Positions 1 to 64,000 of a stretch of 64,000 nucleotides of DNA are shown piece by piece (position 1 is the first letter of the stretch; every line of letters begins with the position of its first letter). Location of the stretch: assembly GCA_944332455.1 (NCBI GenBank), contig CALVJY010000007.1, positions 1 through 64,000 of the forward strand, written 5' to 3'. A program made the position numbers and the translations under genes. This DNA is from an uncultured Clostridia bacterium. Lineage in GTDB: Bacteria > Bacillota > Clostridia > Christensenellales > HGM11417. Under the pieces are notes generated by a model. The model had not been told where the DNA came from, did no database searches, and worked only from the letters and a program-made list of their open reading frames with translations.

Positions 1-112
1 TCCCTCCGTGCCGGCCCCTCCGAATTCGTGACGCGATCGGCTCCGCTCCTCTCCGCAGCGATCGCTGTTCCGTCGCTTCGCTCCTTACAAATCCCGCCAC
101 TCCGACCAACTG

Positions 113-147
113 GCCCAGGCCGCCTTCTTGGCTCGCTTGGGCTTTTT
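113..147 (+). terminator. Intrinsic terminator, repeat copy 1
   Basis: GCCCAGGC (113-120) pairs with GCTTGGGC (135-142), with one G-U pair, and is followed by TTTTT. It starts five bases after the tRNA-like CCA end, as expected for the terminator of the ancestral tRNA gene. Confidence 0.7.
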
Positions 148-314
148 GCTGCCTTTCGGCACGCTCAAAACCCAATCTTCGCTTCCTGCCGGCCCGGGCT
201 TTCCCTCCGTGCCGGCCCTCCGAATTCGTGACGCGATCGGCTCCGCTCCTCTCCGCAGCGATCGCTGTTCCGTCGCCTCCGGCTCCTTACAAATCCCGCC
301 ACTCCGACCAACTG

Positions 315-349
315 GCCCAGGCCGCCTTCTTGGCTCGCTTGGGCTTTTT
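315..349 (+). terminator. Intrinsic terminator, repeat copy 2
   Basis: Same hairpin as in copy 1: GCCCAGGC (315-322), GCTTGGGC (337-344) and TTTTT (345-349). It also follows a tRNA-like CCA end. Confidence 0.7.
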
Positions 350-515
350 GCTGCCCTTCGGCACGCTCAAAACCCAATCTTCGCTTCCTGTCGGCCCGGG
401 CTTTCCCTCCGTGCCGACCCCTCCGCATTCGTGACGCGATCGGCTTCGCTCCTCTCCGCAGCGATCGCTGTTCCGTCGCTTCGCTCCTTACAAATCCCGC
501 CACTCCGACCAAATG

Positions 516-558
516 GGACCCAGTTGAACGGTAAAAACGGTTCATTTGGGTCCTTTTT
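516..558 (+). terminator. Distinct terminator closing the repeat array
   Basis: After the third CCA end the sequence departs from the repeat. It forms a two-part stem, GGACCCA (516-522) with TGGGTCC (547-553) and inner TGAAC (525-529) with GTTCA (540-544), followed by TTTTT. This looks like the original terminator of the last unit, while the internal units carry a different one. Confidence 0.7.
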
Positions 559-667
559 CGTTAAAATCGGTGCATTTCAGATGAACAGGTCCAAACCGTA
601 TGTCACAACAAAGGGATCTCTCCCGATCCTCTGAAAATCTGCTTCAAAAAAGATTTGGTGCCATGAT

Positions 668-706
668 AAGTCAAGTACCACCGGCGGAGCCGGTGGTACT
701 TGACTT
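668..706. terminator. 18-bp perfect hairpin downstream of GH94
   Basis: 668-685 and 689-706 are perfect inverted repeats around a GGA loop. The hairpin ends a few bases beyond the stop of the GH94 gene on the minus strand. The minus-strand side lacks a clean U-run, so termination is inferred from position and stem strength. Confidence 0.6.
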
Positions 707-708
707 TC

Positions 709-2973
709 TCAGATAAGTTCGACTTTGATGCGATGGGTCTGCCCGTCCGAAAAGGCGGGGATCTGGTTGTTTGGAAGGGGGTGCCCGTCGGCTTCCAGGA
801 GGATCTGATTCCCTCCTTTGTTCAGATAAGAGATCTCATAGCGGCATCCCCGGAAATAGCGGACGGCCGAAAGTTCTTTCCAATCGTCGGGCAGGCAGGG
901 ATCGATCCTCAAGCCGTCATAATCGCTTTGGATGCCCAGGATCCCCTCGTAAAAACACCGCAGGCCCCAGGCCGAAGTGCCGGTTTGCCAGGAAAATCCG
1001 ACCATCATGTCCACTGCGGGATGTTTGAGATAGCAATTGGTGAACACGTAGGGCTCGGTCGTAGTCCGGCTGCTGGGATTATGAACGCCGTCCGGCATGA
1101 TCTTCAGCAAGGTATTCATGGCGTGATCTTTGCGCTTCAGTTTGCAGTCGGCCATGACCTTAAAACAGCCCGCATGGTTGTAGATGCCGCCGTTTTCGTA
1201 GACGCCTGGCAGCATCCCGCTCATTCGCCCCACGCGCTCGTCATAGGTCGGATAGGGAGGGGCGCAGAGCGGGATCCCTTCTTCCGTTTCCATGCCGTCT
1301 ATGGCCGCCAGCACTTTCGGCAGACGGTCGTCGGGCACGATCCCTGCCAGAATGGCCCAGACCTGGGGATTGACATAGATGGCTCCTCCGGCCTGGCCCT
1401 TGTCCCCCACCGTCCCGAATTTGGAAAAGGCCCGCACATAGTAATCGCCGTTGAAAGCGATCCGGTTGACGGTCTCGGACAGTTTGGCCGCCTCTTTCCT
1501 CAAAAATTCCGCATACGTTTTTTCTCCCAGCCGTTCCGAAAGACCGGCCAGTTCAGAAAATCCGTAGAGCACAAACATGGCCATCAGCACGGACTCGGCC
1601 TGTTCGTCCGGGATGTTCAGGGCGTCGTTCCAGTCGGCGTGATGGATGCGGGGCAGCCCGTGCGGGCCGTAGTTATCCGGCCGCAGGAACCACTCGGCCG
1701 CCCGCTTCAGGTGGCCGTAGACCGTGTCCGTTCCCTCATCCAGGTAGGGGATCTCCTTGTCGAGGAAGCCGAAGTCTCCGGTCTCCTTGACGGCTTGACA
1801 GACGGCCAGGATCATCCAGAACGAGGGATCGGAATAAATGTTCGGCTCCAGGTAGGGATACCAGGTCAGCACGGCATGGCCGTCGACATACTGATGGGCC
1901 ACGCATTCCTCGACCACGCCGAGGGCGGCTTTGGGGCGGAAGTGGCACATACCCATGGCCAGCTGAGCATTGTCGCGCACGGCTTTTTTGCCCAGATGAC
2001 AAAAGGAAACCTGCTTTTCGGCCCAGAAATTAAAGATCCGGTTGGCCCGCTCGCAGGGCGTTTTGACCCTCAGGTGACCGAAGCGCCTCTTTCCGGCTTC
2101 CTGCGCGGCCTCAAAGTCGAACAAGGTTTCGGCCTCTGCCTTCATGGCGGGGAAAGAAGCCCTCAGCGCCTCCCTCGAGGTCGTCAGGCCCAAAAAGTAA
2201 CAGGCCGTCTTTTTCTCCCCCGGCTCCAGCGTCAGCTTGTTCTGCACCACCCCGCAGCGGTTGCGCACGGTGGCCAGGGAATTGAAGCAGTCCCTCCCCT
2301 CTTCCAGCACTCTGGGGCGGGCGTGGGAGCCGGCCGTACCCAGAAAGACTTCCAGATTGCCGTCGTAGCCGGCCGCGGGGTCGGAGGCGGCAATAAAGCC
2401 CTGGCAGTTGTCAAAGGGGGCGTAAGGGTTTTGCATGTTGCAGTAGACCGCCGGAAGGTCGGGCAGATATTCGGTCGCGGAAGTGGTGACCGAGCTGTAG
2501 TAGACGGGCTGCGCATAGCCGTTGAGATCGAAGGCCGTCATGGCGAACAGGCTGAGGCTGCGGGGCCGCTTGCTCCGATTTTCCACGGTCACCCGCCAGA
2601 CTTCGAAGCTGCCCGCCGCGGAGACCGCGAAGTCGATCTGTCCCGCGATCTCCCGGCAGACCGAGGAGACCGAGGTGTAGTTCATGGCATGTTCGCAGCG
2701 GAAATCCGAGGCCTCCCGGTTCCAGGCCGGAAAGAGGCCGATGTTCCAATAGTCCTTGCTCTCCTCGTCCCGGACATAGACAAAGTTTGCCTTGGGGCAG
2801 TTGAGCAGGATCTGGTTGTTCTGCGCGTCCACATAGCGGCTGGTCGGGCATCCCAGGTGAGAGACGGTCATCAGATAGCCGTTTTCATTCCACAGCTTGT
2901 TGTCCCAGTCCTTCCCCGTCTCGTAGTCGTACAGAATAAAGCGTCCGTTTCGGGTGTCGAATTCATCGTTCAT
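709..2973 (-). CDS. GH94-family glycoside phosphorylase
   Basis: This 754-residue cytoplasmic enzyme has no signal peptide and resembles the cellobiose/cellodextrin phosphorylase family GH94. These enzymes use phosphate to split a beta-glucoside and release a sugar 1-phosphate. The family signature HHADWNDALN lies near residue 445, and its first Asp is the expected general acid. Other GH94-like segments are the NPQVWAIL and GIYNHAGCF regions. The chosen ATG has AGGAGG at 2983-2988; an in-frame codon 33 bp upstream lacks such a site. It is the last gene of sugar locus 1, after the ABC importer and surface proteins, so it probably phosphorolyses the imported oligosaccharide. The substrate (cellobiose, cellodextrin, chitobiose, beta-1,2-glucan or other) cannot be read from the sequence. 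Confidence 0.88.
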   Translation of the reverse strand: MNDEFDTRNGRFILYDYETGKDWDNKLWNENGYLMTVSHLGCPTSRYVDAQNNQILLNCPKANFVYVRDEESKDYWNIGLFPAWNREASDFRCEHAMNYTSVSSVCREIAGQIDFAVSAAGSFEVWRVTVENRSKRPRSLSLFAMTAFDLNGYAQPVYYSSVTTSATEYLPDLPAVYCNMQNPYAPFDNCQGFIAASDPAAGYDGNLEVFLGTAGSHARPRVLEEGRDCFNSLATVRNRCGVVQNKLTLEPGEKKTACYFLGLTTSREALRASFPAMKAEAETLFDFEAAQEAGKRRFGHLRVKTPCERANRIFNFWAEKQVSFCHLGKKAVRDNAQLAMGMCHFRPKAALGVVEECVAHQYVDGHAVLTWYPYLEPNIYSDPSFWMILAVCQAVKETGDFGFLDKEIPYLDEGTDTVYGHLKRAAEWFLRPDNYGPHGLPRIHHADWNDALNIPDEQAESVLMAMFVLYGFSELAGLSERLGEKTYAEFLRKEAAKLSETVNRIAFNGDYYVRAFSKFGTVGDKGQAGGAIYVNPQVWAILAGIVPDDRLPKVLAAIDGMETEEGIPLCAPPYPTYDERVGRMSGMLPGVYENGGIYNHAGCFKVMADCKLKRKDHAMNTLLKIMPDGVHNPSSRTTTEPYVFTNCYLKHPAVDMMVGFSWQTGTSAWGLRCFYEGILGIQSDYDGLRIDPCLPDDWKELSAVRYFRGCRYEISYLNKGGNQILLEADGHPLPNNQIPAFSDGQTHRIKVELI

Positions 2974-3012
2974 GTCTGCTTTCCTCCTGAATGATTTCAG
3001 AAACAACAGACA

Positions 3013-3033
3013 GCCCGCCCGGAAAGGGCGGGC
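3013..3033 (-). terminator. Intergenic hairpin before GH94
   Basis: GCCCGCCC and GGGCGGGC form an 8-bp GC stem with a 5-base loop, followed on the minus strand by a U-biased TGTCTGTTGTTTC. It sits between the GH71/GH99-like gene and GH94 and could partly end transcription or stabilise the upstream message. Confidence 0.45.
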
Positions 3034-3071
3034 CGTGCGCTGACCGGCCTTAGCAGCCGGATCATCCAGCC

Positions 3072-4946
3072 TTAGTAGCCGAATTTGAAGTTGAGGCGTC
3101 CGATCGGCGCGCAGTCGCCGGTGGAATAGAAATCCAAAAAGTCACGCTCGGACTGCATGTTGTCGGAGACTTTGAACTCGATGTCATAGTTGACGTCGGA
3201 CAGACCGAGGTCGGAAAGCGCTACCTTGACGCACAGGGTGTTGCCGGAGACCGAGATCTCGGCTTCCCCCACGGTCTCGTAGGTGGTGTTTCCGGTGGCC
3301 TTCATGACTGCGCTCTTGTTCCCGCTCACGCTCCGGTTGATGACGTACTGGTAGCCCAGCGCGTTTTTCTCCCCGCCGTTCATGGTGTTCAGCCAGATGT
3401 TCATCCAGGCGGTGTCCCCGGCCTCGTAGGCCGTGATCGGCTCCAGCGTGGTGATCCTGAAGTACAGGAATTCGGAATCCCGGGCCACAGTGACCGAGGC
3501 GATGTCGTTCCGGTTGGAGTTGTCGACATAGTTCAGGTTGCCGTCCATCCGATAGCTGTTGCGGGCAATGGCCTCCCCCGTGAAGTCCAGGTAGGTCTTT
3601 CCCTTTTCCCACAGGGCGTCGGCGGGATCGGTGACCGAAGGCGAGACCGACTCGTAGACGTAGTGCCTGGCCTCGGTCATCTTGTAATCCCGGATCTCCT
3701 TGTGGGAGAGCAGGAAGGCGTTGTCCTTCAGCGGACCGGTGCGGGTAGGCTCCAGATCCCGGCTGTACTCGTCGTTGTACTGATCCACGGTGTAGCAGGT
3801 GCTGCCGTCCTGCATCTTGGCGGCCACCCACTCGTTCCAGCCCGTGACGAACACATACTTGATCTGATCGTCGTTGTCGTGCACGGTCTCCCACTGCGCC
3901 TGGAAATTCACGTTTTCGGCATACCGCTCGTGATCGTTGCCGGCTTCCGGGGTCCAGCCCCGGCCTCGGGTGCCGTTGGTGTCCGAAAAGCGGACCGTGG
4001 TGTGCTGGGCGACCGACACGTTGACGGCGCCGTTGGCGTCCCCCCGCTGGCTTTCGTAGTGGATGGGCTGCGGATAGGTCCACTGCATCCAGGGCATGCC
4101 GTTTTTGACTACCTGGTTGACGTTTTGCAGGGTGGGCCACACCCAGTACTTGAAGTGGAAAAAGTCCTTGATCTCGGCATAGGGCCCGTTGGCGTCGGCG
4201 GCGTCCAGAAACTCCTCGGCCTCGTTGACGGCAATGACCATGGGTTTTCCCTCCGGCGCGAACCACAGATCGTGATACTCTTCCCTGTCATAGAACTTGG
4301 TCTTGATGGGGATCAGCGCGTTGTCCACCACGCTCTGGCCGTCGCGGCCGTAGTCATGGGTGTAAAAGACGATCTGCGGCACATCCCAGCCCTGATCGCG
4401 GTAGTCCGCCAGCACGTCCAGCAGCACATACACCACGTCCTCGTAGAGCACGCCGTTGGAGACGTCCAGGCCGAGGAAATCCACCCCCATCAGGGTCAGC
4501 ATCTCCATCTGCTTGTAGACCACCCACTCGTCGGCGCTGTTGTAGTAGCCGAACACCGGCTCTCCCCAGAAGTGAGCTGCGCCCACCGGGGAGATCTCGG
4601 AATCGCTGTCAAAGGCCTCTCTGCCATAGTTTTCCAGGATCTCGGTGACGTTGTAGATCCCGGTGTGGTTGTCGTGCTGTCCCAGGGTCAGGAAATAGAA
4701 CATGCCCACATAGCGTTCCTTGTCGGTCTTGACGCCGTCTTTCGGCAGGCTTTGATTGCCGAAGTCGTCGGCCGCCACGGTGTTCAGTAGGGTGTACTCC
4801 TGGTCGGTCAGCTCTCGGGTATCCTGGACTCTCTCATCCGGATCAAACGGCTCAAATGAATTCGTCACGTCAGATGTACAGCCGGCCGCTGTTGACAGGA
4901 AGATCCCTGTCAGCAGCAAGCACAGCATCCTTGATATTTTTTTCAT
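3072..4946 (-). CDS. GH71/GH99-like lipoprotein with CBM9/DOMON-like C-terminus
   Basis: This 624-residue lipoprotein begins with a signal peptide ending at a lipobox (STAAGC, Cys23), so it should be anchored outside the membrane. Residues about 60-430 resemble bacterial GH71/GH99-like proteins: an early RYVGMFYF strand, a GVDFLGLD segment, and a VTGWNEWVAAK motif followed by DQYNDEYSRDLEP, which is typical of that group. The last 160 residues look like a beta-sandwich of the CBM9/DOMON-like type, which could bind sugar. It lies between a surface protein and the GH94 gene in the same operon, so trimming of a glycan at the cell surface is likely. The family call comes from remembered motifs, and the bond cleaved is unknown. 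Confidence 0.65.
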   Translation of the reverse strand: MKKISRMLCLLLTGIFLSTAAGCTSDVTNSFEPFDPDERVQDTRELTDQEYTLLNTVAADDFGNQSLPKDGVKTDKERYVGMFYFLTLGQHDNHTGIYNVTEILENYGREAFDSDSEISPVGAAHFWGEPVFGYYNSADEWVVYKQMEMLTLMGVDFLGLDVSNGVLYEDVVYVLLDVLADYRDQGWDVPQIVFYTHDYGRDGQSVVDNALIPIKTKFYDREEYHDLWFAPEGKPMVIAVNEAEEFLDAADANGPYAEIKDFFHFKYWVWPTLQNVNQVVKNGMPWMQWTYPQPIHYESQRGDANGAVNVSVAQHTTVRFSDTNGTRGRGWTPEAGNDHERYAENVNFQAQWETVHDNDDQIKYVFVTGWNEWVAAKMQDGSTCYTVDQYNDEYSRDLEPTRTGPLKDNAFLLSHKEIRDYKMTEARHYVYESVSPSVTDPADALWEKGKTYLDFTGEAIARNSYRMDGNLNYVDNSNRNDIASVTVARDSEFLYFRITTLEPITAYEAGDTAWMNIWLNTMNGGEKNALGYQYVINRSVSGNKSAVMKATGNTTYETVGEAEISVSGNTLCVKVALSDLGLSDVNYDIEFKVSDNMQSERDFLDFYSTGDCAPIGRLNFKFGY

Positions 4947-4968
4947 ATGGTCTTGTTTACTCCTCCCC

Positions 4969-7900
4969 TCAGGCCTTTCTGGTCTTGAGGAAGATGGCCG
5001 CGGCGCCGAGGATCAGCAACAGGCTGGCTGTCAGCGAGCCTGCCGCACTGCCGCCGCAGCCCTCGCTGCAGCCGCTCGGATCGGGGGTCTCGCTCTCTTC
5101 GGAGACGGTGACATTGAATGTGACCGGCACACCGTTGTAGTAGGCCGTCACCGTGACCTCGCCGACCTCGTCCAGGGTGGGCTGGGGAATGTCGTTGACG
5201 GTCAGGTTGATATCCTCCTCAAAGCCGTCCAGGTACTTGACGTGGATGACCAGGCCGGTGGGATTGACCCTCTCGCCCACCACATACTCGGTCTTTTCGG
5301 GCAGGGAGACCACCGTGACGGCGTCTTCAGCTTCCGAAATGGCCCGGATCCACTTTCTGCCGTTGGCGTTCAGGGTGACGATGCAGTCGCGGCGGAAGAT
5401 GGCGTCCTCCATGGGGGTGTAGGTCGCACTGCCGTCGGTCCCCCAATAATCGCGGTCGCTCTGGCACATGTAGAATCCTTCCTCCACCTTGATCATCGCC
5501 ACATCCTCGTAGGTCAGGTCGGCGCTGTCGAGGTGGAAGATCAGGGTGTCGCCGTAAGCCGCAATGCGGGTGGCCAGCGCCATGCCGTCCGAGCCCACCG
5601 TGGCCTTCAGCTCGCCGAAGGTCTTCCAGACGTACTCCTCGCTCTCCCCGATGCGGACGTAAAGGGAGATCTTCTCGTCGGCATTGGTGGCTCTGTCGAC
5701 ATACCAGATAGCCTTCCTGGAAGTGCTGATGTTGTTGTACTGCAGGGTCAGGCAGATGCTGTATATCTCGCCCTCCTGGTAGGTGGAGTTGCTGTTCCGG
5801 GAAACTTCCAGCGTGCGCTCGGGCGCCAGATCCTCGTAGAAGATCGAGAAGGTGCAGGTCATGCCGGCATAGCTGACGGTGATCTCCTTCTCTCCCACGG
5901 TGTAGGCGTCATAGGCGCCGATCATGGATGCCATCAGGTCGATCTCCTCCGAGCTGGTCACGCCGGACTCGTCCCGCAGATTGAGGCGCAGTTTGGCCCC
6001 GGTCAGATCCAGGGCGGCGCCCAGTTTGTATTCGGTCGTCGCAGGGAGGGCCGAAATTTCGATGCTCTCCACCGACACCTCGCGGACCGAAAATCCGGTC
6101 ATTTCCAATGTTTCGTTGCCCACCGTCACCGTGACGGAGAGGTCGTTGCCGGAGACCGAAGTATCCAGCGCCGTGCACATTTCGGGAGTCACGGCCAGGA
6201 TCTCGGTGCCGCCGTCCCGGTAAGTCACCTTGATCTCGGCGCCGGCCGGGTTGAAGATCTCGCCCAGGTAGTACACTTTTTTGGAGGCCTCTTCGGTCAG
6301 TTCCAGACTTTCCACCGCGCGCACCACCGTGTTGCCGGCAATGGCGATGCAGATGTCCTCCTGCACGCCCAGCGTGATCATCTGCGTAAAGTTGACCCAA
6401 TCGGTATCGTTGGTGGCATCGCCGGGGAAGGTATACCAGAACATGCCGCGCTTTAAGGTGATGCCCAGGATGTCGTAGCCGTCCAGGGTGGCCTTGTCGT
6501 CGAAGTGGATGCGGATGGCGGGGGCGCCGCCGGCCTGCGTGAACATCAGCCGCTTGATGGCATTTTCGCCCAGCGCAGCCTTGACGGCGGCGACGGTCTG
6601 ATTCTCGTGGATGACCCCGTCGGGATCACGGTAGGTGAACAGCACGTAGTCCCCCACGAATTCGCAGTTGTTGACGCTCCACAGCTGCTTCAGTCCCTCG
6701 ATGGAGCCGGGATTTTTAAACCAGATCTCGGCAAAGTCGTTGTTGTAGAAGGTGGTGCCGTAGTCGACTTCCAGCGCAAACGCCAGCTCGCGGTCCGAGA
6801 TGGTGACGGTGATGGTCTGATCGGTCAGACCGCCGTAGGAGACGGTCAGGGTCTGCTCCAGCGCCTCGGCCGCCCCGTGAGCCACCGCCGTGCTGTCAAA
6901 GCCGCTCACGGCGACGGCGGGATCTGTCCCGGCCACCTCGCGGCTGTTGCCCTTGTTGGTTTGGACGAGCAGGGTCAGGGTGGAGTAGTCAAAGGGATCG
7001 CCGAACAGATACTCGGTCTTGTAGCCATCCTTCACGGTGAAGGACACGTCCCATTCGTTCAGCACGGAGATGCCAGAAATTTCGGCCGTGCAGCCGTTGT
7101 AGGAGACGGTGACCGTCTTGTCCCCAGCAGTCGAGAAGTCGTAGGCGCACAGCGCCGCGGTCAGATCGAAGGTCTCGTCCTTGCCGTCGGCATAGAACGC
7201 CTTCACCTGCACCCCGGCGGGGTCGAAGCTCTCGCCCTGCGTGTAGGTCGTCTTGTCCGGCGCGCCGATCAGTTCGATGGACTCGGTGGCCCGCACCATT
7301 TTGCCGTCCGCCTGCGCAAAGCACACGGTCTCCTCCAGTATGACCCCTTCAGTCAGCCCGGAGGGGCCGCCCGGCCCGCCGTTGTACCACTTCAGACCGC
7401 GCAGGAAGGTGATGCCCAGAATACCGCTGGGCCGGAGATCTCCGTCCATGTGCAGCCGGAACTGGAGATGCTCCCCGCCTTCGGGCTTATTCAAGTTGTC
7501 ATATGTCATAACTGCGCGTTCCAAGGGGTACTTGCCGGCCCCGTTGGCGCCGAACAGCGCGTTGACCTCGTCAAAAGTCAGATCCTCGTGACGCTCCCCG
7601 TCCTTTTCCACGGTGATCAGGAACATGTCTTTGACAAAGTCGGAGTTCTGCACGCCCCACACGTCCTTGCCGAGACCGGAGACCGGACTTTGGACAAAGA
7701 AGGTGACCTGGAAGTAATCGCTGCGGACGTCCTCGCCGTAGACTGCCGTCAGGGGTTTTTCGGCCGCGCGGTCCGAGATGGTGACGGTGATGGTCTGATC
7801 GGCCAGCCCGTTGTAGGAGACGGTCAGGGTCTGCTCCAGCGCCTCAGTCGCCCCGTGGGCCACCTTGGTGCTGTCGAAGCCGCTCACGCTGACCCGGGGA

Positions 7901-8862
7901 TCGGTCCCGGCCACCTCGTAGGTGTTCCCCTCGCTGGTGGTCACCTCCAGAGTCAGGCTGGAATAGTCAAAGGTGTCGCCGAAGAAGTACTCGGTCTTGT
8001 AGCCGTCCTTCACGGTGAAGGAGACGTCCCATTCGTCCAGCACGGAGATGCCGGAAATTTCGGCCGTGCAGCCGTTGTAGGAGACGGTGACCGTCTTGCC
8101 CCCTGCTGTGGAGAAGTCATAAGAGCACATCGCCGCAGTCAGGTCGAAGGTCTCTGTCTTGCCGTCGGCATAGACCGCCGAGACCTGCATACCGGCGGGA
8201 TCAAAGGTCTCACCTTGGGCATAGGACGTCTTGTCGGGGGTGCCGATCAGCTCGATGGACTCGGTGGCCCGTACCATTTTGCCATTCACCTGCGCATAGC
8301 ACACGGTCTCTTCCAGCATGACCCCTTCAGTCAGCTCCGAGGGACCACCCGTACCTCCGTTATACCACCGCATACCGCTTAGGAAAGTGATACCCAGAAT
8401 GTCGACAGGATCAAGATCCCCGTCCATGTGCATCCGGAACTGCAGATAGAAGCCCCCTTCGGCATCATCATAGTTCATGACCGCACGTTCCAGGGGATAC
8501 TTGCCGGCGCCGTTGGCTCCAAACAGCGCGTTGACCTCGTCAAAGGTCAATTCTTCGTGAAGTTCCCCGTCCTTTTCCACGGTGATCAGGAACATGTCTT
8601 TGACGTAATCAGAGTTCTGAACGCCCCACACATCCTTGCCCAGACCGTTGACCGGACCTGAAGCACTTGAAACAAAGAAGGTGACCTGGAAGTAATCGCT
8701 GCGGACATCCTCGCCGTAGACCGCAATCAGCGGCTTTTCGGCTGTGTCGTTCACGGCAAAGCCGTCGTCGGCCGCCGCGGTCCCCAGGCACAGGGCCAGG
8801 GCCGAAAAGGCCAGACACAGCACGGCCAGAAGGGCCGCAAACTTTTTGGTTCTTGCTTTCAT
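4969..8862 (-). CDS. Large Big-domain surface protein with Cys/Gly C-terminal anchor
   Basis: This 1297-residue exported protein has a signal peptide (residues 1-31). It then has two nearly identical modules of about 326 residues starting at 41 and 366, a diverged third module from about 696, and a fourth more distant region. Each module pairs a unique beta domain with a Big_3-type Ig-like domain, recognisable by SIELIG.PDKT.Y.QGE and VTVSYNGCTAEISGISV. The C-terminus carries GCSEGCGGSAAG, a hydrophobic helix and the tail KTRKA, with no LPXTG. It follows the permease genes of sugar locus 1, so a role in binding or displaying the glycan outside the cell is inferred. Its binding target is unknown. 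Confidence 0.8.
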   Translation of the reverse strand: MKARTKKFAALLAVLCLAFSALALCLGTAAADDGFAVNDTAEKPLIAVYGEDVRSDYFQVTFFVSSASGPVNGLGKDVWGVQNSDYVKDMFLITVEKDGELHEELTFDEVNALFGANGAGKYPLERAVMNYDDAEGGFYLQFRMHMDGDLDPVDILGITFLSGMRWYNGGTGGPSELTEGVMLEETVCYAQVNGKMVRATESIELIGTPDKTSYAQGETFDPAGMQVSAVYADGKTETFDLTAAMCSYDFSTAGGKTVTVSYNGCTAEISGISVLDEWDVSFTVKDGYKTEYFFGDTFDYSSLTLEVTTSEGNTYEVAGTDPRVSVSGFDSTKVAHGATEALEQTLTVSYNGLADQTITVTISDRAAEKPLTAVYGEDVRSDYFQVTFFVQSPVSGLGKDVWGVQNSDFVKDMFLITVEKDGERHEDLTFDEVNALFGANGAGKYPLERAVMTYDNLNKPEGGEHLQFRLHMDGDLRPSGILGITFLRGLKWYNGGPGGPSGLTEGVILEETVCFAQADGKMVRATESIELIGAPDKTTYTQGESFDPAGVQVKAFYADGKDETFDLTAALCAYDFSTAGDKTVTVSYNGCTAEISGISVLNEWDVSFTVKDGYKTEYLFGDPFDYSTLTLLVQTNKGNSREVAGTDPAVAVSGFDSTAVAHGAAEALEQTLTVSYGGLTDQTITVTISDRELAFALEVDYGTTFYNNDFAEIWFKNPGSIEGLKQLWSVNNCEFVGDYVLFTYRDPDGVIHENQTVAAVKAALGENAIKRLMFTQAGGAPAIRIHFDDKATLDGYDILGITLKRGMFWYTFPGDATNDTDWVNFTQMITLGVQEDICIAIAGNTVVRAVESLELTEEASKKVYYLGEIFNPAGAEIKVTYRDGGTEILAVTPEMCTALDTSVSGNDLSVTVTVGNETLEMTGFSVREVSVESIEISALPATTEYKLGAALDLTGAKLRLNLRDESGVTSSEEIDLMASMIGAYDAYTVGEKEITVSYAGMTCTFSIFYEDLAPERTLEVSRNSNSTYQEGEIYSICLTLQYNNISTSRKAIWYVDRATNADEKISLYVRIGESEEYVWKTFGELKATVGSDGMALATRIAAYGDTLIFHLDSADLTYEDVAMIKVEEGFYMCQSDRDYWGTDGSATYTPMEDAIFRRDCIVTLNANGRKWIRAISEAEDAVTVVSLPEKTEYVVGERVNPTGLVIHVKYLDGFEEDINLTVNDIPQPTLDEVGEVTVTAYYNGVPVTFNVTVSEESETPDPSGCSEGCGGSAAGSLTASLLLILGAAAIFLKTRKA

Positions 8863-8929
8863 CTTTTCTCTCCTTTTCCTTTTTTTCAGCCGCTTTTTCG
8901 CGGCGAAAAGACTTGGTTTTTCCTAAAAG

Positions 8930-8951
8930 GCCGGAGCCTCTTCCCCGGCCC
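8930..8951 (-). terminator. Hairpin between permease and surface-protein genes
   Basis: GGCCGG (8930-8935) pairs with CCGGCC (8946-8951). On the minus strand the stem is followed by TTTTAGG. It is a short attenuator-like hairpin in the 116-bp gap between the second permease and the surface protein. Confidence 0.4.
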
Positions 8952-8978
8952 CTGCCGGACCGCCCTTTTGGCAGTGGC

Positions 8979-9881
8979 TCAGCCCTTGATGGCGCCGATC
9001 ATGATGCCGTCCACCAGCTTGCGCTGGTAGACCAGAAAGACCACGGCGGGCAGGAACGACATGAACACGCCGGCCGCCATCTGGGTGTTGATGGCATTCA
9101 GGTCGGCCCTGGGGCCTACGCAGTCGTAGTAGATGGCCACGGCCAGCGTGTAGGCGTCCTCGGATTTCAGGTAGATCAGCGGGCCGTAGAAGTCGCTCCA
9201 GGTGCCGGAAAACACGTTGACCGCCACATACAGCAGAATGGGCCCGCACAGCGGAATGGTGATAAACAGATAGCGCTGGAACATGTTGGCGCCGTCGATG
9301 CGGGCGGCGTTTTCCAGCTCGTTGGGGACGTTCCGCATGAACTGGACCAGCAGAAAGATGTTGATGGCGCCGCCGCCGAAGAGAGCGGGAATGACCAGCG
9401 GCCGGATGTCCTGCGTCCAGCCCAGATCGGAAAACAGCACGTAAAGGGGGACCTGCGTGACCGTCCCGGGGATCATCAGGGTGCTCATCATCATGGCGAA
9501 GATGATCTTGTTCCCCGAAAAGCGGACCTTGGCAAAGCCATAGGCGCACAAGCTGGCCGCGATGGGGACCGCCACGATGTTGATGGCCATGATCTTGACG
9601 GTGTTGAACAGGTACTGAAAGTAGTTGTTCTCCACGAACAGCACCCGATAGCCTTCCAGCGAGAACCCCTCGGCATTGGGAAAAAACTTGATGGGCAGGT
9701 TGGAAATGTAGCGCTCGGACATGAAGCTGCGGGAGAGCATGAACACATAGGGAAACACCAGGTAGACCGCCACCAGGCTGAGCCCGGCATAGATGAGCGC
9801 CCTTTTGAGAAGGACCTTCCGGCGGGCCTTTTTGTGGATCGCGGCAGCGGCCGCCGGTCCGGTTTTGACTGTCTGTGTCAT
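8979..9881 (-). CDS. CUT1 carbohydrate ABC transporter permease, MalG type
   Basis: This 300-residue inner-membrane permease has about six hydrophobic segments and the MalG-type EAA loop near residues 190-215 (NAARIDGANMFQRYLFITIP). It ends with the DGIMIGAIKG tail common to this subfamily. It pairs with the MalF-type permease to form the channel of a sugar importer. Its ATG overlaps the stop of the upstream permease by 4 bp (ATGA), so the two are translationally coupled. No MsmK-like ATPase gene occurs in the window; sharing one encoded elsewhere is common in this transporter class. Confidence 0.92.
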   Translation of the reverse strand: MTQTVKTGPAAAAAIHKKARRKVLLKRALIYAGLSLVAVYLVFPYVFMLSRSFMSERYISNLPIKFFPNAEGFSLEGYRVLFVENNYFQYLFNTVKIMAINIVAVPIAASLCAYGFAKVRFSGNKIIFAMMMSTLMIPGTVTQVPLYVLFSDLGWTQDIRPLVIPALFGGGAINIFLLVQFMRNVPNELENAARIDGANMFQRYLFITIPLCGPILLYVAVNVFSGTWSDFYGPLIYLKSEDAYTLAVAIYYDCVGPRADLNAINTQMAAGVFMSFLPAVVFLVYQRKLVDGIMIGAIKG

Positions 9882-10786
9882 CCGTTGTCCTCCGAATACT
9901 GCACCCAGCGGTTGCTCATGAACATCACCACGGTCAATACGGCAATGATCGCGAACAGCACCCAGGCCAGAGCCGAAGCATACCCCATGGAACCGCGGGT
10001 AAAGGCCTCGTTGTAGATCTTGACGGCAATAAAGTAAAGCGAGTTATCCACGCCCCGGCCGCTGGTCCCGCCCGCAATGATCATGGTCGAAAAGATCTGC
10101 AGCGTGCCGATGACGCTGGTCACCAGATTGTAAAAGATCATGGGCGTGGACAGCGGAATGGTGATGGAAAACAGCTGCCGGAAGTAGCCCGCTCCGTCCA
10201 GCCTGGCGCTTTCGTAAAGGGCGGCGGGAATGTTTTTGAAGGCCGCCAGCCAGATGACCATGCCTCCTCCCATGCTCCAGGTCGTGGTCCAGACCAGGGT
10301 GGCCATGGAGGTGGAGGCCTCCGCAAAAAAGGTGGGCTCCGGCAGCCCCAGAATCCGGAAGATCTGGGCCATGATGCCGAAGGTGGGGTCGAACAGATCC
10401 CGCCACAGAATGCCCGCCGACACCCCGGGGATGATCACCGGCAGGTAGAACAGCACCCGGAAGGCCGAGATCCCCCTGATCCTGGTGTTGGCCAGCAGGG
10501 CCAGCGAATAGCCCAGCACCAGACCCAGCGGCACTGTGATGACCGCATAGACAAAGGTGTTCAGAAAGACCGTACCCGTCTCGCGGTCCAAAGTAAAGAT
10601 CCGGATAAAATTCCGGAACCCCACCGGATTCATCTGGACAAAGCCGTCATATTCAAAAAAACTGTAGATCAAAGACTGAACGGCCGGATAGTAGGTAAAA
10701 ATCAGAACGCCCAGCAGGACCGGGAGGGTAAACAGATACCCTCCCAGCTCATTCATCAGTTTTCGTTTGAGTCTGGCATTTTGCAT
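9878..10786 (-). CDS. CUT1 carbohydrate ABC transporter permease, MalF type
   Basis: This 302-residue permease has an N-terminal transmembrane helix followed by five more. The EAA loop lies near residues 190-220 (YESARLDGAGYFRQLF, then SITIPLSTP). The start is placed at the Met of MQNARLKRK because GAGG lies five bases upstream of it. An in-frame start 48 bp upstream would overlap the binding-protein gene and lacks a site. It forms the transmembrane channel with the MalG-type partner. Confidence 0.9.
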   Translation of the reverse strand: MQNARLKRKLMNELGGYLFTLPVLLGVLIFTYYPAVQSLIYSFFEYDGFVQMNPVGFRNFIRIFTLDRETGTVFLNTFVYAVITVPLGLVLGYSLALLANTRIRGISAFRVLFYLPVIIPGVSAGILWRDLFDPTFGIMAQIFRILGLPEPTFFAEASTSMATLVWTTTWSMGGGMVIWLAAFKNIPAALYESARLDGAGYFRQLFSITIPLSTPMIFYNLVTSVIGTLQIFSTMIIAGGTSGRGVDNSLYFIAVKIYNEAFTRGSMGYASALAWVLFAIIAVLTVVMFMSNRWVQYSEDNG

Positions 10787-10808
10787 GCGTTCCTCGCTTT
10801 CCCGATGA

Positions 10809-12242
10809 TCAGGACTGGTAGGCCCAGTACTCAAGATCAGACTTGCAGGTCTTGATGGCCTCGGTCAGTCTCTCGGCTACCGCGGCCTCGTCGCCGTCAA
10901 AGTTGATGTAAGTCTCCACCATGGTGGCCAGCGAACTTCTCAGGTCGTTGGACTTGGAGGGCCGCTCCAGCATGAATTCAGAGGCCGCGATGTAATTTTC
11001 TTCCCGGCCGTACATGTAGGCGCTCAGATTGTACTGGGTGTAACCGCGCACCCAATGATTGGTCTCATCGGTGATGTCGGCCATGTCCTTGCGCATGGGC
11101 ACCGCCGTGATCCCGTTGTCCGCAAAGATGTTCTGCCCCTCCTTGCTGAGCATGAACTTGACAAACTGCCAGGCATAGTCCCGGTTTTCGGTGGTAGAGG
11201 CCACAGAATACCCGGCTACGCCCGCCCCGATCTTGGGCTGATCCCCGATCAGAGGGAAGGAGACCACATCGTAATGCTCCTGAAGATCTTCCTCCGACAC
11301 GCCGGGGAAGGCATCTTTTTTGAGAAGTTCCTCCACGGTCAGGCCGATGGAACGGGAATGGATCATAAAGGCCCCCTGTCCGCCGTCAAAGTTGGCGCCG
11401 TTGGAGGAAGTGGTCTTGGAAATGTATCCCTTGACCCGCAGATCGCGGATCAGATCAAGGGCGTCCCGGGTAGCCTGACTGTCCACCGTCACCTCGCCGT
11501 CCGTGAAGTACTCCACCCCGAAGGATTGGAAAATGGCATTGAAGTTGGCTTCCCAGGTGATATAAGCGTCCATGATCGGGCGGGTAACGCCGTTCAGGTC
11601 AAAGTAGGCGCGCACCTGGGCGCAGACCTCCAGAAAATCCTCCCAGGTCCAGCCGTTCCTGACCTTGGTGGTCTCGGGATTTATATCCACGCCGGCGGCC
11701 TTCAACACGTCTTTGTTGACGTGCACCACCACCTGGTCCGAGGTCCGGGGGATCATGATCTGCACCCCGTCAAAGTCCCTTTGCCCCAGCTTCCAGAAAT
11801 AGTCGTAATAGTCAGACTCATCAAAAGCGTCTTCGGCTCCGGAAGCTGCCTCGGCCTTGATGTAGGGATCCAGGTTCAGCAAAATTTTACTTCCGTCCAG
11901 CGCCAGCATATCAAAGGACTGGTTGATCATGATGTCGGGCATGTTGTTCCCGTTGTAGTAGCCCATCATGGTGTTGTAAAGATCCCCGGCCAGCGGGTCG
12001 AACTCCAGCTTGACGTTGGGATACTCCTTGTTGAACCCGGCCATCAGATCTTCAAACAGCTCTCGTTCGCTCTCGTAGGAAGTAACCTTCAAAGTGATCT
12101 CGGCATTTTTGTCCGGATTCAGATTGACCTCGTACTCGTCCCCCGTGATCTCCGGCCGGTCTCCGCCGCATCCGAACAGCGAGAGGGCAAGGGCCGCCGA
12201 AAGCATCAGGCAGGCCAGAACAGACATCAGTTTTTTCATCAT
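10809..12242 (-). CDS. Extracellular sugar-binding lipoprotein of CUT1 importer
   Basis: This 477-residue lipoprotein has a signal peptide ending at LFGC (Cys25) and a family-1 solute-binding fold. Typical landmarks are the VTSYESER start of the mature domain, the EYPNVKLEF region, the WTWEDFLEVC segment and AWQFVKFMLSKEGQ near the C-terminus. It delivers an oligosaccharide to the two permeases encoded directly downstream. The start has AGGAG at a good distance; ATG codons at 12242 and 12239 are both possible. It is the first gene of the transport operon and follows the LacI gene and one of its putative operators. The substrate cannot be assigned from the sequence. Confidence 0.9.
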   Translation of the reverse strand: MMKKLMSVLACLMLSAALALSLFGCGGDRPEITGDEYEVNLNPDKNAEITLKVTSYESERELFEDLMAGFNKEYPNVKLEFDPLAGDLYNTMMGYYNGNNMPDIMINQSFDMLALDGSKILLNLDPYIKAEAASGAEDAFDESDYYDYFWKLGQRDFDGVQIMIPRTSDQVVVHVNKDVLKAAGVDINPETTKVRNGWTWEDFLEVCAQVRAYFDLNGVTRPIMDAYITWEANFNAIFQSFGVEYFTDGEVTVDSQATRDALDLIRDLRVKGYISKTTSSNGANFDGGQGAFMIHSRSIGLTVEELLKKDAFPGVSEEDLQEHYDVVSFPLIGDQPKIGAGVAGYSVASTTENRDYAWQFVKFMLSKEGQNIFADNGITAVPMRKDMADITDETNHWVRGYTQYNLSAYMYGREENYIAASEFMLERPSKSNDLRSSLATMVETYINFDGDEAAVAERLTEAIKTCKSDLEYWAYQS

Positions 12243-12444
12243 ATTGTCTCCTTTTTATTTTTCCCCGGCCATCTGCCGGGTTTATGCTGACATTTCCCCT
12301 CTTCCAGGACGCCTTCCGGCGGCCTCTCCCTCCTTTCGGGATGATCTTCTGAGTTTTTGCGGCCGCCCCTTTCGGGCCTTTCCGCTGTTCGGAAAGCCGT
12401 TCCCCTCTGTCCCGGCCAACCGGGAGCCTGGAGAAATTTTTCAT

Positions 12445-12467
12445 CAGTTGGTACCTCGTACCAACTG
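12445..12467. promoter_or_regulatory. Perfect inverted repeat, possible operator
   Basis: CAGTTGGTAC, a CTC spacer and GTACCAACTG form a perfect 23-base inverted repeat. Neither side has a U-run, so a protein-binding site is more likely than a terminator. The binding protein is unknown. Confidence 0.4.
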
Positions 12468-12568
12468 AAAAGGGGGCGCCCCCTTTTTGCCGTTCGGGCC
12501 GTTTTAGGGCCAGGCGGACGGGTTTTCCGACTTTTTCGGCGGCCCGCTCCCTCGCGCAGCAGCAAGCA

Positions 12569-12582
12569 TTTACCCGCGTAAA
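12569..12582. promoter_or_regulatory. Putative LacI-family operator 1
   Basis: TTTACCCGCGTAAA is a 14-base near-palindrome with a central CG, as LacI-family regulators prefer. The same 14 bases recur at the lacI promoter. It lies just downstream of the lacI stop, upstream of the sugar operon. Confidence 0.65.
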
Positions 12583-12598
12583 ATTTTAAACAAAATTT

Positions 12599-13612
12599 TT
12601 ATGCTTCCCGGCTCCGGCGAGCAGGGCCCAAAGAATCCCGGAATACCGGCGTCACCTCCACCCCGAAGCTCTGCCCCGCCCCGGTCTGGCGGGTCTCGAT
12701 CAGTCGTATCACTTCGCCGGCGATCAGGCGGCCGAACTCTTCCCGGTCAAAGTGCAGGGAAGTCAGCCGCGGGATGACCATAGAGGCCAGATTGACGTCA
12801 TCGCAGCCGATGACCGAAAGATCATCCGGCACGCTCAGGCCGAGATCTGCCGCCGCACGAAGCACGCCGATGGCAGCCATATCATTGGTGCAGAACACCG
12901 CCGTCAGATCATTCCGACGGGCGAAAAGTTGTTTAAAGCCGTTGTAGCCCACTTCTTCACTGAGTACGGTATGGCTTTGATTGTACTCGATCAGATCGGC
13001 ATCCGGGCACATGCCGTGACGCCGTCTCCCCTGTTCAAAAGCGATGCCGCGTTCATCGCAGGAAAACAGCAGCCGATCGAGGGTGGAAACATAGCCCACG
13101 GTCTTATGTCCCCCTTCGGACAGACGGGCAAAGACAGCCTCTATGGCCTTTGTGTAAGGATGGGCAAAACCGACCCCCCATTTGCTCCCGAAATCGGCCA
13201 GCACCGTCCCGTCATCAAAGAGCAGTTGCAGCACCTTTTCGGGAAAAGAGTCGGTGGACATGTTGATCAGGGCATCCATCTTCCGGCTCTTGATCAGATT
13301 GAGGTTGTCACTAAGGGCATTCTCCAACAGAAAGACGGTGACCATATAGTCCCGCTTGACCGCATTCTCCTCGATGCTGCGCACGATCTCCATATGGTAA
13401 GGATTGGTGCACTCGTGCAACACGATGCCGATATGATTGTTCCTGCCCAGAGAAAGGCTCCGCGCCGTATGATTGGGAACATAATTCAGTTGCTCGGCGG
13501 CCTCCCTCACCCGTACTGCCTTTCCCGGCGAGACGGGCTTTCCCAAAAAAACATTGGACACCGTGGCCACGCTGACGCCGGCCAAAGCGGCGACTTCTCT
13601 CCTTGTTACCAT
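12599..13612 (-). CDS. LacI-family transcriptional regulator of sugar locus 1
   Basis: This 337-residue regulator has a classic LacI helix-turn-helix at residues 3-25 (TRREVAALAGVSVATVSNVF), a hinge ending near NYVPNHTARSL, and a sugar-sensing periplasmic-binding-protein-like domain from about residue 60. The C-terminal half contains AVFCTNDMAAIGVLRAA and SVIGCDDVNLA, which are standard for the family. AGAGGA precedes the ATG. Identical putative operators lie at its own promoter and between it and the transport operon, so it probably represses both until a sugar derived from the imported glycan is present. The effector is unknown. Confidence 0.93.
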   Translation of the reverse strand: MVTRREVAALAGVSVATVSNVFLGKPVSPGKAVRVREAAEQLNYVPNHTARSLSLGRNNHIGIVLHECTNPYHMEIVRSIEENAVKRDYMVTVFLLENALSDNLNLIKSRKMDALINMSTDSFPEKVLQLLFDDGTVLADFGSKWGVGFAHPYTKAIEAVFARLSEGGHKTVGYVSTLDRLLFSCDERGIAFEQGRRRHGMCPDADLIEYNQSHTVLSEEVGYNGFKQLFARRNDLTAVFCTNDMAAIGVLRAAADLGLSVPDDLSVIGCDDVNLASMVIPRLTSLHFDREEFGRLIAGEVIRLIETRQTGAGQSFGVEVTPVFRDSLGPARRSREA

Positions 13613-13778
13613 AACTTTTTTCCTCTGCTCCGCCCGCTCCTTCCGTTGCTTCTGCCTGCGGGAAATTTTTCTCTCTGTTCGGAGTAAACAAATCGATTGC
13701 CCGACAGCATCTGTTTTTCATGCCGCCATCTCCCCTTTTTACCGGTACAAAATGGCCGCTCACTCTGCCTGATAAAAA

Positions 13779-13792
13779 TTTACCCGCGTAAA
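13779..13792. promoter_or_regulatory. Putative LacI-family operator 2 (autoregulatory)
   Basis: TTTACCCGCGTAAA, identical to the site at 12569, starts nine bases downstream of the lacI -10 box. It therefore covers the expected transcription start, a typical place for repression. Confidence 0.75.
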
Positions 13793-13801
13793 TCTACTTC
13801 T

Positions 13802-13829
13802 ATTATACCACATTTTTTTCATTTGTCAA
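13802..13829 (-). promoter_or_regulatory. Sigma-A promoter of lacI
   Basis: TTGACA (13824-13829) and TATAAT (13802-13807) on the minus strand are separated by 16 bases. Both boxes are consensus. The expected start near 13795 lies next to the operator. Confidence 0.8.
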
Positions 13830-14103
13830 GGGTTTGTCAAAAATTTTTTCAGATTTTTTTGTTCGCCTGAAAGTCCATACCCAGATACGATTCGGATCCG
13901 TAAAACATATCACACCAACGCACTTCTTCTCTCCATCCAACAGGCAGACCGGCTTATCTGTCGCAGGAATGGTCTTTACCGCTTCCTGCTTCTATCAGCC
14001 AGTAAAACTTCCCCGCCTCCACCGTTGCATTTATTAACAAAATTCACCACAGATTTGTATGAACTCCTTTTTCCCTCAACTGTTTTCACCACCGCTACAA
14101 AAA

Positions 14104-14130
14104 AACAGGCTGCTTCCAGCCTGTTTTTTT
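14104..14130 (-). terminator. Bidirectional intrinsic terminator
   Basis: ACAGGCTG and CAGCCTGT around a 4-base loop, flanked by A and T runs on both sides. On the minus strand it lies about 55 bp past the stop of the membrane-protein gene. Confidence 0.8.
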
Positions 14131-14180
14131 CGGATCTAAAACATCCTGTGCGCAGAGGTCCATATGAGCAACCCTGCGGA

Positions 14181-15335
14181 TCAGGAGGTCAGCACGGTCC
14201 CGGTGAGGTTTTCCGAAAGCGCCCCCTTGGAAACGGGGAGGCCGTCCTTGGTCCAGTTGAGCAGTCCGGCCGGTCCCTCTCCGGTCATAGCGGTGTAGAA
14301 GTCGAAATCCGTACTCTCCGCGACCAGCCAGAAGTTTCCCGAGGAATCGGTCGTCAGGTGGCCGAAGTCGGTGTAGAGGGGGATTCCGGGGCTGATGTAG
14401 CGCCCCTCGATCAGAAAGCCCCGCTTCATGGTCAGCCGGATCACCCCGCAGGAGGGCCGGACATCGGTCAGATAGTAGTAGCGCTGATTGGCGTCGTCGC
14501 GGACGAACACGCACATGCTCTCGAAGGCATAGGCATTGTCTGGCTCGCCGTGCGTGAGGTAAAAGGCGCCGTCCTGGGTGGTGATCTGCCGCGGCTGCAG
14601 GGGGCCGTTCAGGCGGTCGGGCGAGCGGAAACAGGCCGTCAGCGTGACCGAATCTCCCCGCAGGGTGTTGCCCTCCTCGTCGGTAAAGGTATAGTGCACG
14701 TAAAGGGGCATATTTTCGTTGTAGCGCCCCTGCACGGCGATGGTCTGCCCGTCCTGCTCCGGCCCGAAGGTGACGGGATCAAAGAAGAAGTAGGAACAGG
14801 TGCTCTCCAGCGTGACGGTTTCATCGGCCGGCCAGACGGTCTCTCCCGTCGTGACCGTCTGGGTGCGCCCCCCGCCGCTCACCCGGATGTTCGTGCGGGT
14901 GTTGCCCCGGATCAGGCAGCCGTTTTCGTCCACAAACTGCAGGGTGACTTCCCGGCTCTCCTCCTCGGGCGGCTGGGGCCGGACGGCGGTGATCCGCAGA
15001 TCCGAAACATTCCCGGAGACCTCGTAGGAGGCAGGGGTAAATTCGTAACCCTCCAGCGAGAAGGTCAGCACTTCGCCGGCAGCCAGCCCCTCCAGCGAGA
15101 AGGCGCCGCTCTGAAAGGTGGTGTGCAGCGCCTCTCCGTCCCGGAAGACGGTCACGCCGTAGACCCCCTCCTCCGTGCCCTCCATGACGATCTTCCCCTC
15201 CACCATGAACAGCGGATCCGGCCGGAACAGGAAAAAGGCGGTCAGCCCTAGGGCGACGACGATCACCCCGATCATGACGCCGAGCACGATTTTTTTCTTC
15301 TTTCCCCCTTCCTGTCCCTTGAATCGGATCTTCAT
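14181..15335 (-). CDS. Membrane-anchored protein with carboxypeptidase-regulatory-like domain
   Basis: This 384-residue protein has a short basic cytoplasmic start, one transmembrane helix at about residues 20-38 (VLGVMIGVIVVALGLTAFFL), and an extracellular part. Residues about 45-115 look like a carboxypeptidase-regulatory or prealbumin-like beta fold (GKIVMEGTEEGVYGVTVFRD, then a GLAAGEVLTFSLEGY segment). The remainder is beta-rich and unrecognised. It lies downstream of the beta-helix-like lipoprotein and the giant prepilin-type gene, all in one orientation, and ends at a strong terminator. A structural or anchoring role at the cell surface is plausible, but no function can be assigned. 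Confidence 0.75.
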   Translation of the reverse strand: MKIRFKGQEGGKKKKIVLGVMIGVIVVALGLTAFFLFRPDPLFMVEGKIVMEGTEEGVYGVTVFRDGEALHTTFQSGAFSLEGLAAGEVLTFSLEGYEFTPASYEVSGNVSDLRITAVRPQPPEEESREVTLQFVDENGCLIRGNTRTNIRVSGGGRTQTVTTGETVWPADETVTLESTCSYFFFDPVTFGPEQDGQTIAVQGRYNENMPLYVHYTFTDEEGNTLRGDSVTLTACFRSPDRLNGPLQPRQITTQDGAFYLTHGEPDNAYAFESMCVFVRDDANQRYYYLTDVRPSCGVIRLTMKRGFLIEGRYISPGIPLYTDFGHLTTDSSGNFWLVAESTDFDFYTAMTGEGPAGLLNWTKDGLPVSKGALSENLTGTVLTS

Positions 15336-15592
15336 GATTTACCTCCCGGTTTTCTCTTTTTTCATTCTCGTCCTGTCAGCTTTAAGGTTTTGCCGTTCAG
15401 GTTTTTGTTCCTTTCAAACAACACTGATCTATCTTTCTGTCTTCTGACTTGTTTTCAAATGGTGTATTTAATATGGCTTATCGGCCCGTTTTCAGCCTAT
15501 GGGGAACTGTACCGTTTACCTGTATCTTTCAGTTCTTTAGTTTTTTCCAATCTGCAGCTTTCTGCTGGAGTTTTGATTTTTTTCGGATCAAA
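15336..15592. other. AT-richer intergenic stretch
   Basis: Between the membrane-protein gene and the hairpin at 15593 I see no ORF with a ribosome site and no convincing promoter. Translatable frames on the plus strand have no start site or coding character. Confidence 0.5.
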
Positions 15593-15623
15593 GTGCGGAG
15601 AGGGCGTCACGCCCTCTCCGCAC
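15593..15623 (-). terminator. Hairpin after the beta-helix lipoprotein gene
   Basis: 15593-15606 and 15610-15623 form a perfect 14-bp stem with a TCA loop (plus strand). It lies 33 bp past the stop on the minus strand and is followed by TTTGATC. The U-run is weak but the stem is very strong. Confidence 0.65.
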
Positions 15624-15655
15624 CCTTTTCCGAATGGCGTTCTCTGCGTTAATTG

Positions 15656-17260
15656 TTAAGCAATTTTAAACAGAGTTTTGATGGACGCTTCAGTCTCATT
15701 CGTAAAGACGACATTATCTTTGCCATCCGCAGAATAAGAGAAGGTTCCCTTGAAATAATTCCAATCGACAATTGCGTCGTCTTGATAAACCGCTTTGGCA
15801 AAATACTGAGCGCCTGCATATCCCAGATAAACGTATCTGTTCGCGGCGTCATTGGTATTTTTGACCTGGAACTGCAAATAGTTTCCGCTCTGAATGGGAT
15901 TCGCAATATCGGCCACATAACGCACGACCTTGCCCGGCTCAGTAACTTCAGAGACGATCAATTCACGATCTCCGACGATGGTCAGCGTAGAGTTGTTCTG
16001 CACCACGTTCTTGGAGACATTGGAATAACCGTCCAGTTCGGCAACAACGCCCAAAGAACCTGCTACAACCTTATTCTCAAAGGCAAAGGAACCATGGGAG
16101 TTAGTGGAATAGTTGACCAGATAATTGATGTTGTACAGCGTGTTATCCCGGAAAACAAAATCCGGGAAGGTCTTTTCCACTTCGTCGAATTGATAGACCC
16201 GGAACAGATTCTCAAGGTTACGGAAAGTATTGTTGGTGATCGTCATCCGATAGGTGCCGGAATTGGTAGGCTCGGTGTGGAACCACACGGGGTTCTTGGC
16301 CAGGTTGAACAGCGGGGCCATGGCCGAATCCTTGAGCTCGGTGGAGGCGGTCAGCTTGCTGTCCACCACGTTGCCGGTCATCACCAGGTTGGAGATGCTG
16401 CCCAGGCCGTACCACACGTTGCACTCCACCACGTTGTTGGTGAAGGTGATCAGCGAATTGACGTGCTTGTCGGCAGCCGTTTTGATCATGTAGTTGAAGT
16501 AATCCTGCGCCAGGTTTTCGGTCACGAACTGGCTGTTGTTGACGGTCAGATTGACATTTTTCCCGGTGTCGTCCATCTTGACGCCGTAGGCATTGCCCAC
16601 GCCCTTCACGGTGCAGCCTTCCAGCACCACGGCGTCCAGGGCCTCGGTGGCGGCGTCGGCAGCCACCTCCCGGGCGCTGGTAACGGTCAGAGTGGGCGCT
16701 TCTTTCTTTTCGGTGTTGGTCAAAGTCAGGCCGCGGAACTCCACGGTGGTGACGCCGGCGGAGGCGGGAACGGCCACGACGGTATCCACCAGCACCACGT
16801 TGTCGCCGGTGGCGCGGAGGATGACCGAGCGGGTGATGTCCCCGATCAGGGCCATGTTGTAGGTGCCGTCAGCCAGATTGATGATGGGCACGTCCCCTTT
16901 GAGGGCGACTTCCAGCCCGTTCTGGGTGTTGATGTTGCTGGCCTCGCCGACCACTGTGTAGGGCACTTCCAGCGAAGCGCCCCGGTAGCGGATGACCATT
17001 TTGCCGTTGGCCGTGGCCGTCTGGGTGGAAAAACCGGTGATGGTCACGCCGGTGGCGTCGCCCTTGATGACCAGGGGATCGCCGTCCTTAAAGGTAACCT
17101 CCAGCGTGATATCCGCGGGATTGAGCTGGTCATACAGCGTGAACTCGGTGTCGAAATCGCCCTTGAGGGAAATTCCCGTGACTTCATTCCAGCTGCAGCC
17201 AACCAGAGCCGTCGCCAGGACGGCCAGCGCCATGAGCGTCAGAAAAATTTTCTTTTTCAT
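15656..17260 (-). CDS. Beta-helix-like surface lipoprotein
   Basis: This 534-residue lipoprotein has a signal peptide ending at ALVGC (Cys22). Residues about 25-105 resemble a Big-type Ig domain (ISLKGDFDTEFTLYDQLNP start, YRGASLEVPYTV end). From about residue 110 it carries many short strand repeats with Asn and Val ladders (for example VEFRGLTLTNTE, VVLEGCTVKGVG, LTVNNSQFV, ITFTNNVVE, LVMTGNVVDS). This pattern is typical of right-handed parallel beta-helix proteins of the pectate-lyase or adhesin type. No catalytic residues could be picked out. It is followed by the membrane protein and preceded by the giant prepilin-type gene. Confidence 0.7.
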   Translation of the reverse strand: MKKKIFLTLMALAVLATALVGCSWNEVTGISLKGDFDTEFTLYDQLNPADITLEVTFKDGDPLVIKGDATGVTITGFSTQTATANGKMVIRYRGASLEVPYTVVGEASNINTQNGLEVALKGDVPIINLADGTYNMALIGDITRSVILRATGDNVVLVDTVVAVPASAGVTTVEFRGLTLTNTEKKEAPTLTVTSAREVAADAATEALDAVVLEGCTVKGVGNAYGVKMDDTGKNVNLTVNNSQFVTENLAQDYFNYMIKTAADKHVNSLITFTNNVVECNVWYGLGSISNLVMTGNVVDSKLTASTELKDSAMAPLFNLAKNPVWFHTEPTNSGTYRMTITNNTFRNLENLFRVYQFDEVEKTFPDFVFRDNTLYNINYLVNYSTNSHGSFAFENKVVAGSLGVVAELDGYSNVSKNVVQNNSTLTIVGDRELIVSEVTEPGKVVRYVADIANPIQSGNYLQFQVKNTNDAANRYVYLGYAGAQYFAKAVYQDDAIVDWNYFKGTFSYSADGKDNVVFTNETEASIKTLFKIA

Positions 17261-17734
17261 GACTTCTCCTCCTTGTTATTTTGGCGGCCCTGTCCGGCCC
17301 GCCTTGTTAATTTTGTTTTCCCCTTCCGGGGAGGGCTGCTGCATGCAGCCTGCGGCCGGGAACGACCGCGAAGAACCCTTCCCCCGTCTTCCGGGGGCCC
17401 CGGCCGGCCCTTCGCCCTGCGCCCTTGCGGGCTGGTTTTCCCCATATCTCTTCCGCCGGCCCGTCAGGCCGCGTTTTCTCCTGCCTCGATGCCCGTTTGC
17501 TGATTCCTCCTTGTTCCCGCCGTTTTACGGGCCCCGGCGCGCCTTTGCGGCGGCCGGCTGCCGATCGGCCGGGATCGATCCCGGCACGCCCTCGGGACAA
17601 ATCGTCCCGCTATCCCCGGCGGAGGCCGGATCCCGGCCCCCGCGATCGGTCTTGTTCCCCCGGCCCTCTGTCCGGGGCAGCGCAGAACTCCGCGCCGCTG
17701 TCTCCCGCCTTTGGGGAGAGTCGCCGCCGCGCCG
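17261..17734. other. GC-rich intergenic region without a recognised gene
   Basis: This 474-bp gap separates the giant gene from the beta-helix lipoprotein. It contains two adjoining self-complementary stretches, GCCGATCGGC (17560-17569) and CCGGGATCGATCCCGG (17569-17584), which have no loop and no U-run. Minus-strand frames here are low-complexity Arg/Gly/Pro runs and I do not count them as genes. Confidence 0.5.
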
Positions 17735-20700
17735 TCAGGCCAGCACGACCAGATTCCATTCCCCGCGGTAGGTGATGCCGTAGTCGTCGTACTCGATGAT
17801 CAGCTTCACGGCGTAGTAGCGGACCGTGTAGACGGTCACCGTCGTCTTCGTGGGCGCGTCGTCCTGTTCGGCGCCGGCCGGGTATTCTTTTCGGGTCACG
17901 GTCATGACGCAGGAGCGATTCGCTTCGTCCAAGACCGCCTCGCGGGTGATCTCGACCCGGGCCTCTCCTTCCGTCCAGCTGCCGCCGTTTACGTCCGTGA
18001 TCTGGGAATTGGTCTCGGAGTATCTGGAATAGTATTGGGCGGCTTCGCTGCCGTAAAGGGTCTTTTCCGCCGGCGTTTCGTCCACCGTGTAGGTGGCCTT
18101 CAGGGTGGGCCCGAGCAGGGCCTTTCCGGCGGTGTCGGCGGCCAGAAGATCGGCAAGGGTCAGCTTTTTCCGGCCCTCCTCGTCCCCGGGGTCACCCTGG
18201 ATGTTTTCACCCCTCAGATACAGGCGGAACTTGTCGCTTTCGAGGTTGGACTCGGAGGCATAGGCCGTGCTGACCGTGCCGTCCGGCCGGGTGTAGCGGA
18301 CATAGGTGCCGGTGGTGGCCATGATGCCGTCCTCGGCAGAGAGGATCAGAAGGTTGGGATCCTCGATCCCGTAGCCGCCGCCGTCCGGAATGAAGGTGCG
18401 GGGGCTCTCCTTCCCGTCGGCCGCGCTCCGCAGGCTGAGGCGGATGTAGGCCTTGTTGAATTCCGGCTTGAAGTCCTTTTGGACTTCCAGATAGACCGTC
18501 TTTTGGGCGACCATGCCGGCGCTGGAATAGGTCATCACCAGATAGCCGCTGCCCGGCACGCTCCACTGATCAATGTCTCCGACGGCCGCGCCCGCACCCT
18601 CCGTGTACTTCCAATCGGAGTTGTAGCTGTCGGAAGCACAGAACACATAGCTCCAGTAGGACCCTCTGCCCACGGTCGAGACCTTCAGGCTGGTGGTCAG
18701 GGTACCGGAGAAGGCCCCGATGCGCTCCCCCACGGCCGTCTGGAAGACGGGGATCTCGGCGTCCCGCGTGCCTTCCTTCAGATTTCTTCCGTTGATGGTG
18801 GCCAGTTCGAACACGGGCGGATCGACCTTCAGGAAGGACCGCTCGGCCACATAGATGATGTCAGAGTAGTAGAACACCACTTTCAGGGTGCCAGACTCGT
18901 AATCGACCAGGTTCAGCTTGCCGTCCGTGACGGTCAGCTCGACGTACTCGTTCTGCTGACTGTTGTCCTTCTTCGTCCCCTTGACGAAGTAGCGGAACTT
19001 GTCGGTGAAATTGACGTTGGTGTAGTAGCCGACGCGGGTCAGGATCTTGGCGGCGGAGTCCGAGCTGACGGCGATCACTTCCTTGTCCGCAGGGAGTTCG
19101 CCGTCTTCTTTGTCCGCCCGCACGATGTAAAAGTCGCCTTCGTTGAAGCTGTAGGTCACCCCGTTGATCTTGGAGATCACCCCCACCTGAGCGTCGCTTT
19201 GGATCACCGGGGTCTTTAAGACCTTGACAGAATAACTCGGCGGAACCGTCTCCCCCTCCTTCTGCTCCCAAGTCTTCGTATCCACAGTGTAGGCGTCTCC
19301 GCGGATCATGCCGCTCACCTTTTCAAGGCTAAGCTCGGCATACCGCGTTCCGCCGGTCATCATGATCTCGCCGGTGTCCCGGGCCACGTAGACCAGCGTC
19401 ACACTTGCTCCGGTCTCTCCCCGCATGGCATCCGAAATTTCGGTGATCAGCTTTCCGTACGCCTGATCGTACAGCGCGGCGTAGCAGGTCGTGCCATTGA
19501 CCGACTTCGAATGGATGTCGCTGCTCCATTCCCTCAGTACGTAGGCCGTGCTGTCCTTGTCAAAGGGGTGCAGGGTAAACTTGAAGGGGAGCTTCCGGGT
19601 TTCGGTTTGGGTCGCCGTATCGTCAGGCCCCGTATACCAGGCCGGGGTCATTTCCTTCTCGATGACCAGCATTTCCTCCAGGGCGGAATCCCGTTTGTCC
19701 CAGGTCAGATCGGCTTTCTCTTCCGACCAGTTCTCCCAATCCTGCCCGTTCAAAGGCTCGGAGGCCGCCACGGTGTAGTCGATCTCGGCCACATAGGTGA
19801 CGCCGTACTGCACCCGCACCCATACCAGCGTGCCGCTCTCCCCCGCTTGGAAGACGTGGCCGAGGTAGTTGGCCCGGATGAGTTCGGCGGACGAGGCCCC
19901 CGCAAAGGCCGGATCCAGCCCGAGTTTACGGAAAGAGGTATCCGAATTTGTCTTGATCAGCCAGTACTCGTTGTAGCCCAGCCGGCCGTAGGAATCGGAG
20001 ACGTTGTACATCTCTTCCGTCCCGTAGTTGCGGCCGATCATGCCGTAGTAGGGGTTCAGGCCGTTGGTGGCCGCAGAGTAGAGATCTCTCCGACGCCCGT
20101 CCGGGGCATAGACGGCCATGGCGGTGGCCGAATAGCTCTCGTGCAGGGCGATCTGCTCGCCGTCGTACAGGGTGACCACGCCGGTGTTGTCGGTCTGCCG
20201 GTTGTTGATCCGGTAGATGCGGGCCCAAATCGCCTCACCCGTCAGGCCGTGTTCTGCCAATCCATATTCCGCCGCTTCTTCGTCCGTCAGCAGAGTCTGC
20301 GCCTGCAACCGGGTCTCGAAGGGGATCTCCGTGACCAGCTTCAGCGCGGAAGCCGAATAGTAGTTCTGATCTTCCGCTGTCGTAAAGCTTCCGCGGCCCG
20401 GCGCGGTAAAGCTGAGGCGGATGACGCCGCTGCCGCGCATTTCAATTCCGGTCGTCGGAACGGCTGTGGCCGTGGTCTCCCCGTTTTGTTTTTTCACGAC
20501 CTCGACGGTCAGCTCATACTGATTGAGGAAGGCCCAACTTTCTTTGTTGTTCTCTTCGCCGTTCTCTTCGTCGCTCTTGAAGATGTGGCGCCCGAGATAT
20601 TGGCTCTCGGCGTACGTCGTGTTCTTTCTGTGCACACCGGAATAAAGGTTCAGGGCGTGGGGCTGGAAGGTCTCTCCCTCGAAGAACAGGAAGGGCCGGG

Positions 20701-23700
20701 TCAGGGTGGTGGTCAGCGTCTTGGCGCCGTTTTCTTCCGTCAGCACGGACTTGGCGCCGTCGTCCGGCAGATAGCCGTAGCTGCGGTTGTTGATGTAGGG
20801 GACCCGGAAACCGCTGACCCGGAAGGGGGCCTCCGCGTCGTAGACAATCCCGCCCTTGGGGGTGTAGGTTTTAACGCCGCCGCTCTCCGTTTCGTCAAAG
20901 CCGTCCGGGCTGTACAAGATCCGGAAATGTCCGGTCGTCCCCAGCGCGGCGTCAAAGGCAAAGGGCCGGGCCGAGCTGGTCTGGGTCACCTCGATCTCGT
21001 TCCATTTATCATACCAATCACCGGTCGCCCATTCATATGGTTCACCGGGTTCACCGGTATTCGGATCTATCGGCTTGTCGTACTTGACAAAGACCTTGAA
21101 ATTCGGAGCTTCCTCTTCGGAGTAATACTTGACGGAGGTCGTTCCGTCGCTGTTGATCAGGGAGATGCCGACATAATTGCTCCAACCCACCAGCCCTTCG
21201 TTGTGCACGACCTCAAATTCGCCGTAGTTGGTCACGTTTCTGGCATTGATGCTGTACACCTGGGCTTCGACGGTTTGATTGCTCCCGCTGTAGGTGAAGG
21301 GCACCGCGATGTCTTCAAACAGCGTGTTGGAGGACATGGCGCGGATGATGAGGTAATACCGCTGTCCCTCCGCTTTGTCCTGATTTGTCCAACTGTTCCA
21401 GGCCGCCTCAAAGGTCTGTCCCCGCCCCCACTCGGCGTCGTCCGAACTCCAATTCTGATCCGTGGACAGGAAGAACTTCATGTAGTTGGTCGCGCTCTCG
21501 GTGGTGGGCATGGAGAACCCGGCCTCGTAGGCGGCGGTGTAGGAATAGTAGATCTGGGTGGGCGAGCCGGCGATCAGGGTGTCTCCCGGCGCGAAGGCGT
21601 AGACCAGCCCGTCATAGTAGCGGATGCCGTTGAGCGACATCAGCCGCACCGGCCGATCGGAGACCACCCGCAGGGTGGCCGAGGCCGAGTATTCCACGCC
21701 GTAGAAGTTGACCGTGTAGGTCAAGGTCTTGCCGTTGTCGGCCTGCTTGATCTCGTAGAAACTGTCCGCCGACCAGCCCTGGCCCGAGCCCAGCACCAGA
21801 TCTCCGCCCAGTTCCACGTTGACCAGATAGTCGTCGGGCTTGTAGGCCGTGGTGCTGTAGGGCGCCTTGGCGTAGAGGTAACAGGTCTGGGCCGTGCCCT
21901 GGGCGTTGATGAACTGGAGATAAGAGCCGTAGGCCGCATTGAGGCGGGAGATCTCGGTGCCCGCCGGGACGGTGATAACGTTGGTCCCGGTCTGGTCGGG
22001 TTCGGCGGACTGATAGTCCAACCGGAGGGCGAGGTGATTGACCGAGGACTTGGGCACGATCTCGAAGGCCACTTCGTCCGCAAAAGACACCGCCTCCTTC
22101 AAGTTGGTGCCGTAGCTCCCTCCCTCGTTGCAGCGGAAGACGTAGGTGAACCGCAGTTTTCCCGTTCTTCCGGCCTTCAGCGTCTCCGGAAATTCCAGAA
22201 GCTGCTCCGGGCTGACGTTGTAGTTCTCGCCCGGGCGCTTCAGCGGCGTGCCGCTGGTATAGGTCTTGTCCCCCGGTGTGATTACCGTCAGCGTTGTCCA
22301 GTTGCTCTCGTCGACGCGGTACTCCACGATGAGCTTTTGCCGGTTGCTGCCCGCGCCGTAGTCGGCGTTGGCGGAGTTGAAGTAGACCGTCGCGATCGCC
22401 AGCCCGTTTTCGTAGTACATCGACGTGTTGTTGGTCAGCGAGATGCCCTCGCCCTCGGTCAGGCGGAAGACCCCGGTCCCCACCTCGCGGCCGTTGATCT
22501 GTACCATGGTGCCGGGCAGGGTTTTGCTCTCGCCCCGCACGACGTAATGCAGATTTGCCTCGGCGTAGAGGGAGTTTCCGACCCCGTCGGGATAGTAGCG
22601 TACCGTCAGGGTCCGGGTCTTTTCTTGCTCAGTCGCGGAGCTGGTATCCCACCCCTCAAACTCCAGCACCTTCAGCTGCTCCTGCCCTTCGATGGGCCGG
22701 ACCTTGGCGGCAAAGTTGATCGTCCCGGCGCCCTCTGCCACGCCGTAGGTCTGGGTGCTGTCCACCAGCGTTTCGCCCCTGGCCAGTACGATGGGATTGT
22801 CCGCGCTGCCGCCGGCCTGCCCGACCTGCCTGCCGTTGAGATAGGTCAGGTAGAAGGTCTCGGGCGAGGCCTCCTTGATCTGATAGCTGATCTCGTAGGG
22901 CTGCCGGTTGGTCATGGCCTCCGTGGCCTGAATGTTGTCAAAAGTGTTGTAGGCCGCGGAATCTTTTTTAAACTTATATTTAAGGTTGGAAAAGTTCAGG
23001 TGCCAGGTCAGCGTTGCAGTCTGCGGCTCCCCAGTCGCCGCGGAGCTGTCGAACCCGACGATCTCGTAGTCGCCCTTGCCGCCCTCGGTCACCCCGCCTT
23101 CCGTGACGCCGTTATGGAAGTACTCGTAGCCGGGATCACCCGCAGGGTACGCCTCGTACGAGTAGAGGTTCACCGTGTACGGGTTTTTGACATTGGCGAT
23201 CTTGACCTCCATCTTACCCATTTCCAGAATGGGTGAAGAGGTCTCCGGCTCGTAGGTGGTGCGATAGCTGAATTCGTACTGGTAGGAGGTGTTCTCCTGA
23301 TTGGCGATGGTCTGGGAGATGGTGCTTTCGGACTCCGGTTTGGCGTCATTCAGGGTCTGGCTGATGACGACCTCGTCCCCCACTTTGACCTCCAGAGTCA
23401 GATCCTTTGTCCCGTCAAACTGCCACTGCTTCTCGTCCACCCCGTAGACCGCAGCCAAAAAGTAGTTGAAGGTGTGGTACTCGATGAACTGCACCCGGGT
23501 AAAGCCGAGATCATTTTCCGGCGTTCCGTTCTCGTCAATGTCCACCTGCACGTTGGTGATGGTCTGCCGGGTGCCGGACTCCTGCGAGATCATGATCAGA
23601 TCTCCCACTACCGGGCCGTTGGTTCCATAGGCTTCCACGTCCGCCGCCGAGGCCTTTTTCAGGGTGTAGGTGATGGTGCTGGGATTGGTCGCAGTGGTCA

Positions 23701-25546
23701 CGGTGGTCAGCTTGCCGGAGATTTTTTCCGTGGAGGCGCTGTTTTCGGGCTTTTGGCTCACCCGCTCGAAGTAGATGAAGTCCGGGTCGCCCCCCGTAAA
23801 CGAAGCTCCACCCTCCTTCGCTTTCCACGCGCCGTTTTCGCAGATCAGCTCCGTCCGACCGCTTCCGTCCGTGCTGTCCAAGTAGGCCTTCCAGCCGTCC
23901 GTACCCAGCAAAAAGGCGATGTCGCTCATTTCGTCCACCTTCCGCTCGGTGCCGAAGTTGAACTCGCCGAACAGGCCGGACATGCTGAGGGCGGCCTGAA
24001 GGGTCTCTCCCTTTTTGGTCAGGGCGTTGTTATTGTCTTCTATGTACCCCTGCTTCCGCAGCCAGGCGATCGTCCCCACCGATTCAGAGGTCCCTTCCGA
24101 AAGACCTTGTATGTTCTGCAGATCCTGCACGATGCCCTTGTAGAAGGTGTAGGAAGTCTTCCCCACCTTCAGGGTGTAGGTGACCTTTTGGCCGGTCTTT
24201 TCGGCAAAGCCCAGGGCCGAGGTCAGCTCGGCAAAGCGGAGGGTGCTGTCCTTAAACTGCAGGTCCAGGGTCTCGGGCACGCGGTAGGTGATGGTGTCCT
24301 CCCCCACCACGCCCTCGGCGTCAAAGAGCTTGACCTGCACCGCCACCGACCCGTCCGGCAGGTTCTGGTAGCGGAACCGCCAGGTGTCGCTGATGTAGAT
24401 CTGCTTGTCTTCGCCGGTGACCTGGGGATTGATGGTCAGCCGGAAGGGACGGTACTTCGTGGTGCCGACGGTCTGTTCGGCTCCGTCCTCGGTGACTTTG
24501 TCTTCCCGCTCGTAAAAGAGATTGTCAGAGCTGATGGTCCAGCCCTTTTTCTCCGCCGTGGGCTGATCGAAGGTGATCTCGAATTCGACCTTACCCACCG
24601 GTTCGGCGCGCATCGGGGGCAGGTTTGCAAGGCCGGGATTCTTCTCCAGCAGATAGTCGCTGAACACCTTGTTACTTTCCACCTTGATGTCGGCGTCGCG
24701 GAAGATCAGGTTGGTCTCGATGGTCTCGCCGTCCTCCTCCGTCTGCCGGATAGCCGCAAAGGCCCCCTCCTCCACAAAGGAGACCGAGGAGGGTACCACG
24801 ATGTCGTTTCGGACCGCCGTCACCGTGGCGCTGACCGCCGAGATCATGGTGATGCCGTCCGAAAAGATCATGCGGGTGACCACGCCCTCTGTGGCCGTGG
24901 TAAAGGAGCCGAAATCGTTGATGTAAAGGTTGTTCGCGGGCGAGAAGTTGTCCGGGTTGCCCTCCCCGACCAGATGTCTGACCAAATCGTCGACCTGCTC
25001 GGCCGTAAAGCCGGCGGGCAGATCTTCCTTCAGGGCCTCGGCCCCGGCCTTCAGGGTGTTGTACTCGTCCAGGCTGAGCAGATTGCGGAAGGAGGCCAGA
25101 AGATCGGCCACCCGGTTTCCGCCCACGTCCACCATCAGGTAGCCGGGGATCACTTCCTCCAGGCTGGGGGCGTTGTGTCCGGCCGCGCCCGCGGAGGCCG
25201 GAAGCTCGGAGGCCTTCCCGACCGTGATCTCCTGCCTGGCCCTGTCGTACCAGAAGGTGTAGCCGTCCGCAGCCGACCGCGGCACAAAGCTGAACTCGGC
25301 TTCGGCGCTGACGGCCGCCCGGATCTCGGGGGCCTCGATGTTGTCGGGGATCCCGGCGGGATAGGCCGTGCGGAGGATCCGGGTCATGTTGGACGCGTCT
25401 CCCCGATCGGCGGCCAGGTTGGCGCTGGTGAACGCCCCCGAAAAGGTGGGAATGAGGACCGCAGCCAGAATGCCGATGACGGCGATGACCACGATCAGTT
25501 CCACCAGGGTAAAACCTCTCCTTTTCCTCGTATTCAAAAGATTCAC
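17735..25546 (-). CDS. Giant (2603-residue) protein with type IV prepilin N-terminus
   Basis: The N-terminus is a textbook prepilin signal: a basic leader RKRRG, then FTLVELIVVIAVIGILAA with Glu at position 5 of the mature part and one long hydrophobic helix (residues 12-32). Normal pilins have about 120-200 residues; this one runs on for about 2570 more without an interruption. The body is beta-rich. From about residue 900 to 2250 it repeats a motif of the form [IL]N[GN]R followed by a Gly turn, with eight examples (near 900, 1014, 1302, 1431, 1583, 1775, 2125 and 2249). There is no C-terminal anchor. The start may be GTG at 25546, or TTG at 25537 with AGAGAGGTGA upstream, giving leader MNTRKRRG. 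No prepilin peptidase or pilus assembly gene is in the window. It is probably held at the membrane or in a pilus by its N-terminal helix. Function unknown. Confidence 0.85.
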   Translation of the reverse strand: MNLLNTRKRRGFTLVELIVVIAVIGILAAVLIPTFSGAFTSANLAADRGDASNMTRILRTAYPAGIPDNIEAPEIRAAVSAEAEFSFVPRSAADGYTFWYDRARQEITVGKASELPASAGAAGHNAPSLEEVIPGYLMVDVGGNRVADLLASFRNLLSLDEYNTLKAGAEALKEDLPAGFTAEQVDDLVRHLVGEGNPDNFSPANNLYINDFGSFTTATEGVVTRMIFSDGITMISAVSATVTAVRNDIVVPSSVSFVEEGAFAAIRQTEEDGETIETNLIFRDADIKVESNKVFSDYLLEKNPGLANLPPMRAEPVGKVEFEITFDQPTAEKKGWTISSDNLFYEREDKVTEDGAEQTVGTTKYRPFRLTINPQVTGEDKQIYISDTWRFRYQNLPDGSVAVQVKLFDAEGVVGEDTITYRVPETLDLQFKDSTLRFAELTSALGFAEKTGQKVTYTLKVGKTSYTFYKGIVQDLQNIQGLSEGTSESVGTIAWLRKQGYIEDNNNALTKKGETLQAALSMSGLFGEFNFGTERKVDEMSDIAFLLGTDGWKAYLDSTDGSGRTELICENGAWKAKEGGASFTGGDPDFIYFERVSQKPENSASTEKISGKLTTVTTATNPSTITYTLKKASAADVEAYGTNGPVVGDLIMISQESGTRQTITNVQVDIDENGTPENDLGFTRVQFIEYHTFNYFLAAVYGVDEKQWQFDGTKDLTLEVKVGDEVVISQTLNDAKPESESTISQTIANQENTSYQYEFSYRTTYEPETSSPILEMGKMEVKIANVKNPYTVNLYSYEAYPAGDPGYEYFHNGVTEGGVTEGGKGDYEIVGFDSSAATGEPQTATLTWHLNFSNLKYKFKKDSAAYNTFDNIQATEAMTNRQPYEISYQIKEASPETFYLTYLNGRQVGQAGGSADNPIVLARGETLVDSTQTYGVAEGAGTINFAAKVRPIEGQEQLKVLEFEGWDTSSATEQEKTRTLTVRYYPDGVGNSLYAEANLHYVVRGESKTLPGTMVQINGREVGTGVFRLTEGEGISLTNNTSMYYENGLAIATVYFNSANADYGAGSNRQKLIVEYRVDESNWTTLTVITPGDKTYTSGTPLKRPGENYNVSPEQLLEFPETLKAGRTGKLRFTYVFRCNEGGSYGTNLKEAVSFADEVAFEIVPKSSVNHLALRLDYQSAEPDQTGTNVITVPAGTEISRLNAAYGSYLQFINAQGTAQTCYLYAKAPYSTTAYKPDDYLVNVELGGDLVLGSGQGWSADSFYEIKQADNGKTLTYTVNFYGVEYSASATLRVVSDRPVRLMSLNGIRYYDGLVYAFAPGDTLIAGSPTQIYYSYTAAYEAGFSMPTTESATNYMKFFLSTDQNWSSDDAEWGRGQTFEAAWNSWTNQDKAEGQRYYLIIRAMSSNTLFEDIAVPFTYSGSNQTVEAQVYSINARNVTNYGEFEVVHNEGLVGWSNYVGISLINSDGTTSVKYYSEEEAPNFKVFVKYDKPIDPNTGEPGEPYEWATGDWYDKWNEIEVTQTSSARPFAFDAALGTTGHFRILYSPDGFDETESGGVKTYTPKGGIVYDAEAPFRVSGFRVPYINNRSYGYLPDDGAKSVLTEENGAKTLTTTLTRPFLFFEGETFQPHALNLYSGVHRKNTTYAESQYLGRHIFKSDEENGEENNKESWAFLNQYELTVEVVKKQNGETTATAVPTTGIEMRGSGVIRLSFTAPGRGSFTTAEDQNYYSASALKLVTEIPFETRLQAQTLLTDEEAAEYGLAEHGLTGEAIWARIYRINNRQTDNTGVVTLYDGEQIALHESYSATAMAVYAPDGRRRDLYSAATNGLNPYYGMIGRNYGTEEMYNVSDSYGRLGYNEYWLIKTNSDTSFRKLGLDPAFAGASSAELIRANYLGHVFQAGESGTLVWVRVQYGVTYVAEIDYTVAASEPLNGQDWENWSEEKADLTWDKRDSALEEMLVIEKEMTPAWYTGPDDTATQTETRKLPFKFTLHPFDKDSTAYVLREWSSDIHSKSVNGTTCYAALYDQAYGKLITEISDAMRGETGASVTLVYVARDTGEIMMTGGTRYAELSLEKVSGMIRGDAYTVDTKTWEQKEGETVPPSYSVKVLKTPVIQSDAQVGVISKINGVTYSFNEGDFYIVRADKEDGELPADKEVIAVSSDSAAKILTRVGYYTNVNFTDKFRYFVKGTKKDNSQQNEYVELTVTDGKLNLVDYESGTLKVVFYYSDIIYVAERSFLKVDPPVFELATINGRNLKEGTRDAEIPVFQTAVGERIGAFSGTLTTSLKVSTVGRGSYWSYVFCASDSYNSDWKYTEGAGAAVGDIDQWSVPGSGYLVMTYSSAGMVAQKTVYLEVQKDFKPEFNKAYIRLSLRSAADGKESPRTFIPDGGGYGIEDPNLLILSAEDGIMATTGTYVRYTRPDGTVSTAYASESNLESDKFRLYLRGENIQGDPGDEEGRKKLTLADLLAADTAGKALLGPTLKATYTVDETPAEKTLYGSEAAQYYSRYSETNSQITDVNGGSWTEGEARVEITREAVLDEANRSCVMTVTRKEYPAGAEQDDAPTKTTVTVYTVRYYAVKLIIEYDDYGITYRGEWNLVVLA

Positions 25547-25853
25547 CTCTCTTTCGGAGTTTCCCCCGATTTTTCCTCTTGATGGGCGGCAAATTTCGCC
25601 GACCCTTTTCCTGCCGCATGCCCGCTACCCGGCAGATCAGACTTTTTCTCCGCATCCCGGCGCCGAGCGGCCGTCCGGGAAGCCAAGGGGCCGAAACTCC
25701 TCTGTAAACAGCGGGAAAATGCCCGGCCGCAGCCCTTTTGAGCCTTCCGAAAAAGTATACCTTTTTGGAAGCCCTCCGGCCTTTTGATTCCGCCCTGAAA
25801 AAGAATGATTTCGTCTTGTTTCGATTGATCGGACAGGGCGATTTTTTTATTTT

Positions 25854-25925
25854 TCAGCTTCTCGGAAGGTATACTTTTCCGGAAAAAAATAAAGCGCCGG
25901 CGGAGCGAACGGCTCTTCGGCGCAT
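25854..25925 (-). CDS. Possible 23-residue leader peptide
   Basis: An ATG on the minus strand at 25923-25925 follows AAGGGGTGAAG, a usable ribosome site. It opens a frame reading MRRRAVRSAGALFFSGKVYL and three more residues before TGA at 25854. The frame runs straight through the terminator hairpin at 25894-25923, the layout of translation-coupled attenuation. Arg codons are concentrated at the start. It may be chance; no homologue is known to me. Confidence 0.3.
   Translation of the reverse strand: MRRRAVRSAGALFFSGKVYLPRS
25880..25923 (-). terminator. Terminator hairpin inside the leader
   Basis: GCGCCG (25894-25899) pairs with CGGCGC (25918-25923), with an inner GAGC/GCTC stem. On the minus strand it is followed by TTTATTTTTTT. 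It lies about 110 bases after the expected transcription start and about 340 bases before the giant gene. Confidence 0.6.
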
Positions 25926-26038
25926 CTTCACCCCTTATCCCTTCCCGTAAATTTTTTGTAAAGAAATCAAAATTGCAAAAACCTTCAAAATAACGCGGCC
26001 TTCCCGAGCCGCCGGACCCTGCCTGTTTTTTCACCTCT

Positions 26039-26066
26039 ATTATACCATAAAATCAGAATTTGTCAA
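26039..26066 (-). promoter_or_regulatory. Sigma-A promoter of the giant prepilin-type gene
   Basis: TTGACA (26061-26066) and TATAAT (26039-26044) on the minus strand with 16 bases between. Both boxes are consensus. Confidence 0.75.
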
Positions 26067-26582
26067 GTGCAAATGTCATAACTGGTAAGATTTTTGTCAC
26101 GAACGGTAATTTTTCTCTCCCCGAAAGCCCCTTCCCGGCCACCCGGACAAGGCGCAAGCCAATCACCAACCTTTTTTCCTATTCTTTTGCGAAATATAAA
26201 AAATATCAGGATATTGCGCATTTTAAAGAACTGAAAAGACTTTGTAAAGTCCCCCGCGCTAAACCTTCGGCCGCATCTTCGCCTCCTTTTTCTTCCTTCT
26301 ATCCACCATTGAACTCCATGATTTTTCCACGGAACAACGCCTTAGGCGGCTGTGCGGATGCACGAAAAAAATGAGCCAAATGACCTTCAAACCTCCTCTC
26401 GTCAACTTCCGCGAGAATCTGTCCCATGACCGCCACGCCGAAACGGCAAAAGACGAATGGCCTGATCCCGAAAGTCCGGATTTACTGTGTCGACGTCTGG
26501 TCTGTTCCCCTCTCCTTGCATAAAAAATTTTTCTTCAAAAATCGACCGAATTTTATAGCTGCAATTCCTGGGACATAGGAAA
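26067..26582. other. Intergenic region without a recognised gene
   Basis: This 516-bp region lies between the giant gene's promoter and the terminator of sugar locus 2. I see short AT-rich runs and a GACTTTGTAAAGTC palindrome near 26240, but no ORF with a ribosome site. Confidence 0.5.
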
Positions 26583-26608
26583 GGACTGACGGCAATTGCC
26601 GTCAGCCC
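26583..26608 (-). terminator. Terminator at the end of sugar locus 2
   Basis: CTGACGGC and GCCGTCAG around an AATT loop, extended by GG/CC pairs. On the minus strand it is followed by a U/C-rich TCCTTTCC. It lies about 115 bp past the last gene of the locus. Confidence 0.65.
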
Positions 26609-26722
26609 CTTCTGCTCTCTGTCTTGATAGGTTTTGAATTGTGTGTTATCCGGTCCGATCCTCGACGGCCGGATTCCGTTCCGGTCTTGCTTTCTTACTC
26701 TGAATCAAGGCCAAATACTCTT

Positions 26723-28678
26723 TCAGGCTGATTTTTTACGGAAAATCACGGTGCCGGCCAAAGCAAGCAGTCCAAGCATGGCGGATCCGGCTCCAACGGA
26801 AGAATTGCAGCCGCTGCAGCTGTTACCTCCGGTCGTTTCGGTCTCCTCAATAGTCAGCGTGATGGTGTCTGTCTGCCCTTCATAGGTCACGGTGATGGTG
26901 ATCTCCCCTGCCTCGGAACTGTCGAACCCGCTGATCATGTCGGCGGTGACGGTCACATTCTCCTCGCTTTCTCCGCGCATGGCTGTGACGGTAATGGCGG
27001 AAAGATCCAGCTCCTCGCCCACCGTATAGGTGGTCTTGGTCGTCGAAGCGGTGATGCCGGTCACGGCGGGCAGGGAGACGGTCAGGTCGTAGGTCGCCGT
27101 CAGATCGCCGTAACGGACCGTGACGGTGTAGGTCCCGGCTTCCTCAAAATTCACTTCAGAGGTATCCACGGTGTACTGATCGGCGCTCAGCGTGATCTGA
27201 CTTCCGGAAGCGTCCTGCGCCGTCACGGTCAGCCCTCTGTTATCGTAGTCTTCGCCGATGAGGATCGAGGTGGTCTGGCCGCTGACGGTGATCTGAGTGG
27301 CCGTAAATTCATAGTTGATTCCGATCGAAAGAGCCTGCAGGATCCCGGTGGTCGTGACCGTGCTGCCCGCAAAGTTGCTCCGCGAATTCGAAGACAGACG
27401 AACCAGCAGGAGATCGGAACCCGTTCCGGCGGGGCGGTCCTGGTAGAGCGAGGTCAGATCCAGGGCCACAGAAGCCGATTCCTGCTCCCCGAGGGACCCG
27501 TAAACATTGGTCCAGTAGCGGTTGTAACCGAAGAAATTCTGCGCGGCGTCTACATTCAGGACGTTGCTTCCTTCGTAATCGGTCAGATCACCTGTGAACG
27601 CGCTCTCTGTGCCGGCACTCTTCAGTTCGCTGGCGAAAGCCACATCGATTTTCGCGGAGAAAAGCCGGGTAAAGTTCAGCGCAAGTTCGGTGATCTCCCT
27701 CTCGGCATAGCTGCTGAGATCGAAGGCAAACACGGCATACTGCCCATACACCCAGTAACTGGGGCGGCGGTTTTCGGCCTGAGAGACGTTGCCTTCCTCA
27801 TCCACATAGATCAGCCTGTAGTTGCCGTCGTAGGAGTTGGCCTGAACGTTTCCGCCGGCTTCGTCCACATTGTAGCTGACGGCATAGCCGTCCGTCCTGG
27901 CCATGTAGGTGTCGACCAGATAGTCCCGGTAACTCCCGTCCGTGAACCCGACAGCCAGCGTCTCCAGATAGGATCCGGAAGCGGTCTGATCCCAGACCGT
28001 CCCGTTGTGGCTGAAGGTCAGGTTCCCCTGAATGTTGAACTGCCCGGCTCCTGTCACGCCGAAATACTCGCTGCCCGTCCCGTTGCAGGCTACATAGACG
28101 TAGAAATCCGCCTCACCGGGGTTTTCCAGCGTATAGGCGTAAGTTCCCCAGCCGCCCGTAGAGATGGTCGAGGTCTGCCAGGTCAAGCCGGCTGCCCCAA
28201 AGGCTTCGGCCAGCGCCGCATCGCTCGCATAGGCTTCCGTTTGCCCGAGTCCGAGCTCGGCTGCGGAGACGGCTACGGCAGGGCTGGCCGCCGCATTGAA
28301 CACGCCGCCGATCTCAAATTTTGTGGCGTCGGCAGGCACTTTGAAGGCCAGCACAAACAGATTGTTGGAAATAAAAGCGGGATTGGTGAAGCCTTCGGCC
28401 AGGGGATTGTTGTTCTCCCAGCCGATGACCGCAAACGTTTCGCATCCCCTGGCATAGACCATTCCCGCACCGGTGTCAGACTCATTCAGGGGAACGGTGT
28501 ACTCGGTCCCGACCGCCAGAACGGTCTCTGCGCCCTTTTCACTTTGGACTGAGGTCGTCATGTCAAAAATATTGACGGCGGTCTCCTCTGCGGCGGCGGG
28601 GATCAGCACCCCGGCCATTGCGCTCACGCTCAGCGCCAGAACGGCGAACAGCGCCAGCAGTTTGTTGAACTTTCTCAT
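26723..28678 (-). CDS. Big-domain surface protein with Cys/Gly C-terminal anchor
   Basis: This 651-residue exported protein has a signal peptide (residues 1-31). Its middle part (about 35-450) is beta-rich and unrecognised. It is followed by two Ig-like Big domains from about residue 450 (TSILIGEDYDNRGLTVTAQD; then TTYTVGEELDLSAITVTAM). The C-terminus is NSCSGCNSSVGAGSAMLGLL, continuing as a hydrophobic helix ending IFRKKSA. This resembles the C-termini of two other surface proteins in the window and differs from LPXTG. It is the last gene of sugar locus 2. A glycan-binding or scaffold role is inferred from context only. Confidence 0.78.
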   Translation of the reverse strand: MRKFNKLLALFAVLALSVSAMAGVLIPAAAEETAVNIFDMTTSVQSEKGAETVLAVGTEYTVPLNESDTGAGMVYARGCETFAVIGWENNNPLAEGFTNPAFISNNLFVLAFKVPADATKFEIGGVFNAAASPAVAVSAAELGLGQTEAYASDAALAEAFGAAGLTWQTSTISTGGWGTYAYTLENPGEADFYVYVACNGTGSEYFGVTGAGQFNIQGNLTFSHNGTVWDQTASGSYLETLAVGFTDGSYRDYLVDTYMARTDGYAVSYNVDEAGGNVQANSYDGNYRLIYVDEEGNVSQAENRRPSYWVYGQYAVFAFDLSSYAEREITELALNFTRLFSAKIDVAFASELKSAGTESAFTGDLTDYEGSNVLNVDAAQNFFGYNRYWTNVYGSLGEQESASVALDLTSLYQDRPAGTGSDLLLVRLSSNSRSNFAGSTVTTTGILQALSIGINYEFTATQITVSGQTTSILIGEDYDNRGLTVTAQDASGSQITLSADQYTVDTSEVNFEEAGTYTVTVRYGDLTATYDLTVSLPAVTGITASTTKTTYTVGEELDLSAITVTAMRGESEENVTVTADMISGFDSSEAGEITITVTYEGQTDTITLTIEETETTGGNSCSGCNSSVGAGSAMLGLLALAGTVIFRKKSA

Positions 28679-28792
28679 ACTTTTCCTCCATTTTTATTTT
28701 CTCTTTGTCCAGCCCGGAACGGTCTGCACAAATTGACTGCTGATCGACTTCTCTGCGCACGCAGGCTGTGGAGCGTGAGCAGAGGTAGCATG

Positions 28793-31273
28793 TCAGTTCT
28801 GCCCATAGGCCATCAGATAGAAGTAGACATAGGGATCGACGATGTGGATCTGATAGGACGTGTTCGAGACCAACTGATCCAGCTGCTCGTTGATGTAGGG
28901 AATGGTGGCCAGAATATGGCGGAAGGTCATGAAGTAGGCCTGGTCCGGTTCATCGATCAGCTGAGTGAGCATGGCCGTGGTCATGGTCTGGGAGTTGCTT
29001 GCGTCACACACATTGGAAAGTCCGACCGCATTCCCCTTGCTGTCCTGCACAAAGGCTCCGTGCCGATTCAGCCCGAGATTGTTTGTCGCAATGCCATAGG
29101 GCGCCAGATCGGCCATGCGGGTCATGATCTCCGTATTGTTCAGCAGGTTGCCGGTCGTGTTGATCAAAAAGCCCATCAGATCCAGGTCGTACCTGTCCCA
29201 GATCTCTTTGGTATCTTCAAAAAAGCTGTCAAGGTCGCCGTTCAGAGAAGAATTGGTCCCGATGTACTCCAGATCGATGTAGCCGTATCCGTTGTGATCG
29301 CCCACGAAATAATCATAGACCGTAGCGTTGTTGTACATGAACTCCACCACCTGAGGCACTCTGGAAATTCCCGTCGTGTTGACCGGCCAGGCCAGCGGAT
29401 ACTTTTTGACGGCGTTGGCTTCCGTGCCGAAATTGCTGGGCATGGACAGATTGATCCAGGCGCCGGCGTCGTAGTCTCCCATGTAGATGCAGACGTAGTT
29501 GCCGGGCTTGACCGCTCCGTTTTCGATGTACTGCGCTGCCCTCTGGGCAATGGCCGCATCATCATTCTTCTTGTTTCCGTTTTCATCCGGACCCTGCTGA
29601 TAGGTTTCGGTCCCGTCATAGAGCGCCGCGAATACCGAGGCGTTCGTCAGGTAGGTGTAGCCGTAGGCGTCGGCGTCCTTGACCAGATAGTACTCCCCGA
29701 GCATCTGGGCCAGACTCCATTCGACCTGGGTGGCGATCCTGGAATTGGAGGGCTGATTGGGGGCCTCTTTCGTGTACTTGAGATACCAAGGGCAGAACCC
29801 GCCGAAGGTCGTCAGCGCGCCGCCCGCATATTCATTTTGCGCCTCCAGGATCAGTTCCAGGGTATTTTTGTCCTCTCCCTCGTTCTGGGTGGGATCATCG
29901 TTTGGCAGATAACTTTCCGGCGACAGATCGAAAAAGAAACAGCCCTGCTGAATGTAGTAGTCCTTGTTGCTGAGCATACAGTTGTTCAGCTGCAGATAGG
30001 ACGGAGCCAGGCCGGTCTTATCCCAGGTCCAGGCATCCAAATGGTAGGCGATAATGGTCTGGTTTGTCAGATGGGTGTCGAGATACTTGGCCTTGGCCCA
30101 CAGATAGGCGTCGTTTTTGGCGCTGCCTGTCGCCGTAAAGGTCACACCGTCCACCGTGGTTCGGCCTTCAGTCCCATCCGCAAACTTGCCGGACAGATCC
30201 ATGCCGATCGTGATGTCGTATTCTTCGGTCAGAAGTTCATACAGCGATCCGGTCAGTTCCAGTTTGCGCAGGGGCAGGAGGCCGTCCACGCTGCAGACCG
30301 TGCAGGCCACATTCTCGGTGGCGCTGACTTCGCTGTCCCACAGCACGAATCCGCCGTAGAAGGTCCCGAACAGCCGGAGCAGGGTCGCGGGACTTTCCAC
30401 CGTCACCACCCTTTTCCCTGCCAGCGCCTGGCCGTTCGAAGTCAGATAGGAGAGCCAGAAGGAATCGATCTCCGATCCCCGCCAGCTGTCTGGCGTGAAC
30501 TCCATATACAGGTGCTGACCGTCGCGGTTGACCAATCCCTGCAGACAGAAGAGCATCAGCGCCGCGTCATAGCCGAACACACTGTCCTTGGTCTTGTCTA
30601 GGAAGGAAGACATGTCAAAGTAATAGAGCGCCGAGGAATCGTAGGTCAAGGCCCGGTCAGATTCCGTCTCCGCAAACACGCCGCTCTGGGAAGCCGGGGT
30701 ATATTCCGCTCTGGATACGGCCTCCAGCCCGCACTTCTGCAGATAAAGGGTGCTGTAGTCGATGAATCGGACTTCCATCCGGATCTCGGTATCCTCCCAC
30801 AGCACGAAGTCGAAGCTGTGCGTGTACATGACATCTCTTTGCGCATAGTCTGACCAGTAGACTTCCTTGAGGGCGATCACCTCGTCGGTCCGGTTGTCAA
30901 ACACGCGGAACTGCAGGATCTGCCGGTCCCCGGCCGCGGCAATGTAGCCGATATTCATGGCGGACTCCGCCGAAAAACGGTAGATGCCCTCCGTCACATT
31001 CATAGCGCCGGAATTGAACACGATGTGTTCGTTCCAGATGTCGCCGTTCCCGTCTGCCTGCTCAGCCATCGAATAGTAGCCCTCCCTCTCCAGTGTTCCG
31101 TGAACGAATTGTTCCTGCGAGTCAAAATCAGAGGCGTTGTAGATCATCTCGTAATCTTCGTCATAGACCAGGTCGTCAAGGGTCTTCTGGCTTTCAGTCG
31201 GTTCGCCGCAGGCCGTGAACACAGCGGTCAGTACCAGTAAAGCGGCTAAAAAAACTGCTGTTCTTCTCTTCAC
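28793..31273 (-). CDS. GxGYxYP-type putative glycoside hydrolase lipoprotein
   Basis: This 826-residue lipoprotein has a signal peptide ending at FTACG (Cys22). After an N-terminal beta domain it shows LQGLVNRDGQHLYMEF and a DSFWLSYL segment near residues 250-285, as in the N-terminal domain of GxGYxYP proteins. GDHNGYGYIDLEYIG near residue 660 corresponds to the family motif, with Asp in place of the last Tyr-Pro pair. The family is regarded as putative glycoside hydrolases, mostly studied structurally in Bacteroides, and its substrate is unknown. It sits in an ABC-sugar operon next to surface proteins, which supports a role in glycan breakdown outside the cell. Confidence 0.68.
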   Translation of the reverse strand: MKRRTAVFLAALLVLTAVFTACGEPTESQKTLDDLVYDEDYEMIYNASDFDSQEQFVHGTLEREGYYSMAEQADGNGDIWNEHIVFNSGAMNVTEGIYRFSAESAMNIGYIAAAGDRQILQFRVFDNRTDEVIALKEVYWSDYAQRDVMYTHSFDFVLWEDTEIRMEVRFIDYSTLYLQKCGLEAVSRAEYTPASQSGVFAETESDRALTYDSSALYYFDMSSFLDKTKDSVFGYDAALMLFCLQGLVNRDGQHLYMEFTPDSWRGSEIDSFWLSYLTSNGQALAGKRVVTVESPATLLRLFGTFYGGFVLWDSEVSATENVACTVCSVDGLLPLRKLELTGSLYELLTEEYDITIGMDLSGKFADGTEGRTTVDGVTFTATGSAKNDAYLWAKAKYLDTHLTNQTIIAYHLDAWTWDKTGLAPSYLQLNNCMLSNKDYYIQQGCFFFDLSPESYLPNDDPTQNEGEDKNTLELILEAQNEYAGGALTTFGGFCPWYLKYTKEAPNQPSNSRIATQVEWSLAQMLGEYYLVKDADAYGYTYLTNASVFAALYDGTETYQQGPDENGNKKNDDAAIAQRAAQYIENGAVKPGNYVCIYMGDYDAGAWINLSMPSNFGTEANAVKKYPLAWPVNTTGISRVPQVVEFMYNNATVYDYFVGDHNGYGYIDLEYIGTNSSLNGDLDSFFEDTKEIWDRYDLDLMGFLINTTGNLLNNTEIMTRMADLAPYGIATNNLGLNRHGAFVQDSKGNAVGLSNVCDASNSQTMTTAMLTQLIDEPDQAYFMTFRHILATIPYINEQLDQLVSNTSYQIHIVDPYVYFYLMAYGQN

Positions 31274-31288
31274 GAAAAGTCCTCCTTC

Positions 31289-32611
31289 CTACGCCGTCAG
31301 TTCGCCGTAGGTGTAGGCGGCCGCAAAGGCCGCAAAAGCTTCCGCATCCACGGTGTCCGCATACTCATAGGTGATCCCGCCCTCGGAGGTGTAGGTTTTG
31401 ATGAAGCGGTTCATCTCCTCCGCCGTGATCACGGGTTCGGTCAGATCGGCGTCCGACTCGTACTGCCTCAAAAATTCCTCTCCGCTTTCCGCCACCCAGT
31501 ACCCCGTCTCGATGTTCAGGGGCAGGCCGGCGGCGTCCCGGATCAGCGTGCCGTTGACGGCATTGTACAGAAGCACAAAGGCGGGCGCTACCGAAGCCCC
31601 GAAATCGCTGTAGAGCCAGGAGATCTTGCCGGACTCCGCCAGAGTACGGTATTCCTCGGACATCAGGCCCTTTCCGCCCACACCGAGACCGGAGATCTCG
31701 TCCAGCCTGGTGACCGCCAGGATCTCGGCAAGCTGCCCGGTGGCCAGCGCCACGCCGGAGCCTCCCCAGGAGGACAAACTGCTCTCAATCTCCGAAGCAG
31801 CCGAATCCAGCGCCTCTGTTACAGCGGCGTCGGTGGAGTAGCCGGTCACAGCACGGACCGAGGAGACTCCGGCATTGGCGGCCTGGGAGGAAATGCTGAA
31901 TGTGATGTCTGCGGCATTGACGGTGCTGGTCACCCCGCTCTCAGTCAGCCGAGCCAGCATCCCGGCCATGGCGTCCTGCTGGCTGGTGATCTCCAGGGCG
32001 ATGGTGGTGTTGAAGTAGGGCGCGCAATACATCACATAGTGTGCGCAGCCGGATTCCAGAAAGGATCCGATCGCCTGATAGGCCGCCTTGTAGGCCGTAG
32101 TGTTTTCGGCCATCCGGTCGTGGGTGACGATCCCCACGCTGCCCGCGTTGTACTGAAAGTCATCGTAGTCCGACGCCGGGACACAGTTGATCAGACTGGT
32201 TCCGGATGTCGACCTGGCGGTCTGGGTGTACATGCCCGAAAAGGCCCGGGCATAGTAGATCTCGTTTTCCTCGCAGAACGCCAGGCTGTCCGCCGAGCTG
32301 AAGTTGGTCAGTGCCAGAACGCCTTTTACCCCTTCTGCCGCCAGATTTTCCAGCTCTGCAAGTTCTGAAGTCCCGCTCTCCACGTCTGCGGCAAAGACGA
32401 ATTCCACCGGATAGTTTGCTTCGATGTACTGTTCCAGATAATTGCGCTTGGAGATCGTCTCCGGATCATCCGAGTATCCCATGATGACCCCGATCCGGAT
32501 CCGCTCCGAAAAGGGATCCGATTCGCCCCCGCAGCCGGTCAGAAAGAGGCCGGCCGTGGCCAACAGGAGAGCACTGACGGCTAACGCCGCGATTTTTTTC
32601 CAGGCTCCCAT
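31289..32611 (-). CDS. Type I periplasmic-binding-protein-like lipoprotein
   Basis: This 440-residue lipoprotein has a signal peptide ending at FLTGC (Cys27). The mature part opens with RIGVIMGYSDDPETISKRNY and has alternating strand-helix units such as VKGVLALTNFSSADSLAF and GSVGIVTHDRMAENT. These suggest the type I periplasmic-binding fold used by ribose-type sugar importers and by LacI sensor domains. It differs from the CUT1 binding protein in the same operon and has no matching permease or ATPase nearby. It may be a second sugar receptor or a partner of the adjacent surface proteins. Confidence 0.6.
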   Translation of the reverse strand: MGAWKKIAALAVSALLLATAGLFLTGCGGESDPFSERIRIGVIMGYSDDPETISKRNYLEQYIEANYPVEFVFAADVESGTSELAELENLAAEGVKGVLALTNFSSADSLAFCEENEIYYARAFSGMYTQTARSTSGTSLINCVPASDYDDFQYNAGSVGIVTHDRMAENTTAYKAAYQAIGSFLESGCAHYVMYCAPYFNTTIALEITSQQDAMAGMLARLTESGVTSTVNAADITFSISSQAANAGVSSVRAVTGYSTDAAVTEALDSAASEIESSLSSWGGSGVALATGQLAEILAVTRLDEISGLGVGGKGLMSEEYRTLAESGKISWLYSDFGASVAPAFVLLYNAVNGTLIRDAAGLPLNIETGYWVAESGEEFLRQYESDADLTEPVITAEEMNRFIKTYTSEGGITYEYADTVDAEAFAAFAAAYTYGELTA

Positions 32612-32614
32612 GCT

Positions 32615-34471
32615 TTACCTCCTGGCCTTCGCCTTCAGGCAGAGGGCAGCGCCGCACAGCAGGGGCAGGGAGATCCAGGTGACGCCTGCTGCCTCGCTGC
32701 CGCCGCAGCCGCCGCCGCTTTCCCCATCGTCCTCGCTGGTCTGGGGAGGAGCGGGCTCCGTACCCTGGGCAACCGTCAGCGTCGCCGAAGCGGAGGCCTC
32801 GTTCCCATTCTTATCCGTACAGGAGATTTCCACCGTGTAGGTGCCGGCCTCCGTAAAGGTGTAGGTGTGCACGTCGGTCAGAGTCTCCACCACGCTGCCG
32901 TCGGCATCCCGGATGGTATAGGTCGCCGAATCCAGCACGGTCTGAAGATTGGTGGAGTAGCCGACATCCACGGTGACCAGCGAAGTCAGCGCAAAGTTGA
33001 CCCCGGTCTCGGTCTCCCTGTCCAGGCCTGAGAGGACAAAATCCCCGATGTACGTGTAGAATCCGGTGATGTACATCCCCTCGACCGAGCAGCCCTGTCC
33101 GTCCTGATCGGTGGCGTCCATCACTTTGATGTAGATATAATCGCAGTTGTAATCACCGCCGATGATGAACTTGCTGATATCCAGGTCGATGTAGTCCCCC
33201 TGAATGGTCGCGCCTTCAAATCCGCAGGCCAGGGTGACCCACTCGGCGGGATCCACCGTACGGGCCTCGTCCGCCGTCATGACCAGGCTGAGGTCATTGC
33301 CATTCTCGTCCCGATTGACCTCAAAATCCTCATCCCCGACGTACAGCGCCACCCGGTAACCCGCCCAGGTCTTGGAGCGGAAGGTGATCTTGGAAAGCTC
33401 ATAGTCCTCAGGATTTTCAAAGTCCGCCAGATCGGCCAGCTTGAAGCGGTAGATCATGGCGTCGCTGTCCACCATCTCCGAGGTAAACGTGTTTTCTCCG
33501 ACCTCGGAGCCGGCCTCTGTTCCGTTTTCGACCGTGATCTTTGGCGTCTGGCCTCCGTCGGCGAAGCGGAACCAGCCCACACCGTTTCCGTACACATCGT
33601 CCCCGCCCACGGGCGTAACGGTGTAATTCTCAAAGGAGGAGAACATAATGTAGGGACTGCCCGTCTCGGAGACCGAGGCCGCTCCCTCCTCGTCGGTGGC
33701 ATTGTACAGGCCGGCGTCATACTGCGCCTGCGAAAGATCCGCCGTCTTGATCAGGTAGGTCGACAGGAAATAGTCCTGTGCCGTCTCATACAGCGCCCCG
33801 TAGGTGTAATCCGGATCCGAAACGGGGACCGCCGTGCCGTCGCTGATCAGCTCCAGCCGGTTGGCCATGATCACGCCGTCCGTAAAGGTGATCTCGAATT
33901 CATAGTTCCCGTCTGCGTTGACGGCGCCCCGGATCACCTGTCCGATCCGGATGTTGGAGAGGAGCTCCGTGGTACGCACTACGTTGACGTAGCTGGAAAA
34001 AGTTTGAGTGGCCGATTCCCCCGAGACGACATTTTTGAACTCCACCGTACCGGCCTGCGTCTGGAAGATGCTGATGGCAAACCGGACCGTGTCGGCCGGG
34101 ATGATAATGCGGTAGGTGAACCAGCTGTCCTCCGAGGTCACCCGGGTCGCGGGCGTCACATAGGTCCTTTCCTGTTCGCCGACGGTCTCGGTGGTCTCGG
34201 AGGCCTCTGTGACCGTCGTCCCCGATTCGTCGTAGAAATCGGTCCCCGCCACAACATGCGCCGAGTAGAAGGCGCCCGCGCCGAAGTAGGTCACGCCGTC
34301 CTCTACCCTGGTTTCGGTGGTGGTCATGTCGATGACGGTCTTTGTAGCCGCCTCCTCCGCTTCTGCAGGAGAGGCAGAGACTGCCAGTCCTGCCAGCGGA
34401 GTCAACGCAAGACCCAGGACCAGCACTGCTGCGGCCAGAAATTTTCCGACCTTGTCAAAGCTTTTTTTCAT
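32615..34471 (-). CDS. Surface protein with PKD-like domain and Cys/Gly C-terminal anchor
   Basis: This protein of about 618 residues has a signal peptide (VGKFLAAAVLVLGLALTPLA). The start is taken at the second of two adjacent Met codons, seven bases after GGAGG. The first half is beta-rich and unrecognised. Residues near 420-500 contain a possible carbohydrate-binding beta-sandwich (WVTLACGFEGATIQGDYIDL). Near 500-590 there is a PKD-type domain (YTFTEAGTYTVEISCTDKNG). The C-terminus reads ESGGGCGGSEAAG, then a hydrophobic helix and KAKARR. It follows the binding protein in sugar locus 2 and is probably displayed on the cell surface. Confidence 0.75.
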   Translation of the reverse strand: MKKSFDKVGKFLAAAVLVLGLALTPLAGLAVSASPAEAEEAATKTVIDMTTTETRVEDGVTYFGAGAFYSAHVVAGTDFYDESGTTVTEASETTETVGEQERTYVTPATRVTSEDSWFTYRIIIPADTVRFAISIFQTQAGTVEFKNVVSGESATQTFSSYVNVVRTTELLSNIRIGQVIRGAVNADGNYEFEITFTDGVIMANRLELISDGTAVPVSDPDYTYGALYETAQDYFLSTYLIKTADLSQAQYDAGLYNATDEEGAASVSETGSPYIMFSSFENYTVTPVGGDDVYGNGVGWFRFADGGQTPKITVENGTEAGSEVGENTFTSEMVDSDAMIYRFKLADLADFENPEDYELSKITFRSKTWAGYRVALYVGDEDFEVNRDENGNDLSLVMTADEARTVDPAEWVTLACGFEGATIQGDYIDLDISKFIIGGDYNCDYIYIKVMDATDQDGQGCSVEGMYITGFYTYIGDFVLSGLDRETETGVNFALTSLVTVDVGYSTNLQTVLDSATYTIRDADGSVVETLTDVHTYTFTEAGTYTVEISCTDKNGNEASASATLTVAQGTEPAPPQTSEDDGESGGGCGGSEAAGVTWISLPLLCGAALCLKAKARR

Positions 34472-34494
34472 CATAATTCCTCCTTGTCTTTTTT

Positions 34495-35937
34495 TTACAG
34501 ATATTGTGCAATATCCGATTCGAAAGTTGCCAGGGCACCTGAGACGCTTCCCCCGTTGTAGATGGTATTCATGCAGTTGATCCACCGCGCCCAGATGTTG
34601 CTGTAGCTGGTGGTAAATCCGGGAAGACCGAAAATGATGTCGTCGTTTTGGTCAAAGGCCTCGAGCAGCGCCCCCATCTCCTCATTCTTTTCGGCATAGG
34701 TTCCGCTCTCGTCCGCCAGTGCCTCATCGATCACGCTCTGGATCACGGGCAGGCGGTTGGTGGAGTTCAGATACATGTCCGATTGATACTGAGCGGAGGT
34801 CAGGCACTCCAGAAAGTACATGGCCGCCTCCGGATTGGCGCAGGAACGGGTGATCCCCATGTAGACGCTTCCGCACAGGACGGTGGTCCGGACGCCCTCG
34901 GACATGGGCAGCGGGAAATACTGGTAGTCAAAGGTGATGGTCGCACTCTGCAGATAATTGGCAAAGATGGCGGAGATGTCGATCATAAAGGGCGTAGCCG
35001 TAGACTCGGCAAAAAAGTAGCTGTTCACGCCGTCCTCGGTGGTGGCGCCGTAGCCGTAAGTCAGCCCCTCGCTGACCAGTCTCTGCCAGTACTCCATCCC
35101 CTCGATGTTGGCCGCGACAGAGAGCAGGACCTCTCCGTTTTCATCCACGAAGCTGCCTCCGAACATGGCCATGTAGGCCAGGGCCCGGAAGGCGCTGGAC
35201 TCCCCGGATTCCGCCACGTTGATCATCATGGCCGCGCCCTCGGTCTCATAGCCGTAGTAAGCGTTTCCGGCCTGTTCCTCCCGCACCGACCACTCATTGG
35301 TCTCGTCGTAGACGTTTTTGTACTCCACACACATCTCGTACAGCTTTTCAGGCGTCGCGGGATAGAGAAAATCTCCGTTCTGATAATCATCGCCTTCGAA
35401 CCAATCCGAAGTGTACTTTCCGCCCAGCTCCAGGTGATCGTACTCCGCGCACTTGCGAAGCAGCGTGACGTTGCACAGCAGCCCCATGGTGCTGGCCCGG
35501 ACCGGAATGGCGTAAAGACTTCCGTCAAAGGTCACGCCGTTCAGCAGTCCGGCTTTGAAGGTGTCCTTGTACTCGTCGGTCACATATTCGTCCAGATCGA
35601 TCAGATAGCCCATCTCGACCATGGCCTGCGTGTACATTTCGGTGTTGACGATGTCAGGCAGCCGGTTGATCGCGTTGTAGTAGGCCATATCGTTGTAGCA
35701 ATCGGTGTTCAGCTTGTGATCGGTGACCCGGATACTGATGTCGGGATATCTTTCATGAAACATATCCTCCGCAATGTCCCAAGCATGCTGATCGCCCGCC
35801 GTCGCATCGGTAAAGCAGCTCCAGATGGTCAGCGTGCCGCCCGAGGTATCCCCGGGGTCGCCTCCGCATCCAAAGGCCAGACCGACCGTCAGCGTAACGC
35901 AGGCCAGACAGGCGATCCACTTCAATGTCTTTCTCAT
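34495..35937 (-). CDS. Extracellular sugar-binding lipoprotein of importer 2
   Basis: This 480-residue CUT1-type binding lipoprotein has the lipobox LAFGC (Cys23). Recognisable parts are TLTIWSCFTDATAGDQH at the start of the mature domain, RYPDISIRV, and CANPEAAMYFLECLTSAQYQ near the C-terminus. The chosen ATG (MRKTLKWIACLAC) has AGGAGG at the right distance; the frame extends 26 codons further upstream but without a site. It follows the two permease genes, whereas in locus 1 the binding protein comes first. Two palindromes sit just upstream and may affect its expression. Confidence 0.9.
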   Translation of the reverse strand: MRKTLKWIACLACVTLTVGLAFGCGGDPGDTSGGTLTIWSCFTDATAGDQHAWDIAEDMFHERYPDISIRVTDHKLNTDCYNDMAYYNAINRLPDIVNTEMYTQAMVEMGYLIDLDEYVTDEYKDTFKAGLLNGVTFDGSLYAIPVRASTMGLLCNVTLLRKCAEYDHLELGGKYTSDWFEGDDYQNGDFLYPATPEKLYEMCVEYKNVYDETNEWSVREEQAGNAYYGYETEGAAMMINVAESGESSAFRALAYMAMFGGSFVDENGEVLLSVAANIEGMEYWQRLVSEGLTYGYGATTEDGVNSYFFAESTATPFMIDISAIFANYLQSATITFDYQYFPLPMSEGVRTTVLCGSVYMGITRSCANPEAAMYFLECLTSAQYQSDMYLNSTNRLPVIQSVIDEALADESGTYAEKNEEMGALLEAFDQNDDIIFGLPGFTTSYSNIWARWINCMNTIYNGGSVSGALATFESDIAQYL

Positions 35938-35964
35938 GTGCAGTACCTCCTGAATTGATTTCAC

Positions 35965-36025
35965 GCTTTTTGTAAAAAGCGAGCTTTCCGACAAGGATTT
36001 TTCTCCCATGGTCATGGGAGAAAAA
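35965..36025. promoter_or_regulatory. Two palindromes upstream of the binding-protein gene
   Basis: GCTTTTTGTAAAAAGC (35965-35980) and a 13-bp inverted repeat, TTTTTCTCCCATG with CATGGGAGAAAAA (35998-36010 and 36013-36025), lie in the 118-bp gap after the second permease. Neither has a U-run in the right place for a terminator. Message stabilisation or processing is possible. Confidence 0.4.
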
Positions 36026-36055
36026 GTGCTAGCCCTTTTTGAATTTTGCTCCTTC

Positions 36056-37030
36056 TCAGCCCTTCAGGGCCCCCATCGACAGCCCGTCGATGAACCAGCG
36101 CTGGAAGAAGGCGAAGATGACGATGGGAACCAGGCACATCATGGCGGAGACGCCGTAGATCAGCGGATAGTTCGGCAGCCCGTCCTGAGGGGTGGCCTCC
36201 TCAATGACGATGTTGATGTAGTAACCAATGGTCGTCCACTCCGGCTCCGCCCCCTTCATCAGATAAAGGCAGGTGCTGTAATCGTTCCATTTCCCGATAA
36301 ACAGGCCGATCAGCGAATAGGCCAGCACGGGCAGGATCAGCGGGAGATAGATCCGGAACATGACGGTAAACAGGTTGGCGCCGTCCACCTCGGCGGCCTC
36401 GCCGATCTCCTTGCCGATGGAGCAGAAGGCCTGCCTGTACAAAAAGATGTTCATGGGGGAAATATTGATGTTGATCAGGAACAGGACCATGGGATCGCCG
36501 ATGAACCCGCTTCCCCCGGTAAAGATGTTGTTGCCTCCCGCAAAGGGAAATCTGGCCCACATCACAAAAGTCGAGGCCACCGTTGCCGCGCCGGGGATCA
36601 TCGTGACCGCCAGAAAGGCCATGAAAATGAATCCGCGGAATCTGAACCGGATGAAGGAAAAGATGTAGGCCAACACCACCGAGGAAAGGATCATGATGGC
36701 AGCGCTCTCCGCAATGACGCCCAGCGTCAGCGCAATGGACTGCAGAACCTTCAGATCCGAAAAGAAAAACAGATAGGTCCCGAAGTTTTCCAAACTGAGC
36801 GAGCTGGGCCAGGGGAAAGCCGAGATCTGATAAAAATCCTCCCTGTTCAACAGGGCCCCGACCAGCATGAAGTAGAGCGGATAGAGCATGATAATCGAGC
36901 CGATCCCCAGGTAAAGATAGGCGCCGACGGACCTCCGGATTTTTTTCCGCCGGAGACTCTTTTGTTTTTTGTTCCTGAGTTCTTCTCCCGACCGTACGGG
37001 GAATTCGGCTTTTGCGGTCTCAGTCTGCAT
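36056..37030 (-). CDS. CUT1 carbohydrate ABC permease 2, MalG type
   Basis: This 324-residue inner-membrane permease has a basic N-terminus, six predicted helices and the EAA loop at about residues 213-240 (EAAEVDGANLFTVMFRIYLP). The tail is FIDGLSMGALKG, as in MalG-type proteins. Its start overlaps the end of the first permease by 11 bp. It forms the import channel with that partner; an ATPase must be supplied from elsewhere. Confidence 0.92.
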   Translation of the reverse strand: MQTETAKAEFPVRSGEELRNKKQKSLRRKKIRRSVGAYLYLGIGSIIMLYPLYFMLVGALLNREDFYQISAFPWPSSLSLENFGTYLFFFSDLKVLQSIALTLGVIAESAAIMILSSVVLAYIFSFIRFRFRGFIFMAFLAVTMIPGAATVASTFVMWARFPFAGGNNIFTGGSGFIGDPMVLFLININISPMNIFLYRQAFCSIGKEIGEAAEVDGANLFTVMFRIYLPLILPVLAYSLIGLFIGKWNDYSTCLYLMKGAEPEWTTIGYYINIVIEEATPQDGLPNYPLIYGVSAMMCLVPIVIFAFFQRWFIDGLSMGALKG

Positions 37031-37964
37031 GTTTTCCCCCTATGTCGATACCTGTAAATTTAAAGTTCAGCCGGGTCAGCGTGACCCCGCAGATCAGCAC
37101 GATGGTACTCATGGAAGTGGCCAGGCCGATGTTCATGTTGTTGATGGCCTCATCGTAGATGGCGAACATCAAAGTTCTGGTGGACAAGTTGGGCCCGCCG
37201 TTGGAGATCAGCTGGACGGGTTCGAAGAAGGAGAAGATCCCCAGGACCGTGACAATGAGAATGTAGGCCAGCATATTGCTCATGCAGGGAATGGTGATCC
37301 GGAAGAAGCGCTGTCTTCGGTTGACCCCGTCGATGTCGGCGGCCTCGTAGACATCCCGGGAAATGCCGTTCATCCCTGCCAGGAACAGCAGGGCGCCGCT
37401 CCCCATCCCCCGCCAGGCACAGACGAACAGGATCCAGAAGTACATCCAGCCCGTCGAACGGGTAAAGACGATCTTTTCCCCTCCCAGGTTGGAGATGATT
37501 GTGTTGATCACGCCGGTGGAGCCGTCAATCCAGGTGTTGATCAGCTGTGCAGTGATGGAAAGGGAAATGATAGAGGGGATGTACCAGATGACCCGAAAGG
37601 CGCTCTGTCCCCGGATCTTGGCGGTAAAGAAGGCCGCCGTCAGAAAACCAAACACAAAGGTAATGACCAGGTTGGCCACACCAAACAACAAGGTGTTTCC
37701 CAACATCAACAGGTTGCTGCTCTCGGTAAAGACGCTGACATAATTTTTGAACCCCACGAAGGTCGGCGTCTGCACCAGATTCCACTCGAAAAAGGAGAGA
37801 ACGACCGCAAGCCCAAGCGGGAGAACGCTCATGATCAGAAAGACTGCGATGCAGGGAATCAGCACACACCAGGCAAAGCGTATCCTCCTCTTTTCGAGGG
37901 ATCGTCCGGAGCGTCTCCGCGGCGCAGATTCCTGAACGACCGGGACTTGTTCCATGACAGCCAA
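37020..37964 (-). CDS. CUT1 carbohydrate ABC permease 1, MalF type
   Basis: This 314-residue permease has six helices and the EAA loop near residues 208-235 (YEAADIDGVNRRQRFFRITI). The start is taken as TTG at 37964 because AGGAGG lies seven bases before it; the first in-frame ATG is nine bases further in and too far from that site. It is the first gene of sugar locus 2 and is transcribed from a strong promoter divergent from the GntR-type regulator. Confidence 0.9.
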   Translation of the reverse strand: MAVMEQVPVVQESAPRRRSGRSLEKRRIRFAWCVLIPCIAVFLIMSVLPLGLAVVLSFFEWNLVQTPTFVGFKNYVSVFTESSNLLMLGNTLLFGVANLVITFVFGFLTAAFFTAKIRGQSAFRVIWYIPSIISLSITAQLINTWIDGSTGVINTIISNLGGEKIVFTRSTGWMYFWILFVCAWRGMGSGALLFLAGMNGISRDVYEAADIDGVNRRQRFFRITIPCMSNMLAYILIVTVLGIFSFFEPVQLISNGGPNLSTRTLMFAIYDEAINNMNIGLATSMSTIVLICGVTLTRLNFKFTGIDIGGKHAD

Positions 37965-38070
37965 AGTAACACCTCCTGTTGATGTTCCGGACCGCTGGCG
38001 GACACCGCCCGAAAGGTTTCCGCCATAGAGAAGTTCACGTTCGAGCGCTCCGGATCATCCTGTTATTCTT

Positions 38071-38099
38071 ATTTTAAACGAACAATCCGGTTTTGTCAA
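38071..38099 (-). promoter_or_regulatory. Sigma-A promoter of sugar locus 2
   Basis: TTGACA (38094-38099) and TAAAAT (38071-38076) on the minus strand with 17 bases between. ATAATACAT, a half-site related to the regulator's operator array, lies just upstream of the -35 box. Confidence 0.75.
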
Positions 38100-38113
38100 T
38101 ACCCCTTTTGAAA

Positions 38114-38250
38114 ATATGTATTATCCAAAAAAGGCCCAATCAATTCCTGAAAATACATAACCGCCCCCTCCCCCCTTGATTTTCGGAGGAAAAAGCCTTA
38201 TAATAGAAAAAGGGGTAGCACATAATGACAAATTATGTATCTAACATAAT
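38114..38250. promoter_or_regulatory. Operator array between divergent promoters
   Basis: Three half-sites, ACATAAT (38220-38226), ATTATGT (38232-38238) and ACATAAT (38244-38250), alternate in orientation every 12 bases and give two overlapping palindromes. They lie between the GntR promoter and its start codon. Related ATGTATTAT and ATACATAA sites occur near 38115 and 38153, towards the other promoter. The layout fits a sugar-responsive GntR-family repressor controlling itself and the operon. Confidence 0.65.
38176..38204 (+). promoter_or_regulatory. Sigma-A promoter of the GntR-type regulator
   Basis: TTGATT (38176-38181) and TATAAT (38199-38204) with 17 bases between. The expected start is near 38211, just before the operator array. 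Confidence 0.75.
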
Positions 38251-38265
38251 AAAAGGAGCCGGACG

Positions 38266-39354
38266 GTGGATAAGGACGACAAGGGCAAGCTTTACCTCTT
38301 TGTGTACAATGACATTCTGAACAAGATCAGGAGCGGGCATTACAGGCCGGGCGACAAGCTGCCCACGGAGATGGAGCTCTCTGATCTTTATTCGGTCAGC
38401 CGGGTCACGGCCAGGCGCTCTCTGGCCATGCTCGAAAACATCAATCTGATCTATCGCATCAAAAAGAGCGGTACCTTTGTCAACGGCAAGAAGAACGCCT
38501 CCTCCGCCCAGCGCATCATTCCGGTCATTCTGCCCTATGAAGAGACCCTGGACATCGGGATCGTGGAGGGCGCCCAGAACTACGGTCTGCTTTACAACTG
38601 TTTTACGCCCTTTTTCAATTCCGGCAATTCGGCGGTCAAGGAAAGGGAAATTCTTTCCAACATTCTGAACATGGACGTGGACGGACTGATCTGCTATCCC
38701 TGCTCCATCTACGACAACCTGGACATCTTTGCCCAGTACAAGCGACTGGGCATCCCGGTCGTCATGCTCGATCACGGCATTGACGGCTTTAAGGCTCCGT
38801 TGGTCTGCTGCGACAATGAGGCCGGCATCATGCAGGTCATGAATGACCTCATCGCTCGGGGTCATCGAGACATTGCTTTCTTTTACGTCACGGAGCAGAT
38901 GATCTCCTCCGAACGGGAGCGGCTTCGCAGCTATCTCGAGGCCCTGATCCGCCACGATTTTTCCGTGCGTAACGATTTCATCTTCCATCTTCCCCTGCTT
39001 TCCTATGACAAAAACCTCTCTCACATCAAACAGAGCCAGTTTTTTCGGAAGAGCGTCGACGTCTTTGTTGCCGACCTGGCCCAGCGGAAAGAGCTGCCCA
39101 CTGCGATCTGCTGCGTCAACGATGTGAGCGCCAACACCCTGAGCCTTGCCCTGAAAAAAAACGGGGATCCCCGGTTTTCCGCAATCGAAATTACCGGCTT
39201 TGACAATCTTTACAACGGCGCTTTCCTCACCGTGCAGCAGGACTTCCACGCGCTTGGCAGCACGGCAGTGCGGACGGCGCTGGACATGCTGGACGGAAAG
39301 AGCGTCCCGGACACACTGTACACCGCTGTCGAGCTGGTGGAAAAGCGCCGCTGA
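38266..39354 (+). CDS. GntR/AraR-type regulator of sugar locus 2
   Basis: This 362-residue regulator has an N-terminal GntR winged helix (residues 8-72): LYLFVYNDILNKIRSGHYRP, LPTEMELSDLYSVSRVTARR and a wing ending SGTFVNG. From about residue 80 it has a LacI/PBP-like sugar-sensing domain (GLICYPCSIYDNLDIFAQYK; TAICCVNDVSANTLSLAL; EITGFDN). This arrangement is that of the AraR arabinose repressor, but the sugar sensed here is unknown. The start is GTG with AAAAGGAG eight bases upstream. It is divergent from sugar locus 2 and ends at a strong terminator. Confidence 0.9.
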   Translation: MDKDDKGKLYLFVYNDILNKIRSGHYRPGDKLPTEMELSDLYSVSRVTARRSLAMLENINLIYRIKKSGTFVNGKKNASSAQRIIPVILPYEETLDIGIVEGAQNYGLLYNCFTPFFNSGNSAVKEREILSNILNMDVDGLICYPCSIYDNLDIFAQYKRLGIPVVMLDHGIDGFKAPLVCCDNEAGIMQVMNDLIARGHRDIAFFYVTEQMISSERERLRSYLEALIRHDFSVRNDFIFHLPLLSYDKNLSHIKQSQFFRKSVDVFVADLAQRKELPTAICCVNDVSANTLSLALKKNGDPRFSAIEITGFDNLYNGAFLTVQQDFHALGSTAVRTALDMLDGKSVPDTLYTAVELVEKRR

Positions 39355-39447
39355 TCTCCTCCGGAAAACCTGCGAATCGGGAAGAACGCGCTGCCTGCAG
39401 GACAAAGTGGCTTATCCTTTCCTCCGGATCAATGATAACAGACAAAA

Positions 39448-39492
39448 ACGCAGCCCGGCGCCGTAGAAACGGCGCCGGGCTGCGTTCTCTGC
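39448..39492 (+). terminator. Terminator of the GntR-type gene
   Basis: 39448-39464 and 39469-39485 form a perfect 17-bp GC-rich stem with an AGAA loop, followed by a U-biased tail. It lies about 95 bp past the stop. Confidence 0.8.
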
Positions 39493-39670
39493 TTTTCTGC
39501 CCCTCGACTTTCTCAAGGCGGGGCAGCAAAAATTTTGTCTTTCAAATGCGGTCCGGACCACTCTTTATTCCGCGATCCGGGATCACGGCAGCGGATTGCC
39601 AGACAGAGGTCTCCTTTGATGTTCTTGCAGTTCCTCTGCAGCGTGAACCAGGCCAGCCCGCTCACTTTCC

Positions 39671-39706
39671 AAAAAATAAAAAAACCCGCAAAGAGGGCTT
39701 TTCGGG
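39671..39706 (-). terminator. Terminator of the Rho-like gene
   Basis: CCCGCAAAG (39685-39693) and CTTTTCGGG (39698-39706) pair with one mismatch. On the minus strand they are followed by TTTTTTTATTTTTT. It lies about 140 bp past the Rho-like stop. Confidence 0.7.
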
Positions 39707-39727
39707 GGTTGGGGGAGTTTGGGTTTT

Positions 39728-39847
39728 GGGAGATCGGTTTTGGGGTTCGGACGGCCTGAAACGGTCTGTTTCGGGGGCGTTTAAAGTCGGGAGATCGGCT
39801 TTGTTTGCGGACAGCTTAAAACGGTGTTGGGGGAGGTGCCGGGAGAG
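39728..39847. repeat. Imperfect 61-bp tandem repeat
   Basis: GGGAGATCGG recurs at 39728 and 39789, each followed by similar CGGAC.GC and AAACGGT stretches. It fills much of the 3' flank of the Rho-like gene; no ORF is seen. Confidence 0.4.
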
Positions 39848-40951
39848 CTAGTTCTCCCGGCAGAGGGAGCCGTCGGGCCGGGCCGAGAGAGAGACCTGCC
39901 AGGAGGCATTTTGTCCGATCTCGCCGGATGTCAGGAGCAGGACAGTCAGGCTGCCCTTGCCCTCGGGGGCCTTGGCCGAGTGGCAGAGTTCCTCCGGCAG
40001 GGCTTCCGCCTCGGGAAGGGCGGCCAGCACCACGACGTCCAGGCCGGATTCCACTCCCCGCCGGGCGCGGGCGGTCAGCATGTTCAGGGCGTGGGCGCGC
40101 TCCTCAGCGGTGATCCCCGCCGCGGACAGGCACTCCGAACGGGGGCCGTTCAGGGCGGAGGCCTCCTCCTCCGGCAGATCGAGCAGGGCCAGCACCGAAC
40201 TTCCGTCCGCCGTCAGGGTCTCGAACAGGGGCTTGAAGAAGGCGCTTCCGGTCTGCCCGGGCAGACGGAGGGTCCCAAGGCATCCCTTCGGCAGCGGCGA
40301 AGTACGCCCGATCTCCCCGATCAAAGGATCGGAACTTTGATCCAGGGGGAAGGTCCGATTCAGCGGGCCGGCCTGCAGATCCTCGAAGCGGGGCCGCCGC
40401 ACCTGCTGATCGGAGGCGTGCCCGTTGATCTCCAGGATTTTCTGCACGGAATGGTAGCGGTCCCCCTCCACCTTGCGCATCAGCACGAGCAGATGGTCAC
40501 CCGTGCGGATGTCATACCGCTCGATGAGCGCGGGGGGCAGAATGGGATCGCCGGCATCGGCCCGGAAGGGATCCAAATGCAGCACGCCTCCCTCCCCCGA
40601 GACCTCGGCCAGGCCCTCCGCTTTGACGCTGAAGCGGAAGATCACGCTGTCCACTTCGAATTCGGGAATAGATTCTGCCACTTCCAGGGTCCGCCGTTCG
40701 GAGGCAGAGGCGAGGATGCGTTCGATCAGCTCGTGCTGGGGGGGCAGGCCCTTGTGGGGGCGCCCCCGGCTGGAACGGACCGCAGGCTTGGCCCGGCCGT
40801 CCGAAATTTCCATGATGACCCGAAGCAGATCCTCCCGGCTCAGCGCCGTGGGCGCATAGACCCCCACGGCGCGGCCGATGGCCCTCAGATCTTTCAGATT
40901 AAGATCCTCGATATCCGCCAGGGTGATCCCCCTGCGATGATTCTGTTCCAT
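39848..40951 (-). CDS. Rho-like protein lacking ATPase motifs
   Basis: This 367-residue protein follows the order of transcription terminator Rho. Residues 12-48 match the Rho N-terminal domain (LNLKDLRAIGRAVGVYAPTA). Residues about 100-177 match the RNA-binding domain, including YDIRTGDHLL (Rho: FNLRTGD) and GDRYHSVQKILEING (Rho: GERYFALLKVNEVN). RFEDLQ follows, then SPLPKGCLGTLRLPGQTGSA where Rho has SPIGRGQRGLIVAPPKAGKT. The P-loop Lys and Thr are therefore gone. The Walker B stretch reads DVVVLAALPEAEA instead of DVIILLDSITRLA, and the chain ends soon after GKGSLTVLLLTSGEIG, before the secondary RNA-binding and catalytic C-terminus. The frame is open, and GGGGGAG lies four bases before the ATG. 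RNA binding without translocation, for example as a Rho antagonist, is a guess. Confidence 0.72.
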   Translation of the reverse strand: MEQNHRRGITLADIEDLNLKDLRAIGRAVGVYAPTALSREDLLRVIMEISDGRAKPAVRSSRGRPHKGLPPQHELIERILASASERRTLEVAESIPEFEVDSVIFRFSVKAEGLAEVSGEGGVLHLDPFRADAGDPILPPALIERYDIRTGDHLLVLMRKVEGDRYHSVQKILEINGHASDQQVRRPRFEDLQAGPLNRTFPLDQSSDPLIGEIGRTSPLPKGCLGTLRLPGQTGSAFFKPLFETLTADGSSVLALLDLPEEEASALNGPRSECLSAAGITAEERAHALNMLTARARRGVESGLDVVVLAALPEAEALPEELCHSAKAPEGKGSLTVLLLTSGEIGQNASWQVSLSARPDGSLCREN

Positions 40952-41255
40952 AAAACTCCCCCGCTTTTCCAAAAAAGCTGCCCGGGCCGCCACCGGCAAA
41001 GCGCCGGAGGGCGAACCCGGACAGCACCGTTTCCATCCCCGATCTTTTCCTCCCGGATCCGATCAGGTAGTGATTTTTGGCCGAAATCGGCCCAAAATTA
41101 GATTTTTGAAAAAACTTAGTTTAATTTTGCACCCATATCATAACACACTTCCCCGCCCTCGGCAACATCCGCCTATGATACATCATTATATGCAAAATTC
41201 ATAAAAAAATATTCAATAATTATTTTTTTGATATATTCATGATTTTCAAAAAGAT
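40952..41255. other. AT-rich gap upstream of the Rho-like gene
   Basis: It holds a candidate promoter (41137-41165) and AT-rich sequence up to the ATPase terminator at 41256. No ORF with a ribosome site was seen. Confidence 0.5.
41137..41165 (-). promoter_or_regulatory. Candidate promoter of the Rho-like gene
   Basis: TTGCCG (41160-41165) and TATGAT (41137-41142) on the minus strand with 17 bases between, giving a leader of about 180 bases. Confidence 0.4.
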
Positions 41256-41296
41256 CAGGGTCCTGCGCCCTCCGAATCGGAGGGCGCAGGACCCTG
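41256..41296 (-). terminator. Terminator of the P-type ATPase gene
   Basis: A perfect 19-bp stem (41256-41274 and 41278-41296) with a 3-base loop. On the minus strand it is followed by ATCTTTTTG. Confidence 0.8.
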
Positions 41297-41359
41297 TCCG
41301 GAGATCCCGAACACGCCGCCTTTGACAGGGGCACAAAATTGTCCGGAAAGCCAACGTAC

Positions 41360-41446
41360 GGGGTTCCCGCTATCGTCCGGACGGCCACACCCGGCGGGGC
41401 TCCCGCTATCGCCGGACGGCCCACACCGGCGGGGCTCCCGCTCAGG
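41360..41446. repeat. Short direct repeats at the ATPase 3' end
   Basis: GGGG.TCCCGCTATCG, then CCGGACGGCC, recurs about 39 bp apart, with a third partial copy (GGGGCTCCCGCT) at the stop codon. They suggest local slippage beside the coding end. Confidence 0.45.
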
Positions 41447-44036
41447 CATGCCTCCCCCGCCGCAGCACGGCCTTGAACGCTTCGGCGGCGGGAATGACGG
41501 CCAGGGCGGCCCCGAACACAATCCCCCACTGCGGCAGGGTCAGCGGCACGATGGCGAAGGCCCCGCACAGCGGCGGGATCAGGCAGAGCAGCAAATTGAC
41601 GCCCACGCCCAGCAGCACGGTCAGCAGCATGGTCCTGTTCCCGCCCATTCCCCGACCGAAGGCCGAGCGGCGCTCGGACCGGATGTTGAAGGCATGGAAG
41701 AGCTCGACGAAGGAGAGGGTGAAAAAGGTCATGCAGGAGGCGACGGCGTTGCCGTAGCAAGAGAGGGCGAAGAGGAACACGCCCAGTACCAAAACGGTCT
41801 GGATCCCCCCATAGACGGCGGTCGAGAGCACCGAAGTGCGGGAAAACAGCGCCTTTTCAGTCCTTTCCGGAGGACGGTCCATGATGTCCGGCTCCTCCCG
41901 TTCGGCCCCGAGGGCCAACACCGGGAAGGTGTCGGTGATCAGGTTGATCCACAGCAGCTGGGTGGAGATGAGAAAGGTGAACTGCGGAAAGAACAGGGTG
42001 GCCAGCAGGATGGCGAAGACCTCGGCCAGGTTGGTGGCCAGAAAGAACTGGATGGTTTTTTTGATGTTGGAAAAGACCCGCCTGCCCTCCCGCACGGCCA
42101 GCACGATGGTGGCGAAGTTGTCGTCGGCGATGATCATGTCCGAGGCGTCCTTGGTCACGTCGGTGCCGCTGCCCATGGCCACCCCGATGTCCGCCCGCTT
42201 GATGCCGGGGGCGTCGTTGATGCCGTCTCCGGTCATGGCCACCACCTTGCCCCGCTTTTGCAGGGCCTCTACCACCGCCGTCTTGTGCTTGGGGCTGACC
42301 CGGGCGAACACCCGGTAGGCCGTGACCGTCTTTTCCAGCTGAGCGGGGGTCAGGCGGTCCAGCTCGGCCCCGGTGATCACCCGGGAGAGATCGTCGCAGA
42401 TCCCCAGCTCCCGGGCCACCGCAAAGGCGGTCTCGCGGTGGTCGCCGGTCATCATGACGGGCACGATGCCCGCCCTCTTGCATTCGGCCACGGCGGCCCG
42501 GGCCTCCGGCCGGGGAGGATCCATCATGCCGCACAGGCCCAGAAAGGTCAGCCCCTCCTCCCGCAGCTCCCCTTCGGCCATGGCAAAGCCCAGCACCCGC
42601 AGGGCCTCCCGGCCCATGACGGCGTTTCCGGCGGCCAGCCTGCTGCGGTCGGCCTCGGTCAGGGGGCGGATCCGCCCCCCCTCGAAGATCCGGCTGCACC
42701 GCCCCAGCAGCACGTCCGGCGCCCCCTTGACGAAGACCAGGGCCTTTCCGTTCAGCTTTCCGGCCACGCTCATCAGCTTGCGCTCGGACTCGAAGGGACG
42801 CTCCCCCGTGCGGACAAAGGCGGGGGCGGGAAATCCGGCCCGGTCGCACTCGGTCAGCAAGGCGACCTCGGTGGGATCGCCGAGGTAGCTTCCCTTTTCC
42901 CCCTTGACGCTGTGACAGACCCGCATGCAGGCGTACATCCACCAGGCCGCGGTGTCCGCGCGGGGGACGGCCCGGTCCCCGTCCGCGGTCAGGGTCCGCC
43001 GGACGGTCATGGCGTTCAGGGTCAGGGTGCCGGTCTTGTCCGAGCAGATGACGTCGCAGCTGCCCAGGGTCTCCACCGCGTGCAGCTTGCGGACGATGGC
43101 CCGGCTCCGGCTCATGCGCTGGACCCCAAGGGCCATGATGATGGTCACCACGGCCGGCATCCCCTCCGGGATGGCCGCCACCGCGATGGCCACCGCCGTC
43201 ATGAAAGTCTGCATCAGGGGATGATGCTGAAAGAACAGCCCGAACACGAAGATGACGGCCGCCACCGCGATGACCGTGACCGAAATGACCTTGCCCAACG
43301 TGGCCAGGCTCCGCTGCAGGGGGGTGGCCACGGTCTCCGAGCGATCCAGAAGGTCGGCGATCCTGCCGATCTCGGTCTCCATGCCCGTGCGCACCGCCAC
43401 GGCCTCGCCGTTGCCCCGGACCACGAAGGTGGAGCCGTACAGCATGTTTTTCCGGTCCCCCAGGGCCAGCCCCTCCTTTAAGGGGGCCGCCGTCTTGACC
43501 GAGGGCAGGGATTCCCCGGTCAGCGCGGACTCGTCCACGCTGAGGGCGTTGGCGGTCAGCACCCGGCAGTCGGCCGCCACCCGGTCCCCCTCCTCCAGGA
43601 GCAGGATATCCCCCGGGACCACCTCCTCGGCGGGAATGACGGCCTCCGCCCCCTCCCGCCGGACCCGGGCCTTTCCGGCCGACAGCTGTTTGAGCCGCTC
43701 GATGGCCCTGTCGGCCCGGACCTGCTGAATGAAGCCCACCACGGCGTTCAGAAAGATGATGAAGATGATGATGAAGGTGTCGAAGAGTTCCTGCCGGTCC
43801 CCGGTGAGAAAGGCCAGCACCGCCGAGATGGCCGCCGCCGCGATCAGCAGCAGCACCATCAGATCGGTGAACTGGGACAGAAACAGCTTGAACAGGCTGT
43901 CCCTGCCCTTCTGCCGGAGGGCGTTGGGTCCTGCCTTTTGCAGCCGGCCGGCCGCGGCCTCCCGGCTCAGGCCCCTCCGTTCGCTCCCCAGCTCCTCCAG
44001 GGTCTGGTCCGCACTCAGACTGTAGTAATCCCGCAT
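41442..44036 (-). CDS. Calcium-type cation-transporting P-type ATPase
   Basis: This 864-residue membrane pump is of the P2A/P2B type. It has an N-terminal cation-ATPase domain ([19 protein letters not shown]), TGES near residue 171, helix M4 with [15 protein letters not shown], the phosphorylation site [15 protein letters not shown] near 330, KGAPDVLL in the nucleotide domain and [18 protein letters not shown] near 605. The C-terminal helices contain [12 protein letters not shown] and the [13 protein letters not shown] stretch common in bacterial calcium ATPases. It probably exports Ca2+, although Mn2+ or Na+ cannot be excluded. It stands alone, with a hairpin on either side. Confidence 0.92.
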
Positions 44037-44198
44037 GTTCTTCCCGCCTTTTGATTTTGGCCGCCGGAAGGCAGCCTTCGGCCGCAGGTTCGCGGCTCTC
44101 TTTTATCTTATTCGGCGGGGGCGCCGGGTATGCCGGGACCGATGGGCGTTCGGCCGCCCCTGCCGGCCCTGCCCCGGGACCTGTTTTTTTGACATGAA

Positions 44199-44229
44199 AA
44201 AAGCACCTGGCATACGACCGGGTGCTTTT
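44199..44229 (-). terminator. Terminator after the 61-residue ORF
   Basis: AAAAGCACC (44199-44207) and GGTGCTTTT (44221-44229) pair. On the minus strand a T-run follows. It closes the trkA-trkH-GH38-small ORF gene series. Confidence 0.75.
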
Positions 44230-44258
44230 GCTTTGTTTTGCTGATATGGGTTTCAGGG

Positions 44259-44444
44259 TCAGATCATCAGGCAGATTTCATCAACATTCCCAAGAGGGGG
44301 AATCCCTCTCTCCTGCTCTCTGCGAAGAAGACCGTCTTCTTCTATCTCTCTGAACAGTTTCTCAAATTCTTCCGGATATTCTTGTGCTATGGGCATTTCC
44401 TTGCAAGCCTTGTACACGATATCCCTGTATTCTTCGTATGTCAT
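44259..44444 (-). CDS. Small acidic protein of unknown function (61 residues)
   Basis: I do not recognise this family. It is a mainly helical, acidic protein opening MTYEEYRDIVYKACKEMPIA. AGGAGG lies seven bases before the ATG, which supports translation. It lies 27 bp after the DUF4177-like gene and before a good terminator, so it is probably the last gene of the transcript that starts at the GH38 or Trk genes. Confidence 0.6.
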   Translation of the reverse strand: MTYEEYRDIVYKACKEMPIAQEYPEEFEKLFREIEEDGLLRREQERGIPPLGNVDEICLMI

Positions 44445-44471
44445 TTTTTTACCTCCTCGTCCGATGCCGCC

Positions 44472-44678
44472 CTATTCCTCCCGCTGGAAGACCAGGGACA
44501 GGGTCTCGATGTCCCCCGTACCCCGGGTCTCGAGGGGCACAAACCCTTCGTAGGACCAGCCGGCCTCCAGGCGCTCGCGGATGATGTCTTCCACGCCGTC
44601 AAAGGAATAGCGGCTGCCTTTGCCGAACCCGAAACCGCACAGATCGGAAGAGACCCTGACAAATTCAACTTTTTTCAT
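44472..44678 (-). CDS. DUF4177-like small protein (68 residues)
   Basis: This short alpha/beta protein opens MKKVEFVRVSSDLCGFGFGK. It carries RERLEAGWSYEGFVPLETRG and a final strand SLVFQRE, the pattern of DUF4177 proteins (a helix, a conserved Gly-Trp and a closing strand). AGGAGG lies five bases before the ATG. The gene follows GH38 by 49 bp. DUF4177 proteins have no established function. Confidence 0.55.
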   Translation of the reverse strand: MKKVEFVRVSSDLCGFGFGKGSRYSFDGVEDIIRERLEAGWSYEGFVPLETRGTGDIETLSLVFQREE

Positions 44679-44727
44679 CTTTTCCTCCTGATTCTCAACA
44701 CAAAGGGCAGGGCGGGCCGAACGCCGG

Positions 44728-47391
44728 TCACACGATGCGCAGGGTGAGGATCTCCTTGGGGCGGAGTTCGGTCAGGCAGATGTCCGTGGACTCCTCGCCC
44801 ACCCGCTCCTCGGCCAGATTGACCGGGCAGATGGTGCCCTTGGCGGCCAGGGTGAACAGGACCGGCCGGTCGGAGAGGTTGCAGAGGCGCAGGATGCTGC
44901 CGTTGCCGTCCTCGGCGGCCTTGAAGGCGGTGACCAGGACCTCCTCGCTGTGCAGATCGAAGGGGGCCTGGTTGTCGGGCAGGATCAGCTCGGGCTGGGG
45001 TTCGTCGCGGTAGAACTGCTCGGAGATCGTGGTGTCCTGCACGGCGGCCCGTCCGCCCGAGAAGGCCTTGGGGTCCACGGCCGTGAAGGCGGTGACAAAG
45101 CCCCCGGAGCGGAAGGTCTTGGCCGCGGAGGGCAGCCCGGCCTTCTGCCAGCCTCCCTCGTACAGCACCAGCCCCAGCCGGCCCGAAAGGGTGCGCAGGC
45201 ACTGGTTTCCGGGAGAAGTAAAGTAGTCGCTGTTGGCAGCGGAGATGATCCCGGTGGAGCGGACCAGGGTGACGTAGAGGCGGTCGTTTTCCCTTTCCAC
45301 CTCGTGCTGGCCCTCGGTCAGCAGGCCGAAGCCCCTTTCTCCCTCCTCCACGGCGGCAAAGGAGAAGTTGCAGGCCGTCTTCGAGAAAGTCTTGACGCAG
45401 CAGCGGCTCTCGTCAAAGGGGGCGGCGTCGAAGGAGGAATCCGTCCACAGCGTCCCGTTCAGGCCGGTGTTCAGGCACAGCCGCAGGCGGTGATCCCGGA
45501 CGGTGTTGGTAAAGGTGTAGCCGAGTTCGGCGATGGGGCTGTTCTGCCGGACGGTCAGGGTCAGCTCGCCCTTGACCTCCAGCCGGTCGGCCAACCGCCT
45601 GTCCCGCCGAAAGTCGGCCCCCTTGGGCAGGCGGAGGGTAAATTCCGCCGTCATCCGCCGGCAGAGGGGGGTGCTCCCCTCGAAGCGGATCCTGGCAAGT
45701 TTTAAGGGGAACTCCAGCCGCCCGCCGCCGACGGGGACAAAGACGTAATCGTCTCCCCGGTCTCCCTGGTCCTCGAAGCTGAGCACCTCGCGGAGGGTGC
45801 GGCCTCCCTTTTTGTCAAAGAGGTCCAGCCCTCCCGCGGCGTTGATCTCGAAGCGGAAGAACTCGTTTTCCAGATTGAGCTGGGTCGTTGCCGGCCTGGG
45901 CGCGGGGCCTTCGGCCGGGCAGACGTAGTAGGTCCGGAAGGCCAGCGGCTCCAGCTCGGCCGGGAAGCGGATGACCGTGCGGTCGACGTCCACCACGCCG
46001 GGCAGATTGATGGGGCTGAACACGTCCTTTTTGGCGCGCTCTTTGGAGACCACCTCGAAGGGGACTTCCTCCCCCGCGGCGTTTTTCAGCACGAAATTGC
46101 CCACCTTGTGGCTGCTGAGGAAGTCGCAGACCGCCTCGGCGGGCTGGCAGACCCTGCGCTCGGCGGGATTGAACAGGGTGACGCGGTACAGCGCCCCGGG
46201 CAGGTCGGCGGCGTGGGCGGAGGCCCGCTCCATGACCTTTTTCAGCATCATGTCGGACAGATCCCGGGCGGCCTGGTAGCGGGATTCCATCTGGTCGTGC
46301 ACATGGTCGTTGGAGCAACCGCAGATGGAGTCGTGGGGCTGATTGCGGAGCAGATACCGCCACAGATAGCGCAGGCGGTCGGCGTCGTAGACGCCCTTCA
46401 GCCCCAGGCGCATGAGGGAGGTCATGACCGGCTCCAGCTCGCACTCCAGGCGGTGCTGAGCCAGGACGTTGTCCCTCTTTAAGTAGATCCGGGAGGACCA
46501 GCAGCCCCGCAGCAGTTCGTAATCCTGCCCGAGATTCAGCGCCCCCCTGTGGACGTCCAGCTTCAGGTCGTTGTCCAGCACCTCGTAGGCCAGGGTCTCG
46601 AAGTAGGTCTTCATGTCGGACTGCCGGATGCTGGCCTCCGGCAGCTTTTTCTGGACCTCCTCCAGGATGGGCAGGAGGTTTTCCTGGGCCTCCAGGTGGT
46701 CCACGCCGTTCATCAGCAGGCGGAGGTTGGTCTTACTTACCGAGCCCAAACCCTTTTCGCAGTACTCGACCAGTTTGACGGCTTTGTCGATGTCGGCCGA
46801 AAAGCGCTGGGCGTTGTTGTACCAGAAGTACATGTAGGAGGAAAGGATACGGCTGCCGTCCGCCCCCTCCCAGAAAAATTCCACGTCCCTGGGGACCCGG
46901 ACCGGCTCCCCCTTTTCGTCCGGCTCGTAAAAGGAATAGCCTCGGCCGAACAGGAAGGAGTGGATGCCGAAGGAGAGCAGCACCTGGGGCAGCTGGCTGA
47001 CGTTGCCGAACTGGTCGGGGGCATAGCCCACGTCGGCGCAGGGGCCGAACTTTGCGGCCACCCTGCGGCCCTCCAGCAGGTTCCGGACCAGGGCCTCCCC
47101 GCTGGTCAGGTAGAAGTCGGACTGCAGGTACCAGGGACCGATCAGGATGTTGCCGGAGCGGATCTTCGCTTTCAGCTCCTCCTCCCGCTCGGGGCGGATC
47201 TCCAGGTAGTCCTCCAGCACCACGGTCTGGGCGTCCAGATGAAAGACGTAATCGGGCTGCTCGTCGATGATCTCGAGCAGATGATCCATCAGATCCACCA
47301 GCCGGTAGCGGAACTGCTCGAAGGGCATGTACCACTCGCGGTCCCAGTGCGTGTGCGAAATGACAAAATACTTTTTGGTTCGGTTCTTCAT
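44728..47391 (-). CDS. GH38-family alpha-mannosidase
   Basis: This 887-residue cytoplasmic enzyme has no signal peptide. It opens with the zinc-binding motif HTHWDREWYMPFEQFR (residues 13-28). YAPDQFGNVSQLPQVL near residue 125 contains the nucleophile Asp. HDSICGCSNDHVHDQM near 355-370 supplies a further metal ligand region. A beta-rich C-terminal half follows, as in bacterial GH38 enzymes of the yeast/MngB type. It removes alpha-linked mannose from oligosaccharides taken into the cell. GGAGT precedes the ATG. It lies 52 bp after trkH. With the GH130 and GH112 genes further right, it points to use of mannose-containing host glycans. Confidence 0.92.
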   Translation of the reverse strand: MKNRTKKYFVISHTHWDREWYMPFEQFRYRLVDLMDHLLEIIDEQPDYVFHLDAQTVVLEDYLEIRPEREEELKAKIRSGNILIGPWYLQSDFYLTSGEALVRNLLEGRRVAAKFGPCADVGYAPDQFGNVSQLPQVLLSFGIHSFLFGRGYSFYEPDEKGEPVRVPRDVEFFWEGADGSRILSSYMYFWYNNAQRFSADIDKAVKLVEYCEKGLGSVSKTNLRLLMNGVDHLEAQENLLPILEEVQKKLPEASIRQSDMKTYFETLAYEVLDNDLKLDVHRGALNLGQDYELLRGCWSSRIYLKRDNVLAQHRLECELEPVMTSLMRLGLKGVYDADRLRYLWRYLLRNQPHDSICGCSNDHVHDQMESRYQAARDLSDMMLKKVMERASAHAADLPGALYRVTLFNPAERRVCQPAEAVCDFLSSHKVGNFVLKNAAGEEVPFEVVSKERAKKDVFSPINLPGVVDVDRTVIRFPAELEPLAFRTYYVCPAEGPAPRPATTQLNLENEFFRFEINAAGGLDLFDKKGGRTLREVLSFEDQGDRGDDYVFVPVGGGRLEFPLKLARIRFEGSTPLCRRMTAEFTLRLPKGADFRRDRRLADRLEVKGELTLTVRQNSPIAELGYTFTNTVRDHRLRLCLNTGLNGTLWTDSSFDAAPFDESRCCVKTFSKTACNFSFAAVEEGERGFGLLTEGQHEVERENDRLYVTLVRSTGIISAANSDYFTSPGNQCLRTLSGRLGLVLYEGGWQKAGLPSAAKTFRSGGFVTAFTAVDPKAFSGGRAAVQDTTISEQFYRDEPQPELILPDNQAPFDLHSEEVLVTAFKAAEDGNGSILRLCNLSDRPVLFTLAAKGTICPVNLAEERVGEESTDICLTELRPKEILTLRIV

Positions 47392-47443
47392 TTTTTACTC
47401 CCTGCCCCGGTTCGGGGCTCGCCGGCCGGGCACTGCCCCGCCT

Positions 47444-48892
47444 TCAAGCGCGTTTGATGTAGGTAGAGGGCGCAAACAGCAGCAGAATGGGGAACAGCTC
47501 CAGCCGGCCGGCCAGCATGTTAAAGCTCATGACCAGCTTGGAGAGAGGCGAAAAGGCCGAGAAATTGCTCATGGGGCCTACTTCGGCCAGGCCGGGGCCT
47601 ACGTTGCCCAGAGTGGTGACCACCGCCGAGAAGGTGGCCTCCAGGCTGAGGCCGTCCAGCGAGACCACCAGAAAAGAGGCGAACAAGATGCCCATGTAGA
47701 CGGCCAGAAAGGTCTGCACGCCGCGCAGGACCGCCGGATCGAGGGTCTTGCCCTCGAACTTGATGCCGACCACCGAGCGGGGGCGGGAGAGCAGCTTGAG
47801 CTCCCGGTTCATGGTCTTGCCGGCAATGACCAACCGGCAGACCTTGATGCCGCCGCCGGTCGAGCCGGCGCAGGCGCCGATGACCATCAGGACGATCAGC
47901 ACGCAGCGGGAGAAGGTGGGCCAGCTGACGAAGTCCCAGCTGGCAAAGCCGGTGGTGGTGATGATGGAGGCCACCTGGAAGGAGGAGTACCGCAGGGCGG
48001 TCCAGAAATCCCCGTACAACCCCAGGGTGTTGAGGGCGATGACCACCATGGAAAAAAGCACGATGATGAAGTACCAGCGCACCTCCTCGCAGCGGAAGGC
48101 CTCCCCGAAATGGCCGATCAGAAGCAGGTAGAAGAAGTTGAAATTGACCCCGAACAGCAGCATGAACACCGTGACCACGATCTCGATGTACAGGCTGTCA
48201 TAGCCCGCGATGCTGTTGTTCAGACAGGAAAACCCTCCCGTTCCGGCCGTCCCGAAGGCGGTGATCAGGCTGTCGAACAGGGGCATCCGGCCGCACAGCA
48301 GAAAGACGATCTGGATGAGGGTCATGACGATGTAGATGCCGTAGAGGATGCGGGCGGTAAAGCGGACCTTGGAGACCAGCTTGCCCACCTGCGGCCCGGG
48401 CGATTCGGCCCGCATCAGGTTGATGTAGGTCCCGCCCCCGGTCTGGGGCAGCACGGCCAGCACGAAGACCAGGATCCCCATGCCCCCGATCCAGTGGGAA
48501 AAGCTCCGCCAGAACAGCATGCCGTGGCTCATGGCCTCCACGTCGGACACAACGGTGGCCCCCGTCGTGGTGAAGCCGGAGACCATCTCGAAAAAGGCGT
48601 CCCAGAACACCGGGATCTCCCCGCTCAGCATAAAGGGCAGACAGCCGAACAGGGACATCAGCAGCCAGGCCAGGGCGGTGATGAACAGCCCCTCCTTGGC
48701 GTACAGGTTGTGCGAGCGCACCCGCACGAGCTGGAGCAGCCCCCCCGCGGCCAGCAGGCCGAGCGAAGGCCCCATGAAGGACCAGAAAAAGGATTCGCGG
48801 TAGATCAGGTTGACGATGAGGGGAAGCCAGAGCAAAAATCCCTCTAAGATCAGGATCTTGCCGGTGACCCGGAGGATCAGGCGTGCGTTCAT
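47444..48892 (-). CDS. trkH: Trk/Ktr potassium uptake channel subunit
   Basis: This 482-residue membrane protein has the fourfold pore repeat of TrkH/KtrB. The pore loops are visible as SGFTTTGATV, FGTAGTGGFS, SIITTTGFAS and TTLGNVGPGL, each with the selectivity-filter Gly. It conducts K+ under control of the cytosolic TrkA subunit. The gene starts within the last bases of trkA (4-bp overlap), so the pair is translationally coupled. Confidence 0.95.
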   Translation of the reverse strand: MNARLILRVTGKILILEGFLLWLPLIVNLIYRESFFWSFMGPSLGLLAAGGLLQLVRVRSHNLYAKEGLFITALAWLLMSLFGCLPFMLSGEIPVFWDAFFEMVSGFTTTGATVVSDVEAMSHGMLFWRSFSHWIGGMGILVFVLAVLPQTGGGTYINLMRAESPGPQVGKLVSKVRFTARILYGIYIVMTLIQIVFLLCGRMPLFDSLITAFGTAGTGGFSCLNNSIAGYDSLYIEIVVTVFMLLFGVNFNFFYLLLIGHFGEAFRCEEVRWYFIIVLFSMVVIALNTLGLYGDFWTALRYSSFQVASIITTTGFASWDFVSWPTFSRCVLIVLMVIGACAGSTGGGIKVCRLVIAGKTMNRELKLLSRPRSVVGIKFEGKTLDPAVLRGVQTFLAVYMGILFASFLVVSLDGLSLEATFSAVVTTLGNVGPGLAEVGPMSNFSAFSPLSKLVMSFNMLAGRLELFPILLLFAPSTYIKRA

Positions 48893-50244
48893 TGCAGGAT
48901 CTCCCGGAGGTCGGACAAGTACTTGTTGGCGGTGACCACCACCACCCGGTCCCCCTTTTCGATGCGGTCTTCGCCGGTCGGATAGATCAGCTTGTTCCGG
49001 CGGATGATGCAGGCGATCAGCAGATTGGATCTCAGCCGCAGTTCCCGCAGCGGGCGGCCGATCACGGCGCCGTCATCCTCCCCTGCCTCGAACTCCAGGG
49101 CCTCCACCTTGCCGTCCACCAGCTTGTAGAGGGTCTTGACCGCGCTGCCGGTGGAATTTTGCAGGGCGCGGGTGTAGCTGACGATGCGGTCGGCCGAGAT
49201 CGACTTGGGGGAAATGACGGTGTCCAGCCCCAGGCTTCCCAGGATGCCGGCAAAGCTGTTGCGGTTGATCTTGGTGATGACCTTGGGGGTCTTTTTCAGG
49301 TTGGCGTACATGGAGATGATGATGTTCTCCTCGTCGATGCCGGTCAGGGCCACCAGGGCGTCCATGCGGTCCAGCCCCTCCTCGTCCAGCAGCTCCTGTT
49401 CGGTGCCGTCCCCCCAGATGACGGCGGCCTTGGGCACCTGCTCGGCCAGCTCCCGGCAGCGGTCCTCGTCGCTCTCGATGATCTTGACCTCCATGCCGGA
49501 GGAGGTGAGCATCTGGGCCAGATACTGGCCGATCTTTCCTCCGCCGATGATCATGACCCCCTTGACGCGGGCCTTCTGCAGCCCCTTGGTCTTGAAAAAG
49601 TCGGCCATGTCGGGGGCCGAAGCCGTCAGATGGATGCGGTCCCCTGCCTGCAGGACAAAGGCGCCGGAGGGAATGAAGACCTCCTCCCCCCGCTGCACGG
49701 CGCAGATCAGCACCTTCCGCTTGCCGGCCGAAAGTTCGCTCACCCTGGCCTCGCAGAGGGGGGAGCCGGCCGGGATCCGGACCTCGACCAGATCCACCCG
49801 GCCCTTGCCGAAGGATTCGATCTGGGCGGCCGAGGGAAAGCGCAGCACCCGGGCGATCTCCCGGGCGGCCTCGAACTCGGGGTTGACCACCATGGAAAGC
49901 TGCAGGTCCTCCTGCATGAAGGGCAGCTGCCCCAGATACTCGGGATTGCGCACCCGGGCGATGGTGCGCTTGGCCCCCAGCTTGCGGGCGACCAGACAGC
50001 ACAGAATGTTGACCTCGTCGGCGGAGGTGGCGGCGATCAGCAGATCGGCCCCCCCTACCCCGGCTTCCTCCTGGGCCCCGTAGGTGGCCCCGTTTCCGCA
50101 CAGTCCCTTGACGTCGAAGGCGTTGACCACTTCCTCGACCACCTGGGGATCCCTGTCGATGACGACGACGTCGTGCCCCTCCTTGGAGAGCTGCTCGGTC
50201 AGCTCGATGCCGACCTTCCCGTCGCCGACGATGACGATATACAT
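48889..50244 (-). CDS. trkA: Trk potassium uptake regulatory subunit
   Basis: This 451-residue cytosolic protein has two RCK repeats. The first opens with MYIVIVGDGKVGIELTEQLS, an NAD(P)-binding GxGxxG-like turn; the second with GVMIIGGGKIGQYLAQML near residue 230. TrkA_C-type segments follow each. It gates the TrkH channel in response to bound nucleotide. GGGAGG lies five bases before the chosen ATG; the open frame extends 33 codons further but without a site. It is transcribed from a promoter at 50402-50430. Confidence 0.95.
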   Translation of the reverse strand: MYIVIVGDGKVGIELTEQLSKEGHDVVVIDRDPQVVEEVVNAFDVKGLCGNGATYGAQEEAGVGGADLLIAATSADEVNILCCLVARKLGAKRTIARVRNPEYLGQLPFMQEDLQLSMVVNPEFEAAREIARVLRFPSAAQIESFGKGRVDLVEVRIPAGSPLCEARVSELSAGKRKVLICAVQRGEEVFIPSGAFVLQAGDRIHLTASAPDMADFFKTKGLQKARVKGVMIIGGGKIGQYLAQMLTSSGMEVKIIESDEDRCRELAEQVPKAAVIWGDGTEQELLDEEGLDRMDALVALTGIDEENIIISMYANLKKTPKVITKINRNSFAGILGSLGLDTVISPKSISADRIVSYTRALQNSTGSAVKTLYKLVDGKVEALEFEAGEDDGAVIGRPLRELRLRSNLLIACIIRRNKLIYPTGEDRIEKGDRVVVVTANKYLSDLREILQ

Positions 50245-50401
50245 GTTTTCCTCCCGCGGCTCCGCCGCTGCCGGATGCTCCGGCCCTGTCGTTGATTTTG
50301 CGGACTTTGCCCGCCCGGAAACCCGGAGCCGGCCCGCCCGCATCGATCCAGATTCAGTCCGTGCCCTGCCTTTGGCCGGGCCGGATCTGCATTCAGTCTA
50401 T

Positions 50402-50430
50402 ATTATCTTATAACACGCAAAAAAGGTCAA
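50402..50430 (-). promoter_or_regulatory. Promoter of the trkA-trkH operon
   Basis: TTGACC (50425-50430) and GATAAT (50402-50407) on the minus strand with 17 bases between. The -35 box lies within the terminator of the preceding transglycosylase gene. Confidence 0.6.
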
Positions 50431-50449
50431 GCAAAAAGCCGACCCTTTT
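50419..50449 (-). terminator. Terminator of the polA-coaE-transglycosylase operon
   Basis: On the minus strand AAAGGGTC pairs with GACCTTTT (one G-U pair) around a 12-base loop and runs into TTTTTT. It starts about 12 bp past the transglycosylase stop. Confidence 0.65.
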
Positions 50450-50460
50450 CAAAGGAATTT

Positions 50461-51006
50461 TCAGTATTGGTAATCGCTCCGGTACAGATCGTAGTATCTC
50501 ATGACGTTCCGGGTGTAGGCCCGGGTCTCGGGAAAGGGGATCCAGCTCAGTTCCCCGTCGGCGGTGCCGTACTTGACCAGCCAGTTGCGCAGATTCCCCT
50601 CCCCGGCGTTGTAGGCCGCCACGCACAGGTAGCGGCTTTGGAATTTTTCGTACAGATACCCCAGGTACCAGGTCCCGAAGCGGATGTTGGTCTCGGGGTC
50701 GTCGATGTCGTAGTCGGTCACCCCCAGCCGGTGGGCGATGAAGGTGTGGGTGATGGGCATCAGCTGCATCAGCCCCCGCGCCCCCTTGGCCGAGACCGCG
50801 TTCTCGTCAAAGTTGGATTCGGCCTTGATGACGGCGTAGACCAGATTGGCGTCCACCCCGTAGCGGAAACTGTACTCCTGAACGTACTCCGAAAACACCC
50901 GGGGCAGCGAGTACTCGTTGACCAGGTAGACCACCCCGAACAGGGTGCCGAAGATCAGGGCCAGCGCGACGGCGGCCACCGTGATTTGTACCAGGATCCT
51001 CTTCAA
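50461..51006 (-). CDS. Membrane-bound lytic murein transglycosylase (SLT domain)
   Basis: This 181-residue protein has one N-terminal transmembrane helix (residues 5-28) and an extracellular SLT domain. Family motifs are IKAESNFDENAVSAKGARGL with the catalytic Glu in AES, LMQLMP, and CVAAYNAGEGNLRNWL. It cleaves peptidoglycan glycan strands. The start appears to be TTG with AAGGAG about ten bases upstream, as no in-frame ATG precedes the helix. It follows coaE by 60 bp. The polA-coaE-SLT order is seen in other Clostridia. Confidence 0.9.
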   Translation of the reverse strand: MKRILVQITVAAVALALIFGTLFGVVYLVNEYSLPRVFSEYVQEYSFRYGVDANLVYAVIKAESNFDENAVSAKGARGLMQLMPITHTFIAHRLGVTDYDIDDPETNIRFGTWYLGYLYEKFQSRYLCVAAYNAGEGNLRNWLVKYGTADGELSWIPFPETRAYTRNVMRYYDLYRSDYQY

Positions 51007-51066
51007 GGGCGTCGGCTCCTTCCTCCGGCGTCCGAAGGCCGGTCTTTTCCCGACCTCCGCCGGCGA

Positions 51067-51651
51067 TCAAAGGGTTTTGAGGGCTTCCGTAATTTGGGCG
51101 CGCAGCTCCTCCGGGGTGCCGTCGTTCTTCAGCACGAGGTCGGCGAGCGCCCGCCGCTCGGCCTCCCCGGCCTGCCGCCGGATCCGGGCCATGGCGGCCT
51201 CCTCGTCCGTCCCGTCCCGCTCCGCCGCCCGGGCGGCCCTTATCCTTTCGGGGGCCTCCACCGTCCAGACCGCGTCGAACAGCCCGGCCATGCCGGACTC
51301 GGCCAGCAGGGGGACTTCGGCGAACACCACCCCCTCCTTTTCGGCCATTCGGCGGCAGAGCTCCTCCCGGATCAGGGGGTGGGTCAGCTCGTTGAGCTTT
51401 TGCAGGGCGGCCGGGTCCGAAAAGACCTTCCCGGCCAGTCTGCGGCGGTCCAGCTCCCCCTCCGGGGTCAGGAATTCCGCCCCGAAGGCCGAGATCACCG
51501 CCCGCAGGCCGGGGCTCCCCTTCCGGGTCACCTCCCGGGAGAGCTCGTCGGCCGAGATCACTTCAAAGCCCATCTCCCGCAGGATGGCCGAGCAGAGGCT
51601 CTTGCCCGCCCCCATGCCCCCGGTCAGGGCCACTTTTTTACTTGGCCTCAT
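51067..51651 (-). CDS. coaE: Dephospho-CoA kinase
   Basis: This 194-residue protein has the P-loop VALTGGMGAGKS (residues 7-18) and the CoaE signature ISADELSREV, with the Asp that acts as base. A later segment, HPLIREELCRRMAEKEGVVF, also fits CoaE. It performs the last step of coenzyme A synthesis, phosphorylating the ribose 3'-OH of dephospho-CoA. Its ATG lies inside the last codons of polA (14-bp overlap), with GGGGGAG eight bases upstream. Confidence 0.95.
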   Translation of the reverse strand: MRPSKKVALTGGMGAGKSLCSAILREMGFEVISADELSREVTRKGSPGLRAVISAFGAEFLTPEGELDRRRLAGKVFSDPAALQKLNELTHPLIREELCRRMAEKEGVVFAEVPLLAESGMAGLFDAVWTVEAPERIRAARAAERDGTDEEAAMARIRRQAGEAERRALADLVLKNDGTPEELRAQITEALKTL

Positions 51652-54199
51652 ACCAGTTCTCCCCCGAGGCCATCTGCACGGCCAGGGGCACCCGCAGCCG
51701 GACCTCGGTCATGCACTCGGACAGGATCTGCTTGACCCGCTCGCACTCGGCAAGGGGGGCCTCCACGATGAGTTCGTCATGGACCTGCAGGATCATCCGA
51801 GAATCCATGCCCTCCTGCCGGAAGCGCTCCGCCACCCGGACCATGGCCAGCTTGATGAGGTCGGCGGCCGAGCCCTGCAGGGGCATGTTCATGGCCGCCC
51901 GCTCCCCGAAGGCCCGGGTGTTGTAGTTGTTGGAGAACAGCTCGGGGATCCGCCGCCGGCGGCCGAACAGGGAACGGGCGTATCCCCGCTCCCGGGCCAG
52001 CCGCACGCACTCCTCCATGTAGGCCTTGACGGAGGGATAGGTCTCAAAATAGCGGCCGATGAATTCCTTGGCCCGCTTGACCGGAATGCCCAGCTGGCGG
52101 CTGAGCCCGAAGTCGCTGATGCCGTAGATGATGCCGAAGTTGACCGCCTTGGCCGACCGCCGCATCTCGGGGGTGACCAATTCGGGCGGCACCCCGAACA
52201 CCCGGGCGGCGGTGTCGGCGTGGATGTCCTCCCCCTCCGCAAAGGCCCGGGTCAGCACGGGATCCTCGGAAAAATGGGCCAGCAGCCTCAGTTCGATCTG
52301 GGAGTAGTCGGCCGATACTAGTATATGCAGATCGTCTTTTTTTACGAATGCTTTGCGAAGTTCCCGGCCCTCGGACTCCCGCACGGGGATGTTCTGGAGG
52401 TTGGGTTCGGCGCTGGACAGCCGGCCGGTGGAAGTCAGGGTCTGCTTGAAGACGGTGTGGATGCGGCCGTCCCGGGGGTCGATGACCGCCTTCAGCCCGT
52501 CCACATAGGTCGAGACCAGCTTGGCCACCTTGCGGTACTGCAAGATCAGGGGGATGACGGGGTGATCGTCCTGCAAGCTCTCCAGCACGTCGGCCCCGGT
52601 GGACAGCCCGGTCTTGGTCTTTTTGCCCCCCCGCAGGCCGAGCTTTTCGAACAGGACGGTCTGCAGCTGCCGGGGCGAGTTGAGATTGAAGCGCTCCCCC
52701 GCCATCTCGAACACGGCCTCGGAGGCCTCCTCCATCTCGGCGCGGTAGCGGGCCCCCAGCTCGTCCAGCACGGCCTCGTCCACCTTGAAGCCGGTCCGCT
52801 CCATGCCGAACAGCACTTTTGACAGGGGCAGCTCGATCTCCCGGTAGAGCTTTTCGAGGTCGGGATCCTGTGCCAGCTCCCCGTCCAATTTCCGGGAGAG
52901 GGCGATCAGTCCGGCCGCCGGGGCCTCGGCCGAAAGCCCCTCCTTTTCCAGGCAGTTGGCCAGATTTTTGGGGTCGGCCGAATCCCGGCAGAGGTGGTAC
53001 TTCAGGGCCAGATCCTCGGGCTGGCCCTGCCATTCCACCCCCTGCGGGGCGAGTTCGGTGAACAGGGCTTTGGCGTCAAAGGCCCACTTCAGCCGCCCCG
53101 AGCGCAGCAGGGGCCGGACCCCGCTCTGCGCGGCGTCCGCCGTCAGGCCGTCCCCCAGGAAGGTGTCGGTGATCACCACCCGGACCTCCCGTCCTTCCTC
53201 CCCCGCAAAGTGCAGGTCCTTGTCCTCGCAGTAGGCAAAATCCCCCGCGCAGGCCTCGACCTCCGCCTTCAGCGCCGCCGCGTCGGCGACCGGGACGACC
53301 TCGGGCCGGAAGGCGGGTTCGGCGGGCGGGGGCCCGGCGAAGATGGCCTCCCGCTTCAGCAGCGACCGGAACCCCAGTTCCTGAAAGGCCTTGCGGACTT
53401 CCGCCCCGAAGGGGAACTCGAAGGTCAGATCGGAAAGCTCGGCCGGGATGGGACAGTCGGTGCGGATGGCGGCCAGCGTGCGGGAGAGATAGGCCATTTC
53501 CCGGCCGGACTCCAGCTTTTCCCGCAGTTTTCCGGGAATTTCGGCCAGGTGGGCGTAGAGGTTGTCCAGGGTGCCGTACTGCTCCAGCAGGGAGAGGGCG
53601 GTCTTTTCCCCGATGCCGGGCACGCCCGGAATGTTGTCGGAGGCATCCCCCCGCAGGGCCTTGTACTCCACCACCCCGGCCGGGGTCAGATGGTAGTGCT
53701 CCTTCAAGGCGGTCTCGTCCACCTCCTCCAGGTCGGTCAGCCCCTTGCGGGTCAAAAAGACCACGGTGGTGTCGTCGATCAGCTGCAGGCAGTCCCGGTC
53801 CCCGGTGAGAATGGCGGTGCCGACCTTGAACTTTTTGGCGGCCGAGCCCAGCAGATCGTCGGCCTCCACCCCCTCCTGCTCGACCACCGTGACCTTCATC
53901 TGCGCCAGCAGCTCGTGCAGCAGGGGCATCTGGGCGGCCAGCTCGTCGGGCATGCCCTTGCGCTTGGCCTTGTAGCCGTCGTACATCAGATGGCGGAAGG
54001 TCTTGGCCCGCATGTCAAAGGCCACCATCAGATAGCGGGGCCGGATGTCCTCCAGCCCCTTTAAGAGCATATTGACAAAGCCGTAGACGGCGTTGGTGTA
54101 CTGTCCCTTGTCGTTGGTCAGCACGGGGGTGGCGTAAAAAGCCCGGTTGATCAGGCTGTTGCCGTCGATCAGCAAAAGTTCGGTCGCGGTTTCTCCCAT
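51638..54199 (-). CDS. polA: DNA polymerase I
   Basis: This 853-residue enzyme has an N-terminal 5' nuclease domain (residues 1-290, with LLIDGNSLINRAFYA, VEADDLLGSAAKKF and GDRDCLQLID). A middle 3'-5' exonuclease-like domain lacks the expected acidic DxE set and is probably inactive, as in many Firmicutes. The C-terminal polymerase domain shows motif A SADYSQIELRLLAHFS, motif B RRSAKAVNFGIIYGIS and motif C QVHDELIVEAP. It acts in repair and Okazaki-fragment maturation. The start is at MGETATELLLID, with GGGAG upstream; ten extra codons in the open frame are unlikely to be used. It is transcribed from a consensus promoter together with coaE and the transglycosylase gene. Confidence 0.96.
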   Translation of the reverse strand: MGETATELLLIDGNSLINRAFYATPVLTNDKGQYTNAVYGFVNMLLKGLEDIRPRYLMVAFDMRAKTFRHLMYDGYKAKRKGMPDELAAQMPLLHELLAQMKVTVVEQEGVEADDLLGSAAKKFKVGTAILTGDRDCLQLIDDTTVVFLTRKGLTDLEEVDETALKEHYHLTPAGVVEYKALRGDASDNIPGVPGIGEKTALSLLEQYGTLDNLYAHLAEIPGKLREKLESGREMAYLSRTLAAIRTDCPIPAELSDLTFEFPFGAEVRKAFQELGFRSLLKREAIFAGPPPAEPAFRPEVVPVADAAALKAEVEACAGDFAYCEDKDLHFAGEEGREVRVVITDTFLGDGLTADAAQSGVRPLLRSGRLKWAFDAKALFTELAPQGVEWQGQPEDLALKYHLCRDSADPKNLANCLEKEGLSAEAPAAGLIALSRKLDGELAQDPDLEKLYREIELPLSKVLFGMERTGFKVDEAVLDELGARYRAEMEEASEAVFEMAGERFNLNSPRQLQTVLFEKLGLRGGKKTKTGLSTGADVLESLQDDHPVIPLILQYRKVAKLVSTYVDGLKAVIDPRDGRIHTVFKQTLTSTGRLSSAEPNLQNIPVRESEGRELRKAFVKKDDLHILVSADYSQIELRLLAHFSEDPVLTRAFAEGEDIHADTAARVFGVPPELVTPEMRRSAKAVNFGIIYGISDFGLSRQLGIPVKRAKEFIGRYFETYPSVKAYMEECVRLARERGYARSLFGRRRRIPELFSNNYNTRAFGERAAMNMPLQGSAADLIKLAMVRVAERFRQEGMDSRMILQVHDELIVEAPLAECERVKQILSECMTEVRLRVPLAVQMASGENWYEAK

Positions 54200-54284
54200 G
54201 ATTTGTTCTCCCGGCGGGCGCCGCTTCAAAGCGCCCCGCTCTCGCGGCTTGGATCGATCTCTGGACCAAGCGCAGTTCTTTTTC

Positions 54285-54313
54285 AGTATACCCGATTTCC
54301 CTCATTTTGTCAA
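54285..54313 (-). promoter_or_regulatory. Sigma-A promoter of polA
   Basis: TTGACA (54308-54313) and TATACT (54285-54290) on the minus strand with 17 bases between. The -35 box and spacer recur 375 bp upstream without the -10 box. Confidence 0.8.
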
Positions 54314-54340
54314 GGCCGTTCCTCTATTTCGAGAGTTCTC
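54293..54340. repeat. Direct repeat copy 1 (polA promoter side)
   Basis: A 48-bp stretch that includes the polA -35 box, opening CGATTTCC and ending GAGTTCTC, recurs at 54668-54715 with a few changes. Confidence 0.75.
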
Positions 54341-54545
54341 GAAAGGGGCGCAAGAGAAAACTTCTTTTGAAAAAAGAGGTCTGAATAAGGGGAATTTCGA
54401 CAAAAATCGCTTCCTCTCACGTAGGCTCCCCTTGAAAAGAACATGCGATCCTGGAACTCCCCCTTCCTTCCCTGTCGGGAGTTCTCAAAAGGGGCGCAAA
54501 GGCAGCTTTTTTCATCAAGGGCGGTCCGAATGAGGGTGTCTTGAA
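54333..54545 (-). repeat. Dispersed repeat, two units in reverse orientation
   Basis: Two related units (about 54333-54412 and 54478-54545) share GAGTTCTC.AAAGGGGCGCAA, a T/A-rich centre and GGTC.GAAT.AGGG. Their reverse complement resembles the forward copies at 54726 and 57316. No coding frame with a ribosome site is seen. Confidence 0.6.
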
Positions 54546-54667
54546 GCGGCAAACGCCCCTTTTGCGATGCCCTTCTGAACATGTCACAATTCGGACCGCC
54601 GTTCCTGTCCGATTCGACGGGCAAGCTCTTCGGCTTGTCATGGAACGACGATTCCGGGGATCCCTGA

Positions 54668-54715
54668 CGATTTCCCGCATTTTGTCAAGGCCGTTCCCTA
54701 TTTTCGGGAGTTCTC
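54668..54715. repeat. Direct repeat copy 2
   Basis: Matches 54293-54340 nearly base for base, including TTGACAAAATG.GGGAAATCG on the minus strand, but has no TATACT at the -10 position. Confidence 0.75.
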
Positions 54716-54725
54716 CAAAAACCGC

Positions 54726-54838
54726 GTGTTATAATCAAGGGACTCCTGCGCAAAAGGAGCCGATCTCTGTCGAAATTTCCCCTGTTTAAACCTCTTTACT
54801 TCAAAAAAAATTTTCTCTTACACGCCTTTCGGGAAGTC
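54726..54838 (+). repeat. Dispersed repeat, forward copy A
   Basis: Carries TCCTGCGCAAAAGGAG (a small hairpin), GATCTCTGTC, then CCTCTTTACTTCAA and an A/T-rich tail ending near TTTCGGGAAGTCCC. About 113 bp of it match 57316-57428 with scattered changes. Confidence 0.7.
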
Positions 54839-55268
54839 CCTTCTGTTTCTTGTCCATCCGACGGCCAGACGGGAGGGAATCAGCCGGCGGACAAACTTCC
54901 GAAGTCATCGGAGTCGTTGCCATGTGAGGGCCGGAAACGCCCGTTTCCGAATCGGCGGGAACCACAGGAACGGTCAAACAGTTCGCCCAACCTTTCCGGC
55001 TGTATGCGGGAACCCCACACCCTTCCTCCAACCGCTGTTCTTTCTCTCTTTTCCGGCCTTCGCTTGCGGCCCTGACTGCACGGGGACCGGATCTTTGACG
55101 AAAATAAAAACGACTGCGCCGGACCTTAGTTCAAACGCAGCCGTTGTTGGGTTCATTAATAAAAATGCTGCCGCAAACCGAGCAGAAGGGTTGCAGATTG
55201 CGTTCTTTCAAATGCGCGGGCGAGGGAGTTTACTAAAACGTAAATGACCGAAGCCCGAGACGTGAAGA
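54839..55268. other. Intergenic region between repeats and tRNAs
   Basis: About 430 bp with no gene I can support. Plus-strand frames here lack ribosome sites and coding character. Confidence 0.5.
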
Positions 55269-55289
55269 AAGGGCGCAAGATGCGCCCTT
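55269..55289 (-). terminator. Terminator of the tRNA transcript
   Basis: AAGGGCGCA and TGCGCCCTT pair around a 3-base loop. On the minus strand they are followed by TCTTC. It lies 11 bp past the tRNA-Val CCA end. Confidence 0.65.
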
Positions 55290-55299
55290 ATCCTCGGTT

Positions 55300-55374
55300 T
55301 GGTGGACAATGAGGGATTCGAACCCCCGACTTCTTCCATGTGAAGGAAGCACTCTCCCGCTGAGTTAATTGTCC
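55300..55374 (-). tRNA. tRNA-Val (anticodon CAC)
   Basis: The minus strand folds as a full cloverleaf: acceptor GGACAAT/ATTGTCC, anticodon stem CTTCC/GGAAG with loop TTCACAT (anticodon CAC), T-arm GGGGGTTCGAATCCCTC, and an encoded CCA. It lies 30 bp downstream of tRNA-Ala and shares its transcript. Confidence 0.93.
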
Positions 55375-55404
55375 GCAGGATCGGATGTTTCATCCGATGA
55401 TGTC

Positions 55405-55480
55405 TGGTGGAGATAAGGGGACTCGAACCCCTGGCCTATGCATTGCGAACGCATCGCTCTACCAACTGAGCCATATCCCC
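55405..55480 (-). tRNA. tRNA-Ala (anticodon CGC)
   Basis: Minus-strand cloverleaf with acceptor GGGGATA/TATCTCC. The third pair is G3-U70, the alanine identity element. The anticodon loop is TTCGCAA (anticodon CGC), the T-arm CAGGGGTTCGAGTCCCCTT, and CCA is encoded. Confidence 0.93.
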
Positions 55481-55665
55481 AAAATCAGTAAGTCTATTTT
55501 AGCAGATTTTCCGGAAAAAAGCTACCATTTTAAGGGGCCTTTTAAAAAAAATTTTAGGAGGCGCTCTGACTCTTCTTCAAAAGACTTCCTTCCCCCACTT
55601 TAAAAGACGGCCCGTCCCCCCTTTTGCCGGCCGCCTCGCCGAAAGCAGCACCTCGCCCTCATCGT

Positions 55666-56256
55666 TTAGCCGGGAGCCTCTCTCCCTCCTCTGTCGCCCC
55701 GCCGGCCGGGGCCGTTCCTCCCCTCATCACCTTGGCGGCGACCGTTCTCCCTCCTCTGTCTCTTTCCCGGAGCCTTATTTAAAAAACCGGTTACAGCTTT
55801 TTCAATTTGTTTTCTGCTGTAATAATATCCGTTGTTGAAGATATGTTCATTTGAAATCTTCCTTACACATCTTTCTTTCGCTTCGGAAATATGATTGGCT
55901 TGTGACCCCTCAAACTCTTGTTCTAAAAATTCCTTTACTTTTTCTTTTAAAAGATCTTGCTTTCTCCTCCAAGCTATGAAATGGACAATCGAGCTGAATA
56001 TTCCGACCGCTATAAAGGCAGCGATCACCAGAAAAATGATCGTTTTGTCTGAAAAATTTTCCGGGCTGAAAAGGCATACCAGCCCTATTGCCAACAGAAA
56101 ACAACTGCCGATGATTCCAGAAACCAGCTTCCAGATAAAATACTGCCTTTTGTTCCAATAGTCTACGCAAAGCCCCATACTTCTTTCAAAACCCGATATG
56201 CAAAGCAGCACAAAGCACACCACCAAAACGGCCATTAAGCCAATAAAAGACAGCAT
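55666..56256 (-). CDS. Membrane protein of unknown function (about 196 residues)
   Basis: I do not recognise this family. The first half has three likely transmembrane helices (FIGLMAVLVVCFVLLCISGF; LVSGIIGSCFLLAIGLVCLF; IIFLVIAAFIAVGIFSSIV). A charged, helical cytoplasmic part follows (DLLKEKVKEFLEQEFEGSQA), with a very basic Gly/Arg-rich tail. The start at 56256 has GGGAG six bases upstream; ATG codons at 56262 and further upstream are alternatives. It lies among small genes and repeats right of the tRNA pair. Confidence 0.6.
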   Translation of the reverse strand: MLSFIGLMAVLVVCFVLLCISGFERSMGLCVDYWNKRQYFIWKLVSGIIGSCFLLAIGLVCLFSPENFSDKTIIFLVIAAFIAVGIFSSIVHFIAWRRKQDLLKEKVKEFLEQEFEGSQANHISEAKERCVRKISNEHIFNNGYYYSRKQIEKAVTGFLNKAPGKRQRRENGRRQGDEGRNGPGRRGDRGGREAPG

Positions 56257-56544
56257 AAGCATCTCCCATAAGACTTCCCTTATATGCACGGGCATGAAAC
56301 ACAATCTTTACAAGACTGAGTAATGAATCCCCTTCATTCCTTCACATTCCAGGCAAAAACCTAATTAACTGATTCTCCCCATATTTTCCTGAAGTTTTTT
56401 TGCATCCGTATCTCTTGTTCCATTCTTACCTCCCTCAAACATGGGGAAAAGCCTCCCTTTTCAGCCCTTGTTTCATGCCATGAGCGTGCAGATTGAGCCT
56501 CGCGGCGCTGATCGGATTTACATCGCAAATAAAGGTACGATCTG

Positions 56545-56730
56545 CTATTTCTTCTGATCCTTCCCCCTGCAAATTTGAACCAGCGACAGGATCAGAAGCA
56601 AAATCGAAGCCGCACCCATAAAAATAATTGCATACGTACGATAGACGCCCAGCCCGACTGCTATGTGCAAGATCCAAAAAACCGCGGCCACTAAATATAA
56701 TAAGATATCAAAAACACGCAAAATTTTCAT
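56545..56730 (-). CDS. Small two-helix membrane protein (61 residues)
   Basis: This unrecognised protein has two hydrophobic segments, LRVFDILLYLVAAVFWILHI and YAIIFMGAASILLLILSLVQ, with a short basic tail (GKDQKK). AAAGGG lies eight bases before the ATG, a moderate site. Hydrophobic composition across the whole frame favours a real gene. Confidence 0.5.
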   Translation of the reverse strand: MKILRVFDILLYLVAAVFWILHIAVGLGVYRTYAIIFMGAASILLLILSLVQICRGKDQKK

Positions 56731-56775
56731 CTGTAAACCCTTTATCTCAATTATAGGAAACCCGGAACGACCATG

Positions 56776-57153
56776 TTACAAAATTCTGTAGTAATAGTTT
56801 CCTTCATCATTCTTTTTCACATTTTCATCGCTGTCAAATTCAACAAAAACTTGTTCCCCGAATCGATCGAAATACCCTGTTTTTTGGAGAAAGGCGTTGA
56901 TATGATCAGTCATTTCCGTTTTATCCACGCACTCGAGTTCTTTCGCGGTTTTGTAAAAGATGAAGATCGTTGCGCTCTGCCCGAAGCAGCTGATACACCA
57001 GATCTTGAAAATGCCGGCGTATCGTTGCAGAAGGGATTTTTTCACTTTTTCCAGATACTTTTTCTGCACTGAATCGATTTTTTCGCTTTCCTTCATTCGC
57101 GTCGGATCCGAAAGCCTTTTCCCCTTGTCTTTCATCTCCCTCTCCTGTTTCAC
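56776..57153 (-). CDS. Hypothetical protein of up to 125 residues
   Basis: I do not recognise this family. The N-terminus is charged and helical (KIDSVQKKYLEKVKKSLLQR). A hydrophobic stretch follows (YAGIFKIWCISCFGQSATIF), then an alpha/beta part ending with GEQVFVEFDSDENVKKNDEG. The frame opens with GTG at 57153 (GGAGAGG upstream); ATG six codons later has AGGAG upstream and may be the true start. Composition is AT-richer than its neighbours. Confidence 0.5.
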   Translation of the reverse strand: MKQEREMKDKGKRLSDPTRMKESEKIDSVQKKYLEKVKKSLLQRYAGIFKIWCISCFGQSATIFIFYKTAKELECVDKTEMTDHINAFLQKTGYFDRFGEQVFVEFDSDENVKKNDEGNYYYRIL

Positions 57154-57315
57154 GGTTTCGCCTCTCCCCCTTTCTCTCTCTTTCTCACCATAAAACCTCT
57201 GACAAGGCCGGCCTTTCTTCTTCCGTCCCGTTCGGCTTCCGCTCTCTGCACCCCTATTCTACCACAAGATCGCCCGCTTGTCAAGGCCGGATCGCGGGGA
57301 AAATTCCGACATCGC
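57154..57315. other. Upstream flank of the small-gene cluster
   Basis: Short C/T-rich stretch ending in TTGTCAAGGCC (57279-57289), which resembles the start of the polA-side direct repeats. No gene seen. Confidence 0.4.
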
Positions 57316-57545
57316 ATGTTATATTCAGGGGCCTCCTGCGCAAAAGGAGTTGATCTCTGTCATTCCCCCTGTTCAGACCTCTTTACTTCAAGAAAAATTT
57401 TTCTTTTACATACCTTTCGAGAACTCCCTCGATGGGGAAGTTCCCGGGCCGTGCGTTCTTTTCAAAAGGGACACCACACGAAAGGGTCATTTTCTGGATA
57501 AATACGCTCATCCAAACCGCTTTTCATCTGTCACATTGCGCCCCC
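57316..57545 (+). repeat. Dispersed repeat, forward copy B and extension
   Basis: 57316-57428 matches 54726-54838, including TCCTGCGCAAAAGGAG and CCTCTTTACTTCAAG. The following 110 bp (GAGAACTCCC, then GTTCTTTTCAA) resemble the reverse complement of 54410-54480. Together with those copies it brackets the tRNA and small-gene stretch. Confidence 0.6.
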
Positions 57546-57860
57546 CCGCAAGGGATTGAATTGCGCAGCATATAAAGACAAGCCTTTTCCAAAAAGCTGC
57601 CTGAAAGAAGATTTTTTGTAAAGCAAAAATCTCGCTTCCGTCAAGCGGCGTTTCCAGATTCAAAGCCTTCCCGCTCCGGATTTTGGCCCTTTCTCGGCCC
57701 GGCCGCCTTCCCCTCCTGCCGCTCAGCTTCCCCTCCTGGCCGCTCGGTTCGTCCCTCTTTGGCCTCCCGGCTTGTCCCTCGTTGGCCCTCGGCTTCTTCT
57801 AAAATCCCCGGCTCCCTCATAGACTGTTAAAGACGGGGATCTCCCCGGAAGGAGGCGCGC
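57546..57860. other. Intergenic region upstream of the 57861 gene
   Basis: A C-rich stretch with short repeated CTTCCCCTCCTG and TTGTCCCTCGTTGG-like segments, then AAGGAGG before the gene. I could not place a convincing promoter. Confidence 0.45.
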
Positions 57861-58763
57861 ATGAAATTTCTGGCCGAGGCCGGCTTTGCGGGTCAGCTGT
57901 GGCTGAACGGACAAGTTCTCGGAAGGCTGCCCGGCCCGGTCTCCTTCGAGGCGGTCCCGCCCTTTGAGCTGGAACTCAAGCCCCGGAACGGCTGCTGCGC
58001 CCTGATCGGCCTGGACGGCGGCTCCGAACTGAGCTCCGAAAGCCCCCTGGTGCGGATCCGGGAATACCCGGAGGGCGCTGAACTTTTTTTCTTTTCGCCC
58101 GCGCTCCCGGTCATGCCCCCCTTTGTCTGCGAACAGCAGACCTTCGGCGGGGGCGAGGCCCGTCTGCTGTTCGACGGGCGCTTCCACCTGCGGGCCGAGA
58201 GCGACCGCTTTGTGCACACCCTGACCCTGCCCCCCGGGATCGCCGAGCCCGAACTGTTCACCCTCGGCTCGGTCGCCTGGGTGAAGGCCGCCGACGGAGA
58301 GGCCCTTTACGTGGGGGCGGTGGGCTTTACGGACGATTTCCACACCCTGGCCGACGGCCCCTTTCTGAGCTGCGAGCGGAGCGACAAGGTCCTGACCCTG
58401 ACCCGGAAACTTCCCGATCAGCTGGGGCATCTCGTAACCCTGAACCTCGGCCCGGACGCCTCCCTGACCCGCACGGCCAAGCCCACCCGGGCCAAGAAGA
58501 TCGACCTGCTGCCGCTTCGGCTGCTGCCTTTCCTCTTCCTGGAGTGCCTGGCATGCGGAGACGACGAAAACGCCGCCGCCTGCTGCCTGCCCCACCTGGA
58601 TCCGGCGGCCGTCCGGCGGTTTTTGGGGCCCTTTGACCAAGTGACCGAAAACCCCTTCGGGGAGGGCCTTTACATCTGCGACAGCCAGACTTCCGGCCGG
58701 GCCGTCCGCGTGGAGGTCGAATACTCGGGCGGCAAGATCGCCAACCTGCTGACAGAGGACTGA
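57861..58763 (+). CDS. Conserved-looking protein of unknown function (300 residues)
   Basis: I do not recognise this family. It is a soluble, beta-rich protein without a signal peptide, opening MKFLAEAGFAGQLWLNGQVL. It has a second part with LPLRLLPFLFLECLACGDDE, and it ends near TSGRAVRVEVEYSGGKIANL. GGAAGGAGG lies five bases before the ATG. It is one of only two plus-strand genes in the window. It converges on the GH112-GH130-mutase operon, with the repeat-built hairpin at 58773-58877 between them. Confidence 0.7.
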   Translation: MKFLAEAGFAGQLWLNGQVLGRLPGPVSFEAVPPFELELKPRNGCCALIGLDGGSELSSESPLVRIREYPEGAELFFFSPALPVMPPFVCEQQTFGGGEARLLFDGRFHLRAESDRFVHTLTLPPGIAEPELFTLGSVAWVKAADGEALYVGAVGFTDDFHTLADGPFLSCERSDKVLTLTRKLPDQLGHLVTLNLGPDASLTRTAKPTRAKKIDLLPLRLLPFLFLECLACGDDENAAACCLPHLDPAAVRRFLGPFDQVTENPFGEGLYICDSQTSGRAVRVEVEYSGGKIANLLTED

Positions 58764-58772
58764 ATCGACGGA

Positions 58773-58877
58773 AAAGGGCGGGAGGCTTCATCGAGGAAAG
58801 GGCGGGAGGCTTCATCGAGGAAAGGGCGGGAGGCTTCATCGAGGAAAGGGCGGGAGGCTTCATCCTCCCGCCCTTCC
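58773..58877. terminator. Terminator region built from 24-bp tandem repeats
   Basis: A 24-base unit (AAAGGGCGGGAGGCTTCATC plus GAGG) starts at 58773, 58797, 58821 and 58845. The last copy is followed by its own complement (CCTCCCGCCCTT), giving a 12-bp hairpin with a 6-base loop. Any of the four copies could pair with that single complement. It lies between two convergent genes. Confidence 0.7.
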
Positions 58878-58909
58878 ATACGCCCGGCCGCCTGTACGGC
58901 CGGACAACC

Positions 58910-59092
58910 CTATTTACGCAACTGAACGCTCTGTCCCGACGGATCCGCACTTTTCTCTGCCGTCAGACGAAAGGTCCGTCCCTGATTAAATTTTAAATAC
59001 AGCGCATTCCCGTCCGTGAGAAAAAAGCCGTCAGAACGGAAGTGAAAGCCTGTCGGCTTCCGGGGCTTCCGCCCTGACGGCATCGGCATCAC
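58910..59092 (-). CDS. Possible small coupled ORF (60 residues)
   Basis: The frame starts at a GTG that overlaps the TGA stop of the phosphosugar mutase (GTGA), which would allow coupled translation. It encodes GFHFRSDGFFLTDGNALYLK and further strand-like sequence, with a basic N-terminus. No family is recognised. It may be a real small protein or chance; a start at the ATG directly after is equally possible. Confidence 0.35.
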   Translation of the reverse strand: MMPMPSGRKPRKPTGFHFRSDGFFLTDGNALYLKFNQGRTFRLTAEKSADPSGQSVQLRK

Positions 59093-60717
59093 GAAAAACT
59101 TTTCCGGACCGCGTTCATGACGAGCGCGGACAATTCCGTCAGGCGCGCCTCAGCCTCGCGGGCGGTCCCGGCCTTCGTCTGAAAATAGAGTTTGAGCTTG
59201 GGCTCGGTGCCGCTGGGGCGAAGGGTGATCTTTTCTCCCCCGCTCCGGAATTGGATGACATCGCTTGCGGGCAGGCCGTTCAGGCCTTTTTGATAATCCG
59301 TGCGGACAAAGCCTTTCAGCCCCAGGGGCAGATCCTCGCCGCGGATCTTTTTCATGACCGCCGCCATGCGGGCCGCCCCGTCCGCGCCCTCCGCGCTCAG
59401 GGAAAACAGGGCGGTGCGGAAAAAACCAAAGCGCTCGGACAGCTCCCCAAGCACCTGCAGCGGGGTCTTTTCCCTGGATCTGAACCAGGCGCAGGCCTCG
59501 GTCAGCATCAACGCAGCCGAGACCGCGTCCTTGTCCCGGACGTGGCGGCCGACCAGGTAGCCGCAGCTTTCCTCCAGCCCCATGATGAAATTGGGGATCC
59601 TGTCCATCTCCTCCCCGATATACTTGAACCCCGTCAGCACCTCCCGTACGCAGACGCCGAATTCCCCGGCGATCTCCGTCACCAGGTCCGAGGTGACGAT
59701 GGTCTTGACGACGGTGGGGTCTTTCCCCAGCAGGCCGAGTTCCCGCTTCCGCTCCAGGAGATAGAACAGCAGCAGGCAGCCGGTCTCGTTGCCGTTGAGC
59801 AGCACATACTCCCCCTCTCCGCGGACGGCCGCGCCCAGCCGGTCGGCGTCCGGGTCGGTGGCCAGCACCAGATCGGCGCCCTGCCGTTCGGCCTCCCGCA
59901 CGGCCAGGGCCATGGCCTCGGGCCGTTCCGGATTGGGATAGGGACAGGTGGGAAAATCCCCGTCCGGGGCCTGCTGTTCGGCGACGACCCGGACCTGTCC
60001 GGCCTTCCCTGCCAGAATGTCGGGCACAAAGCCCATCCCGGTACCGTGGAGGGGGGTGTAGACCACGGAGGGCCGCTCCCCCTCCCCCGGGTCATACAGG
60101 GACAGCGCCCGCACGGCCCGCAGAAAGGCCTCCCGGACCTCCCCGTCCGCCATGAGGATGCGGCCGGGATCCGGCGTGAAGGGGCAGAAATAGTCAAAGG
60201 TCCGGATCCGCTTGGTGATCTCCGCGGCCGCCTCCTCGGTGATCTGACAGCCGCGGGCGTTGTAGACTTTGTAGCCGTTGTACGCCCTGGGGTTGTGGCT
60301 GGCCGTGATCACAATCCCGAGATCGGCTTTGAAAAAGCGCACGGCAAAGGAGAGGACGGGCGTGGGCACGGGTCCCGGGAACAGGCGGACGGTGATCCCC
60401 TGGGAGGAAAGGATCTCCGCCGCCCGCAGGGCAAAAAGAGGGGAATTTTTCCGGGTGTCAAAGGCGATGACTGCGGAGGGCGCGTCGGACAGGCTCTTCA
60501 GATAGTCCGCCACCCCGAAGGTGGCCCGGCTCACCGTGTAAAGATTCATGCGGCACGGCCCCGCGCCCATGACGCCGCGGAGCCCGCCCGTCCCGAAGCT
60601 CAGTTCGCCGTCGAAGCGCTCCCCGACGGCGGCCGGATCCGACGCTGCGGCCAGCAGCTCCTCCCGGATCCCGGGATCCTCCGCTTGGGTCAGCCAGGCC
60701 TGAAGATCCGCCCTCAT
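59089..60717 (-). CDS. Phosphosugar mutase (phosphoglucomutase/phosphomannomutase)
   Basis: This alpha-D-phosphohexomutase has about 542 residues. LSFGTGGLRGVMGAGPCRMN lies near residue 43, the phosphoserine loop VITASHNPRAYNGYK near 140, the metal loop ATDPDADRLGAAV near 285, and the substrate loop LEESCGYLVG near 380. RPSGTEPKLKLYF near 500 binds phosphate. It interconverts hexose 1- and 6-phosphates. The start is placed at the ATG overlapping the GH130 stop (ATGA); a start 9 bp upstream is possible. In this operon it would pass the sugar 1-phosphates made by GH112 and GH130 into glycolysis. Confidence 0.93.
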   Translation of the reverse strand: MRADLQAWLTQAEDPGIREELLAAASDPAAVGERFDGELSFGTGGLRGVMGAGPCRMNLYTVSRATFGVADYLKSLSDAPSAVIAFDTRKNSPLFALRAAEILSSQGITVRLFPGPVPTPVLSFAVRFFKADLGIVITASHNPRAYNGYKVYNARGCQITEEAAAEITKRIRTFDYFCPFTPDPGRILMADGEVREAFLRAVRALSLYDPGEGERPSVVYTPLHGTGMGFVPDILAGKAGQVRVVAEQQAPDGDFPTCPYPNPERPEAMALAVREAERQGADLVLATDPDADRLGAAVRGEGEYVLLNGNETGCLLLFYLLERKRELGLLGKDPTVVKTIVTSDLVTEIAGEFGVCVREVLTGFKYIGEEMDRIPNFIMGLEESCGYLVGRHVRDKDAVSAALMLTEACAWFRSREKTPLQVLGELSERFGFFRTALFSLSAEGADGAARMAAVMKKIRGEDLPLGLKGFVRTDYQKGLNGLPASDVIQFRSGGEKITLRPSGTEPKLKLYFQTKAGTAREAEARLTELSALVMNAVRKSFS

Positions 60718-61736
60718 CGCCTGCACTCGTCCGCCAGATAGCGGATGAGCTGATCAAAATCGCAGGTGGCGAGGCCGATGTAGGTGTCCGCGCAGCCGTA
60801 GTAGACGTACAGGGCGCCCTCCCGGACCACGGCTCCCGTCGGGAAGACGCAGCCCTCGTAGATGCCCTGAAGCTCGAAATCCCGGTCCGGCTCCATCAGG
60901 AAATCCTTGGTCCGCGCCGTGATCTTTCTCGGGTCCTCGGGGTCCATCAGCACGGCCCCCACCCGATAGGCGCCCTTTTCGTCCACGCCGTGGTAGAGCA
61001 TGAACCAGCCCTCCGGGGTGCGGATGGGCGGCGTGCCCCCGCCGATGCGCTGGACCTCCCAGGGCTGCTCGCCGGTCATGAGCAGTTCGGGCGGGCCGTA
61101 TTCGAGAACATCATCCCCGAAGGAGATCCAGATCGAGGGCATTTTGAGGCCGGTCCCTTTGAACTTCGGCCGGGAGATCAGCGCATACTTCCCCTTGATC
61201 TTTTCGGGGAAGAGATAGGCGTCCCGGTCATCCACCGTGGCCTCGGTCAGCCGGCCGAACCGCTTGTAGGAGCGGAAATCCCGGGTGGCCGCCAGGTAAG
61301 TGACCGTGATGTTCTCTCGCGCAAAGGCCGGCATCTCCTGTCCGCGGAAGTCCGTCTCGTCCAGATAAATGGGCGGGAAGGGCGCCTCGGGCAGCCAGTA
61401 TTGCCCCGGCGCATAGGCCCGCGCCGCATAGGTCAGATAGTAAAGGTCTCCGAAGGGGATCAGGCGGGGGTCCTCCACGCAGCCGCCGTCCGGCTCATCG
61501 TGTTTTCCCTCGAAGACTGGATCCCGGCTCTTCCGCGTAAAATGTATGCCGTCCGCGCTTTCCGCCAGACCCAGGCGGATCTGATGCCGGGCGTCGTTGC
61601 CCGCGGCGCGGTAGAGCATGACGAACTTTCCCGAGGCCTCGTCAAAGACCACGGCGGGATTCAGCACGCAGCGCGACTCCCAGGGGTTGGCCGGATCCGG
61701 CATCAAGACGGGCTCCGGATATTTTTTGAATTTCAT
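60714..61736 (-). CDS. GH130-family beta-mannoside phosphorylase
   Basis: This 340-residue cytoplasmic enzyme has the five-blade beta-propeller pattern of GH130. It shows NPWESRCVLNPAVVFDEASG near the start, MLYRAAGNDARHQIRLGLAE, GGCVEDPRLIPFGDLYYLTY with the Glu-Asp-Pro-Arg motif, and GGTPPIRTPEGWFMLYHGVD. These enzymes split beta-mannosides with phosphate to give mannose 1-phosphate; some act on Man-GlcNAc from N-glycan cores. GGAGAGGAGAG precedes the ATG; the open frame extends 36 codons upstream without a site. It lies between GH112 and the mutase in one operon. Confidence 0.92.
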   Translation of the reverse strand: MKFKKYPEPVLMPDPANPWESRCVLNPAVVFDEASGKFVMLYRAAGNDARHQIRLGLAESADGIHFTRKSRDPVFEGKHDEPDGGCVEDPRLIPFGDLYYLTYAARAYAPGQYWLPEAPFPPIYLDETDFRGQEMPAFARENITVTYLAATRDFRSYKRFGRLTEATVDDRDAYLFPEKIKGKYALISRPKFKGTGLKMPSIWISFGDDVLEYGPPELLMTGEQPWEVQRIGGGTPPIRTPEGWFMLYHGVDEKGAYRVGAVLMDPEDPRKITARTKDFLMEPDRDFELQGIYEGCVFPTGAVVREGALYVYYGCADTYIGLATCDFDQLIRYLADECRR

Positions 61737-61828
61737 GTTCTCTCCTCTCCGCCTGTCGGGATATGCCCGGACGGATCTTGTCTGGATTTTCCTGGACGGA
61801 TTTTTGCGCTGTCTCCGGCGGAGGCTTT

Positions 61829-64000
61829 TTACAGGTTGAACCACTTCAGCTCCCCCGGGCCGAGCGAGAGCTCATGCGGGCGCTTTTGCAGGTCGAAGCA
61901 GGTCGTCGTTTTCGGCCGCTCGCTGTTGTTGACGGCAGCCCAGATCCCGCTCCCCGGATAAAAGTGGACTTCGATCTCCGGATCCGAGGAAAAGGCGCGA
62001 AACATCTCCTCCTCCCGGTGCGCGCTCCAGAAAAGCGCACGGTACATCAGCCTGGCATTTTGCAGGCTGTAAGGCAGGCCCGCGAAGTACACGCCCCGGC
62101 CACGGCCGAATTCGTTGGCCGCCAGCCGGACTTCGCCGACGTTGACGTCCCGCCGGCAGCGCTCCGAAAAGACGACGTCCAGCACCTCGGCTCCTTTCAG
62201 GGCATAGATCTGCTTCATCCCTTCCCCGAAGTCGATCTCGCCCCGGACGTCCCCGGTGATAAAATGCGGCCGCTTTGTCAGGTTGTACTTGTCCTCGCTC
62301 AGGGTAAAGCCCAGCTCCTTGTCCACCCCCAGCACCCCGGCGAGCTGGAAAAAGCGCCCGCCCTTCGGCCAGGCCGAGGGCTCTCCGACCCCGATGAAGC
62401 CGTGCCCTGCGGCCACCCAGGCCCGGATGGCGGAAATCAGCCCTTCGTCGGACCAGGCGTCGCCCCCCGAAAAGGCGGTCCCGGCATCGCCCGCATTGAT
62501 CAGGACGTCGATCTCCGGATCGACGCCTTTTTCGCGGACCTCATCGAAGGAGAGGAAACGGACTTTGACAGGGAGCCCGGAAAGAGCTTCCAACACCCCC
62601 TGATACGAATAGATCTGCTGATACCACAGCTCGTGCGCCACCATGTGACACTGCCAGCTGCGCAGGCTTCCCCAGGCGTTCAGGATACCCACCGTTAGAC
62701 CGCACCAAGGCTCAGAGGCCGTTTCAGCGATCTCCCGGAACTCCCGGCAGATCTCGGAAACCCGGTCCACGAATGACGGGAATTTTGCCGCCAGCGACAG
62801 GTAGCCGCCGAACCCGATGCGGTCGAGGGGCTCGCGCAGCAGGGCCCGGCGGGCCGTCCGCCAGTTCCGGTCCAGCTCGGCCCTTGCTCCTTCCTCGTTG
62901 CCCTCGAAAAAGGTGTCGGGGAAAAAGTAGGGCAGCAGGCGGCCCTCACGGCAGCGGACGTGAGGGATCTCGGCGAGCATGCGCACGGTCGTGCCGCCGC
63001 CCACGCTGCCGACCACGGCGTCCAGATCCAGCTCCTGAAAAAACGGACCGTAGGGCTCGGCGCCGATCCAGTCATCCCCCAGAAACATCATGGCCTCCTT
63101 GCCGTGGCGGTGTACGATGTCCACCAGAGGCCGGACCGTTGCGCTGACCCGGCGCTGCACAAATTCCATCCAGTCGCGGAATCGGGCCGTCGGAGGACAG
63201 AAGGGGGTGTTGTAGGTGCCCGCGCGGACGAAGTCCTCCGAGCAGAGGGCGTAGCCGTACTCTTGTTCAAAGGCCTTCAGCATGGCGGGCGAAGAGGCCA
63301 GTCCGTAGCCGAACCAGTCCACGTACTTTTCCCTCCCTTTTTCATTGAACAACAGCGTGAACTGGTACAAAAAGGTGGTGAAGCGCACTACGTCGGCCTC
63401 GGGATGGGCAGCGCACCAGGCCTCCATGTGCCGCCGGACGTAGACGGCGGTCTCGGGGAAAGCGGGGTCGTACATCTTCTGCCGGGCGCAGGTCCAGTGG
63501 TTGGTCAGATAGTTGTAGATCTGCACGGGATGCCAGACGATCCGGGCCAGAAAATTGACGGTGTACTCGTGCATGGGCAGAGCTCCGCGGACCGTGACCG
63601 TCCCCTTGTCCGGGTCGGCCGTCCATTCCTCTGTCTTTTGCTCCGCGGTGCGGTCGTACACTTCCCAAAGCTCCAAATGATCCCAGTCCGGCCGGATCTG
63701 CTCGGCAAAATACCCCTGCATGACCTCGATGACGGCTGAGTCGTCCCCGGCCGTCACCCGCTCGCTCATCAGAAAGGCACGGTGCGCCTCCTCGGGGTGG
63801 GCGTCTGCCCAATCGTCGTCCCCCCGCACTACAAAGTAAGTGTGGTAAACTTTTTCCGCAAGCTCTCCGACATTGGACGGAAAGGCCGTCCCGTCGCAGT
63901 CGCGCACGGCGTCCGCCCCCCACCGGGCGGCGATCTTTCGGGTCCCCTCGACAAAGTTTTCATCCGTGGGGATGGTCACTCTTCCAAAATTCTTGTCCAT
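61829..64000 (-). CDS. GH112 galacto-N-biose/lacto-N-biose phosphorylase
   Basis: This 723-residue enzyme aligns from memory along its whole length with bifidobacterial lacto-N-biose phosphorylase. Matches include GRVTIPTDENF at the start, WHPVQIYNYLTNHW, VRFTTFLYQFTLLFNEKGRE, KEAMMFLGDDWIGAEPYGPF near residue 300 with the general-acid Asp, LLPYFFPDTFFEGNE, and GYLSLAAKFPSFVD. It splits beta-1,3-galactosyl N-acetylhexosamines (mucin core 1 or milk-type disaccharides) into galactose 1-phosphate and GalNAc or GlcNAc. The ATG is the last three bases of the window; homologues start similarly, so the gene is probably complete. Its promoter lies outside the window. Confidence 0.92.
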   Translation of the reverse strand: MDKNFGRVTIPTDENFVEGTRKIAARWGADAVRDCDGTAFPSNVGELAEKVYHTYFVVRGDDDWADAHPEEAHRAFLMSERVTAGDDSAVIEVMQGYFAEQIRPDWDHLELWEVYDRTAEQKTEEWTADPDKGTVTVRGALPMHEYTVNFLARIVWHPVQIYNYLTNHWTCARQKMYDPAFPETAVYVRRHMEAWCAAHPEADVVRFTTFLYQFTLLFNEKGREKYVDWFGYGLASSPAMLKAFEQEYGYALCSEDFVRAGTYNTPFCPPTARFRDWMEFVQRRVSATVRPLVDIVHRHGKEAMMFLGDDWIGAEPYGPFFQELDLDAVVGSVGGGTTVRMLAEIPHVRCREGRLLPYFFPDTFFEGNEEGARAELDRNWRTARRALLREPLDRIGFGGYLSLAAKFPSFVDRVSEICREFREIAETASEPWCGLTVGILNAWGSLRSWQCHMVAHELWYQQIYSYQGVLEALSGLPVKVRFLSFDEVREKGVDPEIDVLINAGDAGTAFSGGDAWSDEGLISAIRAWVAAGHGFIGVGEPSAWPKGGRFFQLAGVLGVDKELGFTLSEDKYNLTKRPHFITGDVRGEIDFGEGMKQIYALKGAEVLDVVFSERCRRDVNVGEVRLAANEFGRGRGVYFAGLPYSLQNARLMYRALFWSAHREEEMFRAFSSDPEIEVHFYPGSGIWAAVNNSERPKTTTCFDLQKRPHELSLGPGELKWFNL

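Follow-up and report, generated by a model that had tools for sequence, protein, structure and literature searches.

A short non-coding element family usually found about 16 bp upstream of predicted promoters in a Clostridia genome

Promoter-targeted transposition in bacteria has been described for a few autonomous families; among Mutator-type elements, a rule of landing upstream of promoters is published for TnGBS, for ISLre2 and for some members of ISKra4 (PMC3942029). In the sections of that paper cited here, TnGBS/ISLre2 elements insert 15–17 bp upstream of the −35 box with DRs of 8 or 9 bp, carry IRs of 18–39 bp with a terminal C, and occur in both orientations when the IRs are symmetric. 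Promoters are perhaps found via RNA polymerase or sigma-A, and an analogy with yeast Ty3 has been discussed (PMC3942029).

The repeats analysed here lie in a window (the whole stretch of 64,000 nucleotides that was analysed) and belong to a MITE that shares part of this description. ISLre2 (p-MULT 3, PF06782 / UPF0236-type) resembles it in the 15–17 bp spacing, 9-bp DR, terminal C and Firmicute hosts (PMC3942029, PMC8024623), but is autonomous (460–499 codons at five loci found here), usually inserts in one orientation only and has a different TIR. TnGBS integrative and conjugative elements likewise insert 15–17 bp upstream of sigma-A promoters (PMC3942029), but are conjugative, belong to streptococci and have a transposase of their own. 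Some members of ISKra4 (p-MULT 4) also lie upstream of sigma-A promoters, on either side, and have nearly symmetric IRs, but these elements are autonomous and Firmicutes are not among the phyla given for p-MULT 4 in the cited sections (PMC3942029). Correia, ERIC, MITEAba12 and BrickBuilt are, like the MITE here, short, non-coding, TIR-bounded, dispersed and intergenic, whereas the cited part of a MITE review describes promoters inside these elements or a preference for intergenic sites, and no fixed distance upstream of the −35 box of a target (PMC10969869). The main text of the same review contains no mention of ISLre2 or ISKra4.

Features given for p-MULT 3/4 and seen in the MITE are the 9-bp duplication, ends of the form G.../...C, an imperfect TIR of about 23 bp and a position 15–17 bp upstream of a predicted sigma-A −35 box. 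We read the units as a promoter-targeting non-autonomous element; the rule itself is known, and we found no such form described in the literature.

The element family and its copies near polA

The family is non-coding, dispersed and about 130 bp long, with 17 matches at E ≤ 1e-3 in the 2.35-Mb source genome (an assembly 94% complete), four of them in the region 54331–57428. Full copies span 113–135 bp and are without a transposase gene. Mechanical ORFs run across the units, yet frame-breaking indels distinguish the aligned copies. The TIRs are imperfect, about 23 bp long and nearly symmetric, with element ends G.../...C and a consensus of the form GGGAGTTCCC-N6-CGTGT; in young copies the pair reads GGGAGTTCCCACATCGCGTGTTA / GGGAGTTCCCGAAAGGCGTGTAA. 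With each end allowed ±3 bp, a 9-bp target duplication is perfect in 5 of 12 copies and matches at 8 or more of 9 positions in 7 of 12, while of 2400 random site pairs allowed the same shifts 0.96% reach 8/9. C26 and C3a, two copies at separate loci, are identical but for a single base in an A run, and each has a perfect 9-bp duplication. These and all later counts on 12 copies exclude C30, the partial C6p, the second unit of C13, C11, C34, C18, the second-type units of the window and weaker matches. A search of the genome with the TIR pattern (up to 3 mismatches) returned 20 matches, against 9 for a reversed control pattern; 17 of the 20 were assigned to known or truncated copies, and the other three (C9, C12 and C13:63733, with 3 mismatches each) look like noise.

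The units are copies of a non-autonomous MITE. A reading made from the sequence alone (the sequence-only reading) had called them MITE-like, a label that is right because of the TIRs, the 9-bp duplications, the dispersed near-identical copies and the lack of a transposase gene; the genome-wide search that it proposed for further copies found them, as the 17 matches attest.

Three main-type copies occur in the window. C7a (131 bp; 54331–54461, minus strand; E = 2.1e-30) faces the predicted polA promoter, TTGACA-17-TATACT at 54285–54313 on the minus strand, which would be its target; the right end of C7a is upstream of the −35 box by 17 bp. C7b (135 bp; 54706–54840, plus strand; E = 8.9e-32) lies 17 bp from an orphan TTGACA, which duplicates the polA −35 region and has no good −10. 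C7c (132 bp; 57297–57428, plus strand; E = 7e-28; left end uncertain) lies 12–14 bp upstream of the −35 box of its presumed target, the predicted small-gene operon promoter TTGACA-17-TAGAAT (57256–57284, minus strand). Diverged second-type units are stacked behind C7a (54477–54584, minus strand; E = 1.7e-4; outer end undefined) and behind C7c (57437–57524, plus strand; E = 0.0016; far end undefined). Related units in reverse and forward orientation had thus been recognised correctly in the sequence-only reading; its spans 54333–54545 and 57316–57545 each merge two elements because the diverged units adjoin there. It had recorded neither the inverted-repeat ends and the 9-bp duplication nor the near-constant distance to outward sigma-A promoters and a 52-bp direct repeat described below.

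Distance to predicted sigma-A promoters

The copies keep a near-constant distance to promoters, all of which are sequence predictions only. Outward full sigma-A promoters (at least 12 bits) were found at 7 of the 12 copies, at 16, 16, 12, 16, 15, 17 and 16 bp, so that six of the seven stand at 15–17 bp. For the range 12–17 bp, which was picked after the data had been seen, chance would give 0.014 copies with a promoter (background 20 per 205,014 strand-bases of the genome). The −35-like word TTGAHN stands 14–17 bp from one element end in 10 of 12 copies, and the other 96 positions of the 0–99 bp flanks hold 7 further such words; this count uses three boundaries re-set by eye (the C13 start moved by 22 bp, the C7c start by 2 bp and the G108 end by 3 bp). 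The promoter-distance and duplication counts use the first boundaries, with the C7c promoter at 12 bp and that of C13, which fits only after its end is re-set, at 36 bp. At C3a and C7b the −35 word is present without a good −10. Two copies do not fit the rule: C17, and C2, whose promoter is at 74 bp and whose TTGATC at 19 bp lacks a clear −10. When scored with a guessed end, C11 has a promoter at 47 bp, and no strong promoter was found in the scored flanks of C30, C34 and the second C13 unit. As judged from these predictions, the element usually appears to land at one fixed distance, about 16 bp, upstream of a gene promoter.

We consider it likely that a MITE of about 130 bp is moved in trans by a DDE transposase that targets sites 14–17 bp upstream of a sigma-A −35 box. 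The transposase would act in trans on the MITE ends and leave the 9-bp target duplication, and the integration complex would choose sites 14–17 bp, mostly 16, upstream of the −35 box, so that the duplicated 9 bp would lie about 7–16 bp upstream of it. Insertion in either orientation would be expected because the MITE ends are near-symmetric. The enzyme would presumably be of the prokaryotic Mutator type, either p-MULT 3 (TnGBS/ISLre2) or p-MULT 4 (ISKra4), and may read the promoter via RNA polymerase or sigma. Were a second element to insert at an occupied promoter, it would fall between the promoter and the older copy; the stacked units (54331–54584, 57297–57524 and C13:60075–60322) would have arisen because later insertions land promoter-proximal, an order of stacking that we infer. 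That a 130-bp element obeys the rule suggests that targeting needs only the ends and a trans-acting transposase. Such an element would serve as a minimal donor to study how a bacterial transposase locates promoters, and offers a route to read promoters, perhaps decayed ones too, from unannotated genomes.

The same distribution could in principle come from survival, if an ordinary MITE inserted anywhere and persisted only where it did no harm, immediately upstream of promoters. MITEs normally sit between genes (PMC10969869), and C2 and C17 do lie outside 14–17 bp. Selection alone, however, is not expected to yield a single distance, and the 10–19 bp bin holds 7 outward promoters with at most 1 in any other 10-bp bin to 400 bp. 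Inward-pointing promoters are absent from the scored flanks (up to 400 bp; one G108 flank only 147 bp). Further, both element orientations occur, either end may face the promoter, and the distance rule holds in both cases and in another genome, which makes the survival account quite improbable. Most full copies abut a predicted promoter, as would also be the case for a domesticated regulatory or RNA element (attenuator, small RNA or mobile enhancer) retained for regulating the adjacent promoter, and in the young copy C3a the TIRs pair into a long hairpin (z = −4.9). Such retention is highly improbable in our view: the promoter may face either end, the promoters lead into unrelated genes (polA, MatE, BcrAD, flavin reductase, GmrSD and unknowns), four other folded copies have z of −0.2 to −2.4, and the predicted consensus fold shows almost no covariation (two-sided change at 1 of 12 pairs; covariation term −0.2). 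In 53500–58500 the tRNAs alone reach the Rfam gathering score, and a structured RNA is, with the weak folds and little covariation, unsupported. The small conserved hairpin of the sequence-only reading did not survive alignment either, as 4 of the 11 aligned copies carry TCCTGCGCAAAAGGAG unchanged and the others carry altered forms.

Candidate partner transposases and copies in other genomes

Profile searches of the source genome gave no match to PF00872 (control detected in 6 of 14) or to PF06782 (control silent in 14 of 14; the model matched 13 of 396 genomes of the order at E ≤ 0.001). None of the ORFs near solo ends was recognised as a transposase by eye from the first residues, and the TIR pattern with up to 3 mismatches revealed no autonomous element in this genome that shares the TIR. 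Across the order, PF06782 gave 18 matches, of which five are near-complete loci with flanks; the other 13, being fragments, contig-end or weak matches, were left out of distance scoring. At these five ISLre2-like loci the best promoter starts 17 bp past the end motif, or 16 bp past the presumed terminal C, a figure that depends on right ends identified by eye through a motif common to the loci. Their landing rule is consistent with PF06782 being, as we take it to be, the ISLre2 transposase family. The TIR of the MITE is unlike the right ends of these five loci of the same order, which speaks against membership of the ISLre2 family proper as far as these loci represent it. A GTGTAA motif had suggested IS256 parentage. 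That parentage was rejected, given the absence of a PF00872 match in the genome and the near-constant promoter distance, IS256 insertion being described as likely random (PMC3942029).

A further, unrecognised lineage is conceivable and rather unlikely; it would follow the same 16-bp rule, have a partner transposase with ends unlike those of the ISLre2-like elements of the order, and stack repeatedly at the same promoters. Element arrays would then be a record of how promoters were used through time.

Two genomes of other families carry a copy (G108:C23 in f25 and G127:C17 in f3), with the duplication ACAACAACG, 16 bp upstream of TTGATT-17-TATAAT; the contigs end close by in both, and a binning error is possible. 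Clear copies were found in at least 2 of 395 other genomes by an order-wide search in which the genus is represented by the source genome alone, and which, with stricter filters and at most 8 candidates scored per genome, registers 8 of the 17 matches of the source genome. Fifteen other genomes, among them G001 of the same family, gave at least 16 weak matches in that search, with E from 4e-4 to 0.01. The 16 weak matches were inspected and rescored; none has both ends, and they are not counted as members. Some of them may be decayed relatives. L124 and L131 retain a right-end-like CTTTCGGG, which in L124 stands only about 2 bp from TTGACA-17-TACAAT, contrary to the distance rule if L124 is a member. 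No element copies were matched in plasmids and phages, and the flank of the G108/G127 insertion had no match there; viral contigs contained neither exact element motifs nor, by exact pattern, the empty site of that insertion.

The tRNA and small-gene island

Bracketed by the elements, and outside them, are tRNA-Val(cac) (55300–55374) and tRNA-Ala(cgc) (55405–55480), both on the minus strand, together with three small minus-strand ORFs (55666–56304, 56545–56730 and 56776–57153) of no confident family. The two tRNAs noticed in the sequence-only reading are real, and its three AT-richer small genes correspond to these ORFs. The small-ORF DNA has about 40–47% GC versus about 60–70% in flanking genes, and the ORFs have no family match above the curated cut-off (the first scanned from an internal start).

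Of 14 polA loci from other genomes, 12 have coaE close to polA and 7 a lytic-transglycosylase-like gene, while none carries a homologue of any of the three small genes or gene 57861 (0.1 to about 15 kb of upstream DNA). Neither tRNA-Val nor tRNA-Ala is present at any of 30 scanned polA loci of other genomes (of 37; mostly 1.5-kb flanks). The comparison of island content in relatives that had been proposed earlier therefore found no conserved synteny at these loci, just as the genome search found no lack of other copies. Because the small genes and tRNAs were not found at the polA loci examined, the island seems to be peculiar to this lineage at this locus.

Arrival on a composite element, with the outer units as its ends, would accord with the inverted outer units, the AT-richer content and the absence of the island genes beside polA in the relatives examined. 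It is nonetheless barely credible: the 9-bp flanks outside the outer main-type pair differ (CTCTATTTC versus TCGATGGGG) and show no duplication, a comparison that covers the main-type pair, since the second-type unit at 57437 has no defined outer end; each outer main-type unit has a predicted promoter of its own (polA or the small-gene operon) that accounts for its position; and other copies elsewhere in the source genome stand singly. The earlier suggestion that the repeats carried in, or flank, an accessory island is unsupported on the same grounds, and nothing ties the arrival of the island to the repeats. Since the element appears to land at a fixed distance upstream of promoters, the island was most likely bracketed by accident rather than carried.

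At 54668–54719 lies a 52-bp direct repeat (87%) of 54293–54344; it is a second copy, now decayed, of the polA −35 region together with a MITE end.

Copies, ends and distribution of the element

The source genome (2.35 Mb, 94% complete) alone represents its genus and holds the window on its contig C7; the best segments of its polA share 40-49% identity with six named Clostridia-type records, and 35 and 48% with two records labelled Bacteroidetes. The three related units of the sequence-only reading are copies of one element (MITE): C7a (54331-54461, minus strand), C7b (54706-54840, plus) and C7c (57297-57428, plus). A model built from 11 copies matched two further window units, at 54477-54584 (minus; E<=1e-3) and 57437-57524 (plus; E=0.0016), and gave 17 matches at E<=1e-3 in its own genome, in line with the dispersed family proposed.

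The full copies used measure 113-135 bp, and the youngest end in GGGAGTTCCCACATCGCGTGTTA and GGGAGTTCCCGAAAGGCGTGTAA. With ends free by ±3 bp, exact 9-base direct repeats flank copies C26, C3a, C6, C2 and the one in genome G108, repeats with one mismatch flank C4 and C17, and the flanking 9-mers of the remaining five of 12 copies match at 4-6 bases. C26 and C3a differ by a single base, in an A run, and movement is therefore recent. The conserved hairpin noticed earlier is exact in just 4 of 11 copies and is unsupported as an RNA structure: the consensus fold has two-sided change in 1 of 12 pairs, and among five copies folded against shuffles one was clearly more stable (z -4.9 for one strand, -4.1 for the other), with z between -0.2 and -2.4 for the remaining four.

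No match at E<=0.001 was found in the three other genomes of the family. With at most eight candidates scored per genome, clear copies occur in at least two of 395 further genomes from the order, one each in G108 (E 4e-32) and G127 (E 4e-31), both from other families than the source genome. These copies lie inside a common 365-bp segment of 98.9% identity. Gaps aside, the one in G108 shares 94% identity with C3a. Both contigs end near the element, so a binning error is possible. On the G127 contig a GmrSD-type gene neighbours the element. Next to the MITE, both loci (L120, G108:C23; L121, G127:C17) carry a GC-rich palindrome (GGCGGGTGCTTGAATAAACGAGCGGC...CACCCGCC) that may belong to a further repeat family.

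Landing site relative to predicted promoters

Predicted sigma-A promoters of >=12 bits were scored in flanks of up to 400 bp around 12 copies. Outward promoters lie 12-17 bp from the element end in 7/12 (C26, C4, C6 and G108, 16 bp; C3b, 15; C7c, 12; C7a, 17), a range fixed once the distances had been seen, and these flanks hold no inward promoter. The background density in the source-genome sequence examined (20 per 205,014 strand-bases) leads to an expectation of 0.014 promoters in this range over 24 ends. The -35 word TTGAHN occurs 14-17 bp from the end in 10 of the 12 copies (three ends re-set by eye); across the remaining 96 positions of the 100-bp flanks the word turns up 7 more times. 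Element and promoter are separated by the duplicated 9 bp, and flanks of different copies have little in common except promoter words; hence the promoter is part of the target. In C26, C3a, C4, C7c, C13, C3b and G108 the left end faces the promoter or -35 word; C6 and C7a face it with their right end.

C2 and C17, with promoters at 74 and 257 bp, are exceptions to this rule. The distance is 36 bp for C13, 392 bp for C7b and 47 bp for C11, whose end was guessed; C3a has no outward promoter >=12 bits within its scored flanks of at most 400 bp, and both C3a and C7b are without a good -10. A search of viral contigs, plasmids and phages found no empty site for the insertion shared by G108 and G127. 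The weak match L124 in another genome (G290:C30:15559-15653) has a right-end-like CTTTCGGG ~2 bp from TTGACA-17-TACAAT, a spacing that would count against the rule should L124 be a member; it is perhaps a decayed relative with different spacing.

Promoter-targeting elements and the putative mobilising transposase

The promoter-targeting rule itself is already known. According to Guerillot et al. (2014; PMC3942029), TnGBS, ISLre2 and some ISKra4 elements, all with Mutator-type transposases, land 15-17 bp upstream of sigma-A -35 boxes, one legend giving 13-17 bp. Their duplications measure 8 or 9 bp, their inverted repeats end in C, and where these repeats are symmetric both insertion orientations occur. 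An ISLre2 member with a 9-bp duplication appears in another paper (PMC8024623). As the MITE obeys this landing rule, we infer that a Mutator-type transposase of the TnGBS/ISLre2/ISKra4 kind would move it.

The source assembly, 94% complete, has no match to PF00872. Nor does it match PF06782, which we take to be the ISLre2 transposase family; control genomes were likewise silent. As a positive control in the order, PF06782 matched in 13 of 396 genomes, 10 above cut-off. At five near-complete loci with flanks (L170-L174), a promoter of 12.5-14.1 bits begins 17 bp past an end motif read by eye, which puts it 16 bp past the presumed terminal C. The landing rule of the MITE is like that of these ISLre2-like elements; its TIR differs from their ends. 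Their common right end, ...ACTTGACAC...C (ATTGACAC in L173), itself holds a TTGACA word.

A full-text literature search recognised no MITE with this landing rule; its scope, open-licence papers, makes this weak evidence of absence. ISLre2 and ISKra4 both go unmentioned in the main text of a review from 2024 on prokaryotic MITEs (PMC10969869). The present analysis adds a miniature, non-autonomous form that occurs in either orientation, in stacks and in other families.

Stacked units and the island beside polA

Upstream of the predicted polA promoter (54285-54313, minus), C7a stands at a distance of 17 bp; upstream of the predicted promoter of the three small genes (57256-57284, minus), C7c stands at 12-14 bp. 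The tRNAs and small genes thus sit between two independently chosen promoters. C7b lies 17 bp from an orphan duplicate of the polA -35 region, created by a 52-bp direct repeat. This repeat (54293-54344 and 54668-54719, 87%) also duplicates the first bases of a MITE end; it exceeds the target-duplication length, and simple insertion does not explain it.

Further units are stacked behind C7a, C7c and C13, an arrangement expected if insertion recurred at a fixed point; the inference comes from these three places. In the C13 stack, nine bases, TTTTTCCCG, separate two units, with a near copy, TTTTTCCG, on the promoter side; the 15-bp spacer of the C7a stack is an inexact fit. Adjoining the C13 pair, from about 60322 (locus L074, past the match), are short tandem TIR-core copies (TTTCGGGAGTTCCCATTTCCC, TTTCAGGAGTTCCCATATTTC, TTTCTGGAGTTCCCG).

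The repeats had been suggested to carry in, or flank, an accessory island. At 14 polA loci from other genomes (upstream DNA 0.1 to about 15 kb), no homologue of any of the three small genes, nor of gene 57861, was found; coaE lay near polA in 12 of the 14 and a lytic-transglycosylase-like gene in 7. Among 30 polA loci scanned, none had tRNA-Val or tRNA-Ala, and six had tRNA-Leu(caa). At this place the island seems peculiar to the lineage, but the repeats do not account for its origin. No family scored above cut-off for any of the three small genes. The ORF at 56545-56730 (minus; 61 aa), which lies between two other orphan ORFs, is membrane-like and matches DUF4870 weakly (E=0.006, below cut-off).
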